A DNA stretch of 64,000 bases from Cognatiluteimonas weifangensis (GTDB lineage Bacteria > Pseudomonadota > Gammaproteobacteria > Xanthomonadales > Xanthomonadaceae): contig NZ_QVPD01000005.1 in assembly GCF_003416885.1 (NCBI RefSeq), positions 62,001-126,000 of the forward strand, written 5' to 3'. Numbering within the stretch: the first letter of the stretch is position 1; each line of letters opens with the position of its first letter. Shown piece by piece: positions 1-64,000 of this stretch. Below the pieces are notes generated by a model. It did not search any database and had not been told where the DNA came from. It was given only the letters and a program-made list of their open reading frames with translations. A program made the translations under genes and the position numbers.

Positions 1-680
1 TCCTCGGGGATGAAGAAGGCGACCGCGTAGGCGATCTCTTCCGGGGTGCCCAGGCGCCCGAGCGGGATCTGCGCCACGATCTTGTTGCGCACCTCCTCCG
101 GCACCGCCATCACCATGTCGGTGCCGATGTAGCCGGGCGAGACGGTGTTGACGGTGATGCCGAATTTGGCGTTTTCCTGCGCCAGGGAAATGGTGAAGCC
201 GTGCATGCCGGCCTTGGCCGCGGCGTAGTTGGCCTGGCCGTACTGGCCCTTCTGGCCGTTGATCGAGGCGATCTGGATCACCCGGCCCCATTTGCGCGCG
301 CGCATGCCCTCGATCACCGGGCGAGTGACGTTGAAGCAGGAGTCGAGGTTGGTGCGGATGACCTCGTTCCACTGCTGGTAGGTCATCTTGTGGAAGGTGG
401 TGTCGCGGGTGATGCCGGCGTTGTTGACCAGGATGTCCACCGGCCCGAGCTGCGCCTCGACCTCGCGCACCAGCGCCTGGCCGTCCTCGGGCAGCGACAC
501 GTCGCCGCGGGCCAGGGCGATCTCGTAGCCTTCGGCCTGCAGCTTGCGTTGCCAGGCGCGGGCCTTGTCCTCGTTGCGGTAGTTGGTGGCGACCTTGTGG
601 CCGAGGTCGGCCAGCCGTTTGCAGATCGCGGTGCCGATGCCGCCGGTCCCTCCCGTCACCAGTGCGACGCGTGCGCTCAT
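1..680 (-). CDS. phaB: Acetoacetyl-CoA reductase / SDR family (3' end outside window)
   Basis: NADPH-dependent short-chain dehydrogenase; in this subfamily it reduces acetoacetyl-CoA to (R)-3-hydroxybutyryl-CoA for polyhydroxyalkanoate synthesis. Read on the minus strand from ATG at 680, it begins MSARVALVTGG with the Rossmann motif TGGTGGIG, followed by NNAGITRD, a catalytic Ser in IASINGQKGQ and the YxxxK motif (YAAAK). The NAGITRDxxFHKM and INGQKGQxGQxNY stretches favour PhaB over FabG. A GGAGAAGG ribosome site precedes the ATG. About 226 codons are present; the last twenty or so lie beyond the window start. No phaA or phaC is visible here, so a FabG-like role cannot be excluded. Confidence 0.85.
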   Translation of the reverse strand, partial: MSARVALVTGGTGGIGTAICKRLADLGHKVATNYRNEDKARAWQRKLQAEGYEIALARGDVSLPEDGQALVREVEAQLGPVDILVNNAGITRDTTFHKMTYQQWNEVIRTNLDSCFNVTRPVIEGMRARKWGRVIQIASINGQKGQYGQANYAAAKAGMHGFTISLAQENAKFGITVNTVSPGYIGTDMVMAVPEEVRNKIVAQIPLGRLGTPEEIAYAVAFFIPE

Positions 681-739
681 TGCCTTCTCCTTGTCGCCGC
701 TGCCGCGGCAGGACTGTCGATCGCGGTTTCCGGCCGATT

Positions 740-1669
740 CTAGACAGGGTCGGCGGTATCCGTGTTGTGCGTCGCGGCGAGGGGCGCCGGCTGCGGCAGG
801 TGCGGGATCGCCGCGGGCACGAAGGCGCGTTGCGCGGCCTGCAATGCGGCGGCGACCGAACCCGCGCCGGCCAGCGCCTCCGGCGCCTGCCCCAGCGCCC
901 GCCAGACGGCGCGCAAGGCCGGCAGCGGATCGTCCGCGTCCACCGGCAGCGCCGCCAGCGACTTGGACAGCTTGCGGCCGTCGGCATCCACCAGCAGCGG
1001 CAGGTGTGCGTAATGCGGCGTCGGCAGCCCGAGTGCGCGCTGCAGCAGGATCTGCCGCGGGGTGGAGTCGAGCAGGTCGGCGCCGCGGACCACCTCGGTG
1101 ATGCCCTGGGCGGCGTCGTCCACCACCACCGCCAGCTGGTAGGCCCAGCAGCCGTCGGTGCGCCGCAGCACGAAATCGCCGACCTCGCTGCCGAGGTCCT
1201 GGACGACGCGGCCCTGGATCGCGTCGTCGAAGCCCAGCACGGTGAACGGCAGCACCCGCAGCCGGATCGCCGGGTCGGGGCGCCGCGCGGCGGCCATGCA
1301 GCGCCGGTGGATGCCGCCCTCGGCGGCCAGGTCGCTGCGGCTGCAATGGCACGCGAACGCCTCGCCGCCGGCGAGCAGGCGGTCCAGCGCCGCGCGGTAG
1401 ACGGCGCCGCGCTCGCTCTGGCGCAGCACGGGAAGGTCGGATTCCAGCCCGAACGCCGCCAGCGTGCGCAATTGCGCGGCGGCTGCGCCGGCGATCTCGC
1501 GCGGCGGGTCCAGGTCCTCGATCCGCACCAGCCATTGCCCGCCGGCATGGCGCGCCAGCAGCCAGCTGCCCAGCGCCGCCAGCAGCGAGCCCAGGTGCAG
1601 CGGGCCGGTCGGCGAGGGCGCGAAACGGCCGCGGTACGGGGCGGGAGACGGAGGGGCAGGGGCGCTCAT
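740..1669 (-). CDS. gluQ: Glutamyl-Q tRNA(Asp) synthetase
   Basis: 309 aa. A truncated glutamyl-tRNA synthetase paralogue that attaches glutamate to the queuosine base at the wobble position of tRNA-Asp; it lacks the anticodon-binding domain, which fits this length. Visible are the HIGH-like signature (APSPTGPLHLGSL) near residue 20, zinc-ligand cysteines (CHCSRSD and then GIHRRC), and the KMSKS-like KLSKS around residue 230. The start at ATG 1669 was chosen because the family signature begins a few residues later. It lies divergent to htpX, with about 80 bp between the starts. Confidence 0.93.
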   Translation of the reverse strand: MSAPAPPSPAPYRGRFAPSPTGPLHLGSLLAALGSWLLARHAGGQWLVRIEDLDPPREIAGAAAAQLRTLAAFGLESDLPVLRQSERGAVYRAALDRLLAGGEAFACHCSRSDLAAEGGIHRRCMAAARRPDPAIRLRVLPFTVLGFDDAIQGRVVQDLGSEVGDFVLRRTDGCWAYQLAVVVDDAAQGITEVVRGADLLDSTPRQILLQRALGLPTPHYAHLPLLVDADGRKLSKSLAALPVDADDPLPALRAVWRALGQAPEALAGAGSVAAALQAAQRAFVPAAIPHLPQPAPLAATHNTDTADPV

Positions 1670-1673
1670 TGCA

Positions 1674-1703
1674 CTTGAATTTAACCCGCGCCTGCCACAC
1701 TTT
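1674..1703 (+). promoter_or_regulatory. Candidate sigma-32 (heat-shock) promoter of htpX
   Basis: CTTGAA at 1674-1679 matches the sigma-32 -35 core. About 14 bp downstream GCCACACT is a weak match to the -10 CCCCATNT. The position, 45-75 bp upstream of the htpX ATG, and the known sigma-32 control of htpX in enterobacteria make it plausible. The -10 match is poor. Confidence 0.35.
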
Positions 1704-1747
1704 GGACCGTCATCGCGCCGGTCGCGCGCGCCTGCGGAAGAGGAAGC

Positions 1748-2647
1748 ATGTTGAAGCGAGTCGCATTGTTCCTGGCCACCAACCTGGCCGTGCTGGCGCT
1801 GGTCAGCGTGGTGATGTCGATCCTGGGCGTCAACGCCGACCAGTTCGGCGGGCTGCTGGTGATGGCGGCGCTGTTCGGTTTCGGCGGGTCGATCATCTCG
1901 CTGCTGGTCTCCAAGTGGATGGCCAAGCGCGCCACCGGCGCGCACGTGATCGACACCCCGCGCAACGAGGCCGAGCAGTGGCTGCTGGCCACCGTGCGCC
2001 GGCAGGCGCAGCAGGCCGGCATCGGCATGCCCGAGGTCGCGATCTACGACGCGCCGGAGATCAACGCCTTCGCCACCGGCGCCAACCGCAACAACGCGCT
2101 GGTCGCGGTGTCGACCGGCCTGCTGCGGGCGATGGAACGCGACGAGGCCGAGGCGGTGCTCGGCCATGAAGTCAGCCACGTCGCCAACGGCGACATGGTG
2201 ACGATGGCGCTGCTGCAGGGCGTGCTCAACACCTTCGTGATCGTGCTGGCGCGGGTGGTCGGACGCGTGGTCGATGGCTACCTGTCCGGCGGCCGCGAAG
2301 GGCCGGGGATCGGCTACTACGCGATTGTGTTCATCCTGGACATGGTGTTCGGCCTGTTCGCGAGCATGATCGCGATGTGGTTCTCGCGCCATCGCGAGTT
2401 CCGCGCCGACAACGGCGGCGCCACCCTGGCCGGGCGCAACAAGATGATCGCCGCGCTGGAGCGGCTGGCGCAGAACCACGGCGTCAGCACCCTGCCCAAG
2501 CAGGTGCAGGCTTTCGGCATCAGCGGCGGCGCCGGCGGCGGCTTGCGCAGGCTGCTGATGAGTCATCCGCCGCTGGAAGAGCGCATCGCCGCGCTGCGCA
2601 ACGCGCCGCTGGGTGGTGGCGCGGTACGCCAGGGCGTGATCGCCTGA
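1748..2647 (+). CDS. htpX: HtpX, membrane zinc metalloprotease
   Basis: 299 aa inner-membrane M48B protease that degrades misfolded membrane proteins together with FtsH. It starts with two hydrophobic segments (about residues 4-24 and 32-55). The zinc motif HEVSH (HExxH) is near residue 139, two further membrane segments follow at about 155-210, and the distal zinc ligand Glu lies in the HREFRAD stretch. The C-terminus is glycine-rich ([10 protein letters not shown]) and ends in the conserved [13 protein letters not shown]. Length is normal. A GGAAGAGGAAGC ribosome site precedes the ATG. It is monocistronic, with a strong terminator 20 bp behind it and a possible heat-shock promoter in front. 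Confidence 0.96.
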
Positions 2648-2666
2648 AGCGATCTTCCGGCGATCG

Positions 2667-2697
2667 AAAAGCCCGCCTTCCAGGCGGGCTTTTTTTT
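2667..2697 (+). terminator. Intrinsic terminator of htpX
   Basis: The inverted repeat AAGCCCGCC-TTCCA-GGCGGGCTT is followed by an uninterrupted T tract, a classical Rho-independent terminator 20-50 bp after the htpX stop. Confidence 0.92.
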
Positions 2698-2724
2698 GAG
2701 GCGCTTCTCCCAGGCTCAGGATCT

Positions 2725-2930
2725 TCTGCGGGAAGCCGGCGGCCCAGCCTTTGCTGGCACGCCGTGAACCCGCCCTTCATGCGCGGAAACATCTACGGGG
2801 GAAGCCCGCGGCCCAGCCTGCGCAGACACGCGGTGAATGCAACCCCAAGCGCGGGAACCCTCTGCGGGGGGAAGCCGGCGGCCCGGCCTGTGCGGGACAC
2901 GCCGTGAATACGTCCTTGTAGGCTCCTCGG
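2725..2930. repeat. Tandem intergenic repeat, family A (about 68 bp unit, three copies)
   Basis: Three imperfect direct copies start at 2725, 2792 and 2861. Each begins TCTGCGGG(G)GAAGCCGGCGG and continues with GCCCAGCCT, a short palindromic segment and CACGCCGTGAA. An inverted copy of the last segment's GCCTGTGCGGGAC follows at about 2955-2970. The same elements recur in opposite orientation at 54378-54560. No gene is supported in 2698-3550; the open frames there arise from the repeats. Confidence 0.8.
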
Positions 2931-3097
2931 CGGCATCCATGCCGCCGACGGTCCCGCACAGGCCGGGCCACCGGCTTCCGGCAAGTGAGTCGGCACCTGC
3001 AGAAAAAAGCCGCCCGAAGCGATGGACGCCAATCTCGCGAAGTCGCCGCCCGGCGGGCTGGGGGTGCGGAGAGTGGACCATGGATGGTCCACGACCC

Positions 3098-3407
3098 GAC
3101 TTAAAGACAGGAGGTCGTCAGGAGGGCGCAGCATCCCCAGCCCGCCGGGCGGCGACTCCGGCCGAAGCCGATCTCCCAAGGGCAGGTCAGGGATGACCTG
3201 CGCCCCGACTGGAAGACAGGACGTCGTCAGGAGGGCGCAACCCCCCAGCCCGCCGGGCGGCGGCTCCTGCCGAAGCCGATCTCCCGAGTGCAGACCATGA
3301 CGCGACATCAAGCCAGGCATGGCCCTGTCGACTTGAAGACAGGAGGTCGTCAGGAGGGCGCAGCACCTCCGGCCCGCCGGGCGGCGACTCCTTCCGAAGC
3401 CGATTCC
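3098..3407. repeat. Tandem intergenic repeat, family B (about 79 bp core, three copies)
   Basis: The three cores lie at 3098-3176, 3207-3285 and 3330-3407. Each runs GACTTxAAGACAGGAGGTCG, then CAGGAGGGCGCA, the palindrome CCCGCCGGGCGG, and CCGAAGCCGATctcc. They are separated by about 30-45 bp of variable DNA containing small palindromes (TGGACCATGGATGGTCCA at 3074-3091). An extra half copy precedes the first one. Inverted copies occur at 54070-54257. A separate short palindrome, TCCCCGCTTTCGCGGGGA, lies at 3485-3502. Confidence 0.82.
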
Positions 3408-3550
3408 ACCGGAGTGCCGGTCATGGATGACCCGTGTCCGACTTGGGGAACGCCCGGGCAAAAGGTTGCTTTGAAGGCACTGAATCCCCGCTTTCGCGGG
3501 GATGACGACACCGTTTCAGGCTCCCTCGAAGGCTGCCACGAACGACGGCC

Positions 3551-5641
3551 TTACTCGAACTCGTAGTTCATGTCCGGGCCGGCCGGAGCGAGGAAGTAGC
3601 CCTCGACGTAGTCGATGCCGCTGGAGAACAGGATCGCCATGCTGGCTGCATCCTGCACGAACTCGGCGATGCTGCGGATGCCGAGGCTACGGGCCTTGGC
3701 CGCGATCTCGGCGACGCGCTGCTGGTTGCCGGCGTTCTTCGGCAGGTCCTCGGTGAAGCTGCGATCGAGCTTGAGGAACGCCGGGTCGAAGTGCGACAGC
3801 AACTGGAACGAATCCAGCCCGGCGCCGAACTGCTCCAGGCCCACGCGGCAGCCGTGCGCGGCGACCGCGGCGGCGAATTCCTGCGCGGCGCGCAGATGGG
3901 TGAACACCTTGGCTTCGGGCAACTGCAGCACCAGGTGCTCGCCGCCGATGCCGGCCGCGGCCAGGCGCTCGCCGACGTGCCGGGCCAGGCTGTCGTCGGC
4001 CAGCGACGCCTGGGTGACCTTCACCAGCAGCGTCACCGGCTGCCCGGCGCGCTTGCGCTCGGCGGCCACGGCGATGGCGTGCTCGACCACCCAGCGGTCG
4101 ATTTCCCACAGCAGCCCGTGCTCCTCGGCGATCTGCAGGAAGCTCAGCGGCGGCACGGTTTCGCCGGCGCCGGCGTCCAGGCGGATGTAGGCCTCGTACA
4201 TCGCGCCGGACTCGCCTTGCAGGCTGATCACCGGCTGGTAATGGAACAGGAAGCGGTCGTTGTCGAGCGCGTCGCGCAGGCGCGTGACCCAGGCCTGGAT
4301 ACGCTCCTCCTCGGCGCGGTCCACCGCGCTGGGGTCGAAGATCTCGGTGCGGTTGCCGCCCACGCCGATCGAGGACTGCACGCCCTGGTTGGCCTTGGCC
4401 AGCACCTGGGTGACGCTGGCGATCTTCTCGCCGATCTGCACGCCGCCGATGCTGGCGGTGATCGCGGCCGAGCGCTGTCCGATCTCCAGCACTTGCGCGG
4501 CGAAGGCCTCGCGGATGCGTTCGGCCAGGCTGGTGGTGGCGACGTGGTCGCCGCGCAGCAGCACCGCCAGGGTGTGCTCGCCGAAGCGCGCCGCCACCGC
4601 GCTGCCGTCGGCCAGGGCATCGGCGAGCGTGTTGCGCAGGCGCTCGGCGATTGCCTCCAGCAGCGCATCGGCCGAATCCAGGCCGATCTCGTGCAGCAGC
4701 CGCTGGTAGTGGTCCGGTTCCAGCAGCAGCAGCCCGTGCTGGCCCTGGTTCTGCGCCGCGTCGGCGACCGCGCCTTCCAGCGCATGCAGGAAGGTCGGGC
4801 GGTTGAGCAGGCCGGTGGTCTGGTCGCGCTGGCGCAGTTCTTCGACCTCGCGCGCCAGCTCCGGGTCCGATTCCTGGCGCCGGAACACGACCTGCAGGCA
4901 GGGCTCGCCCTCGTACAGCGCGGAGGTGAATTCCATCACCGCCGGGAAGGTGTCGCCCTCGATGTCGCGCGCCAGCAGTTCGTAGCGCGGCGGCGCCGGC
5001 TCGCCCTTGCTCAGGCCCTTGAGCAGGGCCTTGAAGGCGTCCACGTGCTGCGGCGCCACCAGGTCCAGCAGCGACATGCCCTCGATATCCTCGAAGGACT
5101 CGTAGCCGAACATCTCCAGGTACGCCGAGTTGGCGCGGATATGCATGCCCTCGTGGACGTAGGCGATGGGATCGCGCGAGGACTCGATCAGCGCGTCGCA
5201 GCGGCGCTCGGTTTCGCGCACCTGCGCCTCCAGCCGGCGCAGCGCGCGTCGCGCCTCCAGGTCCGCCCATTCGGTGCGCACCGCGCGCAGCAGCTGCTGC
5301 GGCTTGCTGCGCAGGGCGATGGCACGGACGCCGAAACCCAGCGCCTGGGACAGGCTGGCGTCGTCGACGCGGTCGGCGACCGCCACCACCGGCAGGTCCT
5401 TGCCGCTGGTCTTGACCAGCTGCAGCACCTCCTCCAGCGGCACGCCGTTGGACTGCTGCGCCGCGAGCACCAGGTCGACCTGCTGCCCGCCGAGCATCGT
5501 CGCCAGCTCCTCGGCCGAGTCCGGGCGCAGCGGACGCACCGCGATGCCGGCATTGCGCAGGCAGCTGACAATGGCCTCGGCGTCCTCGACGCTGTCGTCG
5601 ACGATCATCAGGCGCAATGCGGTGTCGGTTCCATTCGCCAT
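3551..5641 (-). CDS. fimX: FimX-like REC-PAS-GGDEF-EAL c-di-GMP receptor
   Basis: 696 aa. A degenerate response-regulator receiver (about 8-120) is followed by a short coiled linker, a PAS domain (about 145-255), a GGDEF domain (about 270-425) and an EAL domain (about 445-690). The diguanylate-cyclase signature is replaced by RFGEHTL, and the EAL signature reads AYIRL instead of ExL, so neither synthesis nor hydrolysis of c-di-GMP is expected. This is the hallmark of FimX, which binds c-di-GMP and, with PilZ and PilB, drives type IV pilus assembly and twitching. Domain order and length match FimX of Xanthomonas and Pseudomonas. The start at ATG 5641 has GGAG eight bases upstream. No pil genes are adjacent. 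Function is inferred from architecture. Confidence 0.8.
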   Translation of the reverse strand: MANGTDTALRLMIVDDSVEDAEAIVSCLRNAGIAVRPLRPDSAEELATMLGGQQVDLVLAAQQSNGVPLEEVLQLVKTSGKDLPVVAVADRVDDASLSQALGFGVRAIALRSKPQQLLRAVRTEWADLEARRALRRLEAQVRETERRCDALIESSRDPIAYVHEGMHIRANSAYLEMFGYESFEDIEGMSLLDLVAPQHVDAFKALLKGLSKGEPAPPRYELLARDIEGDTFPAVMEFTSALYEGEPCLQVVFRRQESDPELAREVEELRQRDQTTGLLNRPTFLHALEGAVADAAQNQGQHGLLLLEPDHYQRLLHEIGLDSADALLEAIAERLRNTLADALADGSAVAARFGEHTLAVLLRGDHVATTSLAERIREAFAAQVLEIGQRSAAITASIGGVQIGEKIASVTQVLAKANQGVQSSIGVGGNRTEIFDPSAVDRAEEERIQAWVTRLRDALDNDRFLFHYQPVISLQGESGAMYEAYIRLDAGAGETVPPLSFLQIAEEHGLLWEIDRWVVEHAIAVAAERKRAGQPVTLLVKVTQASLADDSLARHVGERLAAAGIGGEHLVLQLPEAKVFTHLRAAQEFAAAVAAHGCRVGLEQFGAGLDSFQLLSHFDPAFLKLDRSFTEDLPKNAGNQQRVAEIAAKARSLGIRSIAEFVQDAASMAILFSSGIDYVEGYFLAPAGPDMNYEFE

Positions 5642-5714
5642 TCGGGTCTCCGTACCGCAGTTTTCTACACGATGCCCGTCAGCGCGTCCAATCGCGGGGC
5701 CGGAATTGCGACGG

Positions 5715-6740
5715 CTATAACGGTCGTTTGCCGGGGTCGCCGGGAAGCTCGCGCACCAGCCGCGGCACCAGGTAGCCGGACAGGCGCGCCGCCAGCGCCG
5801 CGTGCAGGGCGCGGGCGCGGTCGTCGTCGACCTCGAAGTGCGCGCTGCCGGCGACGCGGTCGAGCTGGTGCAGGTAGTAGGGCAGCACCCCGGCCTGGAA
5901 GGCGCGCTCGGACAGCTGCGCCAGCGCGTCCACCGAATCGTTGACCCCGCGCAGCAGCACCGACTGGTTGAGCAGGGTCGCGCCGGCCGCGCGCAGCCGT
6001 GCCAGCGCGGCGTCGACGCCGGCGTCGAACTCGTTGCCGTGGTTGGCGTGGATCACGAACGCCAGCGGCCACGGCAGCGCGCCCAGCCAGGCGAGCAGCG
6101 CGGCGTCCACGCGTTCGGGCAATACCACCGGCAGGCGACTGTGGATGCGCAGCCGACGGATGTGCGGCAGCCCGGCGAGGGCGTCGGTGAGCTCGGCCAG
6201 CTTGGGCGTGGCCAGCGACAGCGGATCGCCGCCGGAGAGGATGACTTCCTCGATGTCCGGGTCCGCGGCGATCAGCGCGACCGCGTCCTGCCAGCCGCCG
6301 GCGGCGGCGGTTTCCTCGGCGTAGGGGAAGTGGCGGCGGAAGCAGTAGCGGCAGTTGACCGCGCAACTGCCGGTCGCCACCAGCAGCGCGCGCCCGCGGT
6401 ACTTGCGGATCACGCCGGTGCCGGCCCTGGCCGCGCCGTCGCCGACCGCGTCCAGGCCGAACCCCGGGACCACGCGCTCCTCGTCGAGCACCGGCAGCAC
6501 CTGGCGCAGCAGCGGGTCGTGCGGGTCGCCGTGGCGCATGCGCGCGACGAAGCCGCGCGGCACCCGCAGCGGGAACTGCTCTGCGGCGGCATCGGAGAGG
6601 GCCGGGGCCAGCGCCTGCAGCCCGAGCAGGGCCAGCAGTTCGCGCGGATCGCGCACGGCCTCGCGCCACAGCCGCCGCCAGTCGGCAGGGGCGGCGTCGG
6701 GGTGCGGGTGCTGCAGGGCGGGGGAGGCAGCAGGTATCAT
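5715..6740 (-). CDS. epmB: EF-P (R)-beta-lysylation protein EpmB (lysine 2,3-aminomutase-like)
   Basis: 341 aa radical-SAM, PLP-dependent enzyme that converts (S)-alpha-lysine to (R)-beta-lysine for attachment to elongation factor P. The radical-SAM cysteine motif CAVNCRYC is preceded by KYRGRALL, and the PLP/SAM-binding segment VILSGGDPL follows. The open frame extends to 6833, but homologues start near [10 protein letters not shown], so ATG 6740 was chosen; the ribosome site is weak. It is divergent from efp, its substrate, with about 90 bp between the starts. epmA is not in the window. Confidence 0.93.
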
Positions 6741-6831
6741 GGCGGCTTCGTTTTCCGGGGTGCTCCGGCGCTTCCGGGCCCCGGTCCCATCCATTTTAGC
6801 CGCCTCGCGCGGCGGCATTGTAGGAGCCTCC

Positions 6832-7398
6832 ATGGCCAGCTACGGCATGAACGACGTCAAGAACGGGATGAAGATCCTGATCAACGGCGATCCGGCGATC
6901 ATCACCGACACCGAGTACGTCAAGCCGGGCAAGGGCCAGGCCTTCACCCGCGTCAAGTACCGCCTGATCAAGTCCGGGCGGGTGCAGGAAGTCACCATGA
7001 AGAGCACCGACTCGCTGGAGGCGGCGGACGTGGTCGATACCGACATGCAATACCTGTACAGCGACGGCGAGTACTGGCATTTCATGAACCAGGAAAGCTT
7101 CGAGCAGGTGCAGGCCGACAAGGCCGGCGTCGGCGACGCCGCCAAGTGGCTCAAGGGCGAGGAAGACTGCGTCGTCACCCTGTGGAACGGCACCCCGATC
7201 GCGGTGCAGGCGCCCAACTTCGTCGAGCTGAAGATCGTGGAGACCGACCCGGGCGTGCGCGGCGACACCTCCGGCGGCGGCGGCAAGCCGGCCACGCTGG
7301 AGACCGGCGCGGTGGTGCGGGTGCCGCTGTTCGTCGGCCAGGACGAGGTGATCCGGGTCGATACCCGCTCGGGCGAGTACGTCTCGCGCGTGAAATGA
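6832..7398 (+). CDS. efp: Elongation factor P
   Basis: 188 aa, the normal length. It relieves ribosome stalling at polyproline stretches. The N-terminal KOW-like domain carries the modified loop KPGKGQAF with lysine at position 34, the residue that receives beta-lysine in EpmA/EpmB organisms (the arginine-type EarP pathway needs Arg32). Two OB-fold domains follow, ending EYVSRVK. A TAGGAG ribosome site lies six bases before the ATG. The divergent epmB next door agrees with the lysine-type loop. Confidence 0.97.
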
Positions 7399-7470
7399 CG
7401 ATTCGGCCCGTGTCCGCGAAGCGGAAACGGCTTCGCCGAATCGCCGTCTCCGCGAAAGCGGGGCGGCAAA
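7399..7470. repeat. Nested palindromes downstream of efp
   Basis: The outer inverted repeat CGATTCGGC (7399-7407) / GCCGAATCG (7435-7443) encloses a smaller hairpin TCCGC-GAA-GCGGA at 7413-7425. A CCGCGAAAGCGGGG motif follows at about 7450. It can fold into a strong hairpin but has no T tract. It resembles the short palindromic repeats at 3485 and 48416. Confidence 0.6.
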
Positions 7471-7486
7471 CGAAAGCAGGCTGCAC

Positions 7487-8827
7487 ATGACCGAGCCGGC
7501 TCTGGAGCCCTGCGACCTGCTGATCGAAGCCGGCTGGGTGGTGCCGGTCGAGCCGCACGGCGTGGTGCTGGAGGACTATGCCGTGGCGGTGCGCGGCGAC
7601 GCGATCCTCGCGCTGCTGCCGCGCGCCGAGGCGCGGGCGCGTTTCGCCGCGGCGCAGGTGGTCTCGCGCCCGCAATCGGCGCTGCTGCCGGGCCTGGTCA
7701 ACGCCCATGTCCACAACCCGATGACGCTGCTGCGCGGCGTCGCCGACGACCTGCCGCTGATGCAGTGGCTGCAGGGCCATATCTGGCCGCTGGAAGCGCA
7801 ACTGATCGCGCCGGATTTCGTCGCCGACGGCATCGCGCTGGCGATCGCCGAGATGCTGCGCGGCGGCACCACCTGCTGCAACGAGAACTACTTCTTCCCC
7901 GACGTGCAGGCGGCGACCTACCGGCGCTACGGCTTCCGCGCGCGGATCGGCCTGCCGATCATCGATTTCCCGTCGGCCTGGGCGCGCAGCGACGACGAGT
8001 ACTTCGACCGCGCCACCGAGGTCCACGACCAGTGGCGCGGCGATGCCCTGGTGGCGATGGCGTTCGCGCCGCACGCGCCGTACACGGTGTCCGATGCCAG
8101 CTTCGAACGCATCCGCATGTTGTCCGACCAGCTCGACATCCCGGTGCACTGCCACGTGCACGAGACCGCGCACGAAATCGACGAGTCGCTGCGGCAGCAC
8201 GGCCAGCGCCCGCTGGCACGGCTGGAGCGGCTGGGCCTGGTCAACGATCGCCTGATCGCGGTGCACATGACGCAGCTGACCGACGCCGAGATCGCGCTGT
8301 GCGCACAGCGCGGCGCCAGCGTGGTGCATTGCCCGGAATCCAACCTCAAGCTCGCCTCGGGCTTCTGCCGCGTCGCCGACCTGCAGCGCGCCGGAGTCGT
8401 GGTGGCGATCGGCACCGACGGCGCGGCCAGCAACAACGACCTGGACATGTTCGGCGAGACCCGCACCGCGGCGTTGCTGGCCAAGGCCGTCGCCGGCGAT
8501 GCCTCCGCGCTCGACGCCGCCAGCGCGTTGCGCGCGGCGACCCTGGGCGGCGCCCGCGCGCTGGGCCTGGACCACCTGGTCGGCTCGATCGAGCCCGGCA
8601 AGCAGGCCGACCTGGTCTGCGTCGACCTGGCGCCGCTGGAGACCCAGCCGCTGCACCACGTGATCTCGCAGCTGGTGTACGCGACTGCCCGCCAGCAGGT
8701 CGGCGACGTGTGGATCGCCGGCCGGCCGAAGCTGCGCGAGCGGACGCTGGTGGACATGGACGCCGCGGCGCTGGTCGCCAACGCGCGGCAGTGGCGCGAG
8801 CGCATCGCCGCGATCCGGATTTCGTGA
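7487..8827 (+). CDS. mtaD: 5-methylthioadenosine / S-adenosylhomocysteine deaminase (amidohydrolase)
   Basis: 446 aa metal-dependent amidohydrolase of the TRZ/ATZ type. Family members deaminate S-adenosylhomocysteine or methylthioadenosine to the inosine derivative. Metal ligands are visible as HVHNPMT (about residue 72), [10 protein letters not shown] (about 220) and the Asp in [14 protein letters not shown] (about 310). Length and motif order fit MtaD, but the substrate is not decided by sequence. It is first in a plus-strand run with ubiG and gph, 28 bp ahead of ubiG; ubiG is a SAM-dependent methyltransferase that releases SAH. Confidence 0.86.
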
Positions 8828-8855
8828 ATCCCGCGGCCTCTGCAGGAGCATCGCC

Positions 8856-9593
8856 ATGAGCCAGGCCCCGTCCCCGGCCGACACCAACTTCAGCCAGGCC
8901 GAGCTCGACAAGTTCAACGAACTCGCGCACCGCTGGTGGGACCCGGAAGGCCCGCAGAAGGCGCTGCACGCGCTCAATCCGGCGCGGCTGGGCTACATCG
9001 CCGAGCGCGTGCCGCTGGCGGGCGCGGCGGTGCTCGACGTGGGCTGCGGCGGCGGCCTGCTCAGCGAGGCGCTGGCGGCCGCGGGCGCGCGGGTCACCGC
9101 GATCGACCTCGCCCCGGACCTGCTGAAGATCGCGAAGCTGCACCGGCTCGAATCCGGGGTCCAGGTCGACTACCGCGCCAGTTCGGTCGAAGCCCTGGCG
9201 GCGGCGCAGCCGGGCAGCTTCGACGCCATCGCCTGCATGGAGATGCTCGAGCACGTGCCCGATCCGGCCTCGGTGCTGGCCGCCTGCGCGACGCTGCTCA
9301 AGCCCGGCGGGCGGCTGTTCGTGTCCACCCTCAACCGCACCCCGGCGGCATTCGCGCTGGCGATCGTCGGCGCCGAATACCTGGCGCGGCTGCTGCCCCG
9401 GGGGACCCACCGCTACCGCGACTTCATCCGCCCCTCGGAACTGGCGGCGTGGCTGCGCGCCGCCGGCCTGCTGCTGGAGGACGTCAGCGGCCTGGCGTAC
9501 CTGCCGTGGCGCAACGCGGCGCGGCTCACCGCGCGCACCGACGTCAACTACCTCGCCTGCGCGCGCAAGCCGGACGCCGGGCATGGCGAGTAG
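8856..9593 (+). CDS. ubiG: Ubiquinone biosynthesis O-methyltransferase UbiG
   Basis: 245 aa class I SAM methyltransferase carrying out the two O-methylations of ubiquinone synthesis. UbiG hallmarks are the N-terminal [14 protein letters not shown], motif [22 protein letters not shown], and the [14 protein letters not shown] and [10 protein letters not shown] segments. A GCAGGAG ribosome site precedes the ATG. The last 11 bp overlap the start of gph, suggesting translational coupling. Confidence 0.96.
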
Positions 9594-10281
9594 CGACGGC
9601 CACGGGCGCGGGCACGGGTTTCCGCGCCTGGTGCTGTTCGACCTCGACGGCACCCTGCTCGACAGCGCGCCGGACTTCGTCGCCACGATCGCGGTGCTGC
9701 GCGCGCAGCGCGGCGAAGAGCCGATGCCGGCCGCGGCCTTGCGCCCGCATGTCTCCCGCGGCGCGCGGGCGATGCTGGCGGCGGCGTTCCCGCACCTGGA
9801 CGAGGCCGCGCGCGAGGCGCTGGTGGCGCCGTTCCTGGCGGTCTACCGCGAGCAGCTGGCGCGCCACGGCGCGCCGTTCGAGGGCGTCGAAGCGCTGCTG
9901 GCGGCGATCGAGGACGACGGCAGCCGCTGGGGCATCGTCACCAACAAGCCCGAGGCGCTGGCGCAGGCGCTGCTGCCGCGGCTGGGCTGGCAGGCGCGCT
10001 GCGCGGTGCTGGTCGGCGGCGACACGTTGCCGGTGCGCAAGCCCGATCCGCTGCCGCTGCTGCACGCCGCGCAGGGGCTGGGCGTGGCGCCGTGCGATTG
10101 CGCCTACGTCGGCGACGACGAGCGCGACATCGTCGCTGCGCGCGCGGCGACGATGCCGGCGGTGGTGGCGCTGTGGGGCTATCGACGCGCCGAGGAGGAT
10201 CCGGCCACCTGGCACGGCGACCTGCTGGCCGCCGCCCCGCGCGATCTGCTGGACCCGGCGGCGTGGCCGCGACCGCGATGA
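9583..10281 (+). CDS. gph: Phosphoglycolate phosphatase (HAD family)
   Basis: 232 aa HAD-superfamily phosphatase that dephosphorylates 2-phosphoglycolate. Motif I is [14 protein letters not shown], motif II includes VTNKPEALA, a lysine lies in RKPDPLPLL, and motif IV is YVGDDERDI. It overlaps ubiG by 11 bp, a common gammaproteobacterial arrangement. In some Xanthomonadaceae this position is annotated as the N-acetylmuramic acid 6-phosphate phosphatase MupP, which sequence alone does not rule out. Confidence 0.87.
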
Positions 10282-10288
10282 GGACGTC

Positions 10289-11017
10289 ATGAGCGGCGAG
10301 GCAGCCCTGACCGGATTCATCGACAAGTGGCGTGCGCGCTGGCCCGAGTGGCGCGTGGCCGAGGTGTTCGTGCCGGCGGCCGAACGCGAGCGCGCGCTGG
10401 CCTGGTTCACGCTGCGCCAGGAACTGACCGACGCCGCCTGGGGCGGCAGCGACCCGCGCCCGGGCGAGGCCAAGCTCGGCTGGTGGGCGGAGGAGCTGCA
10501 GGGCTGGGCGCAGGGCCAGCAGCGGCATCCGCTGGGGCTGGCGCTGCAGGCGTTGCCGGCGCCGTGGTCCGCGCTCGCTGCCTGCCTGCCGGCGCTGCTG
10601 GCCAGCCGCGAGCGCGCCACCGACGCCGAGGAGGCGATCGCGGTGCTGGAACCTTTCGCCGAAGCCGTGGCCGGGATCGCCGCGACCCTGTTCGCCAGCA
10701 CGACCCCGGCGCCCGCGTCCGGCACCGTGGTCGGCCTGCTCGCCGAGCGCCTGCTGCTGGAGGAGGTCGCGGTCCCGCTGCAGGTGCGCGCGCGCCTGGG
10801 CGAGGCGGCGCCGCCGCAGGCCCTGGCCCGCGCCTGGGCGCAGGAGCTGCTGCAACGGTGGCCGCCGCCGCACCAGGGCGCGCGCAGCGGCCGGATCCAC
10901 GCGGCCCTGCTGCGCGCGCGCCTGCGCCGCTGCGCGGCCGGCGGGCACCCGGTGCGGCAGCCGCTGCCGGCCTGGCAGGCGCTGGCCGTCGCCTGGCGCG
11001 CCGCCCGCGGCGCCTGA
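10289..11017 (+). CDS. Phytoene/squalene synthase-like protein
   Basis: 242 aa, all-helical in character, 7 bp behind gph. The segment GEAKLGWWAEELQGW matches the helix that follows the first active-site motif in trans-isoprenyl diphosphate synthases (phytoene/squalene synthase fold). The family's Asp-rich DxxxD motifs are not recognisable: the first region reads RQELTDAAWG and the second LLAERLLLEE. It is therefore probably not a condensing enzyme, or its chemistry differs. Related small proteins occur at the same site in other xanthomonads, labelled phytoene synthase. Function unknown. Confidence 0.72.
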   Translation: MSGEAALTGFIDKWRARWPEWRVAEVFVPAAERERALAWFTLRQELTDAAWGGSDPRPGEAKLGWWAEELQGWAQGQQRHPLGLALQALPAPWSALAACLPALLASRERATDAEEAIAVLEPFAEAVAGIAATLFASTTPAPASGTVVGLLAERLLLEEVAVPLQVRARLGEAAPPQALARAWAQELLQRWPPPHQGARSGRIHAALLRARLRRCAAGGHPVRQPLPAWQALAVAWRAARGA

Positions 11018-11223
11018 GCCGTCGCTGCCGCCGGGACGAAAGCAGCGGCGCAGAACCGCCATCGCCGCGCCCTGGGAGCGACGCAGGCGCGATCCCCGCC
11101 CCCCGAAAGCCCGCCCCGCCCGCGCCCCCCAGCCCCCCCCCGGCACGCAGCGTTGCAGGCCAGGTGACGGGCCCGCAGGGCGCAGTCGTTACAATGGCGG
11201 TTCGCTTTGCCCGGTTTGCGCCC

Positions 11224-12153
11224 GTGTCCACATCCCCGATCTCGCCCTCGCTGTTGCCCGACGTCGCCCAGGACGCCGCCGCGCTGGCGCGTCCGCTGGA
11301 CTGGGTCGGGATGGACCGGATCGCGCTGCCGGTGCGGATCGCCGACGCCGACGGCGGCAGCATCCAGGTCGCCGCCTCGGTCGATGTCGCGGTCGATTTG
11401 TGCGATGCCGGCGCCCGCGGCATCCACATGTCGCGCCTGTACCTGCGCCTGCAGCAGGCGTTCGCCAGCGAGACCATCACCCCGGCCGGGTTGCGGCGGG
11501 TATTGCAGGGGTTCGTCGAGTCGCAGCAGGGGCTCTCGACCGGTGCCCGGCTGACGCTGCGCTACGACCACCTGCTGCAGCGCGCCGCGCTGGCCAGTGC
11601 GCACAGCGGCTGGAAGCGCTATCCGGTGACGATCGAGGCGAGCCTGCGCGAGGGCCACCTGCGCCTGGCGCTGTCGCTGTCGGTGGAATACTCCAGCACC
11701 TGTCCGGCCTCGGCGGCGCTGTCGCGGCAGCTCAACGCCGCGCGTTTCGCCGACGAATTCGCCGCCGCGCGGCCGCTGTCGACCGAGGTGGTGCGCGACT
11801 GGCTCGCCTCCGAACGCGGCCTGGCCGCGACCCCGCACGCGCAGCGCAGCCGCGCCGAGGTGCGCGTGGAACTGCGCCAGTCCTTCGACGAGTTGCCGGT
11901 GGCGGCGCTGGTGGACGCGCTGGAGGCCGCGCTTGCCACCCCGGTGCAGACCGCGGTCAAGCGCGAGGACGAGCAGGCCTTCGCCGAGCTCAACGCCGCC
12001 AACCTGATGTTCTGCGAGGACGCCGCGCGCCGCGTCGCCGCGGTGCTGTCCGCCGATCCGCGGGTCGAGCGCTTCGACGCCCGCGTCGCCCACTTCGAGA
12101 GCCTGCACCCGCACGACGCGGTGGCGCGGGTCAGCGGCCACAACCCCGGCTGA
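11224..12153 (+). CDS. folE2: GTP cyclohydrolase FolE2 (type IB)
   Basis: About 309 aa. Converts GTP to 7,8-dihydroneopterin triphosphate, the first step of folate and queuosine synthesis, using a metal other than zinc. Recognisable are LDWVGMDRIALPV, GIHMSRLY, FASETIT, the active-site cysteine in EYSSTCPASAALS and the C-terminal DARVAHFESLHPHDA. The start is uncertain: GTG 11224 gives the length closest to homologues, while an ATG at 11194 would add ten residues. TACAAT at 11190-11195 looks like a -10 box and favours the later start. A zinc-dependent folE lies at 40025. Confidence 0.9.
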   Translation: MSTSPISPSLLPDVAQDAAALARPLDWVGMDRIALPVRIADADGGSIQVAASVDVAVDLCDAGARGIHMSRLYLRLQQAFASETITPAGLRRVLQGFVESQQGLSTGARLTLRYDHLLQRAALASAHSGWKRYPVTIEASLREGHLRLALSLSVEYSSTCPASAALSRQLNAARFADEFAAARPLSTEVVRDWLASERGLAATPHAQRSRAEVRVELRQSFDELPVAALVDALEAALATPVQTAVKREDEQAFAELNAANLMFCEDAARRVAAVLSADPRVERFDARVAHFESLHPHDAVARVSGHNPG

Positions 12154-12366
12154 GCGCGTCCGCGCGGGCGGTCGTGCCGCCGCACCGCACGGGGCGCGAC
12201 TTCCCGGTCGCTGCAGGCGCGCGCCAACCGCGAGGCGCTGCAGCGCAGGCGAGCCGCCACGGGCGCCTGCGGCTCGCGCCGCGCGCGAAAGGCCCGGCGC
12301 CCGCAGCGGATCGTGCCGGCGCCGGACCTGCGCCGGCGGCCCCCGCGATCGACGCGGCTCGTGCCC

Positions 12367-13713
12367 TCAGCGCGCGAATTCCAGCCGCCGCCCCTGCGGC
12401 GTCCCCAGCAGCCGATTGCCGTCCCAGACCTGCACGCCGTTGACCCAGGTCGAGGCGATGCGGTTGTGGAAGCGGGTGCCTTCGAACGGCGACCAACCGC
12501 ACTTGGACAGCACGTCCTCGCGGCGCACCTCCAGCGGCGCGTCGTCCACCAGCACCAGGTCGGCCCAGTAGCCTTCGCGCAGGAAGCCGCGTTCGCGCAC
12601 GTCGAACAGCTGCGCGGCGGCGTGCGCGAATTTCTGCACCACCTGGGCGTTGGTCAGGCGGCCTTCGTGCACCAGGTCCAGCGCCAGCAGCAGCGCGTGC
12701 TGCACCAGCGGCAGGCCGCTGGGCGCCTGCGCGTAGGGACGCGACTTTTCCTCCAGCGTGTGCGGCGCGTGGTCGGTGGCCAGCACGTCGATGCGGTCCT
12801 CGGCCAGCGCGCGCACCAGCGCCTGGCGGTCGCCGGCGTCCTTGATCGCCGGATTGCACTTGATCAGGTTGCCCATGCGCGCGTAGTCGCTGCGGTCGTA
12901 GCGCAGGAAATGCACGCAGGTTTCGGCGGTGATGCGCTTGCGCGAGCCGTCGGCGCGGATGATCGGCCCCTGCTCGAACAGCGCCAGTTCGTCGGCGGTG
13001 GAGATGTGCAGGATGTGCAGGCGCGCGTCGTGGCGGCGCGCCAGTTCCATCGCCAGCCGCGTGGACTTGACGCAGGCCTCGCGCGAGCGGATGTCGGGAT
13101 GGCATTCCACCGGGATGTCGTCGCCGTAGCGGGCCTTGTACGCGGCCAGGTTGGCGTCGATGGTCGGGGTGTCCTCGCAGTGGGTGATGATCGGCGTCGG
13201 CGCCTCGCGGAAGATCCCGTCCAGGGTGTCGGGATCGTCGACCAGCATGTTGCCGGTGGACGCGCCCATGAACACCTTGATCCCCGGCGCGGTCAGCGGG
13301 TCCAGGGTGCGGATCGCCTCCAGGTTGTCGTTGCTGGCGCCCAGGTAGAAGCCGTAGTTGCCCCAGGCGCGGCCGGCGGCGCGGTCGTACTTGTCCTGCA
13401 GCGCGGCCGCGTCCAGCGTCGGCGGGCGGGTGTTGGGCATGTCCATGAAGCTGGTCAGTCCGCCGGCGACCGCGGCCGCCGATTCGGTGGCCATGTCGGC
13501 CTTGTATTCCATGCCGGGCTCGCGGAAATGCACCTGGTCGTCGATCATGCCCGGCAGCAGGCGGCGGCCGTTCGCGTCGATCACGCGTTCGCCCTCGCGC
13601 GCGGACAGGCCGCTGCCGATCTGCGCGATGCGGCCGTCGGCGATGCGCAGGTCGCCGTCGTATTCCCGGCCTTCGTTGACCAGCCGGGCGTTGACGATCA
13701 GTGTTTGCGACAT
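12367..13713 (-). CDS. pyrC: Dihydroorotase (class I)
   Basis: 448 aa. Catalyses reversible cyclisation of N-carbamoyl-aspartate to dihydroorotate in pyrimidine synthesis. Metal-binding motifs [10 protein letters not shown] (about residue 60), ITHCEDT, HILHIST and the catalytic ATDHAPHT are all present; the usual carboxylated lysine is replaced in this subgroup. Length and the FREPGMEYK signature fit the long dihydroorotase class. AAGGAA lies eight bases before ATG 13713. Its start overlaps the 3' end of yidD by 16 bp. Confidence 0.93.
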
Positions 13714-13958
13714 GCGTGGGTTCCTTTGTCGGGTGGGGGATCGAGAGCCGGCACCGGATCGTGGCCGCCGGGATGCAGGGGGTGGCAGCGGCCGATGCGC
13801 CGCAGCGCCAGCCAGCCGCCCTTGAACGCGCCGAAACGCGCGATCGCCACCATCGCGTATTCCGAGCAGGTGGGCACGAACCGGCAGCGCGGCCCCAGCA
13901 GGGGGCTGAGCCAGCGTTTGTAGCCGCGCAGGCAGGAAATGAGGAGGCGATCGAGCAC
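13698..13958 (-). CDS. yidD: Membrane protein insertion efficiency factor YidD
   Basis: 86 aa. A small membrane-associated protein assisting YidC-dependent insertion. The family signature is clear: [12 protein letters not shown], a downstream [19 protein letters not shown], then the HPGGHDPVP tail. The start is taken as GTG 13958 ([16 protein letters not shown]), where homologues begin; there is no convincing ribosome site. It is usually beside rnpA/yidC, but here it is uncoupled and sits upstream of pyrC. Confidence 0.9.
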
Positions 13959-14065
13959 GATGCGTGAAGGCGGCGCGACGCAGGCGTGCGCGGTTGCCGC
14001 TGTAGACGGGGCAGGGTATAACAGCGCGCTTTCCCGTCTCAAGGGAAGAAGAGGAATCCCTGTCC

Positions 14066-15100
14066 GTGGCAGCGAAAAAACCCGCAAAAAAGACCGTGAA
14101 GGCCGTGAAGAAGGCCGCCAGGCCCGCCGGGAAGCCGGCTGCGAAGAAGTCGGCGGCGAAGAAGCCGGCGACGAAGAAGCCGACGCCGAAGCAGGCGCCC
14201 GCACGCAAGCCCGTCGCCAGGAAGGCCGCGCCGAAGAAAGCTTCCTCGAAGCAGGCCGCCCCGAAGCAGGCCGCCGTGAAAAAGGCCGCCGCGAAGAAAC
14301 CCGCGCCGAAGAAGGCAGCGCCGAAGAAGGCCGCACCCAGGCCGGTGGCGCGCAAGGCGCCGGCGCCCAAGGCCGCGCCGAAGAAAGCCGTTGCGGCGAA
14401 GAAGCCCGCGCCGGCGAAGGCCGCCGCACCGGTGCGGCCGGCCGCGCCCGCCCGCACCGCGGCCAAGGTGCCGTCGCGGCCGATCGCCAAGTCGGTCGCG
14501 CGCCCGGCCAGGCAGGCCGCGGTCGAGCCCCGGCCGGCGGCCGCACCCGCCCAGACTGCGCCGGCCAGGCCGGCCGCCAGGCCGCGTCCGCTCGGCAAGG
14601 TCGCCGTTGCCGTCCCCTCCAAGCCGGCTCCGCCGGCGCCGCGCGGCAAGGTCAAGGTGATCGCGTACAAGACCGACGAACTCAGCGGCCGCCCGATCCT
14701 GCCGCACGGCTACAAGCCGAGCGTGGACGAGGAGTACATGGGCCCGCTGATGACCGAGTATTTCCGCCAGCGCCTGCTGCAGTGGCGCGCGGACCTGGTC
14801 GAGGAATCCAAGCAGACCATCGAGAACCTCAAGGACGAAGTGCGCGACGTCGGCGACGAGGCCGAGCGCGCCACCCGCGAGACCGAGAACTCGCTGGAGC
14901 TGCGCACCCGCGACCGCTACCGCAAGCTGATCGGCAAGATCGACAGCACGCTCAAGCGCGTGGAGTCCGGCGAGTACGGCTACAGCGTGGACTCGGGCGA
15001 GGAAATCGGCCTGGAACGGCTGGAAGCGCGCCTCACCGCCGAGCGCACCATCGACGAGCAGGAGCGCTGGGAGCACCTGCAGAAGCAGATCGGCGACTGA
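14066..15100 (+). CDS. dksA: DksA/TraR-type RNA polymerase-binding protein with basic N-terminal tail
   Basis: 344 aa against about 150 in E. coli. Residues 1-195 are an Ala/Lys/Pro-rich, histone H1-like tail; residues 210-344 are the DksA core. The coiled-coil tip motif DVGDEA (DxxDxA), which enters the RNA polymerase secondary channel, is intact. The zinc-finger cysteines are gone: [11 protein letters not shown] and TIDEQ replace CxxC...CxxC, so the protein is expected to fold without zinc. It probably mediates stringent-type regulation, and the tail may bind nucleic acid. GTG 14066 with GAGGAA nine bases upstream is the start. It is followed by a strong terminator. Confidence 0.9.
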
Positions 15101-15117
15101 GCCGCCGCAAGCTGCGA

Positions 15118-15154
15118 CGCGAAGGCCCCGCCGCGCGGGGCCTTCGCGTTTTCC
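15118..15154 (+). terminator. Intrinsic terminator of dksA
   Basis: A 12-bp stem CGCGAAGGCCCC / GGGGCCTTCGCG with a short GC loop is followed by TTTT, about 20 bp after the dksA stop. Confidence 0.85.
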
Positions 15155-15342
15155 GGGCGCGCACTGCGGGCGGATCGGTCGGGGACGTCGCCCGGGTGCT
15201 GCGGCAGCTGACCCAGGTCAAGGCCGGTCACGGGCCCGCGCCGCAGGATGCCCCGTTGTCGCCCCGGCAACGCGGGCGTTGCGGCTGCCGCCGTGGCCGC
15301 GTTCAATGCAGGCTTCCGGGAGCCATGCCAGGAACCGCCGCC

Positions 15343-15747
15343 ATGTCGTTCCACGATTTCGCCGGCCTGTTGCAGGCCGCGCGCCGGCAACCCGAGCCGC
15401 AGCGGCTGCTGCTGGTGTTCGCCGCCGCCGAGCTGCCGCGCGACGCCAATGCCGCCGAACGGGCCGCGTTTGCGCGCGGCGAGGGCGGGGCGCTGGCGCC
15501 GGTGCTGTGCGTGGACAAGCTGCCGGAGGAGGTGGCGAGTTTCGCTGCGCTGCGGGAGGAGTCGACGCGGACCGGGGTCGGCTGGGACATCCTGTTCGTG
15601 GCGGCGCTGTCCGGGCACGGCGGTTACGCCCCTGGCCCGGACGAGGCGGTGCAGCCGTTGCGGATGATGGTGGAGGCGATCAAGGGCGGGCGCATCGCCC
15701 AGTTCGTGGCGGTGACCCGCGACGGCGAGCTGGTGCAGCTGCGATGA
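15343..15747 (+). CDS. Conserved xanthomonad protein of unknown function
   Basis: 134 aa, soluble, no signal peptide. It resembles a small protein found across Xanthomonadaceae, sometimes labelled a ribonucleotide reductase subunit alpha without supporting domains. Recognisable stretches are LLLVFAAAELP, GALAPVLCVDK, FVAALSGHGG and LRMMVEAIKGGRI. The start at ATG 15343 (MSFHDFAGLL) was chosen because AGGAA lies eight bases upstream; an in-frame ATG at 15325 is less likely. The preceding 190 bp hold no feature beyond the dksA terminator. Confidence 0.8.
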   Translation: MSFHDFAGLLQAARRQPEPQRLLLVFAAAELPRDANAAERAAFARGEGGALAPVLCVDKLPEEVASFAALREESTRTGVGWDILFVAALSGHGGYAPGPDEAVQPLRMMVEAIKGGRIAQFVAVTRDGELVQLR

Positions 15748-15898
15748 GCGCGCGCCACCGACCGCTGCCGGCCCGCCGCGGCGGCCCGCGCCGGGGCGCT
15801 GGCGCGACCCCGCCCGCGCCCCCCACAATGGGGCGCGCGGGTTGCCGCGCCGGTCCTGGCCAGGCGCGGCGCCGCGGTATCGACCCCGGGAGAGACGC

Positions 15899-16234
15899 AT
15901 GAGCACGCAAGCGACATCGACCGAACCCCGTGGCCGCACCCGGCTCTGGATCGTGTTCTGGATCTACGGCGTGCTGGCCAGCCACCTGTTCTTCGGCGCC
16001 ATCCTGTATTTCTACCGCCAGATCGACACGCCGTTGCTGGCCGGGCTGCTGGCCGCCTTCATCGCCTACACCGCATGGATCATGCGCGCGGTCTGGGTGG
16101 ATGCGTTCAACGTGCGCAAGGAGCTCTACGCCTACATCGCCCGCGCCCTGACCGTCGCCTGGGCGCTGAACGCGGTGCTGGTGTCGGTGTTCCTGTTCCT
16201 CGGCCACCTGGGCAAGATGAGGTTGCCGTTCTGA
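15899..16234 (+). CDS. Small inner-membrane protein, unknown function
   Basis: 111 aa with three predicted hydrophobic segments (about residues 17-38, 43-65 and 82-103). A basic stretch between the second and third suggests a cytoplasmic loop. Ribosome site GGGAGAGAC directly precedes the ATG. It lies 67 bp upstream of the TDT-family transporter in the same direction and may be co-transcribed. No family recognised. Confidence 0.75.
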   Translation: MSTQATSTEPRGRTRLWIVFWIYGVLASHLFFGAILYFYRQIDTPLLAGLLAAFIAYTAWIMRAVWVDAFNVRKELYAYIARALTVAWALNAVLVSVFLFLGHLGKMRLPF

Positions 16235-16301
16235 CCGTGGCCCGGCCCGTGCGCGCCGTTGCGGCCAGGCGCCTGCCCCGCGGGCGCGACGGACGCACGC
16301 A

Positions 16302-17384
16302 ATGACCGCCGTGGCCAGGGCCAGGCTGGCGCGCTGGGACGCGGACATCGCCGGCCTGTCGCCGGCCTACTTCGGCATGGTGATGGCGACCGGCATCGTC
16401 TCCATCGGCGCCGACATGCTCGGCCTGCCGCTGCTCGCGCGCGGCCTGTTCGCGCTGAACCTCGCCGTCTATGCCGTGCTCTGGGCGCTGTACCTGCTGC
16501 GGCTGCTGCGCCACCCGCGCCGGTTCTTCGACGACATGTGCGACCACCTGCGCGGGCCGGGCTTCTTCACTGCCGTCGCCGCCACCAGCGTGCTCGGCTC
16601 CCAGTGCCTGCTGCTGGCCGGCAACCTCGCCGCCGGCATGGCGCTGTGGGGTGCGGCGATCGTGCTGTGGCTGACGCTGACCTACGCCGTCTTCGCCATC
16701 CTCACGATCAAGGAGACCAAGCCGGCGCTGGACCGCGGCATCAACGGCGGCTGGCTGCTGGCGGTGGTGGCCACGCAGTCGATCGCGGTGCTCAGCGCGC
16801 TGCTGGCCGCGCGCATCGGCCAGCCCTACAAGCTGGAGATGAACTTCTTCGCGCTGTCGATGTGGCTGTGGGGCGGGATGCTCTACATCTGGATGATGTC
16901 GCTGATCTTCTACCGCTACACCTTCTTTCCGTTCCGCCCCGACGACCTGTCGCCGCCGTACTGGATCAACATGGGGGCGATGGCGATCTCGACCCTGGCC
17001 GGCTCGCTGCTGATCGTCAACGCCGCCGAGGCGCCGTTCCTGCTGTCGCTGCATCCCTTCCTCAAGGGCTTCACGGTCTTCTACTGGGCCACTGGCACCT
17101 GGTGGATCCCGATGCTGCTGGTGCTGGGCGTGTGGCGCCACGTGTACAAGCGCTTCCCGCTGCGCTACGACCCGCTGTACTGGGGCGCGGTGTTCCCGCT
17201 GGGCATGTACGCCGCCAGCACCGCCGAGCTGGAGCAGGCGATGGGCTTCGGGTTCCTGGCGTGGCTGCCGCGGCTGTTCCTGTACGTGGCCCTGGCCGCG
17301 TGGCTGGCCGCGTTCGTCGGCGTGCTGCGCAGCCTCGCCCGCGGCCACCTCACCGGCGCGGGCGGGTCGCCGCTGCCGCCATGA
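16302..17384 (+). CDS. TDT-family (tellurite-resistance/dicarboxylate) transporter
   Basis: 360 aa integral membrane protein with about ten hydrophobic segments. The N-terminal PAYFGMVMATGIVSIGA and downstream NLAVYAVLW, GTWWIPML and FPLGMYAAST segments match the TDT family (TehA, Mae1 and SLAC1 relatives), which moves tellurite, C4-dicarboxylates, malate or anions. The substrate is not predictable. Its last 35 bp overlap the 3' end of the convergent narK1, so the neighbourhood raises, without proving, an anion-export role linked to nitrate metabolism. Confidence 0.85.
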   Translation: MTAVARARLARWDADIAGLSPAYFGMVMATGIVSIGADMLGLPLLARGLFALNLAVYAVLWALYLLRLLRHPRRFFDDMCDHLRGPGFFTAVAATSVLGSQCLLLAGNLAAGMALWGAAIVLWLTLTYAVFAILTIKETKPALDRGINGGWLLAVVATQSIAVLSALLAARIGQPYKLEMNFFALSMWLWGGMLYIWMMSLIFYRYTFFPFRPDDLSPPYWINMGAMAISTLAGSLLIVNAAEAPFLLSLHPFLKGFTVFYWATGTWWIPMLLVLGVWRHVYKRFPLRYDPLYWGAVFPLGMYAASTAELEQAMGFGFLAWLPRLFLYVALAAWLAAFVGVLRSLARGHLTGAGGSPLPP

Positions 17385-18672
17385 TCTCCGGCAGGTCGGT
17401 CTCGCGGCCGAGTTGCGGGAAATGGCTGCGTTCCATGCGTCGGATCGCGAAGTGCATCCACGCCAGCGCCGCGGCCACCACCGCGAACAGCAGCATGAAA
17501 CAGCTGGTCCAGATCCCGGTCAGGTCGTTCATGGCGCCGAACGCGATCGGCAGCACGAAGCCGCCGAGGCCGCCGATCATGCCCACCACGCCGCCGACCG
17601 CGCCGACGTGTTGCGGGTAGTAGACCGGGATGTGCTTGTACACGGCGGCCTTGCCCAGCGACATGAAAAAACCCAGCACGAACACCAGCACGGTGAACGG
17701 CACCAGCCCGATCGCCAGGTGGAAGGCGATGTCGCCTTCGATTCCCTTGACCACGTAGCGGGTGTCCGGATACGCGAGCAGGAACGTCACCAGGGTGGAG
17801 ACACCGAAGGTCCAGTACATCACCACCCGCGCGCCGAGCTTGTCGGAGAGCCAGCCGCCGACGATGCGGAACAGGCTGGCCGGGATCGAGTAGGCCGCCG
17901 CGATCATGCCGGCGGTGGCCACGTCCAGCCCGTAGGCGCCGATCAGGTAGCGCGGCAGCCACAGCGACAGCGCCACGAAGCCGCCGAACACGAAGAAGTA
18001 GTACAGCGAGAAACGCCACACCTGCAGGTTGCGCAGCGGCGCCATCTGCTCGGAGAACGGCATCGGCCGCGCCCCGGAGCGGCGGCGCCCGGCCAGCGCC
18101 GGATCCTCCTGGGAGAACAGGTAGAAAATCGCCGCCGCCACCGCCAGGCCCACCGCCCAGACCCGGGCCACCATGATCCAGCCGGCGGCGACCATCAGCA
18201 GCGGCGCCAGCAGCTTGGTCACCGCCGCGCCGACGTTGCCGGCGCCGAAGATGCCCAGCGCGGTGCCCTGGCGCTCGGCCGGAAACCAGCTGGAGACGTA
18301 GGTCACGCCGACCGAGAACGAGCCGCCGGCGATGCCCACGAACAGCGCCGCGAGCAGGAACTGCGGATAGGTCGTGGCATAGGTCAGCAGCCAGGTCGCT
18401 GCCGCGCCGCACAGCATCACCAGGGTCAGCACCCGGCGGCCGCCGAACTGGTCGGCCCAGATCCCCAGGAACACCCGGATCAGCGAGCCGGTCAGGACCG
18501 GAGTGGCGATCAGCAGGCCGAAGCGGGTGTCGTTGAGCCCCAGTTGCGCCTTGATCTGGATGCCGATGATCGAAAAGATCATCCACACCGCGAAGCACGC
18601 GGTGAAGGCGAACGTGCTGAGCCACAAGGCCCGTTGCTGCTGGGCGCCGCTGACGTGCGAGAGGTCGTGCAT
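17350..18672 (-). CDS. narK: NarK1-type nitrate/nitrite MFS transporter
   Basis: 440 aa, 12 predicted membrane segments, nitrate/nitrite porter family. The signature GxFSVGVTYVSSWFP and a second G-rich motif GAVGGVVGMIGGLGGFVLP (the NarK nitrate signature) are present. The N-terminus ALWLSTFAFTACFAVWMIFS is typical of NarK1, thought to be a nitrate/proton symporter, in contrast to the antiporter-like NarK2 at the other end of the cluster. It is last in the nar unit, 215 bp after ppiC. Start ATG 18672. Confidence 0.92.
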   Translation of the reverse strand: MHDLSHVSGAQQQRALWLSTFAFTACFAVWMIFSIIGIQIKAQLGLNDTRFGLLIATPVLTGSLIRVFLGIWADQFGGRRVLTLVMLCGAAATWLLTYATTYPQFLLAALFVGIAGGSFSVGVTYVSSWFPAERQGTALGIFGAGNVGAAVTKLLAPLLMVAAGWIMVARVWAVGLAVAAAIFYLFSQEDPALAGRRRSGARPMPFSEQMAPLRNLQVWRFSLYYFFVFGGFVALSLWLPRYLIGAYGLDVATAGMIAAAYSIPASLFRIVGGWLSDKLGARVVMYWTFGVSTLVTFLLAYPDTRYVVKGIEGDIAFHLAIGLVPFTVLVFVLGFFMSLGKAAVYKHIPVYYPQHVGAVGGVVGMIGGLGGFVLPIAFGAMNDLTGIWTSCFMLLFAVVAAALAWMHFAIRRMERSHFPQLGRETDLPEIMAAAATRPRR

Positions 18673-18784
18673 GGGCGTGTTTCCGGGAGGCGGAGAGGAA
18701 GGCGTTGCGGGGCCGCTGCCGGCGGGCGCGCGCCCGCCGCCGCGGACGGCGCCGAGCGCGGCACCGGCGTGGTCGGGCCGCTGC

Positions 18785-18893
18785 GCTCAGGTCGGGGTCG
18801 GGATCGATGCGGCTCGGATGGCGATGGCTCGGATGAAGGCCGGCGGACGGATGCGGCGCGCAGGGATGCGGTACGGATGGATCCGGATCAGGC
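18785..18893. repeat. Degenerate GGATG-rich repeats between ppiC and narK1
   Basis: The intergenic stretch contains repeated CGGATGCGG, CGGATGGCG, CGGATGAAG and CGGATGGAT words at irregular 8-20 bp spacing, plus the perfect palindrome GGCGGGCGCGCGCCCGCC at about 18720-18737. The repeats look like slipped-strand expansion; the hairpin could attenuate transcription into narK1. No gene seen. Confidence 0.45.
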
Positions 18894-19793
18894 CGCCTCG
18901 GCCTCGATGCGGTCCAGCCCGCGCACCTCGTAGCGCGCCTGCAGCGACAGCAGGTACTGCTGCAGCTCGCGCTGGCGCACCTGCAGCTCCAGGTAATCGG
19001 AGATCTGCGTGCGCACCTGCTCGAAGTCCCGCGCCGCGCCCGGTTGCAGCGCGTCCACGCACACCACGTGGTAGCCCCAGCGCGATTCCACCGGGAACGC
19101 GGCCAGGCCCTGGCGCAGGCGGAACACCTGGCGGTCGAATTCCGGCGTGGTCTGGCCGCGCTGCAGCCAGCCCAGTTCGCCGCCCTGGTCCTTGGACGGG
19201 CAGTGCGAATGGCGCAGGGCAAAATCGGCGAACAGGTGCGGCTGCGTCTTCAGTTCGGCGATGAGCGTTTCCGCCTGCGTGCGCGCGTTGCAGCGCCCGT
19301 CGACGTCGTCGGCCGCCGCCGCCAGCAGGATGTGGCGCACGCGGATGCGGTCGGGCGCGCGGAAGCGCTGCGGATTCTGCTCGTAATAGCGGCGGCAGTC
19401 GTCGTCGGACGGCACCCGGTTCTCCACCTCGCGCTCCAGCAGCGCGCGGATGCCGGCTTCCTCGGCGCTCTCGCGCCCGACCGGTTCGGCTGCGGCCGCC
19501 AGCCCCAGGCGCGCGATCTCGCGCCGCAGCAGCTCGCGCACCACCAGCGCGCGTGCTGCGTCGGCCCGCGAGCGCTCCGGTGTCGCGGCGCGGTGGTGCT
19601 GCATTTCGCGGGCGATCTCGGCCTCGCTGATCGGGGTGTCGGCGACGAACAGCAGGCACGGCGCCGGTTGCCCGAGCGTGCGCGGACCGTCGGCGGGATC
19701 GCCATGATGGACGTGCGCCTCCTGCGGCACCGGCTGCGGCGAGTCGATGACCGTGATCGGCAGGATCCGCGTGCGTGGCTTGTCCTGGGTCAT
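18888..19793 (-). CDS. Parvulin-type peptidyl-prolyl isomerase (PpiC/NifM-like) of the nar operon
   Basis: 301 aa with no signal peptide, so cytoplasmic. The parvulin domain covers about residues 150-250 (VRHILLAAAADD, FADFALRHSHCPSKDQGGELGW, WGYHVVCVD). The N-terminal half is helical with SurA-N-like character. Proteins of this type sit in nar operons of Pseudomonas and relatives and are presumed to assist NarGHI maturation, by analogy with NifM for nitrogenase. It directly follows narI with a 3-bp gap. Confidence 0.9.
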   Translation of the reverse strand: MTQDKPRTRILPITVIDSPQPVPQEAHVHHGDPADGPRTLGQPAPCLLFVADTPISEAEIAREMQHHRAATPERSRADAARALVVRELLRREIARLGLAAAAEPVGRESAEEAGIRALLEREVENRVPSDDDCRRYYEQNPQRFRAPDRIRVRHILLAAAADDVDGRCNARTQAETLIAELKTQPHLFADFALRHSHCPSKDQGGELGWLQRGQTTPEFDRQVFRLRQGLAAFPVESRWGYHVVCVDALQPGAARDFEQVRTQISDYLELQVRQRELQQYLLSLQARYEVRGLDRIEAEAA

Positions 19794-19796
19794 GGC

Positions 19797-20504
19797 TCAG
19801 GCCCTCGGACCGTAGCGCAGGGTTGCCGGGCGCTTGCGCACCACCTGGTAGGGGCGCCACAGGTAGCTGACCGGGATGCTCCAGATGTGCACCAGGCGCG
19901 TGAACGGCGCGACCAGGAACAAGGTCATGCCGAGGAACACGTGCGCCTGGTACACCCAGTGCACGCCGGTGATGAACTCGGCGGCGCCGGCGCGGAAGGT
20001 GACGATGTGCTGCGCCCATTCGCCCAGCCGGATCATCACGCTGCCGTCCATGTGCCCGGCGGAGACGGGGATGCTGACCAGCCCCAGCAGCAGCTGTGCC
20101 AGCAGCAGCAGCAGCACCAGGGTGTCGCCGAAGCTGCCGGTGGCGCGCACGCGCGGGTTGAACAATCGCCGCGCCAGCAGGATCGCCAGTCCGACCAGGC
20201 AGACGATGCCGAACACCCCGCCCACCACCATCGCCAGCAATTGCTTCTGCGGCGCAGTGATCACCAGCGTGTACACCGAGTGCGGCGTCAGCAGGCCGAC
20301 CAGGTGGCCGGCGAGGACCGCGAGCACGCCGACATGGAACAGGTTGCTGCCCCAGCGCATGCCCTTGTCCGACAGCAGCTGGCTGGAGCCGGTGCGCCAG
20401 GTGTACATCGACTTGTCGAACCGCGCCCAGCTGCCGAGGAACAGCACCGCCAGCGCGATGTACGGGTAAAACTGGAACGCGAACTGATGGAGGTAATAGT
20501 TCAT
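19797..20504 (-). CDS. narI: Respiratory nitrate reductase gamma subunit (cytochrome b) NarI
   Basis: 235 aa, five predicted membrane segments. Carries two b-type hemes and passes electrons from quinol to NarH. Family landmarks are YYLHQFAFQFYPYIAL, DKSMYTWRTGSSQLLS, SNLFHVGVLAVLAGHLVG (heme-ligand histidines), FITGVHWVYQAHVFLGM and HIWSIPVSYLWRPYQ. The start at ATG 20504 overlaps narJ by 4 bp. Confidence 0.97.
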   Translation of the reverse strand: MNYYLHQFAFQFYPYIALAVLFLGSWARFDKSMYTWRTGSSQLLSDKGMRWGSNLFHVGVLAVLAGHLVGLLTPHSVYTLVITAPQKQLLAMVVGGVFGIVCLVGLAILLARRLFNPRVRATGSFGDTLVLLLLLAQLLLGLVSIPVSAGHMDGSVMIRLGEWAQHIVTFRAGAAEFITGVHWVYQAHVFLGMTLFLVAPFTRLVHIWSIPVSYLWRPYQVVRKRPATLRYGPRA

Positions 20505-21181
20505 GGCTGCACCTGGCGGGTGGCGGAGCGGGCGGGCAGGGGGCCGGTCGGCGTGCAACTCTCGTCGGGCGCCTGGGTGTCGAAGCGCACGGCTTCCTCT
20601 TCCCACAGCCGGTCCATGGCCTCGGGGGTGTCGTCGCGCGGTTCCTCGCTGGCACGGCGGCGCAGCGCGCCTAGGTCCAGGCTGCCGGAGGCGGACTCGA
20701 CCAGGATCTCGAACAGCACCGCGTACGGGCTGTGGCGTTCGGCCGCGCGCGCGGCCAGCAGGCCGACGATGTTGGCGATGTGCTGCAGCCAGTCGCGGGC
20801 TTCCTCCGGGGGGCGCCGGTCGAGGAATTCCAGCAGCAGCGGCAGGTAGTCGGGCAGTTCCTTGGCGGCGAGCTCGAAACCATGCTTCCGGTAGGCCGCG
20901 ATCAGGTCGACCATCGCCTGGCCGCGGTCGCGCGACTCGCCGTGGATGTGCTCGAACAACAGCAGGCTCATCGCGCGGCCGCGGTCGAACAGGCCCAGCC
21001 AGGCGTCCTGCGCGAGCAGCGGGTCGGTGTCGAGCAGGCCGCGGGCGAAGGCGCCCAGGTCGGCCCGGCGCCGCGGCGACAGCGCCGGGTCGGCGGCGGC
21101 CGCCAGCAACTCCTCGCGATGCTCCCACAACTCGTCGTGCGGATAGTCCAGCAGCACGCCGATCAGCTTGAGCACGCTCAT
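20501..21181 (-). CDS. narJ: Nitrate reductase molybdenum cofactor assembly chaperone NarJ
   Basis: 226 aa. System-specific chaperone (TorD/DmsD/NarJ family) that binds the NarG N-terminus until Moco is inserted and the complex docks on NarI. Landmarks are LKLIGVLLDYPHDELW, SLLLFEHIHGESRDRGQAMVDL and ELPDYLPLLLEFL. It overlaps narH by 4 bp and narI by 4 bp. Confidence 0.97.
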   Translation of the reverse strand: MSVLKLIGVLLDYPHDELWEHREELLAAAADPALSPRRRADLGAFARGLLDTDPLLAQDAWLGLFDRGRAMSLLLFEHIHGESRDRGQAMVDLIAAYRKHGFELAAKELPDYLPLLLEFLDRRPPEEARDWLQHIANIVGLLAARAAERHSPYAVLFEILVESASGSLDLGALRRRASEEPRDDTPEAMDRLWEEEAVRFDTQAPDESCTPTGPLPARSATRQVQP

Positions 21182-22722
21182 GGGATCGCCTCTTCCTTTT
21201 CCTGCCGGTTCGGGGGCACCGCGTAGGTCGTGGTCTTGCGCCCGCCGAACAGGTCCGCCGGGCTGTCGCCGCTGCAGCCGTTGCCGAAGCTGAAGCCGCA
21301 GCCGCCGCGCTCGCCGAAGGCGTCGTTGGCGTATTCGCGGTGCGCGGTGGGGATCACGAAGCGGTCCTCGTAGTTGGCGATCGCCAGGTAGCGGTACATG
21401 TCCTGCGCCTGGGCCACGGTGAGGCCGGCCTGCTTCAGCACCGCCAGGTCCTCGACGCCGTCGACGTTCAGCGCCCGGCGCCAGGCGCGCATCGCCATCA
21501 GCCGCTCCAGCGCGCGCACCACCGGAGCCTCGTCGCCGGCGGTCAGCAGGTTGGCCAGGTAGCGCACCGGGATCCGCAGCGAGGCGATGTCGGGCAGCTC
21601 GCCGTTCATGCCGATGCGGCCGCGCTCGGCGGCGGACTGGATCGGCGACAGCGGCGGCACGTACCACACCATCGGCAGGGTGCGGTATTCCGGGTGCAGC
21701 GGCAGCGCCAGCTTCCAGTCGATCGCCAGCTTGTACACCGGCGATGCCTTGGCCCCTTCCAGCCAGCTGTCGGGGATGCCTTCGGCGCGCGCGGCGGCGA
21801 TCACCTCCGGGTCGAACGGATCCAGGAAGATGTCCAGGTGCGCCTGGTACAGGTCCTTTTCGGCCGGCACCGACGCGGCTTCCTGGATGCGGTCGGCGTC
21901 GTACAGCATCACGCCCAGGTAGCGGATGCGGCCGACGCAGGTTTCCGAGCACACCGTCGGCTCGCCCATCTCGATGCGCGGGTAGCAGAAGATGCACTTC
22001 TCGGATTTGCCCGACTTCCAGTTGTAGTAGATCTTCTTGTACGGGCAGGCCGACACGCACATGCGCCAGCCGCGGCACTTGTCCTGGTCGATCAGGACGA
22101 TGCCGTCCTCCTCGCGCTTGTAGATCGCGCCGGACGGGCACGCCGATACGCACGCCGGGTTCAGGCAGTGCTCGCACAGGCGCGGCAGGTACATCATGAA
22201 GGTCTTCTCGAAGGCGCCGTAGATCTCCTTCTGGATGCCGTCGAAATTGCGGTCCTTGGCGCGCTTGGCGAACTCGGTGCCCAGGATCTCCTCCCAGTTC
22301 GGACCCCATTCGATCTTTTCCATGCGCTGGCCGCTGATCAGCGAGCGCGGGCGCGCGGTCGGCTGGTGCTTGCTGTCCGGGGCCTCGTGCAGGTGCTGGT
22401 ACTCGAAGTCGAACGGCTCGTAGTAGTCGTCGATCTGCGGCAGGTCGGGGTTGGCGAAGATCTTGGCCAGTATCCGCCAGCGGCCGCCGGCACGCGGCAC
22501 CAGCTTGCCGGTGCGGGTGCGCACCCAGCCGCCGTTCCACTTGTCCTGGTTCTCCCATTCCTTGGGATAGCCGATCCCGGGTTTGGTCTCGACGTTGTTG
22601 AACCAGGCGTATTCCACGCCCTCGCGCGAGGTCCAGACGTTCTTGCAGGTGATCGAGCAGGTATGGCAGCCGATGCACTTGTCCAGGTTGAGCACCATCG
22701 CGATCTGCGCACGGACTTTCAT
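21178..22722 (-). CDS. narH: Respiratory nitrate reductase beta subunit NarH
   Basis: 514 aa iron-sulfur electron-transfer subunit. Four cysteine groups are visible: CIGCHTCSITCKNVW near residue 16, CEHCLNPACVSACPSGAIY, CRGWRMCVSACPYKK (Trp replaces one Cys, as expected for the [3Fe-4S] centre) and CIFCYPRIExGEPTVCSETC. Start ATG 22722 shares its first base with the narG stop (TGATG), so translation is coupled. Confidence 0.98.
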   Translation of the reverse strand: MKVRAQIAMVLNLDKCIGCHTCSITCKNVWTSREGVEYAWFNNVETKPGIGYPKEWENQDKWNGGWVRTRTGKLVPRAGGRWRILAKIFANPDLPQIDDYYEPFDFEYQHLHEAPDSKHQPTARPRSLISGQRMEKIEWGPNWEEILGTEFAKRAKDRNFDGIQKEIYGAFEKTFMMYLPRLCEHCLNPACVSACPSGAIYKREEDGIVLIDQDKCRGWRMCVSACPYKKIYYNWKSGKSEKCIFCYPRIEMGEPTVCSETCVGRIRYLGVMLYDADRIQEAASVPAEKDLYQAHLDIFLDPFDPEVIAAARAEGIPDSWLEGAKASPVYKLAIDWKLALPLHPEYRTLPMVWYVPPLSPIQSAAERGRIGMNGELPDIASLRIPVRYLANLLTAGDEAPVVRALERLMAMRAWRRALNVDGVEDLAVLKQAGLTVAQAQDMYRYLAIANYEDRFVIPTAHREYANDAFGERGGCGFSFGNGCSGDSPADLFGGRKTTTYAVPPNRQEKEEAIP

Positions 22723-25700
22723 CACGCCACCTCCCTGGCGGCGACCGTCGCCGCGTCGCCATCCAGCCAGTCGATCCGGTCCATCTTGCGCACGATCACG
22801 AACTCGTCGCGGTTGGTGCCGCAGGTACCGTAGTAGTTGAAGCCGTAGGACAGCTGCGCGTAGCCGCCGATCATGTGCGTGGGCTTGACCAGCACCCGCG
22901 TCACCGAGTTGTGGATGCCGCCGCGGGTGCCGGTGATTTCCGAGCCGGGGATGTTGATGATGCGTTCCTGGGCGTGGTACATCATCGCCATCCCGGGCAT
23001 CACCCGCTGGCTGACCACCGCGCGCGCGGTGATCGCGCCGTTGACGTTGAACAGCTCGATCCAGTCGTTGTCCTCGATCCCGGCTTCGCGCGCGTCGTCC
23101 TCGCTGAGCCACACGATCGGGCCGCCGCGCGAGAGCGTCTGCATGATCAGGTTGTCGCTGTAGGTGCTGTGGATGCCCCATTTCTGGTGCGGGGTGATCC
23201 AGTTCAGCACGATCTCCTTGTGGCCGTTGCCGCGCCGCTCCAGCAGCGGCTGTACGGTCTTGGTGTCCACCGGCGGGCGGTACTGCATGAAGCCCTCGCC
23301 GAAATCCACCATCCACTGGTGGTCCTGGTAGAACTGCTGGCGCCCGGTGAGCGTGCGCCACGGGATCAGCTCGTGGACGTTGGTGTAGCCGGCGTTGTAG
23401 CTGACATGCTCGTCCTCCAGCCCCGACCAGGTCGGCGAGGAGATGATCTTGCGCGGCTGCGCGACGATGTCGCGGAAGCGGATCGCCTCGTGCTCCTTGC
23501 CCCGGGCCAGGTGGGTGTGGTCGCGCCCGGTGAACTCGCCCAGCGCCTGCCAGGCCTTGACCGCGACGTGGCCGTTGGTTTCCGGCGCCAGCGACAGCAC
23601 CACCTCGCAGGCGTCGATCGCCGACTCGATCTGCGGCCGGCCGTGGCTGACGCCGTCCTCGCGCACGGCGTGGTTGAGCTTGCCCAGGAACTCGACCTCG
23701 TCGCGGGTATCCCAGTTGATGCCCTTGCCGCCGTTGCCGAGCTTGTCCAGCAGCGGCCCCAGCGAAGTGAACTTGCGGTACAGGTTGGGATAGTCGCGCT
23801 CGACCACCGCGATCGAGGGCATGGTGCGGCCGGGAATCGGCTCGCACTCGCCCTTCTTCCAGTCGCGCACGTCCAGCGGCATCGCCAGCTCGCCGGGGGT
23901 GTCGTGCAGGGTCGGCACCAGCACCACGTCCTGCTCCACGCCGAGCACGCCCGGAGCCAGGTCGCTGACGCTGTGCGCGATGCCCTTGAAGATGTCCCAG
24001 TCGCTGCGCGATTCCCACGCCGGATCCACCGCCTTGGTCAGCGGATGGATGAACGGGTGCATGTCGGAAGTGTTGAGGTCGTTCTTCTCGTACCAGGTCG
24101 CGGTCGGCAGCACCACGTCCGAATACAGCGCGGTGGTGCACATGCGGAAGTCGAGCGTGACCAGCAGGTCGAGCTTGCCTTCCGGCGCATGGTCGCGCCA
24201 CTTGATCTCCTCGGGCTTGAGCGCGCCCATCTCGCCCAGGTCCTTGCCCTGCAGGCCGTGGCGGGTGCCCAGCAGGTGCCGCAGCATGTACTCGTGGCCC
24301 TTGCCGGAGGAGCCGAGCAGGTTGGAGCGCCACACGAACAGCACCCGCGGGAAGTTCTGCGGCGCGTCCGGATCGGCGAAGGCGAAATCCAGCGCGCCGG
24401 ACTTGAGCTGCCCGACCACATAGTCGGCCGGCGTCTGGCCGGCCTGCGCGGCCGCGCGCGCCACCTGCAGCGGGTTGCGGTCCAGCTGCGGCGCGCACGG
24501 CAGCCAGCCCATGCGCACCGCGCGCAGGTTGAGGTCGGCCAGGCTGCCGGAGTATTTCGCCGGATCGGCCAGCGGCGACAGCAGCTCGCGCACCTGCACC
24601 TTCTCGTAGCGCCACTGGTCGGAGTTGAAGTAGTAGTACGAGGTGCCGTTCATCTGCCGCGGCGGCCGGCTCCAGTCCAGCCCGAACGCCAGCGGCAGCC
24701 AGCCGGTCTGCGGGCGCAGCTTTTCCTGGCCGACGTAGTGCGCCCAGCCGCCGCCGGTCTGGCCGACGCAACCGCACATGACCAGCATGTTGATCAGGCC
24801 GCGGTAGTTCATGTCGTTGTGGAACCAGTGGTTCATGCCGGCGCCGACGATGATCATGCTGCGGCCGCGGGTCTTGTCGGCGGTGCGCGCGAACTCGCGC
24901 GCGATCTCGATCACGTCCGCGCGCGGCACGCCGGTGATGGTCTCCTGCCACGCCGGGGTGCCGGGGACGTTGTCGTCGAAGCTGGCGGCGACGTTGCCGC
25001 CGCCGAAACCGCGATCCACGCCGTACTGCGCCAGCAGCAGGTCGTACACCGTCGCCACCGCCCATTCCTGGCCGTCGGCCAGGGTGAGCTTGCGTACCGG
25101 TAGGTGGCGCTCGAGCACGTCCTGGAACGCCGACGCGGTCCAGCGGCCGTGTTCGATGCCGCCGAAGTAGGGGAAGCTGACCGCCTCGATGCCATCAAAG
25201 CCGTCCTTGAAGGACAGCAGCAGCCGCGTCGCGCGGCCGGCGCTGTCCTTCTGCTCGATGTTCCACTTGCCTTGCTCGCCCCAGCGGAAGCCGACCGACC
25301 CGCCGGGCACCACCAGCTCGCCGCTGCCCTCGTCGTAGGCCAGGGTCTTCCATTCCGGGTTGTTGGCCTCGCCCAGCCCGCCCAGGTCGCTGGCGCGCAG
25401 GAACCGCCCCGGCACCAGGCGGCCGTCGGCGCGCCGCTCCAGCCGCACCAGCATCGGCATGTCCGAGTACTGCCGGCAGTAGTCGGTGAAGTACGGCGAC
25501 GGGTTGTCGACGTGGAATTCCTTCAGGATCACGTGGCCGAAGGCGAACGCCAGCGCCGCGTCGGTGCCCTGCTTGGGATGCAGCCAGTGGTCGGTGAGCT
25601 TGGCCAGCTCCGAGTAGTCCGGGCAGATCGACACGGTCTTGGTGCCGTTGTAGCGCGCCTCGGTGAAGAAGTGCGCGTCGGGCGTGCGCGTCTGCGGGAC

Positions 25701-26465
25701 GTTGGAGCCCCAGGCGATGATGTAGCGGCTGTTGTACCAGTCGGCCGACTCGGGCACGTCGGTCTGCTCGCCCCACACCTGCGGGCTGGAGGGCGGCAGG
25801 TCGCAGTACCAGTCGTAGAACGACAGGCAGGCGCCGCCCAGCAGCGACAGGTAGCGCGCGCCGGCGGCGTAGGAAATCATCGACATCGCCGGGATCGGCG
25901 AAAAGCCGACCACGCGGTCCGGACCGTACTGCCTGACCGTGTACAGGTTGGACGCGGCAACGATCTCGTTGGCCTCGTCCCAGCGCACGCGGGCGAAGCC
26001 GCCCATGCCGCGCCTGGATTTGTATTCCTTCGCCTTGTCCGGGTCTTCGACGATGCTGGCCCAGGCGTCCACCGGCTCCATCGTCTTGCGCGCTTCGCGC
26101 CACATCCGCAGCAGCGCGCCGCGCACCAGCGGGTACTTCAGGCGGTTGGCGCTGTACAGGTACCAGGAATAGCTGGCGCCGCGCGGGCAGCCGCGCGGCT
26201 CGTGGTTGGGCAGGTCCGGGCGCGTGCGCGGATAGTCGGTCTGCTGGGTTTCCCAGGTCACCAGGCCGTTCTTGACGTAGATCTTCCAGCTGCACGAGCC
26301 GGTGCAGTTCACGCCGTGGGTGGAGCGCACGATCTTGTCGTACTGCCAGCGCGCGCGGTAGCTGTTTTCCCAGTCGCGGTTGTCGTCCTTGGTGATGCCG
26401 TGGCCGTCGGCGAAGGGTTCCGGATGGCGCTTGAAGAACTGCAACCGGTCGAGGAAATAGCTCAT
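22722..26465 (-). CDS. narG: Respiratory nitrate reductase alpha subunit NarG
   Basis: 1247 aa catalytic subunit carrying Mo-bis-MGD and one [4Fe-4S] cluster; reduces nitrate to nitrite at the cytoplasmic face of the inner membrane. The FS0 cluster ligands are visible as His50, Cys54 and Cys58 in STHGVNCTGSCSW, with the next Cys in HEPRGCPRGAS. The NarG-type molybdenum Asp lies in YNSRYIIAWGSN...DAHF. Length matches the family. GGAGG stands eight bases before ATG 26465. Confidence 0.98.
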   Translation of the reverse strand: MSYFLDRLQFFKRHPEPFADGHGITKDDNRDWENSYRARWQYDKIVRSTHGVNCTGSCSWKIYVKNGLVTWETQQTDYPRTRPDLPNHEPRGCPRGASYSWYLYSANRLKYPLVRGALLRMWREARKTMEPVDAWASIVEDPDKAKEYKSRRGMGGFARVRWDEANEIVAASNLYTVRQYGPDRVVGFSPIPAMSMISYAAGARYLSLLGGACLSFYDWYCDLPPSSPQVWGEQTDVPESADWYNSRYIIAWGSNVPQTRTPDAHFFTEARYNGTKTVSICPDYSELAKLTDHWLHPKQGTDAALAFAFGHVILKEFHVDNPSPYFTDYCRQYSDMPMLVRLERRADGRLVPGRFLRASDLGGLGEANNPEWKTLAYDEGSGELVVPGGSVGFRWGEQGKWNIEQKDSAGRATRLLLSFKDGFDGIEAVSFPYFGGIEHGRWTASAFQDVLERHLPVRKLTLADGQEWAVATVYDLLLAQYGVDRGFGGGNVAASFDDNVPGTPAWQETITGVPRADVIEIAREFARTADKTRGRSMIIVGAGMNHWFHNDMNYRGLINMLVMCGCVGQTGGGWAHYVGQEKLRPQTGWLPLAFGLDWSRPPRQMNGTSYYYFNSDQWRYEKVQVRELLSPLADPAKYSGSLADLNLRAVRMGWLPCAPQLDRNPLQVARAAAQAGQTPADYVVGQLKSGALDFAFADPDAPQNFPRVLFVWRSNLLGSSGKGHEYMLRHLLGTRHGLQGKDLGEMGALKPEEIKWRDHAPEGKLDLLVTLDFRMCTTALYSDVVLPTATWYEKNDLNTSDMHPFIHPLTKAVDPAWESRSDWDIFKGIAHSVSDLAPGVLGVEQDVVLVPTLHDTPGELAMPLDVRDWKKGECEPIPGRTMPSIAVVERDYPNLYRKFTSLGPLLDKLGNGGKGINWDTRDEVEFLGKLNHAVREDGVSHGRPQIESAIDACEVVLSLAPETNGHVAVKAWQALGEFTGRDHTHLARGKEHEAIRFRDIVAQPRKIISSPTWSGLEDEHVSYNAGYTNVHELIPWRTLTGRQQFYQDHQWMVDFGEGFMQYRPPVDTKTVQPLLERRGNGHKEIVLNWITPHQKWGIHSTYSDNLIMQTLSRGGPIVWLSEDDAREAGIEDNDWIELFNVNGAITARAVVSQRVMPGMAMMYHAQERIINIPGSEITGTRGGIHNSVTRVLVKPTHMIGGYAQLSYGFNYYGTCGTNRDEFVIVRKMDRIDWLDGDAATVAAREVA

Positions 26466-26524
26466 GGATCAACCCTCCTGGAAGACGTATGCGGCGTTCG
26501 TGTCGCGGGCGATCTGCAGCGGCA

Positions 26525-27928
26525 TCAGCTCGGCGCTTCCGCGCCGCGCCGGTAGTACCACCACCAGGTGACCGCCAGGCAGCTGAGGTAGAAGACGATG
26601 AAGCCGTACAGCGCCGCCTGCGGGCCGCCGGTCACCGCGATCGAGGAGCCGTAGCTCTTGGGAATGAAGAAGCCGCCGTAAGCGCCGATCGCCGAACTGA
26701 AGCCGATCACCGCCGCCGATTCGATCCCGGCCTGGCGCTGCGCCGCGGCCTTGCCGGCGGCGTCCAGGCCCGCCGACAGGCGCTCGTGCAGGGTGCGGAA
26801 GATCACCGGGATCATGCGGAAGGTCGACGCGTTGCCGATGCCGGTCAGCACGAACAGGCCCATGAAGCAGGCGAGGAAACCGGGGAAGTGGCCGCCGACG
26901 CCGTCGCGCGGCAGGAAATGCAGCACGCCGAACACGCCGGCGATCATCAGCGTGAACACCCAGAAGGTCAGCGCCGCGCCGCCGAGCCGGTCGGCCAGCC
27001 AGCCGCCGACCGAGCGCATCAGCGCTCCCACCAGCGGCCCCAGGAAGGCATAGGTCATGGGCTCGACCTCCGGGAACTGGGTCCCGATCAGCATCGGGAA
27101 TCCTGCCGAAAACCCGATGAAGGAGCCGAACGTACCCGTGTACAGCCAGCACATCAACCAGTTGTGCTTGCGCTGGAAGATCACCGCCTGCTCGGCCAGG
27201 CTGGAGCGCGCGCTGGCCAGGTCGTTCATGCCGAACCAGGCCACGAGCGCGCACACCAGCAGGAACGGCAGCCAGACGAAGCCGGCGTTCTGCAGGTACA
27301 GCGGGCCGTCGGCGCCGGCCTGCGGCGGGCCGGCGAAGGCGCCGAACACGCCGGCGGTGATCGCCAGCGGGATCACGAACTGGGTCAGCGACACGCCGAG
27401 GTTGCCCAGCCCCGCGTTCATTCCCAGCGCGTAGCCCTGGCGCGCCTTGGGATAGAAGAAGGAGATGTTGGCCATCGAGGAGGCGAAGTTGCCGCCGCCC
27501 AGGCCGCAGAGGATGGCGATGGCGACGAACTGCCAGAACGGCGTCGTCGGGTCCTGCACCGCGATCCCCAGCCAGGCCGCCGGGATCATCAGCAGCGCGG
27601 TGGCGATCGCGGTCCAGCGGCGGCCGCCGAACAGCGGCACCATGAACGAATAGAAGATGCGCAAGGTCGCGCCGGACAGCGCCGGCAACGCGGTCAGCCA
27701 GAACAGTTGGTCGGTGCTGAAGGCGAAGCCGATCTTCGGCAGGCTCACCGCCACCGCCGAGAACATCATCCAGACCGCGAACGCCAGCACCAGGTTGGGA
27801 ATGGAGATGGCCAGGTTGCGGCCGGCGACGCGCTTGCCGGTGGCGGCCCAGAACGCCGGATCTTCCGGCTGCCAGGTGCGCAGGACCGTGCCGGGGCGGG
27901 GCCGATGATCGGCGGCGCGTGCGTTCAT
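26525..27928 (-). CDS. narK: NarK2-type nitrate/nitrite antiporter (MFS)
   Basis: 467 aa, 12 predicted membrane segments. The N-terminal WQPEDPAFWAATGKRVAGRNLAIS with IPNLVLAFAVWMMFSAVAV and the glycine-rich GLGGGNFASSMANISFFYP and GFSSAIGAYGGFFIPKSYG signatures place it with E. coli NarK/NarU-type antiporters. It starts the nar unit, 59 bp ahead of narG. The open frame reaches 28072, but ATG 27928 (MNARAADHRP) is the natural start because everything upstream is promoter, including the FNR site. Confidence 0.93.
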   Translation of the reverse strand: MNARAADHRPRPGTVLRTWQPEDPAFWAATGKRVAGRNLAISIPNLVLAFAVWMMFSAVAVSLPKIGFAFSTDQLFWLTALPALSGATLRIFYSFMVPLFGGRRWTAIATALLMIPAAWLGIAVQDPTTPFWQFVAIAILCGLGGGNFASSMANISFFYPKARQGYALGMNAGLGNLGVSLTQFVIPLAITAGVFGAFAGPPQAGADGPLYLQNAGFVWLPFLLVCALVAWFGMNDLASARSSLAEQAVIFQRKHNWLMCWLYTGTFGSFIGFSAGFPMLIGTQFPEVEPMTYAFLGPLVGALMRSVGGWLADRLGGAALTFWVFTLMIAGVFGVLHFLPRDGVGGHFPGFLACFMGLFVLTGIGNASTFRMIPVIFRTLHERLSAGLDAAGKAAAQRQAGIESAAVIGFSSAIGAYGGFFIPKSYGSSIAVTGGPQAALYGFIVFYLSCLAVTWWWYYRRGAEAPS

Positions 27929-28039
27929 GACGGTCTCGTGGGGTCGCGAAATCCGGTCTTGTCGCCAGTGGCAACGCGTTTTCGCGCGGCCACCGGGCTC
28001 GAGGCGGCGCAAGTCTAGGGGCGCAATCTCCCCCCCGTC

Positions 28040-28053
28040 TTGATGCCGGTCAA
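28040..28053 (-). promoter_or_regulatory. FNR/Anr binding site of the nar operon
   Basis: TTGATGCCGGTCAA agrees at every defined position with the FNR/Anr consensus TTGAYNNNNRTCAA. On the minus strand TAGACT at about 28012-28017 sits where a -10 hexamer should be for a class II FNR promoter centred at -41.5. The site is about 112 bp before the narK2 ATG. Expected effect: anaerobic activation of narK2GHJI. Confidence 0.85.
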
Positions 28054-28161
28054 GGGCGCAAATTGCGACCATTTCGGTACGTTTTAGCGGCCGATCACCA
28101 CGATCGACCGCAATGCGCTCCCGTGCGCGCCGGTACGCCGGGAGCCGACGACGTCAGCGCG

Positions 28162-29436
28162 TCATGGCGCCTCGACGGCGGCGTCGGCCTGCGCCGCCAG
28201 CAGCACGCCGTCGGCACCCAGTCCGTACACCGCCACCATTGCACCGGCCGGCAACTCGGCCGCGTCCTCGGCCAGCACCGCCCAGGCGTTGGCGGCCAGC
28301 AGCGGCTGGATGCGGAAGGATTCCTGCCCGGCCAGCAGTTGCACCTGCGCGCGCCCGTCGTCGGCCAGCGCGACCCGCGCCTTCTGGAAAAAGCGCAGCC
28401 CTGGCTTCTTGCGCGCCGGCGCCGCCAGCGGCAATTGCAGCGCGCATTCGGGCGCCTGCCCGAGCAACGCGCGCAACGCCGGTTCGACGAAAAAGCGCAG
28501 GCCCACCGCGCTGGACACCGGATTGCCGGGCAGGCCGAAGTACAGCTGCCCGCCGCGCAGGCGCGCGAACAGCAGCGGCTTGCCGGGGCGGATCGCGACC
28601 TTGTGGAACACCAGTTCCGCGCCCAGCCCGCGCAGCGCGTCGGGGACGAAATCGTAGCGTCCCATCGACACCGCGCCGGTGCTCAGCAGCACCTGCGCGC
28701 CGGCGGCGAGCGCGCGCTGCAGCGCTTCGACGAATGCCTGCGGATCGTCGGCCACGGTTTCGCGATGGACCACGGCGGCGCCGGCCTCGGCCAGGCGGTC
28801 GCCGAGGTAAGGGCCGTTGCTGTTGCGGATCTGCCCGGGCGCCAGCGGCTGCCGCGGATCGTCGACCAGCTCGCGGCCGGTACTCAGCAGCGCCACCGGC
28901 ACCTGCGGCCGCACCGCGACCTCGGCCACGCCGAGCGCGGCCAGCAGCATCCGCGCTGCCGGCACGAGCCGCGTGCCGGCGCGCAGCACGGTCTGCCCGC
29001 GCGCGACGTCCTGGCCGCGACGGCGCACGTGCGCGCCGGGCACCACCGCCGCCTGCAGCCGGATCCGGCACGGGCGGCCGTCGCCGTCGCGCGCCAGCAC
29101 CGCGACCTGTTCCACCGGCACCACCGCGTCCAGTCCGGCCGGCAGCGAGGCGCCGGTCATGATCTCGCAGGCGGCGCCGACCACGGCCTGCGCGTCGCCG
29201 TCGCCGGCGGCCTGCGAGCCGGCCACGACGAACTCGTTGCCCGCCGCCAGTTCGGCGCCGCCCGTAGCCAGCGCAAACCCGTCCATCGCGGTGTTGTCGA
29301 ACGGCGGCAGGTCGGCGGCGCTGACCACGTCCTGCGCCAGCACCCGCGCCAGCGCGATGGAGGTCGCCACCGTTTCCGCCGGCAGCGGCGAGCAGGCGGC
29401 CAGGATGCGGGCGAGGGCGTCGTCGTAAGCGATCAT
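28162..29436 (-). CDS. moeA: Molybdopterin molybdenumtransferase MoeA
   Basis: 424 aa. Inserts molybdate into adenylylated molybdopterin. Family landmarks in order: PPFDNTAMDGFA, EIMTGASLPAGLDAVVPVE, VRRRGQDV, VALLSTGRELV, NSNGPYL, STGAVSMGRYDFVPDAL, RPGKPLLFARL and GLPGNPVSSAV. Length is normal. It lies downstream of moaA (32-bp gap) in the same direction and ends 90 bp before the nar promoter, so cofactor synthesis and its main consumer are neighbours. Confidence 0.96.
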   Translation of the reverse strand: MIAYDDALARILAACSPLPAETVATSIALARVLAQDVVSAADLPPFDNTAMDGFALATGGAELAAGNEFVVAGSQAAGDGDAQAVVGAACEIMTGASLPAGLDAVVPVEQVAVLARDGDGRPCRIRLQAAVVPGAHVRRRGQDVARGQTVLRAGTRLVPAARMLLAALGVAEVAVRPQVPVALLSTGRELVDDPRQPLAPGQIRNSNGPYLGDRLAEAGAAVVHRETVADDPQAFVEALQRALAAGAQVLLSTGAVSMGRYDFVPDALRGLGAELVFHKVAIRPGKPLLFARLRGGQLYFGLPGNPVSSAVGLRFFVEPALRALLGQAPECALQLPLAAPARKKPGLRFFQKARVALADDGRAQVQLLAGQESFRIQPLLAANAWAVLAEDAAELPAGAMVAVYGLGADGVLLAAQADAAVEAP

Positions 29437-29468
29437 GCGGGGAGCCTGTGGATGGTCATCGCGTCGCA

Positions 29469-30452
29469 TCATCCTCCGATCGACGCCAGGTGCCGGGTCA
29501 ATCCGGTGCGGCCCTCGTGCAGGCCGTGGCCGGCCTGCTTCAGGCCGAGTTGCGCGTGCAGCGTGGCGGTGAGCTCGTCCAGGCTCGCATCGGACTGCAG
29601 CAGCGGCCGCAGCGGAATGCCGAAGTCGCCGAACAGGCACAGCCGCAGGTCCCCGTGCGCGGTCACCCGCAGGCGGTTGCAGCCGGCGCAGAAGTCGCGC
29701 GAGTAGGGCGCGATGATGCCGATGCGGCCGCGGAAGCCGGGGTGCGCGTATTCGCGCGCCGGGCCGGCGGTGGCCGCGCGCGGCAGCAGTTGCCAGCCCT
29801 GGCCCTGCAGCGACTGCTCCAGCGCCTCGGCTCGGACGTGATGGCGGCGGAAGTAGTCGCGGTTGTCGCCGGTCTGCATCAGCTCGATGAAGCGCACGGT
29901 GAGGTTGCGCGTGCGCAGGTAATCCAGCCACGCCGGCAACTCGTCGTCGTTGAGCCCGCGCAGCAGCACCGCGTTGAGCTTGAGCGTGGGCAGGTCGCTG
30001 GCCAGCGCCAGCTCGATCCCGGCGCGGACCTCGGCGCCGCGGTCGCGGCCGGTGATGGCGTGGAAGCGCGCGTCGTCGAGGCTGTCGAGGCTGACATTGA
30101 GCGCCGACAGCCCCGCCGCGCGCCACTGCGCAAAGCGCCGCCGCAGCAGGATGCCGTTGCTGGTCATGGCCACGGTCTGGATCCCGGGCGTGGCCACGGC
30201 GTCGGCGATGATCTCGGCCAGGTCCGTGCGCAGGCTCGGCTCGCCGCCGGTCAGGCGCAGCTTGCGCAGCCCGACCGCGGCAAACCCGCGCAGCAGCCGC
30301 GCGATCTCCTCGCGGCCCAGCCAGCGCGGCGTGCCGGCCGCGGCGTGGTAGCCGTCGGGCAGGCAATAGCTGCAGCGGAAGTTGCAGGCCTCCAGCAGCG
30401 ACAGCCGCAGGTACGGAAAGCTCCGGCCATGCCGGTCGGTGAGCGCGGCCAT
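29469..30452 (-). CDS. moaA: GTP 3',8-cyclase MoaA
   Basis: 327 aa radical-SAM enzyme for the first step of molybdenum cofactor synthesis (GTP to 3',8-cyclo-GTP). N-terminal cluster cysteines C23, C27 and C30 (CNFRCSYC), LTGGEPSLR, and the C-terminal cluster CAGCNRLRVTAHGDLRLC are present, and the protein ends in the required Gly-Gly. GGAAAGGAG lies just upstream of ATG 30452, inside a structured leader that probably is a Moco riboswitch. Confidence 0.97.
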   Translation of the reverse strand: MAALTDRHGRSFPYLRLSLLEACNFRCSYCLPDGYHAAAGTPRWLGREEIARLLRGFAAVGLRKLRLTGGEPSLRTDLAEIIADAVATPGIQTVAMTSNGILLRRRFAQWRAAGLSALNVSLDSLDDARFHAITGRDRGAEVRAGIELALASDLPTLKLNAVLLRGLNDDELPAWLDYLRTRNLTVRFIELMQTGDNRDYFRRHHVRAEALEQSLQGQGWQLLPRAATAGPAREYAHPGFRGRIGIIAPYSRDFCAGCNRLRVTAHGDLRLCLFGDFGIPLRPLLQSDASLDELTATLHAQLGLKQAGHGLHEGRTGLTRHLASIGG

Positions 30453-30461
30453 GTTGTCACT

Positions 30462-30568
30462 CCTTTCCAGCGGGAGGCGGCCGCGTTTCCGCGACCACCC
30501 TCGGCCTTGCGGCCTCGGTCGGTGGGCCGTCTTCCCGCAGGAACCCAGGCCCGCCGACTCGGAGTTGC
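30462..30568 (-). ncRNA. Probable molybdenum cofactor (Moco) riboswitch in the moaA leader
   Basis: On the minus strand the leader starts CTCCGAG, contains CGGCGGGCC and GGCCCACCG pairing segments, the hairpin GAGGCC-GCAA-GGCC and the stem CGCG-GAAA-CGCG, and ends GCCTCCCG followed by CTGGAAAGGAG. The last part closely resembles the 3' end of the E. coli moaA Moco RNA as I recall it. The ribosome site GGAAAGGAG is part of the fold, so ligand binding could hide it. Identification rests on motif and context; no covariance search was run. Confidence 0.72.
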
Positions 30569-30624
30569 GGCGCGGAGGGATCCGCGCCGCGGCGCCATTC
30601 TTGACGCAGCGCTGCCGCGGAACC

Positions 30625-30638
30625 TTGAGTTGGATCAA
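30625..30638 (-). promoter_or_regulatory. FNR/Anr-like site upstream of moaA
   Basis: TTGAGTTGGATCAA differs from TTGAYNNNNRTCAA at one position (G for Y). AAGAAT on the minus strand at 30597-30602 is correctly placed as the -10 element of a class II FNR promoter. Transcription would then begin near 30590 and include the whole riboswitch-like leader. Confidence 0.6.
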
Positions 30639-30700
30639 GAATGCGCCGCGGCCGCCGCCGCCGCCGCGGCGCACGGCCGCCACGGCGCCTGCACGCCGCC

Positions 30701-31168
30701 TCAGCCGTCCAGCCGCCGCAGCGTCGCCGGATCGCGGCGGCCGTCGAAATAGCGCGCCAGCACGCGCTCGAACACCGACCCGGCCGGCGCCACGGCGGCG
30801 AACAAGGTGGCGCAGGATTGCAGTTTCCGGTCGTCGGGCGTGCCCAGCAGCTCCCGCGCCGACACCCCGCGCAGCGCCAGCACCGCCTCGCAGCACGCCA
30901 GCAGCCGCGGCCCCAGCACCGGGTGGGCGAGGTAGGCCGCGGCCTCGGCGCGACTGCCGATCGCGTAGCGCTGCGCCATCGCGCTGCTCCCCAGCCCCGC
31001 GAGCTGCGGAAACACGAACCACATCCAGTGCGTGCGCTTGCGGCCGGCGCGCAGCTCCGCCAGCGCGTCGGCCCAGGTGTCCTCCTGCGCCTGCAGGAAA
31101 CGCCGCAGGTCGTGCGGGTCGTCCGCGTCGGCGCGGGCCGGGGGCGCGTCGTCGTCCAGGGCGGCCAC
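30701..31168 (-). CDS. DUF1810 family protein
   Basis: About 155 aa. It carries the DUF1810 landmarks RFLQAQEDTWADALAELRAGRKRTHWMWFVFPQLAGLG, then YAIGSRAEAAAYLAHPVLG and TLFAAVAP in shortened form. The family is uncharacterised. The start is set at GTG 31168, just after the cupin stop at 31179, because upstream in-frame codons do not resemble homologues; the ribosome site is weak. It has the GC content of the chromosome, unlike the cassette genes to its right. Confidence 0.82.
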   Translation of the reverse strand: MAALDDDAPPARADADDPHDLRRFLQAQEDTWADALAELRAGRKRTHWMWFVFPQLAGLGSSAMAQRYAIGSRAEAAAYLAHPVLGPRLLACCEAVLALRGVSARELLGTPDDRKLQSCATLFAAVAPAGSVFERVLARYFDGRRDPATLRRLDG

Positions 31169-31178
31169 TCGGCGCTCG

Positions 31179-31571
31179 CTAGGCCGGCCCCGGCACGTTG
31201 ATGCGATCGCCGGCCGTGGTGGGGGACGAGACCACCAGGAAAACGACATCCGCGTCCGAGTAGTTGACGAGCCGATGGAGGGTATTGGGCGGCACGTGCA
31301 GCCCCTGGTTCGGGCCGAACGTCACCTTCTCGTCCCCGAACTCCATGGTGGCGGTGCCGGAGAGCACGTAAAAGAACTGGCGTGCCCGCACGTGGAAGTG
31401 CGGGGCCTCCCCGCCGCGTGGCGGAACGCGCTCCTGGATGACGCTGAGCGCCGGGTCGTCGAGCAAGCGCCAGCCGTCGCACACGCCACCCCACGTGTAG
31501 TGCTCTGCCGTGGAGATATCCGAGATGCCTTGCGCCATAAGCCGGCCCACCGTCGAATCGAGCCTCGCCAT
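31179..31571 (-). CDS. Cupin-domain protein
   Basis: 130 aa single-domain cupin. The first cupin motif covers PHFHVRARQFFYVLSGTATMEF and the second LHVPPNTLHRLVNYS, giving metal ligands His-His-Glu/Gln-His except that Gln appears in the Glu position. Substrate unknown. An internal ATG at residue 12 is an alternative start. It follows the 31598-31960 gene by 26 bp; the pair is moderate in GC and lies just outside the recognisable cassette array. Confidence 0.75.
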   Translation of the reverse strand: MARLDSTVGRLMAQGISDISTAEHYTWGGVCDGWRLLDDPALSVIQERVPPRGGEAPHFHVRARQFFYVLSGTATMEFGDEKVTFGPNQGLHVPPNTLHRLVNYSDADVVFLVVSSPTTAGDRINVPGPA

Positions 31572-31597
31572 GCCGTGGCGCCGGATCCAGCGCGTGG

Positions 31598-31960
31598 TCA
31601 GTCCACCAGCCTGGAGAGTACGTAACTCTCGCCGTCGGCAGCGATCACCCGGACGGGATGGTTGCTGGCCCGAGCCACGAGCTCCGCGGCCGACAGGCTG
31701 CTCGCCGCGAGGTCGACGGTCGAGTGGGGCAGCCCCGCGGTCGCGATCGCCCCGCGCTTGTGCGGCTCTGCGATGATCTGCTTGTTGGTGATGTTCACCC
31801 GGCCGGCCATGAGCAAGCGCATGTCCTGGACGAGATAGGCCGCCAGCGCATCATCCGCGATGTCGCTACCCGGAATATCCAGACGAAAATCCTGCCCCGA
31901 CAGGCTGCCGCCGTTGGTGAAGTGAGCGACGAAATCGAATTTCACCCGATATGCGGTCAT
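31598..31960 (-). CDS. Small protein resembling the N-terminal domain of cyclase-family proteins
   Basis: 120 aa. Residues 1-72 (YRVKFDFVAHFTNGG, QDFRLDIPGSDI, MRLLMAGRVNITNKQII, EPHKR) look like the N-terminal segment found before the metal-dependent cyclase domain in some proteins; the remaining 48 residues do not match and the catalytic HxGTHxD region is absent. It may be a stand-alone version or a deletion remnant. It begins 4 bp left of a degenerate attC, so it may be a fossil cassette. Confidence 0.6.
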   Translation of the reverse strand: MTAYRVKFDFVAHFTNGGSLSGQDFRLDIPGSDIADDALAAYLVQDMRLLMAGRVNITNKQIIAEPHKRGAIATAGLPHSTVDLAASSLSAAELVARASNHPVRVIAADGESYVLSRLVD

Positions 31961-31964
31961 GGTT

Positions 31965-32036
31965 GTCTGACTATGATCGTTCAGCCTGGATCACGCCGCG
32001 TCGTGAAGCGGACTCGGCTTGAATGACGCGTTAGCG
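31965..32036 (-). repeat. attC of cassette 8 (degenerate)
   Basis: The R'' box CGCTAAC (32030-32036) and the TTCAAGCCGAGTCCGCTT arm are intact, but the far side is eroded. The best R' candidate, GTCAGAC at 31965-31971, departs from GTTRRRY and is separated by about ten extra bases. Probably non-functional. Confidence 0.7.
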
Positions 32037-32735
32037 CTCACCCGTGATTTCTCTCGTCGGTTTCCCGTTGGGGTCCAGGAACACAATCCGAGCCTCCCCA
32101 GCGGGCGTAACACGAAGTTCAAGCCGGGGTTTCCCTTCTCCATCAAGTAATTGCAGGGTGGAGTTCTGGCTCGGCCCCTTGCCCAGAAACAAACGCTTTG
32201 TGATTGCGTGATTCCCTGCCGCGCTCTCTGCCTTGTCCTTGGCTGAAAACACCGGACGCTCCAGGCCATCAGCAACGTCATTGAAGGTGAGCCCCGCAAA
32301 GTGCGTCCCATCATCATCGACGCCAAGCAACTGCATCTGTTGATCTTGCTGGTAACGGTCGAATGTCAGACTCAATCCACTGGAAGGTTTCCCATTGCTC
32401 GCAAGCCTTCCGTTGTAAATCAGGCCGCCTTGTTCGGTTCCTTCGTCATTGAAGAACAGAAATCCTGCCACATCCCGCGGGTGCTTGACCTCCTTGTTCT
32501 TGATGAACGCACCGGGGAAAGACGACTTGTTCGAGATGGTCAGACGCAGAGTCCCGTCAGGCTCCCTGATGTTGATGCGCTGCACATCGATGCTCGCGAA
32601 TGTTGCATTGCCAGGAATCAACGTTGCGCCGATAAGTAGAGCTGAACACATGCACAGCAATATGGAACCGACCAGTACCTTGAGGCGATTGTGTGATTTC
32701 CGCAAACGAGACAGTTCGACTTCAAGGTCTTGCAT
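32031..32735 (-). CDS. Cassette 8: membrane-anchored protein of an unnamed conserved family
   Basis: 234 aa from ATG 32735, chosen because AGGAA lies ten bases upstream; an ATG at 32762 lacks a ribosome site. A short cytoplasmic N-terminus with SRLRKSHNRLK is followed by one membrane segment (about residues 20-41), then a beta-rich domain with IDVQRINIREPDGTLRLTIS, FPGAFIKNKE, GFLFFNDEGTEQGGLIYNG, SLTFDRYQQDQQ and a repeat-like C-terminus (LLDGEGKPRLELRV). Similar EPDGTLRLxIS/FNDEGTExGGLI proteins of unknown function occur in many bacteria. The stop overlaps the attC. Confidence 0.8.
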   Translation of the reverse strand: MQDLEVELSRLRKSHNRLKVLVGSILLCMCSALLIGATLIPGNATFASIDVQRINIREPDGTLRLTISNKSSFPGAFIKNKEVKHPRDVAGFLFFNDEGTEQGGLIYNGRLASNGKPSSGLSLTFDRYQQDQQMQLLGVDDDGTHFAGLTFNDVADGLERPVFSAKDKAESAAGNHAITKRLFLGKGPSQNSTLQLLDGEGKPRLELRVTPAGEARIVFLDPNGKPTREITGER

Positions 32736-32769
32736 GTGCGTGTGATTCCTGTGGTTAGACATGGATTAG

Positions 32770-32827
32770 ATATGGGCGTCTACTGAGCCGAAGAAAGTTC
32801 CGCTTCGGCTTGAATGAATTGTCAGAC
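32770..32827 (-). repeat. attC of cassette 7 (degenerate)
   Basis: R'' GTCTGAC (32821-32827) and the TTCATTCAAGCCGAAGCGG arm are clear and pair with TTCGGCTCAGT on the other side; a consensus R' box is not found at the left end. The left boundary is approximate. Confidence 0.65.
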
Positions 32828-32837
32828 CCTTGGCTAT

Positions 32838-33263
32838 TTACTGAGCGAGGATCTTGGCCTTTTCGCGGTCAAACTCATCTTGCGTAAGGGCGCCAGAGTC
32901 AAGCAGACCCTTAAGGCGCTCAAGCTGGATGTATTTGTCACCGGAGCCTGGAGTGGGTGCACTCTGAGATGCGGAGCCGGCCTGACCAACACATCGGAAC
33001 CGCAGCGTGGCCTCAGGAAAACCACCGAGCGGCCTTGCGCGCTTAGACGTCATTGAGATGGTCTGCATCACGAGAGACTTGGACTGACAGAACTGAGACG
33101 CTTCCTCGTAGGCCTTCTTTTGAAGAGAGCTTGAGGAAACAAATCCGGTCTTTCCCGTGCGCATGATCAAGTAGGAATCAGGCCCGTCAGGGATGACGCC
33201 CGTATTTCCGGCAAAAGCTGCTGGGCAAAGAAGAACCAACGCAAGAGCAATTGCGCGTTTCAT
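32838..33263 (-). CDS. Cassette 7: exported protein with C-terminal SHOCT domain
   Basis: 141 aa. ATG 33263 is chosen because GGAGG lies six bases upstream and a signal peptide follows directly (MKRAIALALVLLCPAAFA); the open frame upstream is not coding. The mature part has two cysteines (FCQSK and FRCVGQ). It ends in a short SHOCT domain (LERLKGLLDSGALTQDEFDREKAKIL), often an oligomerisation or membrane-association motif. The central domain is unrecognised. Confidence 0.8.
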   Translation of the reverse strand: MKRAIALALVLLCPAAFAGNTGVIPDGPDSYLIMRTGKTGFVSSSSLQKKAYEEASQFCQSKSLVMQTISMTSKRARPLGGFPEATLRFRCVGQAGSASQSAPTPGSGDKYIQLERLKGLLDSGALTQDEFDREKAKILAQ

Positions 33264-33290
33264 GGGGGGCCTCCTTTTTGACTGAGGAAA

Positions 33291-33350
33291 GTCTAACGCC
33301 TGAATTAGAATGAGCCGCAAAACGCCTTCGGTTTGAATGAATTGTCAGGC
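33291..33350 (-). repeat. attC of cassette 6
   Basis: R' GTTAGAC (plus-strand 33291-33297) and R'' GCCTGAC (33344-33350) bound a 60-bp imperfect palindrome with the TTCAAACCGAAGGCG arm. The stop of cassette 6 lies in R''. Confidence 0.85.
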
Positions 33351-33902
33351 ATCTGACCGATACCGTCTCAGCAACAAGCCGTCCTTGGTTAGCAGGCGCC
33401 TGTTCGTGATGATCTCCTGTTCCATCGCGGCTAATGCGTCGCCGTAAGCACCAGAAAGCTGTAATAGCTCTTTCTCTGACGACGGTATCCCGGATTCAAT
33501 TCTATGGATCAACTCATTCACGCGACTGTTCCAGCGGAAGACGCGCTGATGTGTCGAGGACAACTTAGGGAAGTAGAGCCGCACCAGCATTACGATTCTC
33601 TTGTGGAGATCGAGTGCTTGGCGTTTCACGGACGAGCCGACGGGCTTCTGGATACGATGCATCCCGCTTGCTGCATAAGGTAGGACTTCCTCAGCCCGCT
33701 TCACGTTGTGTGCAGACACCTCATTGAGCGCTAGGTAAAGCTCCTCAAGCTTTTTCGTGAGGAGGTCTGTTCTAGCACGCCTCCCAAGGATCCACTGCGT
33801 TAACAATGCGACGGTAACCGCGACCAAGGCCGCGAGTGCTGCCGTGAGGATTGCCACAGCACCTTGCGGGGCTGATCCCAACCAATTGAGTACTGGGGAC
33901 AT
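33345..33902 (-). CDS. Cassette 6: single-pass membrane protein with helical domain
   Basis: 185 aa. One strong membrane segment at about residues 14-40 (VAILTAALAALVAVTVALLTQWI) is followed by a basic stop-transfer GRRAR and a charged, mostly helical cytoplasmic domain of about 140 residues. Start ATG 33902 lies 11 bp beyond the neighbouring attC and has no clear ribosome site, common in cassettes. No family recognised. The topology, one helix plus a helical domain, is shared with other small cassette proteins. Confidence 0.75.
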   Translation of the reverse strand: MSPVLNWLGSAPQGAVAILTAALAALVAVTVALLTQWILGRRARTDLLTKKLEELYLALNEVSAHNVKRAEEVLPYAASGMHRIQKPVGSSVKRQALDLHKRIVMLVRLYFPKLSSTHQRVFRWNSRVNELIHRIESGIPSSEKELLQLSGAYGDALAAMEQEIITNRRLLTKDGLLLRRYRSDA

Positions 33903-33912
33903 GTCAGAAGAT

Positions 33913-33972
33913 GCCTAACACCTGAGTTAAACCGCGCCGCGAAGCGGCGTCGGCTTGGACGACTTGTTAGGC
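33913..33972 (-). repeat. attC of cassette 5
   Basis: Boxes GCCTAAC (33913-33919) and GTTAGGC (33966-33972) on the plus strand enclose a 60-bp imperfect palindrome with arms GCCGCGAAGCGGC. Confidence 0.9.
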
Positions 33973-33980
33973 GGCATCAC

Positions 33981-34766
33981 TTAGTACCCGCAGACTCGTT
34001 TTTTGAACTCACTGTACGCCATAGGACTTCGGGCGGCGCACGAACTCTTTGACATCTCCGCGAAGTCGTCTAGCGAAAAACGTGGATCATTGGACACCGC
34101 GTTGTAGGTGCGAACAGAGCTCATTGCAAGGTCTTCATCGAATTCCTTGCTGCAGTCTCCTCCCCGCACGTAATTCACATATATCTCGTTATACAAATAG
34201 TTGCATGTGTCTTCGTCTCCCGGAACTTTTGAATGGAGCGGCGTCCGCTTCATCAATTGCTTTCCATTGCGGTAAGTTAAATCTTCGTGCATTCCTTCAT
34301 TGAACCGAAGGTCGACATGAATTCCGTCCGCAAGTTGCCTGGGGGAAATCTCCGCTCCGTCGGCTGCAGCGAACGCCTCTGACACCACCGGCTTCAAATG
34401 AGGTCCAAATTCCACGAAGAAGTAGGAGTCAATGGTGCCTGAGCCCCCTTCGCTATTCCTGACTAAAGCGATTTCGTTCCCCCTCGAATGGAAGCGCTTT
34501 TGGATGCTCAGGTATCCGCCTTCTTGCCTGAACACAATTAGCGGCCCTAGCGTCAGTGCTTGACCGAATTCGGCAATGCTTTCCACTTTTAGATCGCCAA
34601 GAGGCGCGGATGGCGCCGGTGGCGGCGAAGAAGTCGAAGGCACGGCCGGCGCCGCCGCAACAGTGGTGCCCTGCCGATTGACTGGCGGCGCGGGCTCGGT
34701 TTGTCCGCACGCTGCGACAAGCAGTCCGATGGTTGCAGCCGCAAGCGTCGTCTGAGTGATACGCAT
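33981..34766 (-). CDS. Cassette 5: lipoprotein of unknown function
   Basis: 261 aa from ATG 34766, chosen over ATG 34799 because GAGGGAAAAAG is directly upstream and the lipoprotein signal begins there. The lipobox is LLVAAC with Cys near residue 20, followed by a Pro/Ala/Ser-rich linker (about 25-60) and a folded domain of about 190 residues with four cysteines (TCNYLY, DCSKEF, SCAARS, RVCGY). The residue after Cys is Gly, favouring outer-membrane sorting. No family recognised. Confidence 0.8.
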   Translation of the reverse strand: MRITQTTLAAATIGLLVAACGQTEPAPPVNRQGTTVAAAPAVPSTSSPPPAPSAPLGDLKVESIAEFGQALTLGPLIVFRQEGGYLSIQKRFHSRGNEIALVRNSEGGSGTIDSYFFVEFGPHLKPVVSEAFAAADGAEISPRQLADGIHVDLRFNEGMHEDLTYRNGKQLMKRTPLHSKVPGDEDTCNYLYNEIYVNYVRGGDCSKEFDEDLAMSSVRTYNAVSNDPRFSLDDFAEMSKSSCAARSPMAYSEFKKRVCGY

Positions 34767-34802
34767 CTTTTTCCCTCGGCTATCGAGAACGTGTGCCATG
34801 CC

Positions 34803-34862
34803 GCCTAACGCCTGAATTAAGCCGAGCCGCGAAGCGGCTTCGGTTTGAACGAACTGTTAGGC
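34803..34862 (-). repeat. attC of cassette 4
   Basis: Boxes GCCTAAC (34803-34809) and GTTAGGC (34856-34862) on the plus strand, 60 bp, arms GAGCCGCGAAGCGGCTTC. The stop of cassette 4 (TAA) is part of R''. Confidence 0.93.
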
Positions 34863-35339
34863 GGCAACCGATGCCACCGTTGGAAGTTGTGGATAGCGCT
34901 TGTTGAACTCCGGATTGAGCTGACAAACCAATCGTTCTTCGAGCTCTTTGCGCCCAAGGAGCATAGGGACATAGCAAACGTGAAGATGTTCTTGGATCCA
35001 TTGGCGAGTAGATTCTTTGTGCTGCTCCGAGAATTTTTTCTGGGATCCAGCAGCTCCAAGCCCATGAGAACGGTCGTAAAGATGACGTGCAATCTTCAGG
35101 GCCAGCACATGATTCTCGGGATTGCGCATGTGCATACCGATGCGCTGCCGAATAGACGTCGTTTCGCCTACATAGAAAACACTAGATTGAAAGAAGAAGA
35201 CGTAAACGCCTCCTTCTATTGGGAGGTTGATGCGAAATTCGCGAGCAAAGGTCATCGGTACTCGCCGCGAGAGGTCAAGCAGCTCAGCCTGGCGCGCATC
35301 AAAAAATGCAGCTATTTCGTGGTTCGCGAAGTTCGTCAT
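34857..35339 (-). CDS. Cassette 4: GIY-YIG nuclease-like protein
   Basis: 160 aa. Residues 44-46 (GVY) and 56-58 (YVG), ten residues apart, match the GIY...YIG core. Arg64/Arg66 sit at the catalytic-arginine position, and Glu134/Glu135 with Asn142/Asn146 (KELEERLVCQLNPEFNKR) fit the catalytic Glu and the conserved Asn. A roughly 40-residue N-terminal extension and an insertion around 75-115 set it apart from UvrC/YhbQ types. Ribosome site AAAGGGA precedes ATG 35339. A DNA-cutting role, possibly in defence or mobility, is inference. Confidence 0.82.
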   Translation of the reverse strand: MTNFANHEIAAFFDARQAELLDLSRRVPMTFAREFRINLPIEGGVYVFFFQSSVFYVGETTSIRQRIGMHMRNPENHVLALKIARHLYDRSHGLGAAGSQKKFSEQHKESTRQWIQEHLHVCYVPMLLGRKELEERLVCQLNPEFNKRYPQLPTVASVAA

Positions 35340-35353
35340 TGAGTCCCTTTGCC

Positions 35354-35410
35354 GCCTAACGCCTGAGTTAAGCCGCGTCGCGCGGCGTCGGCTTGGACGA
35401 ATTGTTAGCG
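35354..35410 (-). repeat. attC of cassette 3
   Basis: Boxes GCCTAAC (35354-35360) and GTTAGCG (35404-35410) on the plus strand enclose a 57-bp palindrome, shorter-armed than the others (GCCGCGTCGCGCGGCG). The cassette 3 stop lies 21 bp upstream. Confidence 0.88.
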
Positions 35411-35431
35411 CTTAGCCGAGATGCTCGCCAG

Positions 35432-36007
35432 CTAGGGCTTCGGAACCACAGGAAACCAGTATGCGTACGCTGCAAAGCCGAGGCCAATTACCCCGAGAAT
35501 GAAGCCGCCGACGGTGTAGTACTTTTGCAGACGGTACTCGCGCCCTTTCAGGGCCACTAGCTCGCGAATCTGAGTTGTAAGCGGCTCCAGCTTATGAGAA
35601 CTGGCGGGCATTTCTTCCCGCAGTCGCTCTAAATGGATGCGAATCTCGCTAGGCAGACCTTCAAACGGCTCGCGGTCTTTCATCTCGCGGAGCAGCGACT
35701 CGAGCCAGTCTTGGTGTGGGCATAGGCTCAGATTCCGTTCCGCCAGAACTTCACGCAGTAGTACCCTAAGAGTTCTCTGGATATCGAGTTGCGTTACGTT
35801 CCGAGTCTCAGCGATCTGTTGAACATGCTGGAGGGTGAGTGACTTTCCCTTGTGCATCAGCGAAAGGGCAATATCCTCTCGAAAGAGTTTGCGCTGCTTC
35901 AGCCTTAGAAGCTCATCCACTAGGGTAGATCCCTGCCAGAATGCGAACGCTGCTGCCCCAATTAGCAGTGCGATCAAGACGATGCTGGCCCACTGTGGAA
36001 CTGTCAT
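35432..36007 (-). CDS. Cassette 3: two-helix membrane protein
   Basis: 191 aa. Membrane segments at about 7-26 (ASIVLIALLIGAAAFAFW) and 166-186 (VGGFILGVIGLGFAAYAYW) flank a charged helical region of about 130 residues with a winged-helix-like stretch (LTLQHVQQIAETRNVTQLDIQRTLRVLLREV). The C-terminal tail is very short. No family recognised; the layout resembles small effector or sensor membrane proteins, but no catalytic motif is visible. Confidence 0.75.
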   Translation of the reverse strand: MTVPQWASIVLIALLIGAAAFAFWQGSTLVDELLRLKQRKLFREDIALSLMHKGKSLTLQHVQQIAETRNVTQLDIQRTLRVLLREVLAERNLSLCPHQDWLESLLREMKDREPFEGLPSEIRIHLERLREEMPASSHKLEPLTTQIRELVALKGREYRLQKYYTVGGFILGVIGLGFAAYAYWFPVVPKP

Positions 36008-36010
36008 AAG

Positions 36011-36070
36011 CGCTAACGCCTGAATTAAGCCGAGCCGCGCAGCGGCTTCGGCTTGAATGAATTGTTAGAT
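36011..36070 (-). repeat. attC of cassette 2
   Basis: Boxes CGCTAAC (36011-36017) and GTTAGAT (36064-36070) on the plus strand, 60 bp, arms GAGCCGCGCAGCGGCTTC, nearly identical to the attC of cassettes 1 and 4. Confidence 0.92.
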
Positions 36071-36763
36071 TCCCTGCGCATTAGCCCAAACACCCTCATA
36101 GAGCGCGACCTTGGCCGCAACTAGTTCAGTAGGCAGTGGCGCAAGGTATGTGGGCTTCCTGTCCGCAGCATCCTTAATCGAGGCGCCTAGTACCCAGCAA
36201 TGAAGTTGATCAACAATAATCAAACGGTCATGTATTTCGCGAGTGGAGCGGACCTCAAGGTTGGCATTGTGTTGCTGGCGGAACGCGACGGAAGCCGCGG
36301 CGACGCTTACCGCGTAGCGGCTAGCCAATAACCGGACGGCGACACCTGGTCGACAGTTGCTCAAGTAAGCATCGAACACCTGTGCGTCCATGTATGGATC
36401 GACCGCCAGCAACGAGTGCTCGGCTGATGAGACAACGTCGTTTAATGCGCGGAAGAAGTCATATACGGCACCTGGGCCAAATACTTGACCCTCTGGTTCC
36501 GGCAATGACTGTTCTAAAGAGGCCGCCGCGGTGTGAAGCGTCGTAAGGATCTGGCCGACGTTAGAGCTTCGATTAAGATTTCCCGCTGCCCAGTCCGAAG
36601 CCATCTTAAAGCCGATCGCTTCGCGTGGATTCCACTCGGCAACAAGCGCATTCGCTTTGCCTAGCCATTGAAAGTGTTCGCGCTGGTAAGCGATCCGACT
36701 ATCCGTTGGAGGCGGACTTTCGAGCAGCAAATTGATTTGTTCCAGAAGTAGCCGTGGAGTCAT
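36065..36763 (-). CDS. Cassette 2: phospholipase D-like domain protein
   Basis: 232 aa. A helical N-terminal region (1-95) is followed by a PLD-like half domain: LLAVDPYMD (119-126), VAVRLLAS, and IHDRLIIVD (177-185) with GASIKD (193-198). His178 and Asp185 occupy the positions of the HxK(x4)D catalytic motif, but Lys is replaced by Arg180. Proteins with IHDR...GxSxKD occur as accessory and putative defence genes. Only one such motif is present, so a dimer would be needed for an active site. The stop lies in R'' of its attC; no ribosome site is obvious. Confidence 0.75.
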   Translation of the reverse strand: MTPRLLLEQINLLLESPPPTDSRIAYQREHFQWLGKANALVAEWNPREAIGFKMASDWAAGNLNRSSNVGQILTTLHTAAASLEQSLPEPEGQVFGPGAVYDFFRALNDVVSSAEHSLLAVDPYMDAQVFDAYLSNCRPGVAVRLLASRYAVSVAAASVAFRQQHNANLEVRSTREIHDRLIIVDQLHCWVLGASIKDAADRKPTYLAPLPTELVAAKVALYEGVWANAQGI

Positions 36764-36770
36764 GTTGGCA

Positions 36771-36830
36771 ATCTAACGCCTGAATTAGGCCGAGCCGCGC
36801 AGCGGCTTCGGCTTGAATGAATTGTTAGGC
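36771..36830 (-). repeat. attC of cassette 1
   Basis: Boxes ATCTAAC (36771-36777) and GTTAGGC (36824-36830) on the plus strand, 60 bp, arms GAGCCGCGCAGCGGCTTC. Confidence 0.92.
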
Positions 36831-37172
36831 CTGCTGCGAGAAGGTATGGCCACATGTATGGCAGAAGAAATTATCGAGGACATTGTCGTCGATTATCTCG
36901 CCCAGCTTTGCTCCGGCAAGCGCGCCAGCTGTAGCTCCAGCGATGGCGCCGATTGCTGCTCCCGCGATTGTGGCCACAGCCTGGACTGGAATTGTGGAGT
37001 CTTCCGTGAAATGAAGCGCCAACTCGCCGCCATTTTTGGCTCCCACTACTGCTCCGGCCAATGCAGTCCCTCCTGCTGCGATGCCGCCGGCCGTAGCGCC
37101 TACTGCAGTGCCAGTCCGGCGCCCGTAGTTGCGGGCCTCCACGTTCGCTGCCCCGCATTTTGGACAACTCAT
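36825..37172 (-). CDS. Cassette 1: zinc-ribbon / glycine-zipper membrane protein
   Basis: 115 aa from ATG 37172 (MSCPKCGAANVEARN), preceded by GAGGGAGCGAAGG; the frame extends upstream, but that part lies across the array boundary. CPKC at residues 3-6 and CHTC near residue 105 form two half zinc ribbons at opposite ends. Between them are two glycine/alanine-zipper hydrophobic segments (about 20-46 and 62-92) that could insert in a membrane as a hairpin. The termini could come together to bind one zinc. No known function. Confidence 0.72.
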   Translation of the reverse strand: MSCPKCGAANVEARNYGRRTGTAVGATAGGIAAGGTALAGAVVGAKNGGELALHFTEDSTIPVQAVATIAGAAIGAIAGATAGALAGAKLGEIIDDNVLDNFFCHTCGHTFSQQA

Positions 37173-37190
37173 TCCTTCGCTCCCTCGCAG

Positions 37191-37260
37191 GCCTAACATC
37201 ATTCGGTTGCGGCAAAGGCGGATTAAGCGTGCCACGCAACAGGTCGTGGCGGCGGCCGCA
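37191..37260 (-). repeat. Array boundary: core site and possible attI remnant
   Basis: Plus-strand GCCTAAC (37191-37197), i.e. GTTAGGC on the cassette strand, is the insertion point of cassette 1. The cassette-strand sequence just upstream, CAACCGAATGATGTTAGGC, recalls an attI core, and the next bases do not fold as a standard attC. No intI frame exists between here and 37448; 37261-37447 shows nothing else recognisable. Confidence 0.5.
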
Positions 37261-37447
37261 GGTAGGGACACCGTCACGCGAACAAGCGCTTGCAGCTGCT
37301 GATGCAGCCTAATCCCGCCGCCCAATCCGGTTTGATTCCCGCCATATGATCCGGCCTTGTTCCCCCAAGGCTAGGTCCCCTTTTGGCCGAGTCTACGCCT
37401 GCCGCTGGCTCAGGGCCTGCGACCGACCGGCGCGGTCGATGGCGAAG

Positions 37448-38320
37448 TCAACTGGCACGGTGCCGGTGCGGCAGCAGCGCCCAGCGCGGGTCGCGGGTTT
37501 GCCAGTCGCCTTGCAGCCAGCGCTGCGTGTCGGTTTCGGCGCGCTGGATGAGTTCGGCGGTTTTGGAGAAATCGTAGGTATTGGTGGCCAGCGGGCACAG
37601 CGGCGGCACTACCACCAGCTCGCAGCGGTCGGCGAAGCGGTCGACGTCGGCCAGCAGTTGCCGCATCGCCAGCAGGTTGAGCGCGTGCAGGGCGATGGCG
37701 ACGGCGCCGCGCGGCGGCGCGCGCAGTGCGCACGGCAGGCCGGTGGGCAGCACGATCACGCGGCTGGCGCCCAGCGCGTACGCGGCCGCGATCGGGGTAT
37801 TGCTGGCGATGCCGCCGTCGATCAGCGCGCGTCCGTCGACCGTCACCGCCGGAAACACCGCCGGGATCGCGGCGCTGGCCAGCAGCGCCTGCGCGGCGTC
37901 GCCTGCGGACAGGACCACCTCGGTGCCGTCGAGCGCGTCGGTGGCGATCACGTGGCAGGGCAGCGGCGCGTCCTGCAGCCGGCGGTAGGGCAGTTGCGCG
38001 TCGATCAGCGTGCGCAGGCGGTGCGGGAAGGCGAGGTGGTCGCGGCGCCCGGCCAGGCACAGCGCGGTGCCCAGCAGCGAGAACGGAAACACGTCGGCGC
38101 TGCGCAGGCCCAGCCAGATGCGTTGCAGCCGGGCGATGCCGGCCGCGTCCGGGGCGGCAGCGTAGTAGGCGGCGTTGATCGCGCCGACCGAGGCGCCGAC
38201 CACGAAGTCCGGGCGCAGGCCGGCGCGGTCGAGCGCCTGCAGCATGCCGACCTGGACCGCGCCCAGGCTGCCGCCGCCGGCCAGCACGAAGGCGGTCTTG
38301 CGCGGGGCGGGCGTGGACAT
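37448..38320 (-). CDS. Patatin-like phospholipase (RssA/NTE type)
   Basis: 290 aa. Serine-aspartate dyad lipase fold: oxyanion loop LAGGGSLGAVQVG at residue 13, nucleophile elbow GASVG (Ser44), and the catalytic Asp in LIDGGIASNTP near residue 165. Length and motif spacing fit bacterial patatin-like proteins of the RssA group. It lies 12 bp upstream of nothing else in its direction and follows the Rieske/FAD oxidoreductase gene closely, so the two may be co-transcribed. Substrate unknown. Confidence 0.9.
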   Translation of the reverse strand: MSTPAPRKTAFVLAGGGSLGAVQVGMLQALDRAGLRPDFVVGASVGAINAAYYAAAPDAAGIARLQRIWLGLRSADVFPFSLLGTALCLAGRRDHLAFPHRLRTLIDAQLPYRRLQDAPLPCHVIATDALDGTEVVLSAGDAAQALLASAAIPAVFPAVTVDGRALIDGGIASNTPIAAAYALGASRVIVLPTGLPCALRAPPRGAVAIALHALNLLAMRQLLADVDRFADRCELVVVPPLCPLATNTYDFSKTAELIQRAETDTQRWLQGDWQTRDPRWALLPHRHRAS

Positions 38321-38332
38321 GGCGGCGGGCGC

Positions 38333-39847
38333 TCAGGCCTGCAGTTGCGCTTCGATCCGCAGGTTTTCGGCGTCGCGCCCGGCCGAGGCCGCGGCGATCA
38401 GCCGGCCGCCGCGGTAGTAGCGCGCGGTGAAGTCGTGCGCGGGCAGCGCGCCGTCGATGCGGACCTCGTCCCAGCCCTGGGCGTTGCCGGTGAAGCGCAG
38501 CTCCAGGTCGTAGTGGTGGGTCCAGAAGAACGGCACGTCGGCGAACGCCGCATTGGCGCCCAGCAGGTTGGCCGCGGCGGCCTGGCCCTGGCGCTGCGCG
38601 TGCACCCAGTGCTCGACCCGGGCGCGCTCGCCGCCGGCCACCGGATAGCGGGCGACGTCGCCGGCGGCGTAGTGGCCGGGCAGGGAAGTCTGCAGCTGCG
38701 CGTCGACCAGGATGCCGTTGTCCACCGCGATCCCGGCGGCGCTGGCCAGCGCGGTGCGCGGGATCACGCCGGCGCCGACGATCACCACGTCCGCCACCAC
38801 CCGGCTGCCGTCGGCCAGGGTCAGCGCCTGGCCGTCGTAGCCGCTGGCGGTGGTGCCCAGGTGGAAGACCACGCCGTGCGCGCGGTGCAGGTCGGCGAAC
38901 AGGCTGCCGAGCTCGGGCCCGAGGATGCGTTCCATCGGGATCGCTTCGGGCGCCACCACGTGCACCGCGAGCCCGCGTGCGCGCAGCGCGGCCGCGGCTT
39001 CCAGGCCGATGAAGCCGGCGCCGATCAGGGCCACCGAGCTCGCCTGTGCGCAGGCGGCGATGATCGCGCGGGCGTCGCCCAGCGAGCGCAGCGCGAACAC
39101 GTTGGGGTGCTCGAAGCCGGGGGTCGGCAGGCGCCGCGGCTCGGCGCCGGTGGCCAGCAGCAGGGCGTCGTAGCCGAAACGCTCGCCGGCGGCGGTGCGC
39201 ACCTCGTGCGCGGCGGGGTCGATCGCGGCGACCTCGCAGGCCAGGCGCAGGCCGATGCGCTGCTCGGCGTAGAACTCCGGGCCCTGCAGCGGGATCCAGT
39301 CTTCCGGCGCGGTGCCGGCGAGGTAGTCCTTGGACAGGTTGGGGCGGTCGACCGGCGCGGCCGGATCGGCGCTGAGCATGGTCAGGCTGCCGTCGTAGCC
39401 GAGCTCGCGCAGGCGCAGCGCGGCCGCGTAACCGGCGGCGCCGCCGCCGACGATGACGATCCGCTGCGGCGCGGCGCGGGGGGCCGGCGGCGCCGGCAGC
39501 GGCGCGGTATCGGCCTCGCGCACGAACACGGTGTCGCCGACGACCTCGGTGCGCCAGCGCGGCAGCGGCGCGAACGCCGGCGCGCGCAGCGCCGCACCGG
39601 TGCGCAGGCTGAAGCAGGCGTGGTGCCAGGGGCAGCGGATCTCGCCGTCGCTCACCAGGCCTTCGGCCAGCGGCGCGCCGTAATGGGTGCAGTGGCCGCC
39701 GACCGCGTGGATGCCGTCGTCCAGCCGCGCCAGCAGCACCGCCTCGCCGTCGACGTGGCCGGCGAGCACGCCGGCCATCGGCACGTCGGCCAGGGGCACG
39801 CCCTGGCGCAGGTCGGGGCCGGGGGGCGGGGTGTCGGTGTGGGCCAT
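38333..39847 (-). CDS. Rieske-domain FAD-dependent ferredoxin-reductase-like protein (AIFM3-like)
   Basis: 504 aa. Residues 10-115 form a Rieske [2Fe-2S] domain with CTHYGAPL and CPWHHACF (Cys-His and Cys-His ligands). From about 128 a class I pyridine-nucleotide disulfide oxidoreductase follows: FAD motif IVIVGGGAAGYAAA, NAD motif VALIGAGFIGLEAA, and ATGAEPRRL, then the reductase C-terminal domain (YDLELRFTGNAQGWDE). The same fusion is seen in AIFM3-like proteins. The electron acceptor is unknown. AGGAGATC stands before ATG 39847. Confidence 0.92.
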   Translation of the reverse strand: MAHTDTPPPGPDLRQGVPLADVPMAGVLAGHVDGEAVLLARLDDGIHAVGGHCTHYGAPLAEGLVSDGEIRCPWHHACFSLRTGAALRAPAFAPLPRWRTEVVGDTVFVREADTAPLPAPPAPRAAPQRIVIVGGGAAGYAAALRLRELGYDGSLTMLSADPAAPVDRPNLSKDYLAGTAPEDWIPLQGPEFYAEQRIGLRLACEVAAIDPAAHEVRTAAGERFGYDALLLATGAEPRRLPTPGFEHPNVFALRSLGDARAIIAACAQASSVALIGAGFIGLEAAAALRARGLAVHVVAPEAIPMERILGPELGSLFADLHRAHGVVFHLGTTASGYDGQALTLADGSRVVADVVIVGAGVIPRTALASAAGIAVDNGILVDAQLQTSLPGHYAAGDVARYPVAGGERARVEHWVHAQRQGQAAAANLLGANAAFADVPFFWTHHYDLELRFTGNAQGWDEVRIDGALPAHDFTARYYRGGRLIAAASAGRDAENLRIEAQLQA

Positions 39848-40024
39848 GGCGGATCTCCTGAGGGTGGAACGACGATGACGGGCCCGTTTGCGCGGGCGGC
39901 ACGGATTGGATGCGGCAGGTCGCGGCGGGTTCCCGCGGGGCTGCGGCGGGGCCCGCGGCGCGGTCGGGAACCTCGCGGCTACTGGCGCATCTGCAGGAGT
40001 ATCCATCCGTGAGAGGACATTCCG

Positions 40025-40666
40025 ATGCTTGACGCCCGCCTGCAGATCGTCGAGGCCACGCCGGCAACGGCGGCGCCGGACACCGCCGACAGTGTGCGCC
40101 CCACCCGCCAGCAGGCCGAGGCCGCGGTCCGCACCCTGATCCGCTGGGCCGGCGACCGCCCGGCGCGCGAGGGCCTGGCCGACACCCCGGCGCGGGTGGT
40201 GCGCGCCTACGAGGAATGGTTCGGCGGCTACGCACTGGACCCGGAGGCGATCCTCGGCCGCACCTTCGACCGCGCCGGCTACGACGACATCGTGCTGCTG
40301 CGCGACATCCCGGTGCGCTCGGTGTGCGAGCACCACATGGCGCCGATCCGCGGCGTCGCCCATGTCGCCTACCTGCCCGGCGAGCGCGTGGTCGGCATCT
40401 CCAAGCTGGCCCGGCTGGTGGACGCCTACGCGCGGCGGCTGCAGATCCAGGAGCGCCTGACCGCCGAGATCGCCGACACCCTGCAGCAAGTGCTGCAGCC
40501 GCGCGGGGTCGCGGTGGTGGTGCAGGCCACCCATGAGTGCATCGCCTCGCGCGGGATCGGCATGCAGGGCGTGGCGATGGTGACCCGGCGCCTGCTGGGC
40601 GCCTTCGAGCAGGACCCGGCGCGGCGCGAGATCCTGGCGCTGCTGGGCGCCGGGCGCGCAGACTGA
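40025..40666 (+). CDS. folE: GTP cyclohydrolase I (FolE, zinc-dependent)
   Basis: 213 aa. Forms 7,8-dihydroneopterin triphosphate. Zinc ligands are visible in SVCEHHMAP and the Cys in [35 protein letters not shown] and [13 protein letters not shown] are family signatures. A 35-residue N-terminal extension is less conserved. Ribosome site AGAGGA precedes the ATG. The window also holds folE2, so zinc-dependent and zinc-independent enzymes coexist. It is followed at 40 bp by an ECF sigma factor gene. Confidence 0.96.
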
Positions 40667-40706
40667 CCGTGCCGGCGCCCGGGCCGGGAGACGAGGAGGC
40701 CATCCC

Positions 40707-41423
40707 ATGCTGCAGTCCCACGATACGCGCGCCCGCGATTACGCCGCGCTGGAAGACGCCGACCTGGTCGCGCTGGTGCGCGACGGCGACCGCCAGGCGT
40801 TCCGCCACATCATGCGCCGCAGCAACCAGCGCCTGTTCCGCGTCGCCCGCGGCGTGCTCAACAACGATGACGAAGCCGAGGACGTGGTCCAGGAGGCCTA
40901 CGTGCACGCATACGAAAAACTCGCGACGTTCCGCGGCGAGGCGTCGCTGCTGACCTGGCTCACCCGGATCGTGCTCAACGAGGCCTACGGCCGCGTGCGG
41001 CGGCGGCATCCGACGGTGGACATCGAGCAGGTCGAGACGGCGCAGGCCGAGGGCGGGCGCGTGCTCGCGTTCCCGTCGCGGTTCGGCAGCGAGGACCCGG
41101 CCGCGGCGGCGGCGCGCGAGCAGATGCGGCGGCTGCTGGAACGCGCGGTGGACGAGCTGCCGGAGCCGTTCCGGATCGTGTTCGTGCTGCGCGAGATCGA
41201 GGAATGCACGGTCGAGGAGACCGCGGCCAGCCTGGAACTGCGCCCGGAAACGGTGAAGACGCGCCTGTACCGCGCCCGCCGATTGCTGCGCGCGAGCCTG
41301 CACGACAGCCTGGCGACGTCGCTGGGCGATGCGTTCCCGTTCCTGGGGCCGCGCTGCGACCGCGTCACCGAGACGGTGATGCAGCGCCTGGAGGGTCGGC
41401 CGCCGCTGCCGCCGGCCGCCTGA
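40707..41423 (+). CDS. ECF-type RNA polymerase sigma factor
   Basis: 238 aa. Sigma-70 region 2 covers about residues 25-95 (ALVRDGDRQAFRHIMRR, DDEAEDVVQEAYVHAYEKLATFRGEASLLTWLTRI), and region 4 about 145-200 (LPEPFRIVFVLREIEECTVEETAASLELRPETVKTRLYRARRLLR). A 45-residue linker separates them. No anti-sigma gene is adjacent: the next gene is convergent and encodes an MFS protein. Ribosome site GAGGAGG precedes the ATG. The regulon is not predictable. Confidence 0.92.
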   Translation: MLQSHDTRARDYAALEDADLVALVRDGDRQAFRHIMRRSNQRLFRVARGVLNNDDEAEDVVQEAYVHAYEKLATFRGEASLLTWLTRIVLNEAYGRVRRRHPTVDIEQVETAQAEGGRVLAFPSRFGSEDPAAAAAREQMRRLLERAVDELPEPFRIVFVLREIEECTVEETAASLELRPETVKTRLYRARRLLRASLHDSLATSLGDAFPFLGPRCDRVTETVMQRLEGRPPLPPAA

Positions 41424-41540
41424 GCGTCGGCGCCTGCCGCCGTCCCCGCGGATGCCCGCGCGCCGCTGCCGTTGCCGTTCGCCGGAGCGGCGCCAGTCGC
41501 GATTGCCCGTCCGCGCCCGCACCCGCGGGCGCCCGGCGCT

Positions 41541-42809
41541 TCAGTGCAGCTCGCGCAGGTTCAGCCGCCGCAGCTTCGGCGCGAAGCGCGCGGTGGCCGC
41601 GACCACGCCCAGGGTCATGCAGCCGCCGAAGATCACCGACGGCACCAGCCCCAGCAGTTTCGCCGCCAGCCCGGACTCGAACGCGCCCAGCTCGTTGGAC
41701 GAGCCGATGAAGATGCCGTTGATCGAGGCCACCCGGCCGCGCATGTGGTCGGGCGTGGCCAGCTGCATGATCGTGGAGCGCACCACCACCGAGACGCCGT
41801 CGCACATCCCCGAAGCCATCAGCAGCAGCGCCGACAGCCACAGCTGCGTGGACAGCGCGAAGCCGATGATGCACAGGCCGAAGCCGGCGACCGCGGCCAG
41901 CAACAGCCGGCCGGCGCCGCGCTCGGGCGGCCGCCGCGACAGCCACAGCGCGATCAGGATCGAGCCGGCGGCCGGCGCCGCGCGCAGCAGGCCCAGCGCT
42001 TCCGGGCCGGCGTCCAGGATGTCGGTGATGAACGCCGGCAGCAGCGCCACCGCGCCGCCGAACAGCACCGAGAACATATCCAGCACCTGCGCGCCCAGCA
42101 GCACCTGGGTTTTCCACACGAAACGCATGCCCTCGCCGATGCTCTTGAACACCGGCACCGGCTCGGTCGGCGCCGGCGGCTCGGTCACGCGCAGGGTGAT
42201 GATCGCCACCGCCGCCAGCGCGGCCAGCGCCGCGGCCACGGTGTACGCCAGCGCCATGCCGCTCCAGCCCACCAGCACGCCGCCGATCGCCGGGCCGGCT
42301 ACCAGCCCGGTCTGCATCACCACCGAGCCGATCGCCGCGCCGCGCGCGTACTGCTCGCGCTTGAGCACGCGCGCGAACAACGCGCCGTTGACCGGGCCGA
42401 GGAAGGCGCGGACCACGCCGTTGAGCGCGATCGCGGCGTAGATGGTGAAGGTGCCGAAGCCGCCGAGCCCGGCGGGCAGCGTGCCGCCGGCCACCGCGGC
42501 CAGGATCAGCGAGCTCGCCACCAGCCCGACGCACGCGGCCATGCCGAGCTTGCGCCGCGGCAGGATGTCGACCAGGTAGCCGGCGAACAGCGCGAAGCAG
42601 AAGTAGGGGATGACCTCGGTCAGGCCGATCAGGCCCAGCGCCAGCGCGTTGTGGGTCAGCTCGTAGACGTGCCAGCCGACGGTGACCGCGACGATCTGGT
42701 AGGACAGGATCGCCAGGAAGCGGTAGGCCAGCAGGCCCAGGAAGCCGCGACTGCGCAGGGGCGACTCGGGCGGCCGGGCGTCGGACGCGGGCGCCGCGGC
42801 CTGGTTCAC
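41541..42809 (-). CDS. MFS transporter (enterobactin exporter EntS-like)
   Basis: 422 aa with about 12 hydrophobic segments. MFS motifs FALFAGYLVDILPRRKLG (motif A) and GPAIGGVLVG are clear; the N-terminal FLAILSYQIVAVTVGWHVYELT and the middle RGRVASINGIFIGSSNELGAFESG match the MFS_3/EntS-like group. The substrate cannot be read from sequence. The start is GTG 42809, overlapping the sufE stop (GTGA), which indicates translational coupling. Confidence 0.88.
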   Translation of the reverse strand: MNQAAAPASDARPPESPLRSRGFLGLLAYRFLAILSYQIVAVTVGWHVYELTHNALALGLIGLTEVIPYFCFALFAGYLVDILPRRKLGMAACVGLVASSLILAAVAGGTLPAGLGGFGTFTIYAAIALNGVVRAFLGPVNGALFARVLKREQYARGAAIGSVVMQTGLVAGPAIGGVLVGWSGMALAYTVAAALAALAAVAIITLRVTEPPAPTEPVPVFKSIGEGMRFVWKTQVLLGAQVLDMFSVLFGGAVALLPAFITDILDAGPEALGLLRAAPAAGSILIALWLSRRPPERGAGRLLLAAVAGFGLCIIGFALSTQLWLSALLLMASGMCDGVSVVVRSTIMQLATPDHMRGRVASINGIFIGSSNELGAFESGLAAKLLGLVPSVIFGGCMTLGVVAATARFAPKLRRLNLRELH

Positions 42810-43243
42810 TGTGCGCGCTGCGCCGTGTCGTGGATGAAGGCCAGCAGCGCGGCCAGGCCGTTGCTGCGGGTGGGCGAGAGGTGCTTGGACAGCCCGATCG
42901 CGGCGATGTAGTCGGGCTCGGTCGCCAGGATCTCGGCCGCCGGGCGTCCGGAATACACGCGCAGCGCCAGGTACACCAGGCCCGAGACGATCGCCGAGTC
43001 GCTGATCGCGGCAAACTCCAGCCGCGAGGCGTCGCCGGAGGCCACGATCCACACCAGCGACTGGCAGCCGTGCAGGCGGTGCTCCTCGGTCTTCCAGGCC
43101 TCGGGGAACTCCGGCAGCCGGCGGCCGAGGTCGATCAGGTACTGGTAGCGCTCGGACCAGTCGTCGAAGAACCCGAATTCCTCGGCGATGGCGGCCTGCG
43201 CCTGCGCGGTGGTGGCTTCGAGGGGGAAGGCGGCATCGTTCAC
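42806..43243 (-). CDS. sufE: SufE-family cysteine desulfuration protein
   Basis: 145 aa. Sulfur-acceptor partner of a SufS/CsdA cysteine desulfurase. Landmarks are FFDDWSERYQYLIDLGRRLP, the active-site cysteine in EHRLHGCQSLVWI, DSAIVSGLVYLALRVYSG and GLSKHLSPTRSNGL. The start is GTG 43243 (VNDAAFPLE) with AGGA ten bases upstream. No sufS is adjacent. It lies between cysS, a cysteine-using gene, and a coupled MFS transporter. Confidence 0.93.
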   Translation of the reverse strand: MNDAAFPLEATTAQAQAAIAEEFGFFDDWSERYQYLIDLGRRLPEFPEAWKTEEHRLHGCQSLVWIVASGDASRLEFAAISDSAIVSGLVYLALRVYSGRPAAEILATEPDYIAAIGLSKHLSPTRSNGLAALLAFIHDTAQRAQ

Positions 43244-43340
43244 GGAAATCTCGTCCTGCTGCGGTCGGGGAGCGGCGGGAACCGCGATCCGGTGGGGCGC
43301 AGCGCCGCGCGGCCTGCGCCGCCGCTGCGGTCGTTGCGAA

Positions 43341-44744
43341 TTATGCGCGCTTCCAGCGCACGCCCTGCGGGGTGTCCTCCAGCGCGATGCCCGCGGCCGC
43401 GAGCTGCGCGCGGATGGCGTCGGCGCGGGCGAAATCGCGCGCACGCTTGGCCGCGCTGCGCTCCTCGATCAGCGCCTGGATGCGGGCGTCGTCGCCCTCG
43501 GAGGCGCCGCGGGCGAACCACGCCGCCGGGTCCTGCTGCAGCAGGCCCAGCGCCAGGCCAGCGCCGAGCAGCTCGGCTTTCAGCGTCGCCAGCCGCGCGC
43601 GCGTCGCATCGGCATCCTCCGCGCCATGGGCCAGCGCGTTGCGCAGGGAGCGCGCCTCGGTGGCGATGCGCGCGATCTCGGCCAGGGCCGCGGGGGTGTT
43701 GAGGTCCTCGTCCAGCGCCGCCTCGATGCTGGCCGGGATCGTTGGCGCGGCGTCCACGTCGGCGAGGTCGCGCAGGGTGCCGTACAGCCGGTCCAGGGTG
43801 CGCACCGATTGCTCGATCAGCGCCGGCGACCAGTCCAGCGGCTGCCGGTAGTGCGCCGACAGCAGCGCGTAGCGCAACGCCTCGGCCGGGTGCGCCTGCA
43901 GCAGGTCGTGCACCTTCTCGATGTTGCCCACCGATTTCGACATCTTGGCGCCGCCGAACTCAAGCATGCCGTTGTGCAGCCAGTAGCGGGCGAACGGCTG
44001 GCCGCCGTGCGCGCATTCGCTTTGCGCGATCTCGTTTTCGTGGTGCGGGAACTGCAGGTCGACGCCGCCGGCGTGGATGTCGATGGTCTGGCCCAGGTGG
44101 GTGGCGGCCATCGCCGAGCATTCGATGTGCCAACCCGGGCGGCCGCGGCCCCAGGGCGAGTCCCAGCCGGGCAGGTCGTCGCTCGAGGGCTTCCACAGCA
44201 CGAAGTCGCCCGGATCGCGCTTGTACGGCGCCACGTCCACCCGCGCCCCGGCCAGCATCTCCTCCGGGTCGCGGCGCGAGAGCTTGCCGTAGTCCGGGAA
44301 GCTGGCGACCGCGAACAGCACGTGGCCGTCGGCCGCATAGGCGTGGCCGCCGGCAATCAGGCGCTGGATCATCGCCACGATCTGCGCGATGTGCGCGGTG
44401 GCGGCCGGTTCCAGGTCCGGCGGCGCGATCCCCAGCGCGGCCATGTCGGCGCGGTAGGCGGCGGCGTATTTGTCGGTGATGGTCGCGATCGGCACGCCCA
44501 GCTGCTGCGCGGCGGCGTTGATCTTGTCGTCGACGTCGGTGATGTTGCGGGCGTAGCGCAGGGCGCCGTAACGCCGGCGCAGCAGCTCGGCCAGCACCCC
44601 GAACAGCACCGGTCCGCGCGCATTGCCGATATGCACGTAGTTGTAGACCGTGGGCCCGCACAAGTACATGGTCGGGCAGGCCGGGTCCAGCGGCACGAAC
44701 GGCTCCAGCCGTCGCGTCAGGCTGTTGTACAGGTGCAGGCTCAT
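43341..44744 (-). CDS. cysS: Cysteinyl-tRNA synthetase
   Basis: 467 aa class I aminoacyl-tRNA synthetase. Zinc/active-site Cys in [18 protein letters not shown] (including the HIGH-like HIGN), [23 protein letters not shown], the HHENE zinc ligands and KMSKSVGN are present. The frame continues to 44771; ATG 44744 ([11 protein letters not shown]) matches the usual start. Confidence 0.97.
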
Positions 44745-44847
44745 GCGGGGGATGGCGCGGAAGGAAGCCAATTCTAGCGGTCGCGCGCGGCCCGCGACAG
44801 CATCGATTCAGCCCTTGCGGGCCGCCAGCGCCTACACTTTGCGCCTC

Positions 44848-45360
44848 GTGAACCGCCCCTCCCAGCCCCTGCCGCGTCGTACCCCGCCGGGGCTGCCCGC
44901 AGCGCGCCGGTGGCTGGCGGCCCTGCTGCTCGCCGCGCTGGCGCTGCCGGCGGCCGCGCAGGAGACCGTGATCCCCAAGCAGAACGTGCGCACCGCCTAC
45001 GCCCAGGTGTTGCGGGTGGAGCCGGTGTTCCAGACCCTGACCGCGACCCGCATGGAGCAGCACTGCGACGACCGCGTGGTGCCGCCGCGGGACCCGCCGC
45101 GCGGGCTGTCGCGGATCGTCGGCGCGGTCCGGCAGGCGCTGACCCACGATGCCGAGGACGCGCCGCCGCAGGATCCACCGGCGGCGGAGGATTGCCGCCT
45201 GGTGCCGGTGCAACGCCAGTTCCGGCGCCCGATCGCCTACGACGTGGACTACGTCTTCAAGGGCATGCGCTACCGCTCGCGGCTGCCTTACGACCCCGGC
45301 AACCGCCTGCGGCTGCAGGTGGCGATCACCCCGTACGTACCGCCGCCGGAGGAACGTTGA
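44848..45360 (+). CDS. Exported protein of unknown function (xanthomonad)
   Basis: 170 aa. A signal peptide follows an arginine-rich N-terminus (LPRRT...RRWLAALLLAALALPAAAQ, cleavage after about residue 38). The mature part has a conserved-looking N-terminal strand (RTAYAQVLRVEPVFQTL), two cysteines (QHCDD and AEDCRLV), and ends YDVDYVFKGMRYRSRLPYDPG, a tail found in outer-membrane 17-kDa/SlyB-like proteins of xanthomonads, but without the glycine zipper. Start GTG 44848. Divergent from cysS. Confidence 0.75.
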   Translation: MNRPSQPLPRRTPPGLPAARRWLAALLLAALALPAAAQETVIPKQNVRTAYAQVLRVEPVFQTLTATRMEQHCDDRVVPPRDPPRGLSRIVGAVRQALTHDAEDAPPQDPPAAEDCRLVPVQRQFRRPIAYDVDYVFKGMRYRSRLPYDPGNRLRLQVAITPYVPPPEER

Positions 45361-45562
45361 GCGCGCCGCGCGCCGGATTGCGGCGCGGCGGCCTTGCCAG
45401 GCCGCAACCTGCGTGCGAGGATGCGCGTCCGATGTCCAGCCCCTGCGCCGCCGCCGTGGTCCTGACTTCCGCCCGCATGGCGGCAGCCATGACCTCGCGC
45501 GCGCGCCGACCGGAATCCCGCCATCCCGCTGGGTAGCCGGAGCGCCGTCGCGTCGCTCGACC

Positions 45563-45595
45563 GGAAAAAGCCCAGCCTGCGTGCTGGGCTTTTTC
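45563..45595. terminator. Bidirectional intrinsic terminator
   Basis: AAAAAGCCCAGC-CTGCGT-GCTGGGCTTTTT has A and T tracts on both sides. It separates the exported-protein gene from the arginine operon. The rest of 45361-45674 holds no gene, only small TTCCAGAC direct repeats just before argF'. Confidence 0.88.
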
Positions 45596-45674
45596 GTTTT
45601 CCGCCGCCGACCCTCCCGCAACCCGGATTCCAGACTCCAGACCCGAGATTCCAGGCCCAAGGTTCCAGACTTCC

Positions 45675-46712
45675 ATGAAGCATTTCCTCAACACCCAGGA
45701 CTGCTCGCGCAGCGAGCTCGATGCGCTGCTGGCGCTGGCGGCGCGGTTCAGGCGCGCGGGTCGCGGCGGCGCGTCCGCGGGCCTGCCGTTGCCGGAGCAG
45801 CCGCTGCGGGGCAAGGCGATCGCGCTGGTGTTCTTCAACCCCTCGCTGCGCACCCGCACCAGTTTCGAGCTGGGCGCGTTCCAGCTCGGCGGCCATGCCG
45901 TGGTGCTGCAGCCGGGCAAGGACGCCTGGCCGATCGAGTTCGAGCTGGGCACGGTGATGGACGGGGAGGCCGAGGAGCACATCGCCGAGGTCGCGCGCGT
46001 GCTGTCGCGCTATGCCGACCTGATCGGCGTGCGCGCGTTCCCGAAATTCCTCGACTGGGCGCAGGACCGCCGGGACACGGTGCTGCGCGGTTTCGCGCAA
46101 TACGCCACGGTGCCGGTGATCAACATGGAGACCATCACCCATCCTTGCCAGGAGCTGGCGCACGCGCTGGCGCTGCAGGAGCACTTCGGCACCACCGACC
46201 TGCGCGGCAGGAAGTACGTGCTGACCTGGACTTACCACCCGAAAGCACTCAACACCGCGGTGGCCAATTCCGCGCTGACCATCGCCACCCGCCTGGGCAT
46301 GGACGTGACCCTGCTGTGCCCGACCCCGGAGTACGTGCTCGACGAGCGCTACATGGGCTGGGCCGCGGCCAACGTCGCCGAGAGCGGCGGCTCGCTGCAG
46401 GTCAGCCACGACATCGAAAGCGCCTACGCCGGCGCCGACGTCGTCTACGCCAAGAGCTGGGGCGCGCTGCCGTACTTCGGCCGCTGGGAGGCGGAGCAAC
46501 CCGTCCGCGACCGCTACCGGCATTTCATCGTCGACGAGGCCAAGATGGCGCTCACCAACGACGCCGTCTTCAGCCACTGCCTGCCGTTGCGCCGCAACGT
46601 CAAGGCCACCGACGCGGTGATGGATTCGCCGCGCTGCCTCGCCATCGACGAGGCCGAGAACCGCCTGCACGTGCAGAAGGCGGTGATGACCACACTGGCA
46701 GGAGGGCAATGA
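45675..46712 (+). CDS. argF: N-acetylornithine carbamoyltransferase (AOTCase)
   Basis: 345 aa. Transfers carbamoyl to N-acetylornithine, giving N-acetylcitrulline; this enzyme replaces ordinary ornithine carbamoyltransferase in Xanthomonas. The phosphate-binding [15 protein letters not shown], the AOTCase-specific loop [53 protein letters not shown] and [16 protein letters not shown] are diagnostic. It is the first gene of the arginine cluster; its stop overlaps the next start (ATGA). Confidence 0.96.
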
Positions 46713-47194
46713 GCATGGCCGGCGCACACCCGCACCGTTATCGCGTGGATGTGGAATGGACCGGCAATCTCGGCGCCGGCACCCGGGGGTACCGCGACTA
46801 CAGCCGCGACCACGAGATCCGCATCGCGGGCAAGCCCGCCCTGGCCGGATCCTCCGACCCCGCCTTCCGCGGCGATCCCGGCCGGCACAATCCCGAGGAC
46901 CTGCTGGTGGCCGCGCTGTCCACCTGCCACATGCTGTCGTACCTGCATATGGCCACGGTGGCCGGCGTGGTCGTGACCGCCTACAGCGATGCCGCCGAGG
47001 GCACGATGGCGACCGCCGGCGCCGGCGGCCGCTTCACCGAGGTGGTGCTGCGCCCGGTCGTGACCATCGCCGCCGACAGCGATCCGGCGCAGGCGCTGGC
47101 CGCGCACGAGGCCGCCCACCACGCCTGCTTCATCGCCAGTTCGGTCAATTTCCCGGTGCGCTGCGAGCCGCGCATCGTCGTCGCCACCGCCTGA
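46709..47194 (+). CDS. OsmC-family protein within the arginine operon
   Basis: 161 aa OsmC/Ohr-fold protein. Peroxidatic Cys in [10 protein letters not shown] and resolving Cys in [35 protein letters not shown] is a family stretch. It probably reduces organic hydroperoxides; a link to arginine synthesis is unknown. ATG 46709 overlaps argF by 4 bp; ATG 46715, nine bases after GGAGG, may be the true start. It sits between argF and argG, apparently an insertion into the pathway operon. Confidence 0.9.
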
Positions 47195-47214
47195 TCCCCC
47201 CAGGACCGCATCCC

Positions 47215-48405
47215 ATGGCCCAAGACATCGTCCTCGCCTTTTCCGGCGGCCTCGACACCAGCTTCTGCGTGCCCTACCTGAAGGAGCAGGGCTGGAACGT
47301 GCACACCGTGTTTGCCGATACCGGCGGCGTGGGCGCGGCCGGGCGCGCGGCGATCGAGGCGCGCGCGGCCGAGCTGGGCGTGGCCTCGCACGTCACCGTC
47401 GACGGCGGGCCGGCGCTGTGGGACGGCTTCGTCAAGCCGTTCGTGTGGGCGGGCGAGGGCTACCAGGGCCAGTACCCACTACTGGTGTCCGACCGCTACC
47501 TGATCGTCGACGCCACCCTGGCGCGCGCGCGCGACCTGGGTACCGACGCCATCGCCCACGGCTGCACCGGAATGGGCAACGACCAGGTGCGCTTCGACCT
47601 GGCGGTCAAGGCCTCGGGCGATTACCGCATCGTCGCGCCGATCCGCGAAATCCAGAAGCAGCACACCCAGACCCGCGCCTGGGAGCAGGCCTACCTGGAG
47701 CAGCGCGGCTTCGGCGTGCAGGCGCGGCAGAAGGCCTACACCATCAACGAGAACCTGCTGGGCATCACCCTGTCCGGCGGCGAGATCGACCGCTGGGAAG
47801 TGCCGGGCGAGGGCGCACGCGGCTGGTGCGCGCGCCGCGAGCAATGGCCGGCCGAGCCGCTGCAGGCGACGCTGCGCTTCGTCGCCGGCGAGGCCTTGGC
47901 GCTGGACGGCAAGGAGTTGCCGGGCGCGCAGCTGCTGGCGCAGCTCAACACCATGTTCGCGCAGTACGGCGTCGGCCGCGGCCTGTATACCGGCGACACC
48001 ACCATCGGCCTGAAGGGGCGGATCGTGTTCGAGGCGCCGGGCCTGACCGCGCTGCTGGTGGCGCACCGCGCGCTGGAGGAGGCGGTGCTGACCCGGCAGC
48101 AGAACCGCTTCAAGCCGGACGTCGCGCGCAAGTGGGTGGAGCTCGTGTACGAGGGCTTCTTCCACGACCCGCTGAAGACCGACCTGGAAGCGTTCCTGGC
48201 CTCGTCGCAGCGCGTGGTCAACGGCGAGGTCGTGCTGCTGACCCGCGGCGGCCGGGTCGATGCCGTCGCGGTGCGCTCGCCGCACATCCTGAACGCCGAA
48301 GGCGCGACCTACGCGCAGAGCGCGGACTGGGGCGTGGCGGAGGCCGAGGGCTTCATCCAGCTGTTCGGCATGAGCAGCACGCTGTGGGCCAAGGTCAACC
48401 GATGA
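47215..48405 (+). CDS. argG: Argininosuccinate synthase
   Basis: 396 aa. Joins citrulline and aspartate using ATP. The PP-loop [12 protein letters not shown] at residue 8, [14 protein letters not shown] and the C-terminal [22 protein letters not shown] are present. In this pathway citrulline comes from deacetylation of acetylcitrulline by the next gene. AGGA is nine bases before the ATG. Confidence 0.97.
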
Positions 48406-48415
48406 CGCCCGACGT

Positions 48416-48490
48416 CCTCCCCGCGCAGGCGGGGAGGCACGTCCGGTGCCGATGAAGTCAGAACCACTGGACTCCCGCCTGCGCGGGAGC
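48416..48490. repeat. Paired palindromes between argG and argE
   Basis: CCTCCCCGCGCAGGCGGGGAGG (48416-48437) and CTCCCGCCTGCGCGGGAG (48472-48489) are two small inverted repeats of the xanthomonad intergenic type, facing each other about 35 bp apart. They may stabilise or attenuate the operon mRNA. Confidence 0.65.
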
Positions 48491-48513
48491 GACGAGCCAA
48501 AGCAGACCGACCC

Positions 48514-49596
48514 ATGCTCGACAACGTCCTTCGCCACCTCGAAGCGCTGGTGGCCTTCGATACCCGCAACCCGCCGCGCCGCATCGGCACCGGGATCTTC
48601 GACTACGTCCGCGCGCAGCTGCCCGGCTTCCGCTGCACGCTGAGCGACCACGGCGACGGCGCGCTGGCGCTGCTGGCGGTGCGCGGCAATCCGTCGCGGG
48701 TGTTCAACGTGCACCTGGACACGGTGCCGGCGTCGCCGGCGTGGAGCGCGGACCCGCTGCGCCTGCGCGTGACCGCAGAGCGCGCCATCGGCCTGGGCGC
48801 CTGCGACATCAAGGGCGCGGCGGCGGGGCTGCTGGCGGCGGCGCGGGCGACCACGGGCGACGCCGCGTTCCTGTTCAGCAGCGACGAGGAAGCCAACGAC
48901 GCGCGCTGCATCGAGGCCTTTCTCGGCGCCGCGCACGGCTACGCCGAGGCGATCGTGGCCGAGCCCACCGGCTGCGAGGCGGTGCTCGCCCACCGCGGCA
49001 TCAGCTCGGTGCGGCTGCGCTTCAAGGGCGAGGCCGGGCACGCCGCCGGCGCCGCCGCGCTGGAGGCCAGCGCGCTGCACCAGGCCATGCGCTGGGGCGC
49101 GCGCGCGCTGGAGCTGGTGGACGGCGAGGCGCAGCGGCGCTTCGGCGGCCTCGCCGGCCTGCGCTTCAACATCGGCCGGGTCGAAGGCGGGATCAAGGCC
49201 AACGTCGTCGCACCCAGCGCCGAGGTGCGTTTCGGTTTCCGCCCGCTGCCCTCGCACGACATCGACGAGCTGCACCTGCGCTTCGGCGGCTGCGCCGCGC
49301 CCGGCGCGCTGGAGCGCTACGAGGAAACCTTCCGCGGCCCGCCGCTGCCGGCCGGCGACGAGACCACGGCCGAGGTGCAGCGGCTGGCCGCGCGCGACCT
49401 TGCCGACACGCTCGGTCTGCCGGTCGGCGATGCGGTCGATTACTGGACCGAGGCCTCGCTGTTTTCGCGCGCCGGCATGACCGCGCTCGTCTACGGGCCC
49501 GGCGCCATCGCCCAGGCGCACGCCGCCGACGAGTGGGTGGCGCTGGAGCAGTTGCAGCGCTACGCCGGCAACGTCGCCCGGATCCTCTCGCTGTAG
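48514..49596 (+). CDS. argE: Acetylcitrulline deacetylase (ArgE-type M20 family)
   Basis: 360 aa M20 metallohydrolase. Metal-binding Asp/His in FNVHLDTVP, bridging Asp in GLGACDIKGAAAG, general base in FLFSSDEEANDARC, AEPTGCEAVLAHRG in the lid domain, and a C-terminal metal ligand in PGAIAQAHAADEWV. Given the AOTCase upstream, the expected substrate is N-acetylcitrulline rather than N-acetylornithine. Slightly shorter than E. coli ArgE. Confidence 0.93.
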   Translation: MLDNVLRHLEALVAFDTRNPPRRIGTGIFDYVRAQLPGFRCTLSDHGDGALALLAVRGNPSRVFNVHLDTVPASPAWSADPLRLRVTAERAIGLGACDIKGAAAGLLAAARATTGDAAFLFSSDEEANDARCIEAFLGAAHGYAEAIVAEPTGCEAVLAHRGISSVRLRFKGEAGHAAGAAALEASALHQAMRWGARALELVDGEAQRRFGGLAGLRFNIGRVEGGIKANVVAPSAEVRFGFRPLPSHDIDELHLRFGGCAAPGALERYEETFRGPPLPAGDETTAEVQRLAARDLADTLGLPVGDAVDYWTEASLFSRAGMTALVYGPGAIAQAHAADEWVALEQLQRYAGNVARILSL

Positions 49597-49674
49597 GCGT
49601 GGCGTGAGCCACGATCCAATCCAATCATCTTCATAAGGCATCGCGGCTCGCGCCGCTCCCGCAAGACCATTGAC

Positions 49675-51039
49675 ATGATGAGCCCCGTCCACGACCTGCA
49701 AACCCGCCAGACCATCGTCCGCCTGCTCTCCAGCATGGGCAGCGCGAAGGAGATCTCGCAGTACCTCAAGCGCTTTTCGCAGCTGGACGCGGCGCGTTTC
49801 GCCGTGGTCAAGGTCGGCGGCGCGGTGCTGCGCGACGACCTCGCGGCGCTGACCTCCTCGCTGGCGTTCCTGCAGGACGTGGGCCTGACCCCGATCGTGG
49901 TCCACGGCGCCGGCCCGCAGCTGGACGCCGAGCTCGCCGCGGCCGGGATCGAAAAGCGCACCGTCGACGGCTTGCGCGTCACCTCGCCGCAGGCGCTGGC
50001 GGTGGTGCGGCGCGTGTTCCACCGGCAGAACCTGACCCTGGTGGAGGCGCTGCAGGCGCAGGACGCGCGCGCGACGTCGATCGTGTCGGGCGTGTTCGAA
50101 GCCGATTACATGGACCGCGACACCTTCGGCCTGGTCGGCAACGTGCGCGGCGTACAGCTGGCGCCGATCCAGGCCAGCCTGCAGGCCGGTTCGATCCCGG
50201 TGATCGCCAGCCTCGGCGAGACCGCCGGCGGGCAGATCCTCAACGTCAACGCCGACTACGCCGCCAACGCGCTGGTGCGCGAGCTGCGGCCGTACAAGAT
50301 CGTGTTCCTCACCGGCACCGGCGGGCTGCTGGACGGCGAGGGCCGGATCATCGACTCGATCAACCTGACCACCGAGTACGCGCAGCTGATGGCGCAGCCG
50401 TGGATCGACGGCGGCATGCGGCTCAAGCTGGAGCAGGTCAAGCAGCTGCTCGACGGCCTGCCGCCGGCCTCGTCGGTGTCGATCACGCGCCCGGCGCAAC
50501 TGGCCAAGGAGCTGTTCACCCACAAGGGCTCGGGCACCCTGGTGCGGCGCGGCGAGCGCGTGCTGGAGGCGGCGTCCTGGGAGCAGCTCGACCTGCCGCG
50601 GCTGCGCGCGCTGATCGAATCCGCGTTCGGACGCCGGCTGGCCGCCGATTACTTCCAGCGCACCGCGCTGTACCGCGCCTGGGTCAGCGAGAACTATCGC
50701 GCCGCGGTGATCCTGACGCAGGAGGACCTCGGGCTTGCGGAGCCGGGCGTCTACCTGGACAAGTTCGCGGTGCTCGACGAGGCCCAGGGCGAAGGCCTGG
50801 GGCGCGCGGTGTGGCAGGTGATGCGCGCGCAGGTACCGCGCCTGTTCTGGCGCTCGCGGCTCGGCAACCCGGTCAATGCGTTCTACTTCGCCGAGTGCGA
50901 CGGCTGCATCAAGCAGCCGCGCTGGAAGGTGTTCTGGTACGGTTTCGACGACCCGGCGACGATCGCGCGTTGCGTCGAGCACTGCCGCACGCGCCCGGCC
51001 ACGCTGGAGGAACCCGTGCAGCAGCAGGAGCGGACATGA
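49675..51039 (+). CDS. argB: Bifunctional N-acetylglutamate synthase/kinase (NAGS-K)
   Basis: 454 aa. An amino-acid-kinase domain (about 25-285: [51 protein letters not shown]) is fused to a C-terminal GNAT domain (about 300-440: [50 protein letters not shown]). This xanthomonad enzyme carries out both the acetylation and the phosphorylation of glutamate and is related to vertebrate NAGS. Its stop overlaps the next start. Confidence 0.95.
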
Positions 51040-51644
51040 GCGCCCCGGCCGACTGGGCCACGCCGCCGACGCTGCGGGGCCGGCACGTGACGCTGGAACC
51101 GCTGCAGCCGGCGCATGCCGACGGCCTGCGCGCGGCCGCGGCCGACGGCCGGCTGTGGGAGCTGTGGTACACCAACGTGCCGGAACCGGAACAGACGCAG
51201 GCGTGGATCGCGGCGGCGCTGGCGATGCAGGCCGCCGGCAGCGCGCTCGCCTTCGTCGTGCGCGACGCGCAGGGCCGCATCGTCGGCAGCACCCGCTACT
51301 ACGACCTGCTGCCGGCCACGCCGCGGTTGCAGATCGGCTACACCTGGTACGCGCGCTCGGTGCAGCGGACCGGGCTCAACACCGAGGCCAAGCTGCTGCT
51401 GCTCGAGCATGCGTTCGAGGCGCTGGGCTGCGCCTCGGTAGGCCTGCAGACCAGCACCCGCAACGCCGCCTCGCGCGCCGCGATCGCGCGCCTGGGCGCG
51501 CGCGAGGAAGGCATCCTGCGCCAGCACCTGCGGCATCGCGACGGCAGCCTGCGCGACACCGTCAACTTCTCGATCCTGGACCGCGAATGGCCGGCGGTAA
51601 AAGCCGGGCTGCGGCAGAAACTGGAGGCGCACGCCCATGGTTGA
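51036..51644 (+). CDS. GNAT N-acetyltransferase (RimJ/RimL type)
   Basis: 202 aa. Family landmarks [36 protein letters not shown]-like [20 protein letters not shown] and [19 protein letters not shown] are seen; acetyl-CoA binding falls in the [17 protein letters not shown] segment. It is embedded in the arginine operon with 4-bp and 8-bp overlaps to argB and argC. Its acceptor is unknown. Confidence 0.9.
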
Positions 51645-52650
51645 GCCGCGCATCGGGGTGGGCATCGTCGGCGCGCGCGGCCACGCCGGCGCGGAACTGG
51701 TCCGGCTGCTGGCCGCGCATCCGCGGTTCGGGCTGGTGTTCGTTTCCTCGCGCGAACTGGCGGGGCAGCGCGTCGCCGAGCACCTCACCGACCCCGGCCT
51801 CGCCGCGCCTCTGGGCGAGCTGCGCTACAGCGCGCCGACGCACGAGCAGTTGCCGGGCCTGGGCGCCGAGGCGGTGGTGCTGGCGCTGCCCAACGGCAAG
51901 GCGGCGGCCTGCGTGGCCGCGTTCGACGCCGCCGGCGCCGATCCCGCGGCCTCCAATCCCGTACTCGTCGACCTGTCGGCGGACTACCGTTTCGACGAGG
52001 CCTGGTATTACGGCCTGCCGGAGCTGACCCGCGGCGACTATCGCGGCCAGCGCCGGATCGCCAATCCCGGCTGCTACGCGACCGCGATGCAACTGGCAAT
52101 CGCGCCGATGCGCGACGCGCTGGACGGCGCGGTGCAGTGCTTCGGGGTGTCCGGCTATTCCGGCGCCGGCACCACGCCCTCGGACCGGAACGATCCGGAC
52201 AAGCTGCGCGACAACCTGATGCCGTACGCGCTCACCGGCCACGTGCACGAGCGCGAGGTCTCGCGCCGGCTCGGCCATCCGGTCGAATTCATGCCGCACG
52301 TGGCCCCACACTTCCGCGGCATCACCATCACCGCCAACCTGCACCTGTCGCGCCCCTTCACCCTGGACGAGGTGCAGGCGCGCTACCGCGACCGCTACGC
52401 CGGCGAGCCGCTGGTGCACGTGGTCGACGAGGCGCCGTGGGTGAGTCGCATCGCCGGCCGGCACCACGACGAGATCGGCGGCTTCGCCCTGTCCGCGGAC
52501 GGCCGCCGGCTGGTGGTGGTCGCCACCGAGGACAACCTGCTCAAGGGTGCGGCCACCCAGGCGCTGCAGAACCTCAATCTGGCCTTCGGCCTACCCGAAT
52601 TCGCCGGCATCCCCGTTCCCCGGGCGCAGGAGCGGCGTCCGCCGCGATGA
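51637..52650 (+). CDS. argC: N-acetyl-gamma-glutamyl-phosphate reductase
   Basis: 337 aa. NADPH-dependent reduction of acetylglutamyl phosphate. Nucleotide loop [18 protein letters not shown], active-site cysteine in [18 protein letters not shown] and the [11 protein letters not shown] segment with a catalytic His are present. It overlaps the GNAT gene by 8 bp. Confidence 0.96.
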
Positions 52651-52756
52651 CGCTCCCGGAGCGACGACATGGTGGTTTCCGATCGCGGCGGACGCACCCC
52701 TACGAAAAGCACGCAGCGCGCAGCCCCTCCAAATCGCAGCCACAGGAACCCAGCCC

Positions 52757-54043
52757 ATGTCCGACCTGCTCTGGCAAAAACCCGGTATCGCGGTCGATGC
52801 GCGGATCCAGGCCTTCCTCGCCGGCGACGACGTGGTCCTGGACCGCGAATTCTTCCTGCACGACATCGCCGCCAGCCGCGCGCATGCGCAGGGCCTGCAG
52901 CGCATCGGCCTGCTCGCCGCCGACGAACTCACCGGGCTGGAGCGCGAACTCGAGGTGTTGGCGGACGATTTCCGCCGCGGCGCGTTCGTGCTCGACGATC
53001 GTTACGAGGACGGCCATTCGGCGATCGAGGCGCGCCTGACCGAGCGCCTGGGCGATGCCGGCAAGCGCATCCACGCCGGCCGCAGCCGCAACGACCAGGT
53101 GCTGGTGGCCACGCGCCTGTGGCTCAAGGACCGGCTCGCCGACGCGCAGCGCCACGCGCGCGACGCCGCCGGCGTCGCCCTCGCGCGCGCCGAGGCCGAG
53201 GCCGACCTGCCGCTGCCCGGCTACACCCACCTGCAGCGCGCGGTCGTGTCCAGCGCCGGAATGTGGTGGGCGGGCTGGGCCGAAGCGTTCATCGACGATG
53301 CGCTGCGCGCGCGCGACACCCGCGCCTGGATCGACGCCAACCCGCTGGGCAGTGCCGCCGGCTACGGCGTCAATCTGCCGCTGGAGCGCGACCACACCAC
53401 CGCCGCGCTCGGCTTCGGCCGGCTGCAGCTCGCCGCCACCTACGCGCAACTCTCGCGCGGCAAGTTCGAGCTGGCCGCGCTGGAGGCGCTGGGCAGCGCC
53501 ATGCTCGACCTGCGTCGGCTGGCCTGGGACCTGAGCCTGTTCACCAGCGCCGAGTTCGGCTTCGTCGCGCTGCCGCCGGAATACGTCACCGGCAGCTCGA
53601 TCATGCCCAACAAGCGCAACCCGGACGCGGTCGAGCTGCTGCGCGGCACCTACGCCAGCGTCGCCGCCGCCAAGGCCGAGATCGAGCACCTGCTGTCGCT
53701 GCCCTCGGGCTACCACCGCGACCTGCAACTCTCCAAGGGCGCGCTTTTCCACGGCTTCGGCAAGGGCCTGCAGGCGTTGGCGCTGCTGCCGGATCTGCTG
53801 CGGCGGATGCAGTGGCAGCCCGAGGCGATGCGCGCCGCGCTCGACCCGTCGCTGTACGCGACCGACCTGGCCGTGGACCTGGCCCGGCAGGGCGTGCCGT
53901 TCCGCGACGCCTACCGCCAGGCCGCCGATCCCGCACGCTGGGCCGCCGGCGACCCGCAGGCCAGCCTGGCGGCGCGCACCTCCCCCGGCGCGGCCGGCGA
54001 CCTGCGCCTGGAAGTGCTGCGCCATCGCCTGGATGCCCTGTAG
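52757..54043 (+). CDS. argH: Argininosuccinate lyase
   Basis: 428 aa fumarase/aspartase-superfamily lyase releasing arginine and fumarate. Contains [13 protein letters not shown]-like [28 protein letters not shown], the catalytic His region [12 protein letters not shown] and the signature [19 protein letters not shown]. Start ATG 52757 with AGGAA upstream; 106 bp of non-coding DNA separates it from argC. Last gene of the arginine operon; proBA do not follow. Confidence 0.96.
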
Positions 54044-54069
54044 CCCGATCCGATGAAGAGAGCTCCGGG

Positions 54070-54560
54070 GGGTCGGCTTCGGAGAGGGCCGCTGCTCGAC
54101 GGGGCCGGGGAGTACCGCGCCCGCCTGACGACATCGTGTCTCAAGTCGGAGGGCATGCCATCTATGGCCGGCCCTCTTGAGATCGGCTTCGGAGGGAGTC
54201 GCCGCCCGGCGGGCTGGGGGTGCTGCGCCCTCCTGACGACGTCCTGTCTTTAAGTCGGGTCGTGGGCCATCCATGGCCCACTCTCCGCACCCCCAGCCCG
54301 CCGGCCGACGACTTCGCAAGCTTGGAGTCCGTCGCTTCGGGCGGCTCTCTTTTCAAGCGCCGACTCACTTGCCAGAAGCCGGTGGCCCGGCCTGTGCGGG
54401 ACCGTCGGCGGCATGGATGCCGCCGAGGAGCCTACAGGGACGTATTCACGGCGTGTCCCGCACAGGCCGGGCCGCCGGCTTCCCCTGCAGAAGCTTCCGC
54501 ACTCGGGAATGGATCCGCGGCGTCTCCGGCAAACGCAGCACCGCCGGCTTCCCTCGCAGG
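54070..54560. repeat. Intergenic repeat island, mirror of the one at 2.7-3.4 kb
   Basis: Family B appears inverted at about 54070-54150 (diverged) and 54180-54257, followed by GTGGGCCATCCATGGCCCAC and another family-B fragment (54262-54314). Family A follows inverted at 54378-54560, including two GCCGGCTTCCC units and the GGACCGTCGGCGGCATGGATGCC palindrome. The order and orientation are the reverse complement of 2725-3180. No gene is supported in 54044-54622. Confidence 0.8.
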
Positions 54561-54586
54561 GGTTCCCGCATTCGGGAGAAGGGCCA

Positions 54587-54613
54587 TGAAAAAACCGGCC
54601 GCAGGGGCCGGTT
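54587..54613 (-). terminator. Intrinsic terminator of tRNA-Pro
   Basis: On the minus strand AACCGGCC-CCTGC-GGCCGGTT is followed by TTTTC, ten bases past the tRNA 3' end. Confidence 0.88.
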
Positions 54614-54622
54614 CCAGGATCT

Positions 54623-54699
54623 TGGTCGGGGAGACAGGATTTGAACCTGCGACTTCTACGTCCCGAACGTAGCGCTCTACCAGGCTGAGCTACACCCCG
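54623..54699 (-). tRNA. tRNA-Pro (anticodon CGG)
   Basis: 77 nt with encoded CCA. D-arm TAGCTCAGCCTGGTAGAGC, anticodon stem-loop CTACG-TTCGGGA-CGTAG giving anticodon CGG, T-arm GCAGGTTCAAATCCTGT. C1-G72 and A73 are the expected proline identity features. Positions 6 and 67 form a U-U mismatch in the acceptor stem. Confidence 0.96.
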
Positions 54700-54823
54700 A
54701 CAGGTGAGCCCGGCATTGTAAGGACTGGCCCGGGGCGCGGGCAAGGCCCCGGCGGGCCGGATCGGCGAATCGGCGGCCGCCCGCTACACTGTTCAGCTGA
54801 GCCCGTGCCCGGAGTTCCCCCGC

Positions 54824-56176
54824 GTGATCAAGCCCCGCACCCCGCCCGGCGTCCTGGAGCTGTTGCCGCGCGAGCAGATCGCCTTCCAGCGCATGCTCGA
54901 TGCGATCCGCGGCACCTTCGAGGCCTACGGCTTCCTGCCGGTGGAGACGCCGGTGTTCGAGCTGACCGAGGTGCTGCTGACCAAGTCCGGCGGCGAGACC
55001 GAGCGCCAGGTGTATTTCGTGCAGTCGACCGGGGCCCTGGAGAAAAGTGGCGCGGCATTGCCCGAGCTGGCCCTGCGCTTCGACCTGACCGTGCCGCTGG
55101 CGCGTTACGTGGCCGAGCACGAGCACGAGCTGGCGTTCCCGTTCCGCCGCTACCAGATGCAGCGCGTGTACCGCGGCGAGCGCGCGCAGCGCGGGCGTTT
55201 CCGCGAGTTCTACCAGTGCGACATCGACGTGATCGGCAAGGACCACCTGTCGATCCGCTTCGACGCCGAGATCCCGGCAGTGATCAACGCCGCGTTCGAG
55301 AAGCTGGCGATCGGCGAGTTCACCATCCAGTTCAACCATCGCAAGCTGCTGCGCGGCTATTTCGAAGGGCAGGGGATCGACGGCGAGCGCCAGCTGCTGG
55401 TGCTGCGCGAGCTGGACAAGCTCGACAAGCGCGGCGAGGCCGCGGTGGCGGCGACCCTGGCGGGCGAGGGCTTCGACCTGGACGCGGAGGTGGTGGAGCG
55501 GCTGCTGGCGTTCGCCCGCGTGCGCTCGACCGGCCATGACGATGCGCTGGCCAGGCTCGATGCGCTGGGCGCCGGCACGCCGCTGTTCGAGCAGGGCCGC
55601 GACGAGTTGCGCCAGGTGCTGGCGCAGCTCAAGGCGCTGGGCGTGCCGGAGCATCGCTACGCGCTGAACCTGTCGATCGCGCGCGGCCTGGACTACTACA
55701 CCGGCATCGTCTACGAGACCTTGCTCGACGCGCATCCGGAAATCGGTTCGATCTGCTCCGGCGGCCGTTACGACAATCTCGCCAGCTATTACAGCAAGTC
55801 GAAACTGCCGGGCGTGGGCATCTCGATCGGCCTGACCCGGCTGTTCTGGCAGCTGCGCGAAGCCGGCATCGTCGGCGCGGCGGAGAGCTCGGTCGACGTG
55901 CTGGTGGCGCTGCTGGACGACGCCGATCTGCCCGAGGCGCTGGCGCTGTCGCAGCAGCTGCGCGCGGCCGGGTTGAAGGTCGAGACCCAGCTGGAACCGC
56001 GCAAGCTGGCCAAGCAGCTGCAGTACGCCGACCGTGCCGGGATCCGCTTCGCCGTGATCCGCGGCGAGGACGAGGCCGCGCGCGGCGTGGTCGCGGTCAA
56101 GGACCTGCGTCGCGGCGAGCAGTTCGAGGTGCCCCGGACCGGGCTTGCCGACGCGCTGCGCGAGGCGCTGGCATGA
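54824..56176 (+). CDS. hisS: Histidyl-tRNA synthetase
   Basis: 450 aa class II synthetase. Motif 1 region [14 protein letters not shown], motif 2 [29 protein letters not shown], histidine-specific [13 protein letters not shown] and [11 protein letters not shown], motif 3 [12 protein letters not shown], then the anticodon-binding domain (about 355-450). GTG 54824 is the start; TACACT about 35 bp upstream resembles a -10 box. The stop overlaps the ammonia-lyase start (ATGA), so the two are coupled. Confidence 0.95.
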
Positions 56177-57960
56177 GCGCCGCCCCGGCGGAAACCGTGC
56201 GCCTGGACGGCAAGTCGCTGACCCGCGCGCAACTGGTCGCGGTGGCCCGCGGCGCATCGGTCGAACTCGACGACGGGGCGCTGCGCGACGTGGCCCGCGC
56301 CGCCGACTTCCTCGCCGCGCAGGTCGCGCGCGGCGAGCCGATCTACGGCGTCTCCACCGGCTTCGGCAGCAATGCCGACAAGCTGCTTGCCGCCGACGGC
56401 CCGCTGCGCGAGCAGCTGCAGCGCAACCTGATCGTCACCCACGCGGTGTGCGTGGGCGAGCCGTTCGCGCCCGACGTGGTGCGGGCGATGCTGTGCATCC
56501 GCATCAACACGCTGCTGCGTGGGCACTCGGGCATCCGTGTGTCCACGTTGCAGGCGCTGGCGGCGATGCTCAACGCCGGCGTGGTGCCGGTGGTGCCGCA
56601 ACTGGGGTCGGTGGGCGCCTCCGGCGACCTGGCGCCGCTGTCGCACCTGGCGATCGTGCTGCTGGGCGGCGGCGAGGCGTTCTTCGACGGCGAGCGCCTG
56701 CCCGGCGACGAGGCCCTGCGCCGCGCCGGCCTGGCGCCGGCGACGCTGACCATCAAGGAAGGCCTGGCGCTCAACAACGGTACCGCGCAGATGCTCGCCA
56801 CCGGCGTGCTGGCGCTGGCGAAGCTGGAAGCGCTGGCCGACACCGCCGACCTGGCCGCGGCGATGACCCTGGAGGCCTTCGCCGGCCGCAGCGGCGCGTT
56901 CGCGGAGCCGGTCCACGCGCTGCGCCCGCATCCGGGCCAGGTGCACGTGGCCGCGCGCCTGCGCGCGCTGCTGGCCGGGTCGAGCCTGATCGACATCGAC
57001 TACGACCTGGTGCCGCGCTTCGCGCCCGGCGCGCTGGGCGCGCAACGCTTCGACCTGGCCTGGCGCTGGGACGGCGAGCGCATCCACGGCGGCAAGAAGC
57101 GCCAGCCGCAGGACAGCTACTCGCTGCGTTGCGTGCCGCAGGTGCACGGTGCGGTGCGCGACGCGCTGGCGCAGGCCGCGCGCGTGCTCGAGATCGAGCT
57201 CAACGCGGTCACCGACAACCCGCTGGTGTTCCCGGACGCCGGGGACGGGCAGGCGGTGGTTTCCGCGGGCCACTTCCACGGCATGCCGCTGGCGCTGGCG
57301 ATGAGCTACGTCAAGGCCGCGATTCCGGTGCTGGCCTCGATTGCCGAGCGCCGCCTCAACAAGCTGGTGGACCCGGCGACCAACGACGGCCTGCCGGCGT
57401 TCCTGGTCGGCAACGCCGACGGCACCGAGTCCGGCTTCATGATCGTGCAGTACACCGCCGCGGCGATCGTCAACGACCTCGCCAGCCGGGCGATGCCGGC
57501 CGCGGTGTATTCGATCCCGACTTCGGCCAACGCCGAGGACCACGTGTCGATGGGCGCCAACGAGGCGCGCCACGTGCTGGCGATGGCCGACGATCTGGGC
57601 AAGGTGCTGGCGCTGGAACTGTTCACCGCGGCGCAGGCGCTGGAGCTGCGCCTGCGCATGCTCGCGGCTGCGCGCGACCTGGCCGGCGATGCGGACGCGT
57701 TCGCGGCGCGTGTGCAGGGCGGGCCGGCCGGCGACGACGCCGCATGTGCGGCTTTCCGCGCCGGGGTCGACGCACTGCGCGCGGACCTGCGCGACGCCGG
57801 CAGCTTCCACCCCGGCCGCGCCGTGGCGGCGGCGCACGCGGCGATCCGCACACGCATCGCCTTCCTCGACCGCGACCGCGCGCTCGACGGCGACGTGCGC
57901 GCGGCGATGCAGATGCTGGCCGGCGGCAGCGTGCTGGCGGCGGCGCGGGCGGCGGACTAA
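56173..57960 (+). CDS. HAL/PAL/TAL family aromatic amino acid ammonia-lyase
   Basis: 595 aa, longer than bacterial HutH (about 510). The MIO-forming Ala-Ser-Gly is at residues 149-151 ([16 protein letters not shown]); YGVSTGFGS supplies the catalytic Tyr; [18 protein letters not shown] and GHFHGMPLA follow. The specificity pair, SH in histidine lyases and HL/FL in tyrosine/phenylalanine lyases, is TH here ([13 protein letters not shown]), so histidine is the best guess. No hutU/I/G genes are near. It overlaps hisS by 4 bp, an unusual pairing of histidine loading and possible histidine breakdown. Confidence 0.85.
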
Positions 57961-59588
57961 TGCGCTTGCGGCCCGGCCTGCTGCTGGCGCTCGCGCTGCT
58001 GGCGCCGGCGGCCGCGGCGACCCAGGCGCAGGTCCGCGGCACCGTGTTCGAGGATGCCAACGGCAATGGCACGCGCGAGCCGGGCGAAGCCGGCATCGCC
58101 GGCGTGGTGCTGTCCAATGGTCGCCGGATCGTCCGCAGCGGCGCCGATGGCGGCTACGCGATCGCCGCGCGGCCGGACGATGTGGTGTTCGCGATCAAGC
58201 CCGCCGACCGCCGTTTCGGGATGCGCGCGAACGGGCTGCCCGCGTTCTGGTTCGACTTGCGGTCGGCGGCGCCCTCCGGTGCCGCGCCAGGGCCGGTCGC
58301 ACTGCCCGATCTGCGTTTCGATGTCGCGCTGTCGCCGCGCCGCAAGCCACACGGGCCGCTGCAGGTGCTGCTGTTCACCGACCCGCAGGTGAAGTCGCTG
58401 GTCGATGTCGACTACTACCGCCGCGACATCGTCGAGCCGTTGCGCGGCACCGGCGCCGCGCTCGGCCTGACCCTGGGCGACCTGGTCAACGACGTCCCGG
58501 CGCTGTATCCGGCGCTGGATGCGGCGACCGCCGCGCTCGGGGTGCCGTGGCTGCACGTGGCCGGCAACCACGACGTCGACCCCGATGCCGGCGATGACGT
58601 CACCTCGCTGCGCGCCTTCCACGCCGGCTACGGCCCGGACACGGTCGCCTGGGAAGAGCCGGGTGCCACCTTCATCGGCCTGGACGATGTCATCGCCATG
58701 CCCGGCCGGTCTCCGGCCTACGTCGGCGGCCTGCGCGAGGACCAGTTCGCCTTCCTCGAGGCCTACCTGCCGACGCTGCGCAAGGACCGCCTGCTGGTGC
58801 TCGGCGCGCACATCCCGTTCTTCGACACCGCCGCACCCGGTGCGCCGCCGACGTTCCGCCCGGCCGACCGCACGCGCCTGTTCGCGCTGCTGCGCGACTT
58901 TCCGCACGTGCTGCTGCTCAGCGGCCATACCCACAACCAGCAGCACGTGTTCCACGACGCCGGCGACGGCTGGCACGGGGCGCGGCCGCTGCACGAATAC
59001 AACCTCGGCGCGGCCTGCGGCGGCTACTGGTCCGGGGTCGGGGACGCCGCCGGAATCCCCGACAGCGTGATGAGCGACGGCACCCCGAACGGCTACGCGG
59101 TGCTCACCGTCGCCGGCCACGGCGACTACGCGCTGGCCTGGCACAACGCGCGCGACGCGACCGACACGCAGGTCGGCCTGTGGGCGCCGAAAGTCCTGCG
59201 CCGCGGCGCCTATCCCGCCTGGGGCGTCTACGCCAACGTGTACATGGGATTCGAAAGCCGGGGATTCGAGAGCCGGGGACTCGACGGCGCAGGCACGGAC
59301 CGCAGCCGGATCGAATACCGCATCGACGACGGCGCGTGGCAGCCGATGCGCAAGGTGCTGCAGCCGGACCCGCGCCTGCTGGCGGAAAACGCGCGCGACG
59401 ACCTGGCCGATGCCCTGCGCGGCTACGACCGCGCGGTGGAAGCCACCCCGTCCCCGCACCTGTGGCGCGGCACGCTGCCGACCGACCTTGCCCTCGGCCA
59501 GCATCGCATCGAGGTCCGCTACTTCGATCCCTGGCGCGGCGAACAACGCGCGAGCACCGGTTATCGGCTCGAGGCAGCCACCCCGTAA
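57960..59588 (+). CDS. Exported calcineurin-like phosphoesterase with SdrD-B-like N-terminal domain
   Basis: 542 aa. A signal peptide (RLRPGLLLALALLAPAAAA) is followed by a short Ca-binding SD-repeat-like fold (VRGTVFEDANGNGTREPGEAGIAGVVLSNG), a metallophosphoesterase domain (about 130-350: FTDPQVKS, TLGDLVND, VAGNHDVD, LSGHTHNQQ), and a C-terminal beta domain. Metal ligands Asp, Asp, Asn-His and His-x-His are present. ATG 57960 shares a base with the previous stop. The insertion GFESRGFESRGLDG (about 430) is a small in-frame duplication. Substrate unknown. Confidence 0.88.
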   Translation: MRLRPGLLLALALLAPAAAATQAQVRGTVFEDANGNGTREPGEAGIAGVVLSNGRRIVRSGADGGYAIAARPDDVVFAIKPADRRFGMRANGLPAFWFDLRSAAPSGAAPGPVALPDLRFDVALSPRRKPHGPLQVLLFTDPQVKSLVDVDYYRRDIVEPLRGTGAALGLTLGDLVNDVPALYPALDAATAALGVPWLHVAGNHDVDPDAGDDVTSLRAFHAGYGPDTVAWEEPGATFIGLDDVIAMPGRSPAYVGGLREDQFAFLEAYLPTLRKDRLLVLGAHIPFFDTAAPGAPPTFRPADRTRLFALLRDFPHVLLLSGHTHNQQHVFHDAGDGWHGARPLHEYNLGAACGGYWSGVGDAAGIPDSVMSDGTPNGYAVLTVAGHGDYALAWHNARDATDTQVGLWAPKVLRRGAYPAWGVYANVYMGFESRGFESRGLDGAGTDRSRIEYRIDDGAWQPMRKVLQPDPRLLAENARDDLADALRGYDRAVEATPSPHLWRGTLPTDLALGQHRIEVRYFDPWRGEQRASTGYRLEAATP

Positions 59589-59664
59589 CCCCCCCATCGG
59601 AGCGATATGAGGCGCGATCCGGTCAGGGCGGGATCGCAGGCCGGAATCTCGGCTTGCACCGTGC

Positions 59665-60489
59665 CTACGGCAGCAACCCGGTCCGCCGCAGCAGCGCGGT
59701 CAATTCCGCCCGTGAGGACGATGACCAGCCGGCCATGCTGCCGAGCGTCCTGCCATCGCGGATCACGTAGAACGTCGGCATTCTCCAGTCCGTGAATATC
59801 GGCCATTCCGAGCGGTCGTACAGCATCTCCATGGGCGTCTGCGGGTGTTCACGGTTCCAGTCCCGCACCGCCTGCAGGTCTTCCTGTCCCGGCGGCAATG
59901 ACAGCCAGTGCCCGTGCTGACGGAACAGTGGTCCGAGGACCGGGTCGGCAACGATGTCGCGCGCGGCATCGGCGGAAAAATGACAGCCGGCAAGCACCAC
60001 GATCTGCAAGGGCCCGGTATCCATGGGCCGGCGCTCGAGGGTGTCGCCGTCCACATCCATCTGCCACAGCGTCGGTTGGCCGTCGAAGTCGGCATCGGCG
60101 CCGAGGATCCCGGGTAGCGGCGTGAGTTGTGCGGCTGCGTGCGCATCGGTGAAACGACGCGCACGGTCGAACTGGCGTGCGACCAGCAGGGCATCGCGGG
60201 CACTCAGCAGCTCGGCTGGAGCGGCGATCCCGCGCGCAGCCATGTGCTCGATCGTCGCCGCCATCGCTGCTGACGTCACGGGACCGGGGTTGCCGGAGTT
60301 CGCCAGGGATGCAGCGCGATACAGCAGCTTCAGATCGGAATCGCTGGTGCCGCGCAGGTAGTCGGCATCGCGTGCATTCGGAAACAGTGCAAGGTAGCGT
60401 GATGCGAGGGCTTTCCCGCGCTCAAGGTCCGCTGCATCACCGAGGCGCAATTCAAGTAGATACAGCTCGTTGAAGCGTTGCTCAATCAC
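59665..60489 (-). pseudogene. C-terminal part of a split exported thioredoxin-like protein
   Basis: 275 codons from the apparent GTG 60489. Helical N-terminal part (RFNELYLLELRLGDAADLERG, DLKLLYRAASLA), then a thioredoxin-like domain (about 155-270: LQIVVLAGCHFSADAARDI ... PTFYVIRDGRTLGSMAGW) with a single Cys instead of CxxC. Its frame stays open upstream of the GTG, through LTADTPAPALGSV, back into the 3' part of the preceding gene, which carries the signal peptide in the other frame. Read together they make one exported protein interrupted by a single-base frameshift at about 60490-60580. Two separate overlapping genes remain possible. Confidence 0.55.
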
Positions 60490-60919
60490 ACTGCCGAGCG
60501 CAGGCGCCGGGGTATCGGCCGTCAGGCGACCCAGTGGAGGGGATATGTGCGGCGTAGGCTTCCGTTTCCGGCCCGAACAATGCGAGCACGGCGCGGATTT
60601 CGTCGGGAGTCAAGGTTGCGCTGAGGTCGGCCGTGTCGAATCCACCCAGGCCGCGTTCGCCGAACCGCAGGCTGGCCAGGAAACGCATTCGTGCACCTGC
60701 AGGCATGCGATCGAGCGGAGTCTGCTTGCCGGCATGCATTTGCAGCCATGCCTCCAACTGCGCGTGGGAGCGGATCGGCAGGTCAGCGGTGTCGCCCGCG
60801 CTGGATACCGCTTTTGCTGCCGCATCGTCTGCGGTTTTGGCCTGTGCCGTGGAGGTCACCGCGAAGGCGAGCATCATGCATGCGGCAGCAGCTGCCACGG
60901 CGGGTTTCATGGCGGTCAT
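60482..60919 (-). pseudogene. N-terminal part of the split exported protein (signal peptide)
   Basis: 145 codons. A good ribosome site (GGAGG nine bases before ATG 60919) and a signal peptide (MKPAVAAAAACMMLAFAVTSTAQA) open the gene; then LEAWLQMHAGKQTPLDRMPAGARMRFLASLRFGERGLGGF and DLSATLTPDEIRAVLALFG. After LFG the frame becomes unlike the domain and stops at 60482, while the +1 frame continues into the 59665-60489 gene. Likely the 5' half of a frameshifted gene, or a sequencing error. Confidence 0.55.
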
Positions 60920-60969
60920 GTTTTTTCGCCTCCTGGCTCGGGTGATCCGAATCGCAGCCTGCGGCCCGC

Positions 60970-61683
60970 CTACAGCAGTGCGTCGACGGCGTCGAAGGAC
61001 TCCACCCGCGGATGGCCGTGGCAGGCGGCGGCGTCGCGCGGTTGCGGGTAGTCGCTGCGGCGGTCCAGCAGCACGGTGCGCAGGCCGGCGGCGAAGGCGG
61101 CGTCGAGTTCCTCGACCACGTCCGACAGGAACACGATGTCGCCGGGACTGCGGTGCAGCTGGTCGGCGATCAGGCGGTAGCTGTCGGCGTCGCGCTTGTT
61201 GCCGACCTCGGTGTCGAAGAAGGCGTCGAACAATGGCGCCAGGTCGCCGGCGTCGGTATGCCCGAACAGCAGCTTCTGCGCCGGCGCCGAGCCCGAGGAA
61301 TACACCGCCAGCCGATGGCCGGCGGCGTGCCAGCGGCGCAGCCCGGCGACCGCGTCGGGGTACATGTCGGCCTGCAGTTCGCCGCGCAGGTAGCCATCGC
61401 GCCAGAGCAGGCCCTGCAGCGCCTTGAGCGCGGTGTGCTTGCGGTCCTGGTCGATCCAGCCCTGCAGCGTCTCCACGATCATCTCGTCCTTGCACATGGC
61501 GCCGTGCTCGATGGCCACCTGGTCGAGCCAGCGGCGCACCTCGGGGTCGCCGCCGCGCTCGCGCACGAAACGCGGCAGTTCGCGGCGCGCGTACGGGAAC
61601 AACACGTCGCGGACGAAGGCGATCGAGCTGGTGGTGCCCTCGATGTCGGTGAGGATCACGGGGCGCATGCGGGTGGCTGCCAT
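60970..61683 (-). CDS. mtnC: Enolase-phosphatase E1 (acireductone synthase)
   Basis: 237 aa HAD-family bifunctional enzyme of methionine salvage: converts 2,3-diketo-5-methylthiopentyl-1-phosphate to acireductone. Motif I is [15 protein letters not shown], motif [34 protein letters not shown], and motif [14 protein letters not shown]. It follows mtnD with a 1-bp gap. Confidence 0.96.
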
Positions 61684-61684
61684 G

Positions 61685-62254
61685 TCAGTCCGCCTGTCCC
61701 GGCTCGTAGCGCGGGAAGCGCGCGGCGATATCGGTGCCGGTGAAGTGCCCGACCCAGCCGTCGGGCGCGGTGAAGAAGCGGATCGCGACGAAGCTCGGCT
61801 CCGGCCCCATGTCGAACCAGTGCCGGGTCGAATCCGGCACCGCGATCAGGTCGCCCCGGGTGCACAGGACCTCGTAGACCTTGTCGCCCACGTGCAGGGT
61901 GAACAGGCCCGAGCCGGCGACGAAGAAGCGGACCTCGTCCTCCTTGTGGAAATGCTCGTCGAGGAACTTGGCGCGCATCGCCTCGCGCTGCGGGTGGTCC
62001 GGGGCGATGCTGACCACGTCCACGCTGCGGAAGCCGCGCTGCGCGACCAGGCGGTCGATGTCGGCGCGGTAGGCGGCCAGCACCTCCTCGGGCGAGGCGC
62101 CGGGGGCGACCGGCTGCGCGGCCTGCCATTGCTCGTAGGCGACGCCGATCGCGGCCAGCTCGCGCGCCATCGCGGCGCGGTCGCCGGTGGCCAGCAACGG
62201 CCGGTCCGGATGCGCTTCGTCGAAGATCCGCAGGCGGCTGTTCATCGGGTGCAT
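61685..62254 (-). CDS. mtnD: Acireductone dioxygenase
   Basis: 189 aa cupin. Metal ligands in [12 protein letters not shown] (HxH...E) and the His in [10 protein letters not shown]. Oxidises acireductone to the methionine precursor 4-methylthio-2-oxobutyrate and formate. ATG 62254 has GAGGAA six bases upstream. It overlaps mtnB by 13 bp. Confidence 0.96.
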
Positions 62255-62886
62255 CCCAGGTTCCTCAGGTCGAGCTCGCAGCCGAGCAGGAATTCAAACG
62301 CCTCCAGGTGGCGGCGCGCCTGCGCCATGTCGCGGCCCCAGGCGTACAGGCCGTGGCCGTCGATCAGGTAGCCCCACAGCCGGTGCTGGTCGAGCAGCGC
62401 GTCGACTTGCGCGGCCAGGGTCGGCATGTCCTGGCTGTTGGGCAGCACCGGCAGGTCGAGCGCGGTCTCGTGCGTGGTGTTGCCGGCGAAGGCTTTCAGC
62501 AGCTCGTAGCCTTCCAGCCGCACCCGGCCGGCGCCCGCGTACAGGCGCGAGGCCACCGTCTGCACCCGCGAGTGCGTGTGCAGCACGCAGCCGACCTCCG
62601 GGAAGCGGCGGTACAGCTGCGCGTGCAGCAGGGTCTCGGCGGACGGGCGGTGGTCGCTGCCGACGGCCTGGCCGTCCAGGTCCACGACCATGATGTCGTC
62701 CTCGGTCAGCCGCCCCTTGTCGCGGCCGGACACGGTGATCGCGACGTGGTGGGCGTCGAGCCGGCGCGAGAAGTTGCTGCTGGTGGCCGGCGTCCAGCCG
62801 GCGGCCGCCAGCTCGCGCACGTGGGTGATGATTTCGCCGGCGAGGTGGCGCAGCTGCTGCGCGTCGTAGGGCGGGGGAGCGCTCAT
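62242..62886 (-). CDS. mtnB: Methylthioribulose-1-phosphate dehydratase
   Basis: 214 aa class II aldolase-fold enzyme. Zinc-binding His motifs HTHSRVQTV (about 105) and a third His in [14 protein letters not shown], with the N-terminal [23 protein letters not shown]. First gene of mtnBDC. mtnA and a methylthioribose kinase or phosphorylase are not in the window. Confidence 0.96.
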
Positions 62887-62937
62887 GGCCGCAGTTTAAC
62901 GCGGCCGCATGGCCGCGACAGGCGCCCGGAAACGGAA

Positions 62938-62964
62938 ACGGCGCGGGCTCGTCGCCCGCGCCGT
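62938..62964 (-). terminator. Probable terminator of the amino-acid permease gene
   Basis: Stem ACGGCGCGGGC / GCCCGCGCCGT with a five-base loop; on the minus strand it is followed by TTCCGTTTCC, an interrupted T tract. It lies between the permease stop (62988) and the mtnB start (62886). Confidence 0.65.
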
Positions 62965-62987
62965 TCCGGTGGCCGCAGGGCGTGCGG

Positions 62988-64000
62988 TCAGGCTTCCGGG
63001 CCTTCGTGGAACGCCGGTTCCGCCGGCGGGCTGACGCCGCCTTCCGGCCCGGTGATGCCGCGGCCCAGGTCGCTGTGGCCGTAACCGTAGAAGCGGTAGA
63101 CGACCAGGCCGATGATCGCCCAGCCGAAGAACAGGCTGATCGTGTACAGCGACAGGTTGAAGAACAGCAGCAGGCAGCCGGCGATCGCCAGCGGGCACAC
63201 CACCCACACCAGCGGGGTGCGGAACGGGCGGTGGCGGTCGGGCTGCTGCTTGCGCAGGATCATCACCCCGATCGACACCATGATGAAGGCGAACAGGGTG
63301 CCCGAGTTGGAGATGTCGGCGAGGATGCCGACCGGGAACATCGCGCCGAACAGGGCCACGAACACGCCGGTGATGACCGTGATCACGTGCGGGGTGTGGT
63401 ACTTCGGGTGCACCCGCGACAGCACCTCGGGCAGCAGACCGTCGCGCGACATGGTGAAGAAGATGCGGGTCTGGCCGTAGATCATCATCAGCACCACCGA
63501 CGGCAATGCCAGCGCCGCGGCCAGGCCGATCAGGTTGCCGATGCCGCCGAAGCCGACCATGCGCATCACGTGCGCCAGCGGCTCCTTGCTGCAGACCAGC
63601 GCTTCGGGGTGGTTGAGGCAGGCGGCGGCCATCTCCGGGGTGCCGGGCTGCAGGAACTGGCCGTTGGCGCCGACCATTGGCGCCGAGCCGGCGGCGCCGA
63701 CCGCGCCGTAGCCCACCAGCAGGTAGAAGATGGTGCAGATCAGCAGCGAACCGATCAGGCCGATCGGGATGTTGCGGTTCGGGTTCTTGGTTTCTTCCGA
63801 GGCGGTGGAGACCGCGTCGAAGCCGACGTAGGCGAAGAAGATCGACGCCGCGGCGCCGAGCACGCCGATGCCGCCCATCGGGCTGCCCCAGCCGGTCGGG
63901 AAGAACGGGGCGAAGTTCTCGCTCTGCACCGCCGGGACCGAGATCGCGATGAACGCGATCAGCGCCGCGACCTTGATCGAGACCAGCACCGCGTTGACCT
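62988..64000 (-). CDS. APC-family amino-acid permease (5' end outside window)
   Basis: The visible 337 codons hold about eight hydrophobic segments of the cationic-amino-acid-transporter-like APC group. Characteristic stretches are FFAYVGFDAVSTASEETKNPNRNIPIGLIGSL, GQTRIFFTMSRDGLLP and HPKYHTPHVITVITG. The middle carries an insert with two cysteines (AACLNHPEALVCSKEPL). The C-terminal tail is hydrophilic and proline-rich. Substrate not predictable. The N-terminus lies beyond position 64000. Confidence 0.9.
   Translation of the reverse strand, partial: VNAVLVSIKVAALIAFIAISVPAVQSENFAPFFPTGWGSPMGGIGVLGAAASIFFAYVGFDAVSTASEETKNPNRNIPIGLIGSLLICTIFYLLVGYGAVGAAGSAPMVGANGQFLQPGTPEMAAACLNHPEALVCSKEPLAHVMRMVGFGGIGNLIGLAAALALPSVVLMMIYGQTRIFFTMSRDGLLPEVLSRVHPKYHTPHVITVITGVFVALFGAMFPVGILADISNSGTLFAFIMVSIGVMILRKQQPDRHRPFRTPLVWVVCPLAIAGCLLLFFNLSLYTISLFFGWAIIGLVVYRFYGYGHSDLGRGITGPEGGVSPPAEPAFHEGPEA

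What the first reader, a model, noticed from the sequence alone, without database searches (positions are those of the whole stretch)
34857..35339. GIY-YIG nuclease-like protein as a mobile cassette
Residues GVY(44-46), YVG(56-58), Arg64/66, Glu134/135 and Asn142/146 fit the GIY-YIG catalytic layout, with an extra N-terminal helix region and an insertion. A stand-alone GIY-YIG nuclease on a cassette could restrict invading DNA, or take part in cassette or plasmid processing.
Basis: partly seen in the sequence, partly recalled or inferred. Interest (0 to 1): 0.6.

Follow-up and report, generated by a model that had tools for sequence, protein, structure and literature searches.

The report
Nuclease gene on an integron cassette
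A short gene carried on a swappable DNA cassette in a bacterial chromosome encodes a DNA-cutting enzyme of the GIY-YIG type with its whole catalytic site in place, most likely used against invading DNA; its distant relatives ride on similar single-gene cassettes in an unrelated group of bacteria.

Summary
Window 34857-35339 (minus strand) is an intact 160-aa ORF that passes Pfam GIY_YIG_2 (PF20815, 26.7 bits against a cut-off of 22.4). With 22 relatives found here it gives a confident model (pLDDT 85.5, pTM 0.81). The best PDB matches are GIY-YIG nucleases: UvrC N-domain, R.Eco29kI and T4 EndoII. The ambiguous residues resolve to Y46-Y56-R66-H70-E134-N146, matching the proven R.Eco29kI site.

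The gene fills an integron cassette exactly: the attC R' box starts 21 nt before the ATG and the stop codon lies inside the next R'' box. The array has at least six attC sites and no adjacent integrase; the genome has 74 attC matches and an intact intI on another contig.

Relatives are about 20-36% identical. Six independent Bacteroidota relatives are also cassette-like, preceded by a CGTTRG core; others lie in defence operons.

Best explanation: a stand-alone restriction-like or nicking nuclease stored as an anti-invader cassette. The nuclease cassette is well supported; the defence role is inferred. GIY-YIG and defence cassettes are already known, so this is a new member of a known kind. The flavobacterial cassette arrays may be the more novel lead.

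The parts
34857..35339 (-). CDS, 160-aa stand-alone GIY-YIG nuclease; active-site residues Y46, Y56, R66, H70, E134, N146
35344..35350 (-). Shine-Dalgarno-like AAAGGGA upstream of the ATG
   Evidence: sequence
35352..35410 (-). attC site preceding the gene; R' box GTTAGGC at 35354-35360 starts 21 nt before the ATG
   Evidence: 74.3 bits; the site is in the model's training set
34801..34862 (-). attC site of this cassette, after the gene; R'' box GCCTAAC (34856-34862) contains the stop codon TAA; R' box at 34803-34809
   Evidence: z -2.7; 84.5 bits; in the training set
33289..36830 (-). array of six attC sites (33289-33350, 33911-33972, 34801-34862, 35352-35410, 36009-36070, 36769-36830) without an adjacent integrase (CALIN); decayed or unusual sites near 31984-32026 (21.5 bits) and 32752-32828
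   Evidence: GC about 54% against about 71% around
36065..36763 (-). cassette two positions upstream: 232-aa protein matching PADLOC candidate defence family PDC-S05
   Evidence: E 4e-19; NCBIfam VPA1262 N domain below cut-off
35432..36007 (-). adjacent upstream cassette: 191-aa protein of unknown function, hydrophobic N- and C-terminal segments by eye
33981..34799 (-). adjacent downstream cassette: 272-aa putative lipoprotein or secreted protein (by eye)

Best explanation
It is a single-gene integron cassette encoding a small, stand-alone and probably active GIY-YIG endonuclease. Steps: (1) The gene lies exactly between two attC recombination sites, so an integron integrase could excise it or insert it elsewhere (anatomy shown; movement inferred). 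(2) The protein folds as a GIY-YIG domain with an N-terminal helix and a helical insertion; Y46, Y56, R66, H70, E134 and N146 form one metal-dependent active site that would hydrolyse a phosphodiester bond, E134 holding the Mg2+ (fold predicted; catalysis inferred from R.Eco29kI and I-TevI). (3) No methyltransferase travels with it, so it is unlikely to be a classical sequence-specific type II enzyme that would cut its own host. It more likely recognises modified or structured DNA, nicks, or acts with another factor (inference). (4) The net effect is most likely protection against phage or other incoming DNA, as a stored defence cassette (inference).
For: Pfam GIY_YIG_2 over cut-off. Profile match to UvrC N-domain at 5e-8, including the LEE...PKYN segment. 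Model pLDDT 85.5, pTM 0.81. Foldseek: UvrC N-domain E 6e-5, next rows T4 EndoII and R.Hpy188I. VIA: R.Eco29kI Z 7.8 over model residues 1-150, UvrC 7.7, T4 EndoII 7.6. Residue spacing R66-H70 (4) and E134-N146 (12) equals R.Eco29kI R104-H108 and E142-N154, and mutants of Y49, R104, H108, E142 and N154 lose all or most cleavage (PMC1952068). Y46, Y56, R66 and E134 are 23/23; Y46, Y56 and R66 are free of the search bias in 21 of the 22 relatives, which were retrieved through the other motif. Cassette fit. Genome integron: intI and 74 attC matches. Defence company: relatives L031 and L033 directly follow vsr (and in L033 EcoRII-type REase, C5-MTase and vsr genes; L031 is 98% identical over the shared upstream DNA); relative L026 sits between a SngC-like helicase (E 8e-209) and a gene matching MkoC over part of its length (E 1e-52); a cassette two away matches PDC-S05. 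Integron cassettes are a known store of anti-phage genes (PMC12444791).
Against: No activity, expression or phage data. No promoter-like or terminator-like site above chance near the cassette. PADLOC matches of the protein itself are weak (E 0.004 at best). The Arg-Arg pair conserved in 21 of 22 relatives (positions 80-81) is Ala-Leu here, so substrate handling may differ. Most relatives have Asp where this one has His70. Homology is distant (about 20-36%). E134 conservation is biased for 21 of 22 relatives because they were retrieved through GRxELEE.
Confidence: 0.55

Rival explanations
1. A DNA-repair or branched-DNA nuclease (UvrC/Cho-like or Slx1-like) that nicks damaged or structured DNA and gives the host extra repair capacity.
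For: Best sequence-profile relatives in NCBIfam and PDB are Cho and the UvrC N-domain; stand-alone GIY-YIG repair nucleases exist (Cho, general knowledge).
Against: No UvrB-binding or HhH domain and no RING found; structural match to Slx1 is poor (Z 2.2); relatives keep company with R-M and defence genes rather than repair genes.
Confidence: 0.18
2. Silent cargo: an intact but unexpressed cassette in an array that lacks its own integrase and Pc promoter.
For: No intI next to the array; no promoter-like site above chance.
Against: The ORF, a Shine-Dalgarno-like site and all six active-site residues are intact; integrases can act in trans on such arrays (PMC12444791) and the genome has an intact intI.
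Confidence: 0.14
3. A selfish (homing-like) endonuclease cassette that spreads by cutting empty sites.
For: GIY-YIG homing enzymes share the fold; TIGR01453 weak match, 17.7 bits against a cut-off of 56.
Against: No DNA-binding NUMOD-type module in the 160-aa protein, no intron or intein; attC sites already explain movement.
Confidence: 0.06
4. A factor of cassette or plasmid processing, for example trimming folded attC hairpins.
For: Only the location on a cassette; relatives ride cassettes in two settings.
Against: Many relatives show no cassette core before the gene (L024-L027, L030, L032, L035; L031/L033 in an R-M operon); integron recombination is not known to need such a nuclease (general knowledge).
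Confidence: 0.04

Closest known systems
R.Eco29kI (GIY-YIG type II restriction endonuclease, PDB 3mx1/3mx4)
   Same: Fold over nearly the whole model including the N-terminal helix (Z 7.8, 1-150); same six active-site residues with identical Arg-His and Glu-Asn spacing
   Different: 14-16% identity; no cognate methyltransferase alongside; shorter; recognition loops not compared
UvrC N-terminal GIY-YIG domain and Cho
   Same: Closest by sequence profile; same Tyr-Tyr spacing (Y19/Y29 of T. maritima UvrC, named in the titles)
   Different: Stand-alone; helical insertion before the third strand; no UvrB- or DNA-binding C-terminal half; His70 where T. maritima UvrC has Tyr43 (by spacing)
Pfam GIY_YIG_2 (PF20815) proteins
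   Same: Passes the family cut-off and aligns over profile 31-134 including the insertion
   Different: Low score; UvrC-sized ORFs can reach nearly the same score over the N-terminal half
PD-T4-3 (GIY-YIG 5hmC-specific anti-phage restriction enzyme, PDB 9u75)
   Same: GIY-YIG anti-phage nuclease; shares the core fold (Z 4.5)
   Different: About 250 aa with an additional part; no close sequence relationship shown
GIY-YIG cassette orf6 of the Aeromonas sp. 3925 class-4-like integron (PMC10609294)
   Same: A GIY-YIG domain protein encoded by an integron cassette
   Different: Its sequence could not be compared here; different host and array

Membership tests
GIY-YIG nuclease superfamily | GIY and YIG motifs on a beta-hairpin, three-stranded sheet with helices | tested here: met
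   strands 44-50, 53-60, 119-125 in the model; top fold matches are GIY-YIG nucleases
GIY-YIG nuclease superfamily | catalytic Tyr, Arg and Glu conserved | tested here: met
   Y46, Y56, R66, E134 23/23; Glu was part of the search motif, so biased; Y46, Y56, R66 unbiased for 21 of 22 relatives
GIY-YIG nuclease superfamily | metal-dependent DNA cleavage | not testable with these tools
   needs a biochemical assay
Pfam GIY_YIG_2 (PF20815) | score over the gathering cut-off | tested here: met
   26.7 against 22.4 bits; 16 of 23 family members also match at E 0.1 or better
Type II restriction endonuclease of the Eco29kI kind | fold and six-residue active site | tested here: met
   Z 7.8 over 1-150; spacing match. 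This shows resemblance, not specificity
Type II restriction endonuclease of the Eco29kI kind | cognate methyltransferase in the same locus | tested here: not met
   no MTase among the array proteins tested
Integron gene cassette | single ORF between attC sites with R'' and R' boxes and a folding bottom strand | tested here: met
Integron gene cassette | integrase able to mobilise it in the genome | tested here: inconclusive
   intact IntI, 485 bits against cut-off 265, G000:C8:333-1274; that it acts on this array was not tested
Complete integron | intI and attI adjacent to the array | tested here: not met
   array is internal to contig C41, intI is on C8; it is a CALIN in this assembly
GIY-YIG homing endonuclease | C-terminal DNA-recognition modules and an intron or intergenic homing setting | tested here: not met
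   160 aa, no further Pfam domain; grpIintron_endo far below cut-off
Known PADLOC defence system | confident match to a defence model | tested here: not met
   best UzuA E 0.0039

The most novel reading that the evidence does not exclude
This GIY-YIG nuclease family is a recurrent cargo of two different single-gene cassette systems: classical attC cassettes in a gammaproteobacterial integron, and an integron-like system in Flavobacteriia. In the latter, co-oriented single-ORF units are bounded by a CGTTR core and an IntI-like tyrosine recombinase with an extra N-terminal segment lies divergent to one array; I found no description of it in the held papers. A small nuclease kept by both cassette systems would mark it as a general anti-invader cassette.
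Probability: 0.35. Interest if true: 0.75.

Novelty: new member of a known kind. Interest (0 to 1): 0.42.

Why it matters
Most integron cassette genes have no assigned function. This one can be given a fold, a complete active site and a testable role with single-residue controls. If it blocks phage or plasmids without a methylase, it adds a compact defence enzyme to the integron store. The cassette habit of its Bacteroidota relatives points to integron-like arrays in a phylum where surveys report very few integrons (PMC9024848).

Tried and rejected
Direct searches with the single protein found nothing in 85,000 species genomes, plasmids, phages or viral contigs; with E up to 10 only apparent chance matches to other proteins. 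PF20815 over the order (397 genomes) found only this gene. A five-sequence alignment had no stretch conserved enough for a scan. Single-sequence folding failed (pLDDT 38). Rfam has no match in the array. The idea that it is a UvrC or Cho fragment was rejected: the N-terminal helix and the insertion are shared by the relatives. Homing endonuclease rejected on lack of recognition modules. A strict GTTRRRY test for flavobacterial sites failed in all but one locus because their core is GTTRGC-like; a relaxed CGTTRG test was then defined after seeing the sequences, so its count (7 of 14 loci, 6 independent, against 0.9% of windows) is post hoc. Tree placement is unreliable: end branch 2.8, drawn to other long branches. 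Family absence from the VIA list is not used as evidence.

Full report
What is there. It passes Pfam GIY_YIG_2 and just misses GIY-YIG. NCBIfam places it near excinuclease Cho at 6.8e-7, far below that model's equivalog cut-off.

Relatives. Plain homology searches found nothing close: no hit in 99 related genomes besides its own, nothing in plasmids or phages, and over 397 genomes of its order only this genome has a PF20815 match. A motif-guided scan of 85,000 species genomes gave 22 loci confirmed by tblastn, mostly Bacteroidota, with two gammaproteobacterial MAGs, one other proteobacterial MAG, one Armatimonadota and one Anaerolineae MAG. Identity to the window protein is about 20-36%. Y46, Y56, G58, E59, R66, R130, E132 and E134 are 23/23. 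Twenty-one of the 22 relatives matched only the GRxELEE motif, so for them the Tyr, Gly and Arg positions are unbiased while the Glu is not.

Fold and active site. With this alignment AlphaFold2 gives pLDDT 85.5 and pTM 0.81: N-terminal helix 3-20, strands 44-50 and 53-60, helix 63-72, extra helices 78-88 and 105-118, strand 119-125, helix 130-141. Foldseek's best PDB matches are UvrC N-domains (E 6e-5 to 7e-4), then T4 EndoII and R.Hpy188I at weaker values. VIA gives R.Eco29kI Z 7.8 (108 residues, rmsd 3.4, model 1-150), UvrC 7.7, T4 EndoII 7.6, PD-T4-3 4.5. These Z values are middling, but the rows with Z over 7 are all GIY-YIG nucleases. R.Eco29kI uses Y49, Y76, R104, H108, E142 and N154, and substitution of each one tested (Y49, R104, H108, E142, N154) removes or strongly reduces cleavage (PMC1952068). 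The window protein has Y46, Y56, R66, H70, E134 and N146 with the same Arg-His (4) and Glu-Asn (12) spacing. No superposition of side chains was made. One departure: an Arg-Arg pair conserved in 21 of 22 relatives is Ala-Leu (80-81) here.

Cassette anatomy. The array holds six clear attC sites (74-89 bits; they trained the model, so this is a description and not a test) and at least one decayed site. Not every single site folds better than its shuffles (z from -0.3 to -4.7). The independent test is the genome: the same model finds 74 matches, clustered on contigs C14, C15, C23, C2, C1 and C41, together with an intact integron integrase at a contig edge (C8, 485 bits against cut-off 265). The array in the window is internal to contig C41, so it is a cluster of attC sites lacking an integrase. 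Local GC is about 54% against about 71%. The gene is fitted tightly: R' GTTAGGC starts 21 nt before the ATG, a Shine-Dalgarno-like AAAGGGA lies between, and the stop codon TAA lies inside R'' GCCTAAC.

Company of relatives. In L033 the gene directly follows an EcoRII-type restriction gene, a C5 methyltransferase and vsr; L031 is 98% identical over the shared upstream DNA. In L026 it lies between a SngC-like helicase (8e-209) and a large gene matching MkoC over part of its length. In L028 the neighbouring cassette carries a Schlafen AlbA_2 domain. In the window, the cassette two positions upstream matches PADLOC candidate PDC-S05 at 4e-19. Some Bacteroidota relatives have a C-terminal extension resembling a helix-turn-helix by eye, and several are tandem GIY-YIG proteins.

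Cassette habit in Bacteroidota. In L020, L021, L022, L023/L029, L028 and L034 a CGTTRG core lies 29-36 nt before the ATG, against 0.9% of windows (motif chosen after inspection). The L020 and L028 upstream regions are alike only over the last 33 nt, that is from the core to the ATG. L028 has four GCTAAC...GTTAGC sites of 133-195 bp in 4.5 kb, and the GIY-YIG gene lies exactly between two of them with its stop codon in GCTAAC. In the Pseudozobellia genome the repeat before the gene has 29 matches, nearly all compared copies ending at the core ...CCGTT. One contig shows eight repeat ends with co-oriented units, seven of which carry an ORF starting 14-32 nt after the core, with unrelated products. 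An IntI-like tyrosine recombinase lies divergent to one such repeat (L055); it is below the IntI cut-off, and other tyrosine recombinases in control genomes also match that model below its cut-off, so its role is a guess.

Mechanism. Shown: intact ORF, cassette boundaries, fold prediction, active-site set. Inferred: metal-dependent cleavage, mobility by the genome's integrase, and a role against foreign DNA. Because no methylase accompanies it, a type IV-like, nicking or partner-dependent mode is more likely than a classical type II enzyme. Integron cassettes as anti-phage stores are established in Vibrio, as cited in a study of Xanthomonas integrons (PMC12444791). A GIY-YIG cassette has been reported in Aeromonas (PMC10609294). 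The finding is therefore real and useful but of a known kind.

Noticed in passing
L110 (Pseudozobellia thermophila G1161:C34:7500-19500), L020, L055, L111: Integron-like arrays in a flavobacterium: 29 matches of a ~270-bp repeat, nearly all compared copies ending at CCGTT, separating co-oriented units, most with an ORF starting 14-32 nt after the core.
   Followed up: partly
L055:1743-2810 and similar recombinases in L054, L056, L057, L058: Tyrosine recombinases with an N-terminal segment of the form KWSxTxKxWYLPD; in the two scanned, SAM-like and integrase domains follow; one lies divergent to a repeat and minus-strand genes like an integron platform. Below the IntI cut-off.
   Followed up: partly
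L110 and L020 repeat starts: In Pseudozobellia the ~270-bp repeat often follows TATACGAGACC-like ends resembling those of L028 sites (TATACAAGACCGTTAGC), as if an element had inserted just before the core. Unexplained.
   Followed up: no
L028:1056-4412 (Winogradskyella immobilis): Four palindromic GCTAAC...CGTTAGC sites (133-195 bp, shuffle z -2.2 to -5.6) in 4.5 kb, flanking a Schlafen AlbA_2 gene and the GIY-YIG gene.
   Followed up: partly
window 36065-36763: Cassette protein matching PADLOC candidate defence family PDC-S05 (E 4e-19).
   Followed up: no
G000 contigs C8, C14, C15, C23, C2, C1, C41: The host carries a sizeable chromosomal integron split over contigs: intI at the edge of C8 and 74 attC-model matches, with satellite arrays on C2, C1 and twice on C41.
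   Followed up: partly
L026:2793-7892: A GIY-YIG relative sits between a SngC-like helicase and a gene matching MkoC/MkoA over part of its length, possibly a helicase-nuclease defence module.
   Followed up: no
L036, L039, L040, L041: Proteins that look like two GIY-YIG domains in tandem, in Bacteroidota and one Anaerolineae MAG; they share His at position 70 with the window protein.
   Followed up: no
window 36825-37172: Cassette or boundary ORF with a zinc-ribbon-like N-terminus and a glycine-zipper-like middle (weak Pfam matches).
   Followed up: no
window 32838-33263: Cassette protein ending in a SHOCT domain (36.4 bits against 27).
   Followed up: no
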